Source: a virus. Taken from it: a DNA stretch of 21,895 nucleotides. The translations under genes and the position numbers were made by a program. The first letter of the stretch is position 1. The number at the start of each line of letters is the position of its first letter. The notes below the pieces were generated by a model. That model made no database searches, was not told the origin of the DNA, and worked only from the letters and a program-made list of their open reading frames with translations. Below, piece after piece: positions 1 to 21,895 of the stretch. The stretch spans positions 1 through 21,895 of IMG/VR virus record IMGVR_UViG_3300049845_000151. One strand, written 5' to 3'.

Positions 1-1
1 T

Positions 2-292
2 GCGGCTGGAACTACTGCCCCAGCTAACCCGGGGGGTGGCGGTGGTGGGGGAGGGGGGACAAACAGTGGTGCGGCAGGTATTAACTCTGGTGCTGGTGCT
101 GATGGCGTGGTTATCATCGCCTACAAGAAAGATGGTTCAGACAATATCTCTACCTCAACAGGAGGAACGATTACGTCTGACGCAACCTACTGGATTCACA
201 CGTTCACGACTAGTGGAACGCTTGGATTAACTTTATCAGGTGGCGGTGGGGGTTCATCACCTGCCAGACCAACATTCCTTTGGTTTGATTAA
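2..292 (+). CDS. C-terminus of glycine-rich phage tail fibre or structural protein (5' partial)
   Basis: The reading frame is open from the left edge of the window, so only about the last 96 residues are seen. It begins with a run of nine glycines, continues through an Asn/Gly/Ala-rich stretch, then DGVVIIAYKKDGS and a beta-rich segment (GGTITSDATYWIHTFTTSGT), and ends in a second glycine run followed by PTFLWFD. Glycine runs followed by a VVII-Y strand and an IHTF-TSGTF-like strand are typical of the glycine-rich domain found at the ends of phage tail fibres and some adhesins. The next gene starts one base after the stop, so the two are probably co-transcribed. Receptor or host-surface contact is inferred from family and position only; the N-terminal anchoring part is outside the window. 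Confidence 0.7.
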   Translation, partial: AAGTTAPANPGGGGGGGGGTNSGAAGINSGAGADGVVIIAYKKDGSDNISTSTGGTITSDATYWIHTFTTSGTLGLTLSGGGGGSSPARPTFLWFD

Positions 293-293
293 T

Positions 294-914
294 ATGAAAA
301 AAGTATTTTACTTAGTAGTCATTATCATTCTCGGTGTTGTTGGATATTTAACAACCAACAATGTTCTCGGTGACTATCAAACGGGCTATGCTGATACACT
401 CCCACACGGAGGAAACGAAACAACTCAATTCTCTGACGGAACCCTATTTACGGGGACAGTTACAGGTATCACCGTGGCCATTTCAGGAACTGCTGTGGTT
501 AAGCCGTATGTTTATCGGTGCGATGATTTTAACATATTTCAAACCAACAACACTGCTGTGGATTATGCAGAGCCGACCCTTGTAACCTTTGATATTCCTG
601 ACATGGAACTCAACAACCAGTGCTGGCAACGAATTGGTATTGAAATCGTAAGTGGAAGTATAACAGTGTATGGAAACGCGACTAATGCTTATGGAGTTGA
701 TACACCAACTCCAGGGCAATATGCGACTTCGGTTGGGTATTGTGCGTGGCCAGGCAGACCTGCTGGTGCTTGGGGGCCGTGTAACACAATCAAAGATTGG
801 TATTTTGTTATGAATGGATTAGGAGAACCGCCAGAGGTGCCCGTTGTTACTGCTTCAATGACTGTCAACAGTGGAAGTTTAAGAATTAACAACGGGAGCG
901 TTATCATTAAGTAG
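294..914 (+). CDS. Exported or virion-associated protein of unknown function
   Basis: This encodes 206 residues. The ATG at 294 was chosen because it gives a clean signal-anchor (MKKVFYLVVIIILGVVGYL); the frame extends upstream only through the glycine-rich fibre gene. After the hydrophobic N-terminus the protein is Thr/Val/Gly-rich and beta-like, with four cysteines after the leader (YRCDD, NNQCW, GYCAW, GPCNT) that could form two disulfides, fitting a protein outside the cytoplasm. The C-terminus is a short beta repeat (TVNSGSLRINNGSVIIK). It sits between a tail-fibre end and the lysis-like cassette. I do not recognise the family; a cell-surface (exclusion) protein or a minor virion protein are both possible. 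Confidence 0.65.
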   Translation: MKKVFYLVVIIILGVVGYLTTNNVLGDYQTGYADTLPHGGNETTQFSDGTLFTGTVTGITVAISGTAVVKPYVYRCDDFNIFQTNNTAVDYAEPTLVTFDIPDMELNNQCWQRIGIEIVSGSITVYGNATNAYGVDTPTPGQYATSVGYCAWPGRPAGAWGPCNTIKDWYFVMNGLGEPPEVPVVTASMTVNSGSLRINNGSVIIK

Positions 915-916
915 GT

Positions 917-1228
917 ATGACCGAAAAACCGTTCACAAATCGAGAGATAGAACTGATGCTCAACAGCATCGACACAAAACTTGCTGGTATACTCGACCAT
1001 GTTAAGGAAACCAACGGGCGTGTTCACAAACTAGAGATTATCACTGCACAACTTGAAAAAGAAATGGATGAGCGTGACAGCAATCTTGAAAAGCTCATTC
1101 TCCAAAAAGAGTCTTACCTCAAACAGTGGGTGCTCAAGGCACTCATTATTGTTTCGCTTGCAGGTTCATTTGTTTGGATAAAGGAAAGCAGGGATGCTCT
1201 GCTTCATATACTTAAAGCGTTTGTATGA
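917..1228 (+). CDS. Coiled-coil protein with C-terminal membrane segment, holin/XhlA-like
   Basis: The product has 103 residues. Residues 8-70 are a charged helix with heptad-like spacing (IDTKLAGILDHVKETNGRVHKLEIITAQLEKEMDERDSN region), followed by one hydrophobic segment (WVLKALIIVSLAGSFVWI, about residues 74-91) and a short tail. This layout, a cytosolic coiled coil then one C-terminal membrane helix, resembles haemolysin XhlA-type phage proteins that sit beside endolysins. The gene ends in an ATGA overlap with the large peptidase gene at 1225, which supports a lysis-cassette role. Family assignment rests on architecture, not on a diagnostic motif. Confidence 0.6.
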   Translation: MTEKPFTNREIELMLNSIDTKLAGILDHVKETNGRVHKLEIITAQLEKEMDERDSNLEKLILQKESYLKQWVLKALIIVSLAGSFVWIKESRDALLHILKAFV

Positions 1229-2418
1229 AAGACTTTGGACTCGTAGAGGAATTGCGAAGTATCACCGACTACGTCTTTGGGCAGTATCAAATGCCCATCA
1301 TTCCGTATGTCGAAGATGGAAATTGGGAGAAATGGCTTCCACAGTATGAGAACCAGACTACCAAGGTTGGAGACGAGACCTCCGGGTGCACTGTATGGGG
1401 AACGCTCAATGCTGTCGAGACTTTTATGAAAAGAGTCTACGGGCACGAACCCAACTACTCGGAACGATTCACCTATTTGAATGTCCCTATTGACCCCAAA
1501 CGAGGTGCAGACCCCCACAGAACGTGCGAGACGGTGCGAAAGTTTGGTGTCATTGATGAACGCGATATGCCTATGACGAGAACGCTCCAGGAGTATCTCT
1601 CAACCGCAGACCTCACCGAAAAGGAATACAAGAAGGGAACGAAGTGGCTCGAGAACCACGACTTCAAGCACGAGTGGCTGTGGTCATCACGACCAGCAAA
1701 CTACATCGAGGTATTGAAAGAATCACTCAAAACGTCACCAATAGGCGTGTCGGTGTCTGCATGGAACATGGTTGATGGAGTGTTTGTGTCATACGGCAAC
1801 GTGAACAACCACTGGTGTATGCTCTACAAGATAGACGATGAGGGCTATCCTTGGGTGTTCGACTCATACGACCACACCAAGAAGAAGCTCTCAAAGGACC
1901 ACAACATCAGACGAGCGAAGCGTTTTTGGATTCACAGGAAGACCTATAGCGCTATGCGCCGTCACATTGGTATACTAGAGAAGATAGTTAAAATGCTTTC
2001 TCAAAAGAAAACCCTACTCGATGTGTGCAAGGCAAACCTCGGCAACGATGCATCTCCGAAAGATGTGGCTGATGACGAGGTGGCGTGTGCAGAAACCGTC
2101 ACGACACTCCTCAGGCAGGTCTACCCTGAAGTCCCCATCATCACCGGAACGTGGACACTTTATGAGTATTTAAACAATCCTAAAAATGGCTTCAAGAAAG
2201 TCACGGAACCGAAGGCTGAAACAATCATCATCTCTCCAACTGGAAGTGGGAGGGGAGTCGGGCATACGGGGATATTCGATGAGCAGGGACTCATCATGTC
2301 CAACAACTCGTTTGGTCTGCTCCGGGGAAAGTTCACCCAAAACTACACGCTCCCTCTCTGGCAGTCACGCTACGGGGTCGCTCAGGGTATGCCAATTTTA
2401 ATGTTTGACCGTGCGTGA
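1225..2418 (+). CDS. Two-domain cysteine-peptidase-like protein (papain-like plus CHAP/NlpC-like), putative endolysin
   Basis: The product has 397 residues. The first domain (about 25-240) looks papain-like: GDETSGCTVWGTLNAVE places Cys55 in a papain-type active-site helix, NNHWCMLYKID supplies His196, and VFDSYD places Asp213 where papain-family enzymes usually have Asn. The second domain (about 262-397) has a fresh Cys288 in VACAETVTTLLRQ, His347 in VGHTGIF and Asn360/361 in MSNNSFG, the Cys-His-polar order of CHAP and NlpC/P60 amidases. The gene overlaps its upstream neighbour by ATGA and lies before a holin-like gene, so peptidoglycan degradation at lysis is the best inference. There is no signal peptide, so export would need a holin. 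It could instead be a virion-associated peptidase. Confidence 0.6.
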   Translation: MKDFGLVEELRSITDYVFGQYQMPIIPYVEDGNWEKWLPQYENQTTKVGDETSGCTVWGTLNAVETFMKRVYGHEPNYSERFTYLNVPIDPKRGADPHRTCETVRKFGVIDERDMPMTRTLQEYLSTADLTEKEYKKGTKWLENHDFKHEWLWSSRPANYIEVLKESLKTSPIGVSVSAWNMVDGVFVSYGNVNNHWCMLYKIDDEGYPWVFDSYDHTKKKLSKDHNIRRAKRFWIHRKTYSAMRRHIGILEKIVKMLSQKKTLLDVCKANLGNDASPKDVADDEVACAETVTTLLRQVYPEVPIITGTWTLYEYLNNPKNGFKKVTEPKAETIIISPTGSGRGVGHTGIFDEQGLIMSNNSFGLLRGKFTQNYTLPLWQSRYGVAQGMPILMFDRA

Positions 2419-2473
2419 CACACTCATCATTGTTGGAGTTATTAGTTTAATGGTTCTTAATTTTCTATGGTAG
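2411..2473 (+). CDS. Possible 20-residue membrane peptide
   Basis: A GTG-initiated frame runs for 20 codons between two lysis-like genes. It overlaps the end of the peptidase gene by 8 bases and the start of the holin-like gene by 7. After RDT it is almost entirely hydrophobic (LIIVGVISLMVLNFLW), long enough for one membrane span. The double overlap fits translational coupling, but no Shine-Dalgarno is seen, and a frame this short can arise by chance. It could merely carry ribosomes to the next start. Confidence 0.25.
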   Translation: MRDTLIIVGVISLMVLNFLW

Positions 2474-2649
2474 TTTCTAAAAATGGCGTTGCACTAATCG
2501 TGATGGTCATCTCACTCCTCGGGGGGGATGTATCAGAGAGCGACCTCATCACCACGCTCAGCGTTGTTGGTCAGATTGCATCAATCGCCCTCATGGCGTG
2601 GAATCAGTATGCCCGACCAAACGTGAAGAACTTTATTTTCAAGGAATAA
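2467..2649 (+). CDS. Holin-like small membrane protein
   Basis: The product has 60 residues with two hydrophobic stretches: VALIVMVISLLGG (about 8-20) and LSVVGQIASIALMAW (about 31-45), linked by the acidic turn DVSESDLITT and ending in a basic tail (NQYARPNVKNFIFKE). Small proteins with a short acidic loop, a second helix ending in AW plus a Tyr-Arg pair and a basic tail are common as holin-like genes in phages. It is the last gene before a strong terminator, directly downstream of the putative endolysin. The role is inferred from size, topology and position. Confidence 0.55.
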   Translation: MVVSKNGVALIVMVISLLGGDVSESDLITTLSVVGQIASIALMAWNQYARPNVKNFIFKE

Positions 2650-2650
2650 T

Positions 2651-2660
2651 TTGGTATACT
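2651..2660 (+). promoter_or_regulatory. Putative extended -10 promoter for a small RNA
   Basis: TTGGTATACT carries a TGn-type extended -10 with hexamer TATACT at 2655-2660, immediately after the holin-like stop codon. A poor -35 (TTTATT, 2632-2637) lies 17 bases upstream. The same TGGTATACT word also occurs inside coding sequence near 983 and 1970, so chance is possible. Confidence 0.4.
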
Positions 2661-2664
2661 AACG

Positions 2665-2726
2665 GGGAAGTGAAAGAGCACACTTCTTCATAGTTGGCAG
2701 AAAACCGCACTACTCCGCGGTTTTTT
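2665..2726 (+). ncRNA. Candidate small RNA of about 60 nt ending in a terminator
   Basis: Between the extended -10 at 2655 and the T-run at 2721 the sequence forms two hairpins: GGGAAGTG/CACTTCTT (2665-2672 with 2681-2688, two G-U pairs) and AAAACCGC/GCGGTTTT (2701-2708 with 2717-2724). It contains no frame of note. It could equally be just the 3' untranslated end of the lysis operon. Confidence 0.35.
2701..2726 (+). terminator. Rho-independent terminator after the lysis-like cassette
   Basis: Stem AAAACCGC (2701-2708) pairs with GCGGTTTT (2717-2724), loop ACTACTCC, followed by a run of six T residues from 2721. It closes the upstream operon. The symmetric A/T flanks make it potentially bidirectional. 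Confidence 0.85.
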
Positions 2727-2730
2727 GCTG

Positions 2731-2739
2731 TGTGGATAA
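2731..2739 (-). promoter_or_regulatory. DnaA-box-like 9-mer, copy 1
   Basis: TGTGGATAA is the exact complement of the consensus DnaA box TTATCCACA. It lies in the gap between the terminator at 2701-2726 and the gene at 2821. Three more exact copies are in the window, all intergenic. Confidence 0.45.
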
Positions 2740-2760
2740 CCAAGATTTCGACCAATTTGG

Positions 2761-2771
2761 TGTGGTAGGGT
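2761..2771 (+). promoter_or_regulatory. Weak candidate promoter for the membrane/lysozyme pair
   Basis: TGTGGTAGGGT has the TGn spacing of the other promoters here but a poor -10 hexamer (TAGGGT), and no convincing -35. It is listed because the genes after the terminator at 2701 need a start signal and the DnaA-like box lies 35 bases upstream of this hexamer, as at 9147/9182. Confidence 0.25.
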
Positions 2772-2820
2772 ATATGTAGCACCAATCGAATGGTGCGATT
2801 ACAAGATAAGAACAACAATC

Positions 2821-3138
2821 ATGAGAAAGTATATTCTCGCAGGAGTAGTGGTTGCTGGAGTGATTCTTGGAGGCATCGCTTACGGCTATCTCGCAAAGCC
2901 AGTTGTATATGAGAACCCAATCAAGACGATTACCAACGAAGTCATTAAGGAGGTCAATCCTATCGATGAACAAATTAAACAGCGTGAGGAGGAGCTGGAG
3001 GGTAAGTATCGCAAGATGCAGAGCCTTCAGGCACGAATTGATGTCACTAAAGCAGAGATTGAACGACTGGATGCACAGGTGAAGGCTGACCAAAAAGAAC
3101 TCGCGTCTTTTACGACAGCCACCACCTCAAAGCCCTAG
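2821..3138 (+). CDS. Membrane-anchored coiled-coil protein (spanin-like, or anchor of the downstream lysozyme domain)
   Basis: The product has 105 residues. One N-terminal membrane helix (ILAGVVVAGVILGGIAYGYL, about 5-24) is followed by a charged helix from about residue 45 to 95 that predicts as a coiled coil, ending in a Thr/Ser/Pro tail. An i-spanin has the same layout: membrane anchor then long periplasmic coiled coil. The gene overlaps an open -1 frame that leads directly into the lysozyme-like domain downstream, so the two may be one protein made by frameshifting, or by an indel in this copy. Its start is the ATG at 2821. Confidence 0.55.
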   Translation: MRKYILAGVVVAGVILGGIAYGYLAKPVVYENPIKTITNEVIKEVNPIDEQIKQREEELEGKYRKMQSLQARIDVTKAEIERLDAQVKADQKELASFTTATTSKP

Positions 3139-3146
3139 TCGAGGCA

Positions 3147-3419
3147 GTGTTCTGGGATTCGCCAGAAATGGTGGCTATCATCGAATGTGAATCAGGTTTT
3201 GTTCACTACAAAACGGATGGCACCGTCCTTCAGGGACGCGTGACCCCACGGGACACGGGTGTAGCGCAGATTAACAGAGACTACCATGAGGAGAGTGCGG
3301 AGCGTATGGGGTATGACCTAGACAGTGTCTACGGCAACCTCGGATTCGCCCGGGCGCTATTCGACACGGATGGAAAACAAGCGTGGGTGTGCAGTCGTCA
3401 GGTGGCACTTCAACGCTAA
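3147..3419 (+). CDS. Lysozyme/SLT-like muramidase domain (possibly 3' half of a frameshifted gene)
   Basis: From the only available start, GTG at 3147, it encodes 90 residues. IIECESGF carries the ES motif of SLT-type lytic transglycosylases (Glu15 the likely catalytic acid), followed by DTGVAQINRDYH, which matches the G-x-x-QIN segment of the lysozyme fold, then GNLGFARALFD and AWVCS. That order is characteristic of compact SLT-like domains that I recall from Patescibacteria and their phages. With the GTG start the first helix before ECES is truncated; the same frame is open upstream to 3090 and reads HHLKALVEAVFWDSPEMVA, a plausible helix, but has no start codon. Translation may therefore enter from the 2821 gene by a -1 shift. 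Cleavage of glycan strands during lysis or infection is inferred. Confidence 0.7.
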   Translation: MFWDSPEMVAIIECESGFVHYKTDGTVLQGRVTPRDTGVAQINRDYHEESAERMGYDLDSVYGNLGFARALFDTDGKQAWVCSRQVALQR

Positions 3420-3426
3420 CCCAACG

Positions 3427-3437
3427 TATGGTATAAT
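3427..3437 (+). promoter_or_regulatory. Strong extended -10 promoter
   Basis: TATGGTATAAT has a perfect TATAAT hexamer (3432-3437) with TG extension. The ATG of the next gene is 12 bases beyond the hexamer, so the predicted mRNA leader is only about 4-5 nt and the GGAGG at 3438-3442 would lie upstream of the transcript start. Confidence 0.7.
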
Positions 3438-3448
3438 GGAGGCATTAT

Positions 3449-3634
3449 ATGACAACGTTCCCAAAGGAGTTCGTCAACATTGAGTATGAGGTTCAGGTTC
3501 GTCTTGACCAAGCACTCAAGTCCGGCGACCAAGAAAAGGTCAGGAACTTAATGGACACAATCATTGAAATCCATGCTCAAAGCGAACAACCTGAACGAGG
3601 ACGAAACAAGGGAGAGGAACCCCGAACTGTATGA
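3449..3634 (+). CDS. Small acidic protein of unknown function
   Basis: The product has 61 residues and starts right after a strong promoter. It is helical and charged (NIEYEVQVRLDQALKSGDQ, then KVRNLMDTIIEIHAQSEQ), followed by an Arg/Glu-rich tail (PERGRNKGEEPRTV). The last 62 bases are shared in another frame with the next gene. I recognise no family. Being first in a promoter-led cluster before the SSB-like gene suggests early expression. Confidence 0.55.
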   Translation: MTTFPKEFVNIEYEVQVRLDQALKSGDQEKVRNLMDTIIEIHAQSEQPERGRNKGEEPRTV

Positions 3635-3788
3635 CAAGGCGCTCTACCGTGTCGGGATTCGGTATCTCACACACGGAGAGGTGAAGGATGAGGAATACAG
3701 CGAACTCGGTGTCCTGCAGAGGGATGTGGTTGCATGGCTCAAACGGGTGGTGAAGAAGATTGAGCATGGAATTGACGTTGATGAGTAG
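3573..3788 (+). CDS. Small acidic protein overlapping the previous gene
   Basis: The ATG at 3573 gives 71 residues (a TTG at 3564 is the alternative start). The first 62 bases overlap the preceding gene in another frame, a long overlap even for a phage. The part beyond the overlap reads as a compact alpha-helical protein (LYDKALYRVGIRYLTHGEVK, then DVVAWLKRVVKKIEHGIDVDE). No family is recognised and no Shine-Dalgarno is evident, so re-initiation from the upstream gene is likely. Confidence 0.5.
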   Translation: MLKANNLNEDETRERNPELYDKALYRVGIRYLTHGEVKDEEYSELGVLQRDVVAWLKRVVKKIEHGIDVDE

Positions 3789-3791
3789 TTC

Positions 3792-3833
3792 GGTGGGGTG
3801 AATATCGCCCCACCAATACTGCTTACCAGCAGT
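3792..3833 (+). promoter_or_regulatory. Tandem hairpins ahead of the SSB-like gene
   Basis: GGTGGGG/CCCCACC (3792-3798 with 3808-3814) is followed by ACTGCT/AGCAGT (3818-3823 with 3828-3833). An A/T-rich unpaired stretch of about 20 bases then leads to the ATG at 3855. No T-run follows, so this looks like an mRNA-leader or processing structure rather than a terminator. Confidence 0.5.
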
Positions 3834-3854
3834 TTAATATATAAGCACAACAAT

Positions 3855-4532
3855 ATGGCGATACAATCGCAGAAGCCCACCAAGGAACGAGTTCTCGTTC
3901 CACAGGGCACACACGTTGGGCGCGTGTGGAAGATTATGAACCTCGGGACACGGTTCCAAGAATACAAGGGAGTGCGAAAGGAATACCCCGACACCCTCAT
4001 CAACATCTCATGGGAGCTTCCTAACGAGATGCATGAGTTCACGTTCCGAAAGGAAGACGGAAGTGAGGAAAAGGTAACGAAGCCGATGTCCATCTCACGG
4101 GAGTTCACGCTCTCGATGGGGTCGAAGTCAAACCTCCGACCAATCGTTGAAGGGATAATCGGCACGGCGCTCTCAGACGATGAGGCGTATGGATTCGATG
4201 TTGAAACACTCCTAGGCATGGCATCGCTCGTCACCGTCACCCACCGGATGAACCACGAAGGGAAGGTGTATGCAAACCTCATCTCAACTGCACCGCTTCT
4301 CAAAGGCATGGAAGAGCCAGCAGCAGTGAATGAACCAAAGATACTCGATGTGCGAAAGATGACGAAGGAGGAGATTGATGCGCTCCCTGAGTGGTTGGGA
4401 GATAAGATGCGTGAATCAGACGAATACAAAGTTCGATTTGAGGCTCCGAGGAGTGAGAACCCACAGCGCGTAGCCCTTGACCCTGAACATGAGGCTATCC
4501 GCGACCTCGACCCAGAATCAATTCCTTTCTAG
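3855..4532 (+). CDS. Putative phage single-stranded DNA-binding protein with SSB-like C-terminal tail
   Basis: The ATG at 3855 gives 225 residues; an in-frame ATG at 3798 lies in the leader hairpins and is unlikely to be used. The middle (SREFTLSMGSKSNLRPIVEG, then GFDVETLLGMASLVTVTHR, then YANLISTAPLLKG) matches a family I know from many phages as a putative ssDNA-binding or recombination-associated protein, with the recurring pattern of a K/S-NLR segment, a LLGK-like turn and a YANI-SVSPL-KG strand. The C-terminus is acidic and ends in DLDPESIPF, closely resembling the D-D-D-IPF tip of bacterial SSB that recruits partner proteins. The next gene starts one base after the stop. The role in replication or recombination is inferred. 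Confidence 0.6.
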   Translation: MAIQSQKPTKERVLVPQGTHVGRVWKIMNLGTRFQEYKGVRKEYPDTLINISWELPNEMHEFTFRKEDGSEEKVTKPMSISREFTLSMGSKSNLRPIVEGIIGTALSDDEAYGFDVETLLGMASLVTVTHRMNHEGKVYANLISTAPLLKGMEEPAAVNEPKILDVRKMTKEEIDALPEWLGDKMRESDEYKVRFEAPRSENPQRVALDPEHEAIRDLDPESIPF

Positions 4533-4533
4533 T

Positions 4534-4848
4534 ATGAAAGAGTACCGCAACAAGAAGGGGTACGTCATCGGAACATTAAAGGACGGGAAGTTCCGCAAGA
4601 AAGTAGTCAAGGATAGGCACCTATTCAAAATCTTCGATGCCTGGGGGATAGACTCCCAGGTTGTCGAAGACCTGAAGAAAGAAAAGACCGAGGAGATACG
4701 GATTCTCGAAACCACCGAGGATGTTGTCTACTCAGTACCCCTCGAACAGTTCATCGAACACTCGGTTGAGAAGGACTTTGGAGATGGCAAGCAATTGTTT
4801 GTATCACGCAAGTTCTTCACAGCCACACCTCGACATGATACAATCTAG
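4534..4848 (+). CDS. Unknown protein coupled to the SSB-like gene
   Basis: The product has 104 residues from the ATG at 4534, one base after the preceding stop. It starts MKEYRNKKGYVIGTLKDGKF, a likely beta hairpin, followed by VVKDRHLFKIFDAWGID and an acidic helix. No catalytic motif is visible. Adjacency to the SSB-like protein suggests a DNA-metabolism accessory role, but no specific function can be claimed. A -10-like element for the downstream RNA lies within its last codons. Confidence 0.6.
   Translation: MKEYRNKKGYVIGTLKDGKFRKKVVKDRHLFKIFDAWGIDSQVVEDLKKEKTEEIRILETTEDVVYSVPLEQFIEHSVEKDFGDGKQLFVSRKFFTATPRHDTI
4836..4844 (+). promoter_or_regulatory. Possible -10 element for the hairpin RNA at 4849
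   Basis: TGATACAAT at the end of the coding sequence has hexamer TACAAT (4839-4844) with a TG extension. A start about 7 bases later would begin the transcript at the base of the first hairpin. Confidence 0.3.
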
Positions 4849-4942
4849 GTGAGGTCAGGTACGCGCGAAATACCTCCTCACTAAAAAATCCCCATGACTG
4901 CTGGAAGTTGAAAGACATCCAGTGTGTCACGGGGATTTTTTG
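4849..4942 (+). ncRNA. Two-hairpin RNA or 3' UTR structure
   Basis: Hairpin one is GTGAGG-tc-AGGTA (4849-4861) with TACCT-CCTCAC (4871-4881), loop CGCGCGAAA: 11 pairs with a two-base bulge. Hairpin two is the long terminator starting at 4883. Either a separate small RNA from the -10 at 4839 or a structured operon 3' end. Confidence 0.35.
4883..4942 (+). terminator. Long Rho-independent terminator
   Basis: AAAAATCCCC (about 4884-4893) pairs with GGGGATTTTT (4931-4940); inside, TGAC pairs with GTCA and CTGG with CCAG, separated by small internal loops, giving about 18 pairs. The 3' strand ends in a T-run and the 5' strand begins with an A-run, so it could stop transcription from either side. 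Confidence 0.85.
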
Positions 4943-4961
4943 TTATCCCCAGTTATCCACA
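4943..4961 (+). promoter_or_regulatory. DnaA-box-like 9-mers, copy 2 plus a near copy
   Basis: TTATCCACA at 4953-4961 is an exact DnaA-box consensus. TTATCCCCA at 4943-4951 is a tandem near-copy ten bases upstream. They sit immediately after a terminator and about 40 bases before the -10 of the pseudoknot RNA. Confidence 0.5.
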
Positions 4962-4990
4962 GTTACGGCGTATGTGGTGTCATCACACGA

Positions 4991-5001
4991 TATGGTATTC
5001 T
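4991..5001 (+). promoter_or_regulatory. Extended -10 promoter of the pseudoknot RNA
   Basis: TATGGTATTCT has the hexamer TATTCT at 4996-5001 with a TG extension. The 11-base word TTCTAGTGGTG that overlaps and follows it (4998-5008) recurs exactly at the second RNA unit (8891-8901). Confidence 0.55.
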
Positions 5002-5005
5002 AGTG

Positions 5006-5130
5006 GTGTATGGCATTAAACCAACAACTGAATATTGTCACAGCTAGCCAAGCCAACGGGATGCCATACACATACCTCTTGGCTGGCGTTGACAGTATTC
5101 AAAAGAGGCACGCTTAACGGCGTGTCTTTT
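5006..5130 (+). ncRNA. Candidate pseudoknotted structured RNA, previously unrecognised to me
   Basis: Three long helices are visible. Helix A: GTGTATGGCAT (5006-5016) with ATGCCATACAC (5061-5071), 11 perfect pairs. Helix B: TGAATATTGTCA (5029-5040) with TGACAGTATTCA (5090-5101), 12 pairs with one G-U. Helix C: GCTAGCCAAG (5043-5052) with CTTGGCTGGC (5078-5087), 10 pairs with one G-U. B and C stack across a 2x2 internal loop into a 22-pair hairpin, and the 3' strand of A lies in that hairpin's 25-nt loop, so A and B/C form an H-type pseudoknot. An extended -10 ends about 5 bases before it and a terminator ends it. It has no reading frame of note. Function is unknown; neighbouring DnaA-like boxes raise the possibility of replication control. 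Confidence 0.6.
5103..5130 (+). terminator. Terminator of the pseudoknot RNA
   Basis: Positions 5103-5113 pair with 5120-5130 (11 pairs, two G-U) around loop TTAACG, ending in CTTTT. The core CACGCTTAACGGCGTG (5109-5124) recurs with one extra base as CACGCTATAACGGCGTG at 9110-9126. Confidence 0.8.
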
Positions 5131-5134
5131 CGTG

Positions 5135-5330
5135 TACACACTGGGGGACATGGTGGGCGAACCTATGAGCCACCCCTGGATGCCACTTAAATCATAGGAC
5201 TCATAGACTGATGACGAGGACAGCATTCCTCGACCTATACCGAATAATGAGGTCACTGTATCGTTTCCTAGACCATTGAGCGATACACACACGGCGCACG
5301 GCACAATTGAAATCCGAAAGGAGAGTGACC
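5135..5330 (+). promoter_or_regulatory. Highly structured non-coding stretch, possible mRNA leader
   Basis: No gene is seen, but several helices are. CCTATGA (5162-5168) can pair with TCATAGG (5192-5198), or the shifted CTATGAG with CTCATAG (5201-5207), two mutually exclusive options. CGAGGA/TCCTCG forms a hairpin at 5215-5232. GTATCG (5258-5263) pairs with CGATAC (5281-5286). GGTCACT (5251-5257) pairs perfectly with AGTGACC (5324-5330), which contains a GTG preceded by AAAGGAG, so it could hide a translation start. No promoter is obvious in it. Confidence 0.35.
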
Positions 5331-5405
5331 GTGAACGCACAGTCAGATGGAAAGACACGGTGGAGAGAAAACCACAACAAACGTGTCGAGGATAAAGACA
5401 TCTAA
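5325..5405 (+). CDS. Possible 26-residue small protein
   Basis: A GTG at 5325 (or 5331) follows the good Shine-Dalgarno AAAGGAG and opens a 26-codon frame encoding a polar, basic peptide (TVNAQSDGKTRWRENHNKRV, then EDKDI). The start lies in the 3' strand of a 7-bp helix with 5251-5257. No homologue is recognised; the good ribosome-binding site is the main support. Confidence 0.3.
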   Translation: MTVNAQSDGKTRWRENHNKRVEDKDI

Positions 5406-5467
5406 CCAATGGCTTTTAGCCTCTCTGTACCTACCCGAATAATAGGAAAAGATACATCTGATAAGAC

Positions 5468-5476
5468 TGTGGATAA
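5468..5476 (-). promoter_or_regulatory. DnaA-box-like 9-mer, copy 3
   Basis: TGTGGATAA, exact, lies 38 bases upstream of the -10 hexamer of the 5519 gene. The stretch 5406-5467 before it shows no gene or clear element. Confidence 0.45.
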
Positions 5477-5481
5477 ACATT

Positions 5482-5511
5482 TTGTATGCATAACCAAACG
5501 TATGGTAGAAT
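5482..5511 (+). promoter_or_regulatory. Promoter of the 5519 gene (leaderless)
   Basis: TTGTAT (5482-5487), 18-base spacer, then extended -10 TATGGTAGAAT with hexamer TAGAAT at 5506-5511. The ATG at 5519 lies exactly 7 bases after the hexamer, where transcription should start, so the mRNA is predicted to be leaderless. Confidence 0.65.
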
Positions 5512-5518
5512 ATACGAG

Positions 5519-5776
5519 ATGAAGAAGTTGTCGTTTACAAACCAACTATTTGATACAGATTCCTTACGGGTGAGGAACAATCGAGATGACCTCATTCGAC
5601 AAATCGTGGAAGCAACGAGTGGCGAGGATGCGAAGAAGTTAGCAAAGAGGATTGCTCTTGCAGCTAACACCCTCGGGTGGAGTGATATGGACTTACACGC
5701 ACTTCTCAGGAAACGAGGACAGGTTCGCAACTTCACGGCATTCGTTAAGTGGTCTATAAAAATTAAGAAGAAATAG
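5519..5776 (+). CDS. Small conserved-looking protein, first gene of an accessory operon
   Basis: The product has 85 residues. An earlier in-frame ATG at 5486 lies upstream of the -10 and would not be transcribed, so 5519 is preferred. The sequence contains RDDLIRQIVEATSGEDAKKL, AKRIALAANTLGW and DLHALLRKRGQVRNFTAFVK with a basic end, a pattern I associate from memory with short uncharacterised proteins of Patescibacteria. It looks fully helical with a C-terminal basic patch; nucleic-acid binding is possible. It may be a host-derived gene. Function is unknown. Confidence 0.6.
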   Translation: MKKLSFTNQLFDTDSLRVRNNRDDLIRQIVEATSGEDAKKLAKRIALAANTLGWSDMDLHALLRKRGQVRNFTAFVKWSIKIKKK

Positions 5777-5777
5777 T

Positions 5778-5933
5778 ATGTTTGAAACACTCCTCGGGTT
5801 GGTCATGATATACACATGGGTTCACTCCGTCATCATCGTGGCGATGAACGTGAAGGGAGCTACGCAGTATGAGAAGGTCGTCCTCATCCTTGCCCTTACC
5901 GGATTCATCCTCTACCTCTTTGGAACGTTATGA
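5778..5933 (+). CDS. Small two-helix membrane protein
   Basis: The ATG at 5778 lies one base after the previous stop and opens 51 codons. Two hydrophobic segments (TLLGLVMIYTWVHSVIIVAM and VVLILALTGFILYLFGTL) flank a short polar loop (NVKGATQYEK). The stop overlaps the next start (ATGA-type overlap at 5930). The function is unknown. Confidence 0.5.
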   Translation: MFETLLGLVMIYTWVHSVIIVAMNVKGATQYEKVVLILALTGFILYLFGTL

Positions 5934-6064
5934 TAACCGTCATCAATTGGTTCCTTTCGTTTTTTGGAATTGAGCTAGTAAAGAAAACAACAAAGATTTG
6001 CCGAAAGCACTTCTTTGACCCTCGACCTTTTACCTGTGACATTTGTAATTCATTCAGACCTTAA
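5930..6064 (+). CDS. Small CxxC protein of unknown function
   Basis: A 44-residue frame starts inside the previous stop. The N-terminus is hydrophobic (MITVINWFLSFFGIELV), followed by a basic stretch with one Cys (TKICRKHFF) and then FTCDICNSFRP, a CxxC pair. With only three cysteines plus His it could be a partial metal site. No family is recognised. Confidence 0.4.
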   Translation: MITVINWFLSFFGIELVKKTTKICRKHFFDPRPFTCDICNSFRP

Positions 6065-6065
6065 C

Positions 6066-6155
6066 ATGATAACCGTCACCGCAACTGTCGCCGTAACCGC
6101 CCTCAATTGGGCTACGACCTTCCATCAATTATCAGATGTAATGTGCAGTATATGA
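6066..6155 (+). CDS. Possible 29-residue peptide
   Basis: An ATG directly after the preceding stop opens 29 codons (MITVTATVAVTALNW, then ATTFHQLSDVMCSI), ending in an ATGA overlap with the next gene. The first codons and an AATTGG word resemble those of the 5930 gene, suggesting local duplication. It may be a coupling frame rather than a functional peptide. Confidence 0.3.
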   Translation: MITVTATVAVTALNWATTFHQLSDVMCSI

Positions 6156-6460
6156 ACACCCCCGCAAATGAGTGGCGTGAAGTTGCGAACGAGATAGGAC
6201 TTGCGACATACGGTGGAGTATCGTTTGAAGCCAACCCTGAATACATAGAGAAAATAAGCAAAATTATTAACAACCTCCTCACCACCCACTCCGCTCACCT
6301 TGTAGAGAGGATTGAGAAATTAAAAGTTGCTGAAAAAGATTTCTTTTTAAGAGGAGATTCTAAATCAACATACGAACACGCAGGTAGAAAGTTCTACAAC
6401 CAAGCCCTCGACCAAGCCATAGACATTATCAAGGACAAGAGCGATAAGCAAGAAGTATGA
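6152..6460 (+). CDS. Unknown helical protein
   Basis: The ATG at 6152, overlapping the preceding TGA, gives 102 residues; an upstream in-frame ATG at 6107 is less likely because it lies within the preceding frame. The protein is helical and charged (YIEKISKIINNLLTTHSAHL, AGRKFYNQALDQAIDIIKDK). No motif is recognised. It ends in another ATGA overlap, part of a translationally coupled run from 5778 to 6913. Confidence 0.55.
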   Translation: MNTPANEWREVANEIGLATYGGVSFEANPEYIEKISKIINNLLTTHSAHLVERIEKLKVAEKDFFLRGDSKSTYEHAGRKFYNQALDQAIDIIKDKSDKQEV

Positions 6461-6666
6461 CCCCACACCTAGAAAAAGCACTGGATATGGAACTCACCGC
6501 CGAGTATATACGAGGATTCATAGACGGGCAGAGAGATGAGAGAAAGAAGATTATTAAAGAATTAAATGAAACGTATCTTGATACAACTTCCGGCAAACCT
6601 AACTTCATACAGGGACAAGGTAGATGGCTCAGCGACCTTGACCTTCGCCACAAGGGAACTCGCTGA
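6457..6666 (+). CDS. Unknown small protein
   Basis: The product has 69 residues, starting in an ATGA overlap. EYIRGFIDGQRDERKKIIKE resembles a short helical motif seen in various small phage proteins. The last 101 bases are shared in another frame with the following gene, an unusually long overlap, so the C-terminus of this one or the N-terminus of the next is under double constraint. Function is unknown. Confidence 0.45.
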   Translation: MTPHLEKALDMELTAEYIRGFIDGQRDERKKIIKELNETYLDTTSGKPNFIQGQGRWLSDLDLRHKGTR

Positions 6667-6913
6667 CAACGAGATTATCACCCTTCGGCAGTACCGGATG
6701 AAAGAGGGATGGTTACTCTTTAAGGAAAACGCCTTCACCGAGGACGATGTGCCGCACGAAGACGCTCCCATTGAAGGCAAGTCACACTCCCAGCGACTCT
6801 ACAACGTCCTCTTCAAACTGTGGGCAAAGGACAAACCGATGGAGGACTTTGAATCGTGGAGGAGGATTCAAATGGAGAAGATTATTTCACATATCAAAAC
6901 TAAGCTCGATTAA
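6566..6913 (+). CDS. Unknown phage protein with helical C-terminal domain
   Basis: The product has 115 residues. An N-terminal half with beta character (GSATLTFATRELADNEIITL, then GWLLFKENAF) is followed by an acidic linker and a helical C-terminal segment (SHSQRLYNVLFKLWAKDKP, then WRRIQMEKIISHIKTKLD). The C-terminal pattern S-RLR/N-LF-LW is common in small phage proteins of unknown function. A later start would avoid the overlap with the 6457 gene, but no good candidate is seen before residue 44. Confidence 0.55.
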   Translation: MKRILIQLPANLTSYRDKVDGSATLTFATRELADNEIITLRQYRMKEGWLLFKENAFTEDDVPHEDAPIEGKSHSQRLYNVLFKLWAKDKPMEDFESWRRIQMEKIISHIKTKLD

Positions 6914-6939
6914 AACGGTAGGATAGTGGTATATACGAC

Positions 6940-6950
6940 TATGCTATAAT
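6940..6950 (+). promoter_or_regulatory. Promoter of the zinc-finger/HNH cluster (leaderless)
   Basis: TATGCTATAAT carries a perfect TATAAT (6945-6950) and TG extension. The ATG at 6958 is 7 bases after the hexamer, the same spacing as at 5511/5519, predicting a leaderless transcript. Confidence 0.7.
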
Positions 6951-6957
6951 GAGCCTT

Positions 6958-7119
6958 ATGACAGCACACGCAAAGAACCAGGGGCATTCTAAGGCTCACA
7001 GAAGGTGCCTGGAATGTGAGACTAGGTTCGGGTGGAGCAAGATGTTTTGGAAGCGAAAGTTCTGCTCTCCAAAATGCAAGGCAAGGTTCTTTTACAAGAG
7101 ATTGAAGGAACGAAACTAG
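6958..7119 (+). CDS. Small zinc-finger protein
   Basis: A 53-residue frame begins at the predicted transcript start. It holds CLEC and, 19 residues on, CSPKC (pattern C-x2-C ... C-x3-C), enough for one zinc site, embedded in a very basic sequence (KRKFCSPKCKARFFYKRLKE). It is likely a nucleic-acid-binding protein. It lies one base before the HNH endonuclease gene, itself rich in CxxC pairs, suggesting a co-acting or regulatory protein. Confidence 0.6.
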   Translation: MTAHAKNQGHSKAHRRCLECETRFGWSKMFWKRKFCSPKCKARFFYKRLKERN

Positions 7120-7120
7120 T

Positions 7121-7666
7121 ATGGGCAGACCGTTTAAGGGAGAACCACTAAAGGGTGCTTACAAGCCATGCCGGTATTGCGGTGTTGTAATTTACAGAAG
7201 TCCGTCACAGGCAAAACAAAAAACCTTTTTTCACATGAAATGCTTGGTAGGAAGTGCATTTAATTTTCCGTGCTATGTTTGTAAAAAACCCGTATACACA
7301 CAACCGGCGCAGGTAAAACAACGATGCCGTTCAACATGCTCACTGTTATGTAGAAGAAAATTATCCAGACAAAGGGCAGAGGAACGAAGGAAAAAATTAG
7401 GTTACACCAAACACCAACTAGACAGACTTGCTCGGTACTCACCGGAGGCAGATAAGTGGCGCAAGAAAGTTTTTGAAAGAGATAACTGGACATGCCAATT
7501 TTGTGGAGTACGAGGTGGAAGGTTGGAGGCAGACCACATAAAACCTTGGGCATATTTTGAAGAATTAAGATTTTCAGTCACAAACGGGAGAACGCTTTGC
7601 CGACCATGTCATGACACAACCAAAATGTCGGCTCAAAAAATGAAAGAAGTATATGGCAAAAGTTAA
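7121..7666 (+). CDS. HNH endonuclease with N-terminal zinc-finger region
   Basis: The product has 181 residues. The N-terminal half carries CRYC (17-20), CYVC (51-54) and further cysteines at 41, 69, 73 and 77, likely zinc-binding. The C-terminal half (about 110-167) is a canonical HNH domain: CQFCG (125-129), LEADHIKPW with the DH pair at 138-139, NGRTLC with Asn155, and CRPCHDTTK with His164. It may be a homing-type nuclease, an HNH that assists packaging, or one that works with the NinG-like neighbour, whose gene it overlaps by 14 bases. It is far from the terminase, so the accessory recombination or homing role seems more likely. Confidence 0.8.
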   Translation: MGRPFKGEPLKGAYKPCRYCGVVIYRSPSQAKQKTFFHMKCLVGSAFNFPCYVCKKPVYTQPAQVKQRCRSTCSLLCRRKLSRQRAEERRKKLGYTKHQLDRLARYSPEADKWRKKVFERDNWTCQFCGVRGGRLEADHIKPWAYFEELRFSVTNGRTLCRPCHDTTKMSAQKMKEVYGKS

Positions 7667-8066
7667 GACGCAAGCACAACTAAAGAAAAATCTAGATAAG
7701 ATTTTTTCTGAATATGTAAGACGGTCAAGCGCAGATGAATACGGAAACGTAAGGTGTTACACCTGCAGTCAAAAAAAACATTGGAAGGAAATGCACGCCG
7801 GTCACTATGTTTCACGCCAATACCTTGCCACGCGGTGGGATACAAGGAACGTGAAAAGCCAATGTGCAGGATGCAATCTTTTTGGAAACGGTAGGCCTCT
7901 CGACTTTGAGGAACGGCTCAAATCGGAGTATGGGAATGACCTTGTGGAGAAGATGAAAGCATCGAGGCACCAGATGATGAAGGTAGACCGACAGTGGTAT
8001 CAACAGGAAATCAACAGATACACCGAATTGCTCAAGGACAATACGAATGGTAACATTTCATTATGA
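7653..8066 (+). CDS. ninG: NinG-like recombination protein
   Basis: The product has 137 residues. It opens with a helical segment (LKKNLDKIFSEYVRRSSAD), then CYTC (35-38), the AGHYVSR motif with His48 and His51, RNVKSQCAGCN (Cys71, Cys74) and a helical tail. That order, CxxC, AGH-x-SR, N-x-x-x-QC-x-C-N, is the signature of lambda NinG/Rap, a phage HNH-fold protein that resolves recombination intermediates. The length is shorter than lambda NinG, as in many phages. It overlaps the HNH gene and is followed by an ATGA-overlapping small gene. Function in recombination is inferred from the family. Confidence 0.75.
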   Translation: MAKVKTQAQLKKNLDKIFSEYVRRSSADEYGNVRCYTCSQKKHWKEMHAGHYVSRQYLATRWDTRNVKSQCAGCNLFGNGRPLDFEERLKSEYGNDLVEKMKASRHQMMKVDRQWYQQEINRYTELLKDNTNGNISL

Positions 8067-8236
8067 AAATACAGATACGATGCGAATGCCACAACGAAGG
8101 GCACACGATTGACCTCAAGAACATCAGCGTCAAGGACGCAGGGAGGATTCTCTACGCGAACCGGAAGAAGATGAACTCCCCTGAGCACATGAAACGTATT
8201 AGTAAGTTGGGTGTAGAGGCTAGAAAGAAACTTTGA
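8063..8236 (+). CDS. Small basic protein of unknown function
   Basis: A 57-residue frame starts in an ATGA overlap with the NinG-like gene. A CEC pair plus two His (IRCECHNEGHTIDL) sits near the N-terminus, and the C-terminus is basic (MKRISKLGVEARKKL), like small helix-turn-helix tails that bind nucleic acid. No family assignment is possible. Confidence 0.45.
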   Translation: MKIQIRCECHNEGHTIDLKNISVKDAGRILYANRKKMNSPEHMKRISKLGVEARKKL

Positions 8237-8610
8237 ACCAAGAGCAGTACATTTTGAAACTTGAAGACAAGCTGGAAAAGAAAACAGCAGCACTTACCCA
8301 TGAGTTGAAGATAAAGGCAGAACTCCATACAAAGATAAAGAACATGGAGCGGTGCTTCACGGTCAATCCGTCAGACAAATGGTATCTCATTTACCTCATG
8401 CAAGAATTGGCTACCATTGAACGTCAGTACGAAGACCAGAAAACTATCATCTCGCAGTACCAGGAGCATTTCAATAAGTATGGGAAGTTCTACCAGGAAA
8501 TCTTGGAGAAACAGCGAATCCTCGATAGACTGATAGCAGAACAAGGAGGACACCATGAAGACCCTTTACGAGAACGGGAAGGGACTCATGATTTACATCC
8601 CTCCCACTGA
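8233..8610 (+). CDS. Coiled-coil protein of unknown function
   Basis: A TTG start overlapping the previous stop gives 125 residues. Residues 2-40 and 60-105 are strongly charged heptad-like helices (YILKLEDKLEKKTAALTHEL, then LATIERQYEDQKTIISQYQE). The last 18 codons overlap the next gene, which has a strong Shine-Dalgarno of its own. No domain is recognised. Confidence 0.5.
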   Translation: MNQEQYILKLEDKLEKKTAALTHELKIKAELHTKIKNMERCFTVNPSDKWYLIYLMQELATIERQYEDQKTIISQYQEHFNKYGKFYQEILEKQRILDRLIAEQGGHHEDPLREREGTHDLHPSH

Positions 8611-8734
8611 AGCAGAGTTCGCACTACAACTTGTTGAGTTCATCCTCGAAAGGATTGAGGAGCGCGGTGGCAACACCGAGCAATATGAGAAAATCATTGA
8701 CCGCATCACTTTTGATAGGAGTCCAACACAATGA
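8555..8734 (+). CDS. Small acidic protein with a strong ribosome-binding site
   Basis: A 59-residue frame begins 6-7 bases after AAGGAGGA, one of the few clear Shine-Dalgarno sequences in the window. The protein (LMIYIPPTEAEFALQLVEF, then ILERIEERGGNTEQYEKIID) is acidic and helical. It overlaps the upstream gene by 56 bases and the downstream one by 4 (ATGA). Function is unknown. Confidence 0.55.
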   Translation: MKTLYENGKGLMIYIPPTEAEFALQLVEFILERIEERGGNTEQYEKIIDRITFDRSPTQ

Positions 8735-8847
8735 AATGCTACCACTGCGGCAGAACCCTTGGCACAGAGTACATCTATCGCCATGGACATCTTTTTTGCA
8801 GATTACTCTGCGTGAAGAAATGGGAAGCCTACAATCCGGTTTCCTAA
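8731..8847 (+). CDS. Zinc-ribbon micro-protein
   Basis: A 38-residue frame in an ATGA overlap carries CYHCG near the start and HLFCRLLC later, a C-x2-C ... C-x3-C arrangement that could hold one zinc. It is the last gene before the terminator at 8851. It resembles the short zinc-finger frame at 6958 in its cysteine spacing (C-x2-C then C-x3-C). Confidence 0.5.
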   Translation: MKCYHCGRTLGTEYIYRHGHLFCRLLCVKKWEAYNPVS

Positions 8848-8850
8848 GAC

Positions 8851-8880
8851 GAGGCGGCTATTCACAAGATAGCCGTCTTT
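8851..8880 (+). terminator. Terminator closing the HNH/NinG operon
   Basis: GAGGCGGCTAT (8851-8861) pairs with ATAGCCGTCTT (8869-8879), 11 pairs including two G-U, loop TCACAAG, ending in a short T-run. Confidence 0.7.
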
Positions 8881-8881
8881 C

Positions 8882-8891
8882 ATGGTATGAT
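8882..8891 (+). promoter_or_regulatory. Extended -10 promoter of the second RNA unit
   Basis: ATGGTATGAT has hexamer TATGAT (8886-8891) with a TG extension, immediately after the terminator. The following TTCTAGTGGTG (8891-8901) is identical to 4998-5008. Confidence 0.5.
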
Positions 8892-8899
8892 TCTAGTGG

Positions 8900-9029
8900 T
8901 GCCCGTCACTGGATAACGTGTTCTCCGCCCTGTACAACTTTCAAACTTAAACAATACGAGAACTCCTAGGCATAATAGCCGACCCCCACACCAGGGAACA
9001 TCAGAAGGGTTCGATTCCCTTCGCGGGCA
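8900..9029 (+). other. tRNA-like element with canonical T-arm and acceptor stem
   Basis: The 3' part is a canonical tRNA end: T-stem AAGGG (9005-9009), loop TTCGATT, CCCTT (9017-9021), then acceptor strand CGCGGGC (9022-9028) and an A, with no encoded CCA. The matching 5' acceptor strand GCCCGTC (8901-8907, six of seven paired) lies about 100 bases upstream instead of the usual 40-50. A weak D-arm (GGA/TCC) and an anticodon-like stem (CCCTG/CAGGG) enclosing 59 bases can be drawn, but U8, the D-loop GG and a good U33 are absent. Options: a tRNA with an insertion, a tRNA mimic, or a tRNA 3' end carried as a phage attachment site. Confidence 0.4.
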
Positions 9030-9106
9030 ATAAAAGAGGAACTCATACGTCATTATAGGTATGGGCATTCCTTAATGGATTGAACCCATCGAATATATAT
9101 CGAAGC

Positions 9107-9131
9107 AACCACGCTATAACGGCGTGGTTTT
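9107..9131 (+). terminator. Terminator of the second RNA unit
   Basis: AACCACGC (9107-9114) pairs with GCGTGGTT (9122-9129), loop TATAACG, followed by TTTT. The core is nearly identical to that at 5109-5124. Confidence 0.8.
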
Positions 9132-9146
9132 GCGGTATTAGGGAGG

Positions 9147-9155
9147 TGTGGATAA
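9147..9155 (-). promoter_or_regulatory. DnaA-box-like 9-mer, copy 4
   Basis: TGTGGATAA, exact, lies between the terminator at 9107-9131 and the -35 of the next promoter, 35 bases before the -10 hexamer. Confidence 0.45.
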
Positions 9156-9158
9156 CTC

Positions 9159-9187
9159 TTGCATTCTGTCCGTGAGTATGCTAAGAT
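9159..9187 (+). promoter_or_regulatory. Promoter of the 9225 operon, with a leader hairpin
   Basis: TTGCAT (9159-9164), 17-base spacer, extended -10 TATGCTAAGAT with hexamer TAAGAT at 9182-9187. The predicted leader begins with a hairpin GTGAGGG/CCCTCGC (9194-9200 with 9210-9216, loop AGATAACCA) before the ATG at 9225. Confidence 0.65.
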
Positions 9188-9224
9188 AGAGGTGTGAGGG
9201 AGATAACCACCCTCGCAAATAACT

Positions 9225-9578
9225 ATGAATTACACATTAACTTACGGACGCACCGAGTCGAACAATATCTTCGACCTCGTTGACAACGGAGTAGTTGGAG
9301 ACGAAGTGAAGGTGCAACGCTCATACAAGAGCGATGCATGGGACACCTACCGCGTCACCGATGTAGTGCGTGACCCAGAAGGACACGCATACAAGCAGGA
9401 GCGAGTTGAGATAAGTGCGCTCATCGTGAAGAAGGACGGCACATTCGGTAGCAAGACGCTGAAGGTTCGCACAGTCCTCAACTGGAAGACGCTCAACATT
9501 CAGGTCGAGACACGGGTATACATGAAAGCGAAGTATCTCACACAGGGCACAAGGGAACTTATTGGAACAGTAGCATAA
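9225..9578 (+). CDS. Unknown beta-rich protein
   Basis: The product has 117 residues, first in a promoter-led operon. It is rich in alternating hydrophobic residues (VGDEVKVQRSYKSDAWDTYR, then KTLKVRTVLNWKTLNIQVET) and has no cysteines. The start lacks a Shine-Dalgarno and follows the leader hairpin by a few A/T-rich bases (AATAACTATG); similar TAACTATG words precede the next two genes. No family is recognised. Confidence 0.6.
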   Translation: MNYTLTYGRTESNNIFDLVDNGVVGDEVKVQRSYKSDAWDTYRVTDVVRDPEGHAYKQERVEISALIVKKDGTFGSKTLKVRTVLNWKTLNIQVETRVYMKAKYLTQGTRELIGTVA

Positions 9579-9583
9579 TAACT

Positions 9584-9787
9584 ATGAGTTACACACCAAG
9601 AGATGCGAAGTGGGAGTGGGAGGGCATGATAGACCACGCCCTCAGAACACGGGACATTGAAGAGGCATACATCATTCGGGACGAGTTCGCTCGAATGGGA
9701 GATGAGGAACAGACGGAGTACTGGCACAACCTCGCAAACAAGTGGGACAAAGAAGATTGGGCACACGATAACAGCATCAACAACTAA
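9584..9787 (+). CDS. Small acidic protein of unknown function
   Basis: The product has 67 residues with many Trp, Asp and Glu (RDAKWEWEGMIDHALRTRDI, then IRDEFARMGDEEQTEYWHNL). It is probably an all-helical protein. Its overall acidity might suggest a nucleic-acid mimic, but that is speculation. Spaced 5 bases from the preceding stop and 2 from the next start. Confidence 0.55.
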   Translation: MSYTPRDAKWEWEGMIDHALRTRDIEEAYIIRDEFARMGDEEQTEYWHNLANKWDKEDWAHDNSINN

Positions 9788-9789
9788 CT

Positions 9790-10107
9790 ATGACCTTACA
9801 CGATGCAGAACTGCTCATGCACCAACTCATGGAGAAGCACGGAGTCGTTGGCGTGACATTTCGTTGGAGGAAGCGATTGAAGCGATGGGGAGCACTGGGT
9901 TCATACCACCACCAGAAGAAGACCATCTCACTGCAACCGAACTTCGTTGAGTTGAACTCAGATGAAGCAGTGACCGAGGTCATGCTACACGAAATCGCTC
10001 ACGCGCTCACACCGAACCACAGGCACAACAAGTATTGGAAGGCAAAGGCAGTTGAGATTGGATGCAAACCAGACAAGACGTTTAGAGGAGAACTTAAATA
10101 CAACTAA
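9790..10107 (+). CDS. SprT-like zinc metalloprotein
   Basis: The product has 105 residues. VMLHEIAHALTPNHRHNKYW carries HExxH (67-71) with a third His a few residues on (77 or 79), followed by KAKAVEIGC, the layout of SprT/Spartan-type metallopeptidase domains (in bacteria SprT, in eukaryotes DNA-protein crosslink proteases). The N-terminus (FRWRKRLKRWGALGSYHHQK, then TISLQPNFVE) matches the usual strand arrangement before the zinc helix. There is no C-terminal zinc ribbon, so it is a minimal version. Phage copies are common; a role in protein removal from DNA is inferred at best. Confidence 0.75.
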   Translation: MTLHDAELLMHQLMEKHGVVGVTFRWRKRLKRWGALGSYHHQKKTISLQPNFVELNSDEAVTEVMLHEIAHALTPNHRHNKYWKAKAVEIGCKPDKTFRGELKYN

Positions 10108-10108
10108 C

Positions 10109-10399
10109 ATGGAATACAGATTCAAATACGAGATAGTCGATGAGGATGGTGCGGTGTATGAATCAGGCTCAACCTACATCATCCCCGAGAGCATTAACCA
10201 GTTCGGAGAGTGTGAGTCAGTAGACATGGAGGTTGCAAGTTCGCTCCGCCACTTTCCCAAACACCTACGAAGGTTGGAACAAATACTCGAAGGCCAGCAG
10301 TTAGAAGATGAGGATGATGACAACCTCTGCGGCAAGGCACACAACAACGGAAGCGAAGAAGATTGTTTGGAGTGTGGAGTAATCCGAGCAGGTATATGA
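10109..10399 (+). CDS. Unknown acidic protein with C-terminal cysteine cluster
   Basis: The ATG at 10109, one base after the previous stop, gives 96 residues (an in-frame ATG at 10052 lies in the upstream gene). The N-terminal part is beta-like (YRFKYEIVDEDGAVYESGST), the middle a helix (SSLRHFPKHLRRLEQILEGQ), then a run of acids and a possible metal site (NLCGKAH, DCLECG). It ends in an ATGA overlap. No family is recognised. Confidence 0.55.
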   Translation: MEYRFKYEIVDEDGAVYESGSTYIIPESINQFGECESVDMEVASSLRHFPKHLRRLEQILEGQQLEDEDDDNLCGKAHNNGSEEDCLECGVIRAGI

Positions 10400-10593
10400 A
10401 AAACGCGGAAAGAATTGTTCAGTTCTACCACGAACTCCCCTACGGGCAGAGTGACTGGCACTACGGAACAGTCATCAGCGAAACCAAATCATTTGTCGTG
10501 GTGAAGGCGAACCACCCCATACTCGACAAAGAGAGAGGAACGGTTGAGTATCACACGCTAAAAAAGCACAGGAGAAACATTAAAGAATTGTAA
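10396..10593 (+). CDS. Unknown small protein
   Basis: The product has 65 residues, starting in the ATGA overlap. WHYGTVISETKSFVVVKANH followed by a basic tail (YHTLKKHRRNIKEL) suggests a small SH3-like beta barrel that could bind nucleic acid, but this is only a fold impression. No cysteines or catalytic motif. Confidence 0.5.
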   Translation: MKNAERIVQFYHELPYGQSDWHYGTVISETKSFVVVKANHPILDKERGTVEYHTLKKHRRNIKEL

Positions 10594-10594
10594 T

Positions 10595-10891
10595 ATGAAA
10601 GAAGAAGCCAGAGAAGCGTGGAAGGCAGGTTACGCCGCAGGTCTCAAACGAGGACAGGAGGGAGAGAAGTTTCCTCAAGGAGTCGATTGGCACATCATTG
10701 GAACTGAATGCGATTGCCAACACGAAGTGCTTCCTGTTGCAGACAATGCTGGCGAAGACATCAACCTCTACGAGGAGATGAAATACCTCCGTGAGGTTAC
10801 ATACAAAGACAAGTGCGAAGGATGCGGAAAGTGGGTGAAGATATTTTATGAGGACGGTAACATGGCAAGCAAAAAACATGAAAGCATATGA
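10595..10891 (+). CDS. Unknown protein with paired cysteine motifs
   Basis: The product has 98 residues. The N-terminal helix (EAWKAGYAAGLKRGQEGEKF) is of a type common in small phage proteins. Two metal-site-like clusters follow: ECDCQHE and KCEGCGKWVK, the latter a zinc-ribbon half. It starts one base after the preceding stop; the last 14 bases overlap the next gene. Function is unknown. Confidence 0.5.
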   Translation: MKEEAREAWKAGYAAGLKRGQEGEKFPQGVDWHIIGTECDCQHEVLPVADNAGEDINLYEEMKYLREVTYKDKCEGCGKWVKIFYEDGNMASKKHESI

Positions 10892-11054
10892 CCTGCTAGC
10901 GAAGTGCAGACACCTCACTCTCGCTGGAATAAACAAGGACGGTGAACTAGAATGGATTGGAACCTACCAACAGTGGATTAACTCTGAGGAGGAGAAACAA
11001 AACATTATTCACCTCTACAACATGAGGAAACAGTTTAAGGATATTTGGAGATGA
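10878..11054 (+). CDS. Unknown small protein
   Basis: The ATG at 10878 (rather than 10848) gives 58 residues, limiting overlap with the upstream gene to 14 bases. The sequence (LLAKCRHLTLAGINKDGELE, then WIGTYQQWINSEEEKQN) is mixed and not recognised. It ends in an ATGA overlap with the 11051 gene. Confidence 0.45.
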   Translation: MKAYDLLAKCRHLTLAGINKDGELEWIGTYQQWINSEEEKQNIIHLYNMRKQFKDIWR

Positions 11055-11206
11055 GCAAAGAAAACGATATACTTAGAACAGCGATGTCGATACTCGGTAA
11101 GAGGTCGGCACAGAAACTAACGAAGAAGCAACGAGTGGAACGTGGACGCAAAGCCATCACTGCTCGGTGGAATAAACAACGCAATAAAGAAAAGGAAAGT
11201 CAATAA
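11051..11206 (+). CDS. Small basic DNA-binding-like protein
   Basis: A 51-residue frame starts in the ATGA overlap. LTKKQRVERGRKAITARWNK is a Lys/Arg-rich helix of the A-K-K-A-x-x-R-W type common in short DNA-binding proteins of phages and plasmids. It lies just before the packaging genes, so a regulatory or packaging-accessory role is possible. Confidence 0.5.
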   Translation: MSKENDILRTAMSILGKRSAQKLTKKQRVERGRKAITARWNKQRNKEKESQ

Positions 11207-11212
11207 TAATGT

Positions 11213-11449
11213 ATGGCTCTACCAGGAAGGAAATCATGGTCAGAAGAACTCAACATCGCTCAGCGATATAGTGACTTAAGTGAACCATTCTTCCGAGTCA
11301 TCAAGAAGCATTTGGAGAGTGGAGACGAGAAGAAAGAAATGTGGGCGGTTGAACAGTTGAGCAAGGCTTTCACCAAGATGATTCCTCAGGACGTAACATC
11401 TGGTGGACAGCCGCTCACCATTTCATTTGATAGTGCCTTCAAACAATAG
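11213..11449 (+). CDS. Probable terminase small subunit
   Basis: The product has 78 residues directly upstream of the large terminase. It is helical (WSEELNIAQRYSDLSEPFFR, then SGDEKKEMWAVEQLSKAFTK) and ends in a beta strand (TISFDSAFKQ) after MIPQDVTSGG, resembling the ends of small terminase subunits in related phages (helices, then a Pro-rich turn and a strand). It lacks an evident N-terminal helix-turn-helix, so it is short for the family. Assignment rests mostly on position. Confidence 0.5.
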   Translation: MALPGRKSWSEELNIAQRYSDLSEPFFRVIKKHLESGDEKKEMWAVEQLSKAFTKMIPQDVTSGGQPLTISFDSAFKQ

Positions 11450-11495
11450 TGAGTTCTGCGCGGAGTTATGGATAGGAATGTTATGACGTAACCTA

Positions 11496-11555
11496 CTATC
11501 ATCCTGTCGTGGGTGTGAGAATCGTTACGGATTCAAAACCACCACAGGGTGATAG
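11496..11555 (+). promoter_or_regulatory. Long hairpin between small and large terminase genes
   Basis: The gap 11450-11637 has no gene. CTATCATCCTGTCGTGG (11496-11512) pairs with CCACCACAGGGTGATAG (11539-11555), 16 of 17 positions, closing an internal loop and an inner GAATC/GATTC hairpin. The 8-mer TTATGACG flanks it, once on each side (near 11482 and 11569). There is no T-run. It could be a pac/cos recognition element, a packaging-related RNA, or a leader that tunes terminase expression. Confidence 0.5.
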
Positions 11556-11637
11556 GGCAAACCTACCCTTATGACGACCATGTCAGTTACTTGGATGCAA
11601 CAGGTGGACAAAACTGATACTTCGCACAGAACTCATT

Positions 11638-13032
11638 ATGCAACTGCACCCAAAACAAAAGGACATAGCTAGTTCAGACGCTCGATTCAAAATCATCCGT
11701 GCTGGCAGACGCTCAGGGAAATCCACGGTTGAAGTTGAAACGATGCTCTACAAGGCAGTGACGGGTAAGGACCGCACTGTCTTCTACATCGCACCAACTC
11801 AAATCCAGGCCCGGAGCATTATCTGGGAAGCACTGAAGAAACGTGTTGCAGGCATAGGAGAAGCATCAGAACAACGATTGGAAATGAAAGTTCCCACCCA
11901 AGATGGTGGGTTTTCTGTGATTAAGGTTGCCGGTTGGGAGAATCGTGAGAACTTCCGAGGACAGAGCGCCCACCACATCACCTTCGATGAGTTGGACACG
12001 ATGAAGGACTTTTTCATTGGTTGGCAGGAGATATTCCGACCAGCGCTCATTGACACCGGCGGCTCAGCAGACTTCATCGGCACACCGAAGAAAGAGAACC
12101 CGAACCTCAGACGATTGGAGAAGGAAGCTGAGAAGGAGGAAAACAAATACGATTGGCAGTCATTCCACTTCACCTCACTCGATAACCCCAACCTCCCGGT
12201 CACCGAACTCATCAAAGCGAAGGAAGAACTGGATTCATCAACGTATCGTCAGGAGATTCTCGCAGAGTATGTTGATAACCTGGGGTCACTGTTCAAATAC
12301 TCGGCTCTGGTGGATATGTTCTCAAACACCATCTCGAAGACCAACGAGAAGTATCTCATCGTTGACGTAGCTGACGATGGCACAGACAAAACGGTGTTCT
12401 CATTCTGGCAGGGACTTGAAATGTATCGATTGGAACGATTTGAACGACTCAACACTGAGGGCATCATCAACCAAATCAGGGAATACGCCGCACAGGAACG
12501 CATTCCTTACTCACAGATAGCCGTTGACGCGATTGGTGTGGGTGCCGCAGTGGGCAGTAGCTCACTTCTTGATGGCATTCTCGCATTCAAATCATCACAC
12601 CAAGCGATACGAACAGACATCGACCCGGTGCGACTCCCGAATGTCCACTACACGAAGGATGCACCACTCATCACTGAATACAAGAACCTCAGAAGCCAAT
12701 GCATGTTCACGCTCGCTCTACTCGTGAATGAGCACAAGATTGCAGTGAAGATACCTGATGTGCGCATCAAGGAACACATCATCGAGGAGCTTGCGGCATA
12801 CCAGGACGTATCACCGGGAGACGGAAAGCGCATGGCAACAATGAAGGAGGACATCAAAGCACTCATTGGCCGCTCACCAGACCTCTCTGATACACTGGTG
12901 ATGCGTATGTATTTTGAGATACGAAGCAAACTTGCACCATACCAGAGCGAAGAACGTGCTCGGGTGCACAACGAAATCATCAATCAGTTTGAACGAAACA
13001 CGTTCCGGCAATCACAAAATAGCTCACGATGA
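11638..13032 (+). CDS. terL: Terminase large subunit
   Basis: The product has 464 residues. The ATPase domain has Walker A AGRRSGKST (22-30), the adenine-side motif FYIAPTQ (49-55), Walker B HITFDE (113-118) and the coupling motif FIGTP (146-150). The RNase H-like nuclease domain shows LIVDVADDG (acidic residues 243, 246, 247), VDAIGVG (Asp297) and DLSDTL (Asp415/418), the expected three acidic positions. The motor drives genome packaging into the prohead through the portal and cuts concatemers. It overlaps the glycosyltransferase gene by 4 bases (ATGA) and is preceded by the structured gap. Full length for the family. Confidence 0.93.
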   Translation: MQLHPKQKDIASSDARFKIIRAGRRSGKSTVEVETMLYKAVTGKDRTVFYIAPTQIQARSIIWEALKKRVAGIGEASEQRLEMKVPTQDGGFSVIKVAGWENRENFRGQSAHHITFDELDTMKDFFIGWQEIFRPALIDTGGSADFIGTPKKENPNLRRLEKEAEKEENKYDWQSFHFTSLDNPNLPVTELIKAKEELDSSTYRQEILAEYVDNLGSLFKYSALVDMFSNTISKTNEKYLIVDVADDGTDKTVFSFWQGLEMYRLERFERLNTEGIINQIREYAAQERIPYSQIAVDAIGVGAAVGSSSLLDGILAFKSSHQAIRTDIDPVRLPNVHYTKDAPLITEYKNLRSQCMFTLALLVNEHKIAVKIPDVRIKEHIIEELAAYQDVSPGDGKRMATMKEDIKALIGRSPDLSDTLVMRMYFEIRSKLAPYQSEERARVHNEIINQFERNTFRQSQNSSR

Positions 13033-13757
13033 TAACGGTCATAATTCCCACAAAGAACGAACCCTACCTCAATCAAACGATTGCTGACATCGAAGCAAAC
13101 GCATCAGGTGTCGTTGAAATCATCATTGGCGATGATGCGGTGGCGAATATCGGGCAGAGAGCCATGATGAACGCACTCGCTCGTAAGGCAGAGGGTGAAT
13201 ACATCATGAAGCTCGATGCACACTGCTCACTCGGCAAGGGTTGGGATAAAATCATGCTCGAAGATATGCAGGATAATTGGATTCTCGCACCGTATCTTCT
13301 GCCGCTTGATGTAGAGAGGTGGCAAGTGAAGACGGGTCCACGCCACTCGCTCTACTATTTTGATACAAACCTCGTCATGCAACACGGCGAGAACAACGAG
13401 GAAGAAGTGAATGAAACCATGTGCCTCCAGGGGTCGTGCTTCCTCGTAGCAACAAAGAACTATTGGGATTGGAACCTCTGCGATGAGGAACTCGGAAGCT
13501 GGGGTGGTCAGGGTGTGGAACTCGGCATCAAAGCATTCCTCAACGGTGGGAAGTGTATGACCACGAAGAAAACCTACTACGGGCATTGGTTCAGAACGAA
13601 GGAGGAGGAGTTTCCCTACCTCAGGGACATGAAGAAGATTCGTGAATCGCAGAAGAACGTGATTGAGAAACTGAAAACGAAAGCCATCGCTCCACTCATT
13701 GAGAAGTGGAACTTCCCCTGTGACTGGACACCAAAATTGGTGAATGAACTACCATAG
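13029..13757 (+). CDS. Family 2 glycosyltransferase
   Basis: The product has 242 residues. VIIPTKNEPYLNQTI (4-18) and EIIIGDDA (30-37) are the nucleotide-binding strands of a GT-A fold, KLDAHCSLGKGWD (61-73) carries the metal-binding D-x-H (63-65), and GSWGGQGVELGIKAFLNGGK matches the acceptor-side G-G-x-E-x-G segment of GT2 and GalNAc-transferase-like enzymes. The end of the protein has a WxP-rich tail. Lying between terminase and portal with an ATGA overlap, it is expressed with the head genes, so a virion protein or DNA-linked substrate is possible, as is modification of the host envelope. The acceptor is unknown. Confidence 0.85.
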   Translation: MITVIIPTKNEPYLNQTIADIEANASGVVEIIIGDDAVANIGQRAMMNALARKAEGEYIMKLDAHCSLGKGWDKIMLEDMQDNWILAPYLLPLDVERWQVKTGPRHSLYYFDTNLVMQHGENNEEEVNETMCLQGSCFLVATKNYWDWNLCDEELGSWGGQGVELGIKAFLNGGKCMTTKKTYYGHWFRTKEEEFPYLRDMKKIRESQKNVIEKLKTKAIAPLIEKWNFPCDWTPKLVNELP

Positions 13758-13759
13758 GT

Positions 13760-13765
13760 TACAAT
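13760..13765 (+). promoter_or_regulatory. Possible -10 element before the portal gene
   Basis: TACAAT lies in the 46-base gap after the glycosyltransferase, at a suitable distance for a leader of about 30 bases. There is no TG extension and no convincing -35. Confidence 0.3.
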
Positions 13766-13803
13766 TATCGTATGTTAACAACTAACACTCACGGGTGAAT
13801 TAT

Positions 13804-15645
13804 ATGGAAAAACAAAACCTGTGCGACATAATCCGAGAAGCTGAGGACAACTACCTCAACGGCTCTGTGCAGATGGGCGAATACGTTGAGTGGGATATGC
13901 ACAACACCATCGAAACGATTGATGCATACCTCAACTCGAAGCATACTTCCGGTTCAACCGACTCACTGGGTCGCGAAAAACCCTTCTTCAACCTCGTAAG
14001 TGCGGCGACTAATGTGTGGTATAGGGCCACTGACCTAGATAGGAAAAACATCCGCATCCTCCCGGACTCAATCAAGAACACCGCACTCGCGTTTATCTCA
14101 ACGATTCTCCTTCAGAACTGGATGAAAGAGGCACGATTCGGCACATTCCTCAACGATTGGGGTAGAACCCTTGCACGCTACGGCTCAGCTGTCGTGAAGT
14201 TCGTGGAACGTGATGGAGAACTCACTGCTTCAGTCGTGCCGTGGAACCGAATGGTGGTAGACCCCATAGACTTTGATGCACTTCCACGCATTGAGAAGAT
14301 ATACAAGACACCTGCACAGCTTCAGAAGTCACCCGAATACGACCAGGATGTTGTGAAGAAGCTCTGTGACGCTCAATCGACCCGAAAGACGCTCGATGGC
14401 AACCAAATAGACAACCAAGCACGATTCATTGAACTCTACGAGGTGCACGGTGAGCTTCCGATTGCGCTTTTGGCTGAAGACCCAGACAAAGAACCAGATG
14501 CATCATGGGAAACGTATCGTCAGCAGATGCACGTTGTGTCATTTGTCCTCAACGAGGGCGGTGAATACGATGACTTCACGCTATTCCGAGGGAAGGAGAA
14601 GAAAGACCCATACATGATTACGCACCTCATCAAGGAGGATGGCAGGACGCTATCAATTGGTGCTGTTGAATACCTGTTCGATGCACAGTGGATGAAGAAC
14701 CACACGATGAAGAACATGAAGGACACGCTCGACCTCGCATCGAAGCTCATTTTCCAAACCTCAGACTCAACATACGTCAATCGTAACGTTCTCTCAGCTA
14801 TTGAAACGGGAGATATTCTCATTCACAAGCAGAATGAACCACTCACTCAGATAAACAACTCAAAGGCAGACGTTGCGGCGTTTCAGAACTTCGGTAGCGA
14901 ATGGGAGCGACTCTCACAGACTCTTACTTCAACACCGGACGCGATGAGGGGCGACACCTTGCCGAGTGGCACCCCTTATTCGCTCGGTGCATACCTCGGT
15001 CAACAGGCGAACTCACTCTTTGAAATCATGACCGAGAACAAGGGACTCCACATCGAGGACATGATGCGTGAATACGTCATCCCCCACTTGAAGACGAAGA
15101 TGGACACCACAGACGAAATCGTAGCGATTCTCGATGACAATGACATTGAGCGTATCGATTCAATCTACATCAACAACAAGGTTACTAAGGAGACCAACAA
15201 GGAACTCAAGGAGATGGTCCTCCGGGGTGAGTTCCCATCATCACTCGAACAGGCATCGATGATGGCACAGGGTTCTCAGATGCTTCGTGAGCAAATCAAC
15301 AACACGCTCGGGAAGCAGAGGTTCTTCAAACCATCAGATGTGCCAGACCAAACATGGAAGGACATTCTCAAGGACTTCGAAATGAAAGCAACCGTTGAAG
15401 TCACGAATGAGAACGTTGATAAGCAAGCTGTCCTGCAGACACTCTCGTCACTCCTTCAGACGATTGCACAAAACCCAATGATTCTCCAAGACCCGAATGC
15501 CAAGATGCTGTTCTCTCAGATTATGACCGAAACGGGTAGAATCTCTCCACTTCAACTCTCCGCCGCACCTGCTGAAACCATGCCAAACATGGCTCAGGGT
15601 GCCGTCCCATCAGTAACGGGTGGTGGTGAGCAATTACCAGCGTAA
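13804..15645 (+). CDS. Portal protein
   Basis: The product has 613 residues from the ATG at 13804 (a GTG at 13795 is the alternative). SLGREKPFFNLVSAATNVWY followed by RATDLDRKNIRILPD is the N-terminal region of portals that start by binding the membrane-side stem; TLTSTPDAMRGDTLPSGTPY and LGQQANSLFEIMTENKGLHI, then EDMMREYVIPHLK, correspond to the conserved C-terminal crown region in a large family of metagenomic portals. The tail is Gly/Pro/Met-rich. The ring forms the DNA gate at one capsid vertex and docks the terminase. Its place after terminase and before scaffold and capsid supports the call. Confidence 0.8.
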   Translation: MEKQNLCDIIREAEDNYLNGSVQMGEYVEWDMHNTIETIDAYLNSKHTSGSTDSLGREKPFFNLVSAATNVWYRATDLDRKNIRILPDSIKNTALAFISTILLQNWMKEARFGTFLNDWGRTLARYGSAVVKFVERDGELTASVVPWNRMVVDPIDFDALPRIEKIYKTPAQLQKSPEYDQDVVKKLCDAQSTRKTLDGNQIDNQARFIELYEVHGELPIALLAEDPDKEPDASWETYRQQMHVVSFVLNEGGEYDDFTLFRGKEKKDPYMITHLIKEDGRTLSIGAVEYLFDAQWMKNHTMKNMKDTLDLASKLIFQTSDSTYVNRNVLSAIETGDILIHKQNEPLTQINNSKADVAAFQNFGSEWERLSQTLTSTPDAMRGDTLPSGTPYSLGAYLGQQANSLFEIMTENKGLHIEDMMREYVIPHLKTKMDTTDEIVAILDDNDIERIDSIYINNKVTKETNKELKEMVLRGEFPSSLEQASMMAQGSQMLREQINNTLGKQRFFKPSDVPDQTWKDILKDFEMKATVEVTNENVDKQAVLQTLSSLLQTIAQNPMILQDPNAKMLFSQIMTETGRISPLQLSAAPAETMPNMAQGAVPSVTGGGEQLPA

Positions 15646-15654
15646 ACATAATCA

Positions 15655-16014
15655 ATGAGCGAAAAAAGCATACTCAACTATGAGCCAGAGAGCTTCTTCA
15701 CCGAAGACGAACTGGCTCTTGTTCGTAGCACGTTTAGAGATAACCCACGACTCCTCACGGTGTTGCGGAAATATCTCTTGCCGTCAGTTGGGATAACCGA
15801 ACTCCCCCTCGAAGAATTACAGAATGACATCTGGCTTCAGGGCAGGGAGTGGGCATCGATTCCAGCAGACGAAGCGAAGATTCTCATGGTCGCAAGACAG
15901 GAGGCAATCAAGTTCATACAGAACGGCATTGTTCGTCTGAAACTTGCGGCGAACACACCAGGGAAGTCCGCGCAGGAGCTAGAACTCCAACGCAAGAAAG
16001 ATTCAGCGAAATAA
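15655..16014 (+). CDS. Head-region protein of unknown function
   Basis: The product has 119 residues between the portal and scaffold genes. It is helical (FFTEDELALVRSTFRDNPRL, then LLTVLRKYLLPSVGITELPL, ending in a charged ELELQRKKDSAK). The ATG is 9 bases after the portal stop. Similar small helical proteins in this position are often uncharacterised virion or assembly factors. No motif identifies it. Confidence 0.55.
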   Translation: MSEKSILNYEPESFFTEDELALVRSTFRDNPRLLTVLRKYLLPSVGITELPLEELQNDIWLQGREWASIPADEAKILMVARQEAIKFIQNGIVRLKLAANTPGKSAQELELQRKKDSAK

Positions 16015-16018
16015 TTTC

Positions 16019-16045
16019 TTGCATTTGGCGACTGCGTGGTATCAT
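16019..16045 (+). promoter_or_regulatory. Possible promoter before the scaffold gene
   Basis: TTGCAT (16019-16024) and extended -10 TGGTATCAT with hexamer TATCAT (16040-16045) are separated by a short 15-base spacer. The leader begins with a small hairpin AGAG/CTCT (16055-16058 with 16066-16069) whose loop holds TAACCA, as in the 9194-9216 leader. Confidence 0.4.
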
Positions 16046-16073
16046 TTAATTATCAGAGTAACCATCTCTTAAA

Positions 16074-16613
16074 ATGGAACCTAATGAGGACGTTCAGGAA
16101 GTCCTTGAAACACCTGAGGAACTAGTAGAGGTCTATGACGAACCAGCTGAAGAAGCGGAACTCAGAGACCTAGACGCAGAGATTGCGGAACTCAAAGCAA
16201 AGGCCGACAAGGCTGATGAACTAGAGAAGAAAAACCGACAGCTCTACGAAAGATTGAAGAAGAAGGAAGAAGCACCTTTAGAACCAACCTCCGGTCTATC
16301 AGCTCGCGATATCCTCGCGATAAAGGATGCGAATATCACATCCGAAGATTTACCAGAGGTGGAGGAGTTTGCACGATACAAGAAACTCACGATTGCAGAA
16401 GCTCTCCAAAGTCCCGTTCTCAGAAACATTCTCAAAGATGCGGCTGAGGAACGAAGGACAGCGCGAGCTACTGAAACCAAGAGTCCTCGTGGAATTGCAA
16501 AGTCATCCGCTGAAGATGTTCTGCGCAAAGCAGAAAAGACGGGAGAAGTCCCAGAGAGCATGGATGAAATGAAATCTATGATTGAAGCACGGCTTCTCAG
16601 GAGAATGAAATAG
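16074..16613 (+). CDS. Probable capsid scaffolding protein
   Basis: The product has 179 residues. Its N-terminal half is very acidic, then a heptad-like coiled coil (LDAEIAELKAKADKADELEK, then KNRQLYERLKKKEEAP), followed by a helical C-terminal half with basic patches (ARATETKSPRGIAKSS, ending IEARLLRRMK). Acidic/coiled-coil protein with a basic C-terminus, directly upstream of the capsid gene, is the usual scaffold layout. No protease motif is visible, so it is unlikely to be a maturation protease. Confidence 0.7.
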   Translation: MEPNEDVQEVLETPEELVEVYDEPAEEAELRDLDAEIAELKAKADKADELEKKNRQLYERLKKKEEAPLEPTSGLSARDILAIKDANITSEDLPEVEEFARYKKLTIAEALQSPVLRNILKDAAEERRTARATETKSPRGIAKSSAEDVLRKAEKTGEVPESMDEMKSMIEARLLRRMK

Positions 16614-16619
16614 ACACGG

Positions 16620-16643
16620 GTGGGTTAATACTCAATTACCCAC
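16620..16643 (+). promoter_or_regulatory. Hairpin immediately before the capsid start
   Basis: GTGGGT (16620-16625) pairs with ACCCAC (16638-16643), extended inside by AAT/ATT with a bulge. The stem ends 3 bases before the capsid ATG (16647) and no Shine-Dalgarno is present. It may stabilise or regulate the most abundant late mRNA. Confidence 0.45.
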
Positions 16644-16646
16644 AAA

Positions 16647-17516
16647 ATGGCTAACACACTAGGAACATACACACTCCGCGACAAGTATATGCGCGCGAAC
16701 CTTGACGTTGCACTTCGCAAGTCATTGGTTGCAGAGAAAATCTGTCGAGTAGACCGTTCAGAACTCAAGCGAATTCAGAACCCATACATCACCAACCAGA
16801 CTGCAGTCGTTCAGGCTGTTGCAGGAACCTACTCGGTTTCAGCGATGACCACCAACGAGGATGCGCTCTCAGTTGATGATGAGGTTATCTTCGGAACTCA
16901 TGTGTTTGATTTCGAGAATCTTACCTCGAACTTCAACCTCATGGCTGATTTCGCAAACGACCTCACTTACTCAGTATCAGCGGCTCTCGACAAGTTTGTC
17001 GTGAACGACCTCTGTGAGTCAGGTAACCAAGCGTATACCACTCCAGCAGGCGGATTCGTCACTGCGGCCAACGTAGCAGTCATTATGAGTAACCTTCTTT
17101 CAAAGGTTGCTGGCTACCAGTCAGGTCTCGCAGATGGACTCTACCTCGTTATCGAGAACACGGACGTTGTTGGATTTGCACAGGCACAGGTTGCATCAGG
17201 GTTCTCATACTCTGACGCGGCTCTCAACAATGGTTTCATGACCAACTACATGGGCGTTGAAATCTACGTTGTCCGCACTGGCACATTCGTTGACGCTACC
17301 ACCTCAACTGTCTCAGGAACAAAGACATGGACAAACTCTGGTCACCGAGTCTTCGGTGTAAAGGGTGCTTCGACATTCGCTTCACCACGCGGCATTCGCT
17401 ACGAGGAGAAGGGAGTATCTGGCAAGACTGGAAAGGAAATCGTTGTGTCATGCCTCGTAGGTCACAAGCTTTGGGCAACCAAGACAGACCTCGTTGTAGA
17501 CATCACACTCGCTTAA
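16647..17516 (+). CDS. Major capsid protein (HK97-fold)
   Basis: The product has 289 residues. It starts TLGTYTLRDKYMRANLDVAL, has the P-domain-like VFDFENLTSNFNLMADFAND followed by a spine-helix-like segment (LDKFVVNDLCESGNQAYTTP), an E-loop-like Gly/Ser region, and the C-terminal strands RTGTFVDATTSTVSGT, then VGHKLWATKTDLVVDITLA. Length, lack of cysteine-rich or enzymatic motifs, and position after a scaffold-like gene point to an HK97-type major capsid protein. It forms the shell; no separate protease is seen nearby, so maturation may not involve one. Confidence 0.8.
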   Translation: MANTLGTYTLRDKYMRANLDVALRKSLVAEKICRVDRSELKRIQNPYITNQTAVVQAVAGTYSVSAMTTNEDALSVDDEVIFGTHVFDFENLTSNFNLMADFANDLTYSVSAALDKFVVNDLCESGNQAYTTPAGGFVTAANVAVIMSNLLSKVAGYQSGLADGLYLVIENTDVVGFAQAQVASGFSYSDAALNNGFMTNYMGVEIYVVRTGTFVDATTSTVSGTKTWTNSGHRVFGVKGASTFASPRGIRYEEKGVSGKTGKEIVVSCLVGHKLWATKTDLVVDITLA

Positions 17517-17522
17517 CCATTA

Positions 17523-17577
17523 CTAGTCCGCTTTTGCGGACTGGTCTGGGGGTCGCACTCCACCCGTTGTGACCTCC
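17523..17577 (+). promoter_or_regulatory. Tandem hairpins after the capsid gene
   Basis: CTAGTCCGC/GCGGACTGG (17523-17531 with 17536-17544, TTTT loop) and then GGGGGTCGCA paired with TGTGACCTCC (17548-17577, two G-U). No T-run follows either, so they look like mRNA-stabilising or processing structures and perhaps attenuators, not full terminators. Confidence 0.5.
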
Positions 17578-17606
17578 AACCCAGTTCGCAAAGCACAACA
17601 TCTATC

Positions 17607-17762
17607 ATGGCAAAAGAAAAAGAAGAAAAGGAAGTAAAGGCAGACCCACGACAACCGAAGTGGGATGCTCTCGTGAAAGCCTACGCAATCAAAAATCCTG
17701 TGAAGTTTGCCGCAAAGAAGGCGGCAGGTCAGTTCGACAAGATTCCTGATTCGTTTCAGTAG
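17607..17762 (+). CDS. Small basic/acidic head-region protein
   Basis: A 51-residue frame between two structural genes. It starts with a Lys/Glu run (AKEKEEKEVKADPRQPKWDA), then LVKAYAIKNPVKFAAKKAAG and QFDKIPDSFQ. It is reminiscent of short proteins that follow capsid genes in some phages. No function can be assigned. The start follows the hairpin region by about 30 unpaired bases. Confidence 0.5.
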   Translation: MAKEKEEKEVKADPRQPKWDALVKAYAIKNPVKFAAKKAAGQFDKIPDSFQ

Positions 17763-17785
17763 CATTATCAGCTAGCTCAATAAGA

Positions 17786-18304
17786 ATGGAGACAATCAAA
17801 TCAGTAGTAGTGCCAGCAGTCATCGCTCTTGCGGTCATCGCTGGATTTACGTTGATGTCGAAGGGAGACCTTGCAGGCGCACCGGGTGTTAATCTCACCC
17901 CAACAATGGGATTTGAGAACACCATCACGCTTGCCCCAACGGCACAGTCTCAGTCGTATGCGCTAAGCCATTTCGAATCAGGTTCTACAGTCCTCGTTTC
18001 AGCATCAGGAACAACCACAACGCTTCCGGTTGCAAAGAACGGACTTGTGTATCGATTCATCGTGTCAGGAGCAATCGACACGAATGACTGGATTATCGAA
18101 TCATACGAAGGCGACAACATTGAAGGCACACTCATCGTTGCAGGCGCAGTAGTTGACTGTGAAGGTGAGGACCAAATTAATATCGTTGTTGACGGTGAAA
18201 ACGTAGGTGACTTTGTCGAGTTTAGAGCAAGCAATTCTAAGTGGTTCATCACTCAGAGTGGCGCACTCACAGCTTCAAAGATGACCTGCACCGACCCAAG
18301 TTAA
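17786..18304 (+). CDS. Membrane-anchored or decoration-like structural protein
   Basis: The product has 172 residues. The N-terminus is a hydrophobic helix (VVVPAVIALAVIAGFTLM, about 7-24), followed by a beta-rich region (SGSTVLVSASGTTTTLPVAK, then NGLVYRFIVSGAIDTNDWII, then FVEFRASNSKWFITQSGAL). The C-terminal pattern (G-YRF strand, a D-W-I strand, GDFVEFRA, then K-W-x-I) is like head-decoration or fibre-head domains of phage virions. A membrane helix in a virion protein is odd and could be an internal or membrane-directed structural component. Confidence 0.55.
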   Translation: METIKSVVVPAVIALAVIAGFTLMSKGDLAGAPGVNLTPTMGFENTITLAPTAQSQSYALSHFESGSTVLVSASGTTTTLPVAKNGLVYRFIVSGAIDTNDWIIESYEGDNIEGTLIVAGAVVDCEGEDQINIVVDGENVGDFVEFRASNSKWFITQSGALTASKMTCTDPS

Positions 18305-18309
18305 AAGCT

Positions 18310-18365
18310 AGCCCCCTTAATTGCGGGGCTGGTGGGGGTAGGGGTAGCGCTCACCTCTCCCCACC
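18310..18365 (+). promoter_or_regulatory. Alternative hairpins before the adaptor gene
   Basis: AGCCCC (18310-18315) pairs with GGGGCT (18325-18330), and the adjoining GGTGGGG (18331-18337) pairs with CCCCACC (18359-18365). There is no T-run, and the adaptor ATG (18382) lies 16 bases further on. It matches the hairpin-rich style of the gaps after capsid and before SSB-like genes. Confidence 0.45.
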
Positions 18366-18381
18366 AGTCTCGCTGAATCAC

Positions 18382-19098
18382 ATGGTATTCTCAGACACAG
18401 TTGGAAATCTCGGCATCGTAGAGCAGGTGCGTTCACTCCTGCGTGTCGATGCTACCCACTACCCAACGTGGAAGATTGTGAACTCAGTGAACAGTTGGCT
18501 CGATACCGTCACCGGATACGCCATTGGTGCTGATAGACACTTCCAGTGGGATGATTCAAATCATACAAAACTTCCGATTGGAACCACGAATGTCGTGGCG
18601 AATCAGTCTGACTACTCATTCCTCGTAGACGAACAGGGCAACGCCATTCTCACCCTTCTCCGCATCGATATTCAGGACGGAGGAGGAGAATGGCATAAAC
18701 TAAAGACGCTCGATGAGAGTGAAATCCCTGTTGCTTTGGATGAATACGAAGCACAGTCAGGAACACCCATCTACTACGACAAGATTGCGGACAACATCAT
18801 TCGACTCTACCCCAAGCCATCAACGAACATCACGAATGGTCTGAAGTTCTACTTCCAACGAGCCGGAAGCTACTTTGTAGCAACGGACACAACAAAGGAA
18901 CCAGGCGTAGCACCCCTACTTCACAGAGGGTTCGTGGTTGCGGCGGCGTATGACGGTGCACTCACGCTCGGTCTCGCAAACACGCAGAACCTATTCATTG
19001 AACGTCAACGAGAGGAGGAGAAGATGCGAATGTATTTCGCTATCCGCAACGAAGATGAAATCCGAAGGGTCGTTCCAGCTCAGCAAAATAACAAATAG
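18382..19098 (+). CDS. Head-tail adaptor/neck protein
   Basis: The ATG at 18382 gives 238 residues; the frame is open upstream through the preceding gene, but that start would overlap it and the hairpins. It has helical repeats, then RHFQWDDSNHTKLPIGTTNV, VANQSDYSFLVDEQGNAILT, a loop with SGTPIYYDKIADNIIRLYPK and FYFQRAGSYFVATDTTKEPG, and AAYDGALTLG near the end. These segments (WQFDD-x-N, T-L-V-x-x-Q-x-Y, GTP-x-YY, LYP) are hallmarks of the adaptor family that joins portal to tail in many phages. It is full length for the family. Confidence 0.75.
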   Translation: MVFSDTVGNLGIVEQVRSLLRVDATHYPTWKIVNSVNSWLDTVTGYAIGADRHFQWDDSNHTKLPIGTTNVVANQSDYSFLVDEQGNAILTLLRIDIQDGGGEWHKLKTLDESEIPVALDEYEAQSGTPIYYDKIADNIIRLYPKPSTNITNGLKFYFQRAGSYFVATDTTKEPGVAPLLHRGFVVAAAYDGALTLGLANTQNLFIERQREEEKMRMYFAIRNEDEIRRVVPAQQNNK

Positions 19099-19100
19099 AC

Positions 19101-19880
19101 ATGGCTACTATCACTACAATCAATGCATCTGACTACCCAGCAGATTCGAGGGCGGTGATTAATACCAACTTCACGAACCTGAACACGGATAAGGCTGAGC
19201 TTGATTCTCCTACATTCACTGGAACACCATCTCTGCCCACCGGAACAACCGGAGTCACACAATCAGCAAACGATAACAGCACGAAACTGGCTACTACGGC
19301 GTATGTGGAGACCGCTACCAGCAATCTCGTGGAGGCACCCACTGTTCTTACTGCTGTTCCTGAACCGCTGGCTAAATACGGTGCTATATCTAACACAACA
19401 TTCGGAGACACAACTACAGCAAAAGTGACGCTCTATAGTATTAGGGAAAAGATAACAGTAAATAAGATTTCTGTGATGTCACAGACGGTATCAACCGGGG
19501 ACACGCTAGACATAACTGTCTATTCAGAGAATGGGCAGACGCAACTGTTCTCCGTAACCACGGCGAGTATCGCATCTTCAACCACCCCCTATACAACGGC
19601 GGTGAGTGCGGTGGTGCTTGACCCTGGAAATTACTACATTCTCACGAATGCAAACTCAGGCACTCCCAATCTCCAATTATCCGCATACGAAACTAACGCG
19701 TCACCATTTGCCACAGCGACAACTGGCTCACTATCTGACGTTACGTCTGAGCCAGTTTTGACAGGAACTCTCGCTATCTCCGCTGGAACACCTCCTGCGA
19801 CAATAACACCTGGCTCTATAACACCAGCAGTAACAGGTAGCACACTTGGTCGTGCAATAGTGTTTCGCCTCGATAACTAA
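19101..19880 (+). CDS. Tail fibre paralogue 1
   Basis: The product has 259 residues. The N-terminus (ATITTINASDYPADSRAVIN, then TNFTNLNTDKAELDSPTFTG) is a module also present in the two fibres downstream. The middle is a short trimeric-fibre-like repeat (NDNSTKLATTAYVETATSN), and the C-terminal domain (VNKISVMSQTVSTGDTLDIT, then SENGQTQLFSVTTASI) is shared with the fibre at 21010. Likely trimeric and receptor-facing, attached by the N-terminus. The C-terminus ends in RAIVFRLDN, like the other paralogue. Confidence 0.75.
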   Translation: MATITTINASDYPADSRAVINTNFTNLNTDKAELDSPTFTGTPSLPTGTTGVTQSANDNSTKLATTAYVETATSNLVEAPTVLTAVPEPLAKYGAISNTTFGDTTTAKVTLYSIREKITVNKISVMSQTVSTGDTLDITVYSENGQTQLFSVTTASIASSTTPYTTAVSAVVLDPGNYYILTNANSGTPNLQLSAYETNASPFATATTGSLSDVTSEPVLTGTLAISAGTPPATITPGSITPAVTGSTLGRAIVFRLDN

Positions 19881-19881
19881 C

Positions 19882-20214
19882 ATGTCCATCACCAACCAAA
19901 CAAAAGCATCAGAATCAGAATTGTGGTCTACCATTCCCACCACATGGGGTTCTGAGACTCGAACATGGTTGGAGTGCGTGAGTTTGATGGAGAACGCAGA
20001 CAAACTCAACTACGCTGTTCTCACTTGGGCACAATGGCTCACCACATGGGCAGACAGTGTCACCCACACTTGGCAGATGTATTCGCCGACATACATGAGC
20101 AATACATCACTCGATTCGGTGCGACCAATTTGGAACATCACTCGTTCTCCCTGGACAGAATCATCACCCTGGGCAGACACAATTAGCGGTATTACTAATC
20201 AAAGCAAGCCATGA
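19882..20214 (+). CDS. Trp-rich tail-associated protein
   Basis: The product has 110 residues with a striking number of tryptophans and a repeated pattern (TTWGSETRTWLECVSL, LTWAQWLTTWADSVTHTW). Repeats of W-x-x-x/T-W-A-x-x are seen in small tail-fibre-associated proteins of phages. It lies between two fibre paralogues and overlaps the next start by 4 bases, so a role in fibre assembly or adsorption is likely. Confidence 0.55.
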   Translation: MSITNQTKASESELWSTIPTTWGSETRTWLECVSLMENADKLNYAVLTWAQWLTTWADSVTHTWQMYSPTYMSNTSLDSVRPIWNITRSPWTESSPWADTISGITNQSKP

Positions 20215-21008
20215 GCACCATCACACCACTAGGAGCAGGAGAGAGTGGCGCATCGTCACGCGTTACGATTAACGACAACCTTGATGCACTCAACACCGAC
20301 AAGATAGAAACATCGGTGCTTGATACCGATGTGAATCTCACGGCTGATAGTGATGCAAAGATTGCTACCCAAAAGGCGGTGAAGGCTTACGTTGACACGG
20401 GAGGTGGAACAGCTAACGCGTCAGTTACTGTCAAAGGTCTTGTGGAGGAAGCAACGGCGGCAGAGGTAGCGGCAGGAACCGCAACTGGAGGCACGGGAGC
20501 AAGACTATTCGTGAATCCATCGAACTTACTTCCTCCTGGAATCATTATGCAATACGCTGGTGCAACAGCACCATCTGCTTGGTTGGTGTGTGATGGTTCA
20601 GCAGTATCACGCGCAACATACGCAAGCCTATTTACAGCAATTGGAACAACATATGGCGTAGGAGATGGTGCATCCACATTTAACATTCCCGATTTGCGAG
20701 GACGCACTATCGCTGGATTGGATAACATGGGTGGTTCATCAGCAAACAGGGTTACGAGTGTCGATGCGGACTCGATTGGTGGCGTTTACGGTTCCGAGAC
20801 ACACACCCTTACTGTTGCTGAAATGCCTAGTCACACACACACAGTTACACCACTTTCTGGCAACGCTTCAGCAGACGGAATCGCCGCAGAAGGCGCAGGA
20901 CAATCCGCGTGGGCGCCAGGAGCAACCACATCATCATCTACAGGTTCAGATACAGCACACAACAATATGCAACCAACGATGTTCATGAACTTCATAATTA
21001 AGTTTTAA
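20211..21008 (+). CDS. Tail fibre paralogue 2 with tail-collar domain
   Basis: The product has 265 residues. The N-terminal module (STITPLGAGESGASSRVTIN, then DNLDALNTDKIE) is shared with its neighbours. The C-terminal half is a phage tail-collar domain: LLPPGIIMQYAGATAPSAWL, VCDGSAVSRATYASLFTAIG, FNIPDLRGRTIAGLDNMGG, and AEMPSHTHT near the end. The domain binds host surface structures in many phages; the family is also found in bacterial microcystin-dependent-like proteins. It ends in HNNMQPTMFMNFIIKF, the typical collar C-terminus. Full domain length. Confidence 0.85.
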   Translation: MSTITPLGAGESGASSRVTINDNLDALNTDKIETSVLDTDVNLTADSDAKIATQKAVKAYVDTGGGTANASVTVKGLVEEATAAEVAAGTATGGTGARLFVNPSNLLPPGIIMQYAGATAPSAWLVCDGSAVSRATYASLFTAIGTTYGVGDGASTFNIPDLRGRTIAGLDNMGGSSANRVTSVDADSIGGVYGSETHTLTVAEMPSHTHTVTPLSGNASADGIAAEGAGQSAWAPGATTSSSTGSDTAHNNMQPTMFMNFIIKF

Positions 21009-21009
21009 T

Positions 21010-21867
21010 ATGAGCACCATCACCACAATCAACGAGGGGGACTCAATCACTTCCTCTCGTTCAGACATCAATCAAAACTTTGCCAACCTTAACGCAGACA
21101 AAATAGAGAACTCTGTTCTCGACACCGACACAACTCTCTCAAATAACTCTGATAGCAAGATTGCTACTCAAGCGGCAGTCAAGGCATACGTTGATGCTGG
21201 AGGGAATGTGAATGCAAGTGATACAAATAAGGGAATCGTTGAGATTGCGACACAAGCGGAGATTGATGCTGGAACTACAACGGGTGGCTCAGGTGCGCTG
21301 CTTGTCGTTCCTTCGGACAAGGTATACCCCACAGCAAAAACACTTATCCCAGGAGCAAATGGTCTTTTTGACGGTGCTATCGCTGTGGCAACAAACGTCA
21401 CAACCAATACAACAGCTTACTTAGGACAAGTCATCGTCCCCTTCAAAATAGTAGTGAATAAAATCTCAATTCGTGTTGCGGCTGTTGCCACAACGGGAAC
21501 GCTTGACATAAGTATGTACACAGAAGATGGGCAGACCCAGTTATTTTCTGTCACTACTGCAACATTAAACTCTGGTGGTGGTGACGATAATACAATCTCA
21601 ACGACAGCAGTAAGTGCCGTGACATTAGTCCCTGGCATTTACTATGTAATGATAAATCCGAACAGCACAGCAAACATAATTACCTATTTCTGGTCAGCAA
21701 CAACAAACCCATTTGGAACAACGGCAGGACTTCTCGGAGATATTACCTCTGAACCGGTGATGCGTGGAACGCTAACTATCACAGCAGATACTCCGCCCAC
21801 CACATTTGACCCAGCAGCCATAACAGATACGGTAAGCAGTACACCTATAGTTCGCTTAGACAACTAA
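21010..21867 (+). CDS. Tail fibre paralogue 3
   Basis: The product has 285 residues. The N-terminal module (STITTINEGDSITSSRSDIN, then QNFANLNADKIENSVLDTDT) aligns with both upstream fibres. A repeat-like middle (SKIATQAAVKAYVDAGGNVN) is shared with paralogue 2, and the C-terminal domain (VNKISIRVAAVATTGTLDIS, then TEDGQTQLFSVTTATL, ending PIVRLDN) matches that of paralogue 1. It is a mosaic of the two and supports duplication with domain exchange. Confidence 0.75.
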   Translation: MSTITTINEGDSITSSRSDINQNFANLNADKIENSVLDTDTTLSNNSDSKIATQAAVKAYVDAGGNVNASDTNKGIVEIATQAEIDAGTTTGGSGALLVVPSDKVYPTAKTLIPGANGLFDGAIAVATNVTTNTTAYLGQVIVPFKIVVNKISIRVAAVATTGTLDISMYTEDGQTQLFSVTTATLNSGGGDDNTISTTAVSAVTLVPGIYYVMINPNSTANIITYFWSATTNPFGTTAGLLGDITSEPVMRGTLTITADTPPTTFDPAAITDTVSSTPIVRLDN

Positions 21868-21869
21868 AC

Positions 21870-21895
21870 ATGGGAAAGCTCATCGAGATAAAAAT
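21870..21895 (+). CDS. Start of a further gene (3' partial)
   Basis: An ATG two bases after the preceding stop opens MGKLIEIK and runs off the window edge. The spacing fits the operon. Eight residues are too few to identify it. Confidence 0.35.

Follow-up and report, generated by a model that had tools for sequence, protein, structure and literature searches.

A pseudoknot at a near-leaderless start codon: a candidate translation-sensitive leader in uncultivated phages

Described leaders and the phage locus

Ribosome-mediated attenuators of the trp and pyrBI type combine a short translated leader with an intrinsic terminator, and the position of the ribosome sets the readthrough. A partly similar arrangement, here termed domain 1, was found on the plus strand at positions 5006-5130 of the window, the whole stretch of 21,895 bases that was analysed. 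The leader frame of domain 1 is likewise short, and its stop codon, ending at 5117, lies in the loop of the hairpin at 5103-5130. The locus appears to differ from the attenuators in that neither a regulatory codon run nor an alternative antiterminator strand was seen, and in that the crossed helix would lock the start codon itself. The leaders of ColIb-P9 repY-repZ and R1 tap-repA reportedly join a short frame to RNA structure, which in ColIb-P9 includes a pseudoknot. Domain 1 shares this combination, and leaders of sister viruses precede replication-initiation genes. In the window, however, the pairing partner of the loop is the 5' end upstream of it and not a downstream site, and the next gene (5519-5776) had no Pfam or PHROG match that would identify it as the adjacent replication-initiation gene of the repY-repZ arrangement. 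The mRNA pseudoknots of the ribosomal proteins S4 and S15 engage the translation start. A pseudoknot at a translation start is also present here, but its fold and size are different, it lacks a ribosomal-protein gene and it gave no Rfam match.

The earlier note on this DNA had not recognised the RNA, and Rfam likewise offered no matching family: Rfam 15 gave no match in the window at the curated threshold, and searches at E values up to 5 returned nothing meaningful in window 4850-5530 or in positions 1600-2200 of the related virus L023. The suggestion of an RNA antitoxin found no support. The tandem pseudoknotted units and the toxin gene of ToxI-type systems were not found near the RNA; the sole repeat in its vicinity, of 10 nt at 4942-4965, falls outside the RNA, and the tested neighbouring genes had no toxin-like Pfam match. 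No description of the crossed-helix leader layout was found in the open papers searched, which cover the literature in part. In kind, domain 1 would work like leader-peptide control.

The IMG/VR record that forms the window carries phage packaging, capsid and tail genes. Among isolate phages only distant terminase relatives were detected (identities of 24-33%, the best among the matches listed), nothing resembled the portal gene, and neither a DNA search nor single-protein searches with the neighbouring genes returned relatives. Related viruses were gathered through the terminase, and the longer records were taken for study. Scans with exact patterns yielded L023 as the sole real find, the rest being chance matches in coding DNA (L029, L030-L045). 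The terminase relative L099 (also represented by L101; 57% identity) carries a homologue of domain 1 at 4147-4245. The terminase is also present in two metagenome-assembled genomes, in whose bins a 16S gene was not detectable. Read with table 11, the terminase match in L013 (8882-10297) contains a single in-frame stop codon.

Crossed pairing and the frame that spans it

Every pairing of the crossed helices claimed in the earlier note was present at its position. Helix A consists of 11 Watson-Crick pairs between 5006-5016 and 5061-5071, or of 12 with a G-T pair at 5017/5060. Its 5' strand (5006-5017) lies at the 5' end of the predicted transcript and its 3' strand (5060-5071) within the loop of hairpin B. 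Hairpin B (arms 5029-5052 and 5078-5101) is formed by 12 and 10 pairs round a 2x2 internal loop, namely 5029-5040 with 5090-5101 and 5043-5052 with 5078-5087. The fold stability corresponds to a z of -5.5, which was matched by none of 200 shuffles. A descriptor of a crossed helix together with a two-part hairpin scored 78.4 in the window; across six shuffles of 413 kb, with both strands searched, the highest score was 58.4. By an estimate of the geometry, the 11 nt that link helix A to the foot of the 22-pair hairpin are about long enough, so some outer pairs of hairpin B may fray.

The earlier note had proposed to look in relatives for compensatory changes affecting both helices, and such changes were found, in a small number of sequences. 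Helix A reads GTGTATGGCAT/ATGCCATACAC in the window and TGAATGACTTC/GAAGTCATTCA in L099, with 11 perfect pairs in both and in identical alignment columns, whereas no more than 5 pairs form between the window 5' strand and the loop of L099. Hairpin B of L099 is nearly identical to that of the window; the letters of the crossed helix differ. Across window, L099 and L023, both sides had changed in 13 of the 34 pairs, six of them in the crossed helix and seven in the hairpin, and 94% of the cells of the alignment pair (98.5% in hairpin B). None of 500 shuffles reached 13 such changes, and slid registers gave 0-3. L023 strongly supports hairpin B but gives weak support to the crossed helix, which taken alone was not significant in that virus (best 6 pairs, p 0.42); in the aligned register seven crossed pairs form, three of them G-U. 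Judged by these comparisons of sequence, the pseudoknot is well supported. The reading of 5006-5130 as a candidate small RNA holds as far as the pseudoknot is concerned, but the conserved RNA runs on beyond 5130.

The extended -10 that had been placed upstream of the RNA is present as TG-G-TATTCT at 4993-5001 (plus strand) and predicts a transcription start at about 5006-5008. An extended or consensus -10 stands at the matching place in L023 (TGCTATACT) and L099 (TATAAT). Upstream of the promoter, a TTATCCACA box with DnaA-box consensus occupies 4953-4961 (plus strand), with TTATCCCCA 10 nt before it. The window holds four exact copies of TTATCCACA (2731-2739, 4953-4961, 5468-5476 and 9147-9155; 0.76 expected), and all of them precede an extended -10 (TGnTAnnnT) by 33-45 nt, one of these being the promoter of domain 1. 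Relatives likewise show a peak of box-to-(-10) spacing, at 30-50 nt, and in seven examined leaders a box-like 9-mer precedes the crossed strand by 47-72 nt; these findings support the reality of the promoter. From their sequence and position the boxes look like marks of a promoter class that is perhaps linked to DnaA, a protein that may bind them. Further upstream, at 4887-4940, a strong hairpin (AAAAAATCCCC..GGGGATTTTTT) closes the upstream gene cluster and is probably a two-way terminator.

The earlier statement that the RNA contains no reading frame proved wrong. A frame of 35 codons (MALNQQLNIVTASQANGMPYTYLLAGVDSIQKRHA) runs from the ATG at 5010 to the TAA ending at 5117 and spans the entire fold. 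Its ATG is aligned and the frame is open in L099 (38 codons) and L023 (37 codons), with all alignment gaps in multiples of 3. The start codon (5010-5012) sits within helix A, at about +3 when counted from the predicted start of transcription. It pairs with a loop CAT in the window and L099; in L023 the aligned columns hold a weaker counterpart with G-U pairs. The ATG follows the predicted transcription start by 2-3 nt in both window and L099 and by about 17 nt in L023, and there was no sign of a Shine-Dalgarno site before the frame in any of the three. Between window and L099, 17 codon changes are nonsynonymous and 4 synonymous, and conservation of the peptide was rejected on these counts; the changes are not biased to third positions, so the peptide is without visible selection. 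The open frame, unlike the peptide, seems to be under selection as far as these sequences tell.

The terminator-like hairpin at 5103-5130 carries the stop codon TAA (5115-5117) in its loop; it has the tail TTTTCGTG, compensatory changes with L023 and a counterpart in L099. Of the terminator that the earlier note placed after the RNA, the hairpin was thus confirmed, but the consensus scanner did not list this plus-strand terminator, which marks the U-tract of the window as modest.

Recurrence in related viruses and a second structured RNA

The layout was searched for in related virus DNA with a -10 placed such that the RNA begins near the crossed strand, reading frames being ignored in the selection. 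Fourteen promoter-anchored crossed-helix hairpins were found in 1.07 Mb of related virus DNA, mostly intergenic and with strong -10s, compared with three weak and apparently intragenic cases in 0.357 Mb of unrelated phages and 0-2 in shuffles. In most promoter-linked cases the crossed 5' strand lies at or near the predicted transcript end. An enrichment of the loose descriptor was not supported (16 hits in 1.105 Mb of relatives vs 5 in 0.357 Mb of unrelated phages); without the promoter condition it occurs about 14 times per Mb in both. An ATG frame runs through the fold in nine of about 13 promoter-linked pseudoknots, as against 2-16% each in shuffles, and is absent from three (L116, L134 and L124, the last lying before a domain 2). 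The frames of sister viruses overlap the start of the next gene in L060 and L024; in L052, L123 and L049 they stop 4-10 nt short of it. Support for the frame, and for the repeated occurrence of the layout, is moderate.

Replication control had been among the suggested functions. Of nine tested downstream genes, six match replication-initiation, DnaD-like loader or primosomal families, which is suggestive only and does not hold for the gene behind the window RNA. A replication-initiation gene stands directly behind the leader in L052 (start 11643, minus strand), L123 (5988), L060 (4551), L135 (11213), L049 (9661, minus strand) and L116 (9811); by eye, the gene starts in L052, L123, L049 and L060 have no clear Shine-Dalgarno site. 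Other downstream genes include an endonuclease VII-like gene and, behind the L024 leader, a portal gene. In L079 a crossed-helix hairpin with 12 perfect pairs (TCCATTTACCTT/AAGGTAAATGGA, 3350-3444) is directly followed by a LOOT RNA (RF03000, 69 bits) at 3469-3594. A few stretches in other related viruses drew attention by eye. Related TTGGGGGA...TTCCCC or CTCCCC sequences occur in L004 (about 900-930), L005 (about 1270) and L015 (about 1010), followed in L004 and L005 by ACCAG, which looks like a tRNA acceptor, and L002 contains a tRNA-like stretch at about 6370-6525. ARAGORN found no tRNA in L002 and L005, and Rfam gave none in L002, L004, L005 and L015.

Behind domain 1 the window carries a second conserved structured RNA, domain 2 (5137-5470, plus strand; 3' end uncertain), which is homologous to stretches of L023 (1865-2150) and L124 (13394-13294, minus strand). 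Identity with L023 is 74% across 171 nt, with a further 26-nt block at 5409-5434, so that conservation extends to about 5434 and perhaps to 5470. The third copy, in L124, was found with an E value of 0.003 by a covariance model built from window and L023 with the L124 copy left out. CTGGnTGCCA, CTGATG and GACAGCATTC are invariant blocks. In a manual alignment, helix P1 (5144-5147 with 5173-5176) is GGGG/CCCC in the window, GAGAGA/TCTCTC in L023 and GCGG/CCGC in L124. It is crossed by P2 (5162-5168 with 5192-5198), which has two compensatory pairs with L023 and forms TGGGTG/CATCCA with a one-base slip in L124. The stem of hairpin P3 (5215-5232) varies, while its loop GACAGCATTC is identical in the three viruses; hairpin P4 (5257-5287, TGTATCG/CGATACA) has a loop CCTAGACnAnTGAnCG in common with L023. 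Short direct repeats also occur in domain 2, ACCGAATAATG at 5239-5249 and CCCGAATAATA at 5434-5444 of the window, and TGTCATG stands twice in L023 (about 1965 and 2144) at similar places, the letters differing between the viruses.

In L124, too, a promoter and a hairpin come immediately before domain 2, and the loop of this hairpin, CGCCAG, is complementary to a CTGGCG upstream of it. Since the downstream genes differ among its viruses, domain 2 looks like an independent RNA. Nor can domain 2 be read as just the 5' untranslated region of gene 5519, since that gene has a separate box-promoter. Domain 2 follows its crossed hairpin as LOOT does in L079, but it does not match the model of LOOT, itself a known but unexplained RNA. 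Domain 2 therefore stands as a separate, unclassified structured RNA common to three viruses.

A translation-sensitive switch and its alternatives

We propose, at somewhat less than an even chance, that domain 1 is a near-leaderless leader whose fold locks the start codon, with readthrough of the terminator set by early ribosome loading; promoter use, termination, leaderless initiation, and readthrough and its control are what we infer. Transcription would begin at the 5' strand of helix A or a few bases from it, and the near-leaderless start would be usable because the start codon at 5010 lies almost at the end of the RNA. Once position 5071 has been transcribed, helix A could form, with the start codon buried in it. 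Hairpin B would then surround the 3' strand of helix A and complete the pseudoknot, followed by the terminator at 5103-5130. In prefix folding of the window and L099 RNAs, helix A was the best structure at lengths of 68-80 nt, before hairpin B can complete, and helix A has no bases in common with hairpin B or the terminator. A ribosome that loads before helix A closes would hold the 5' strand, translate through hairpin B and reach the stop codon inside the terminator loop. With a ribosome upon it the terminator could not form, and the polymerase would continue into domain 2, which would be reached through readthrough only. When no ribosome loads early, an RNA of about 125 nt ending at about 5131 would be released. 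In this scheme the act of translation would count and the peptide would be irrelevant.

The excess of spanning frames, the covariation, the placement of the stop codon in or adjoining the terminator loop, and the lack of conservation of the peptide count for the switch. An E. coli terminator placed a few bases past a stop codon was almost fully repressed by ribosomes, but where a terminator stood no more than 100 bp into a coding region, translation relieved it by about 10% only (PMC4824070). The terminator of the window lies about 100-120 nt from the start, which with so small a relief counts against the switch; it would leak unless the polymerase pauses. The modest U-tract, the three pseudoknots without a frame and the frequency of the loose descriptor count against it as well.

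The small RNA without a frame envisaged at first has kept its fold, but a frame spans that fold, and in sister viruses the layout is usually a gene leader. Domain 1 might still act by itself in trans, as a small RNA of about 125 nt whose binding partner is a protein or a second RNA; the frame would then be incidental. Its own promoter and terminator hairpin, its very stable fold, stem letters conserved past the needs of pairing (CACAGCTA..TGGCG.TGA) and the presence of domain 1 with no recognisable domain 2 in L099 all agree with such a role. We consider it unlikely in view of the conserved aligned ATG, the gaps in multiples of 3, the spanning frames of sister leaders and the genes usually found directly behind the layout. 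Alternatively, both domains could form one structured noncoding RNA of about 460 nt with the 5103-5130 hairpin as an internal stem. Domain 1 is followed by domain 2 in the window, L023 and L124, no promoter was recognised between them, and in L079 the annotated LOOT likewise comes directly behind a crossed hairpin. However, the domain 1 of L124 is unrelated in sequence and has a terminator with a better U-tract, and unrelated sequence follows domain 1 in L099, so that a single RNA seems decidedly improbable.

That the pseudoknot mainly guards the 5' end from decay, or keeps the leader free of ribosomes without any termination switch, agrees with the 5' strand near most predicted transcript ends; it leaves the spanning frames and the stops at terminators and gene starts unexplained, and we give it very little weight. 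Least credible of all, to the point of near dismissal, is an element acting at the level of DNA, its inverted repeats serving as operator sites or part of an origin. The region does lie between the TTATCCACA boxes at 4953 and 5468, but the crossed repeats change their letters jointly between viruses, which is unexpected for a protein site, and reading the two boxes as a replication origin is weakened by the promoter linkage of all four.

More broadly, and with considerable doubt, the translation-sensitive switch may represent a new class of viral leaders, in which a near-leaderless start codon is locked into the loop of a frame-spanned, terminator-like hairpin and which one lineage of uncultivated phages reuses in the timing of replication genes and structured RNAs. 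If this is true, a phage with compact promoters would tie gene expression to the speed of ribosome loading, and the control would take about 125 nt and no regulator protein. The layout, a 5' end paired into the loop of a terminator, is simple and can be searched for in other genomes.
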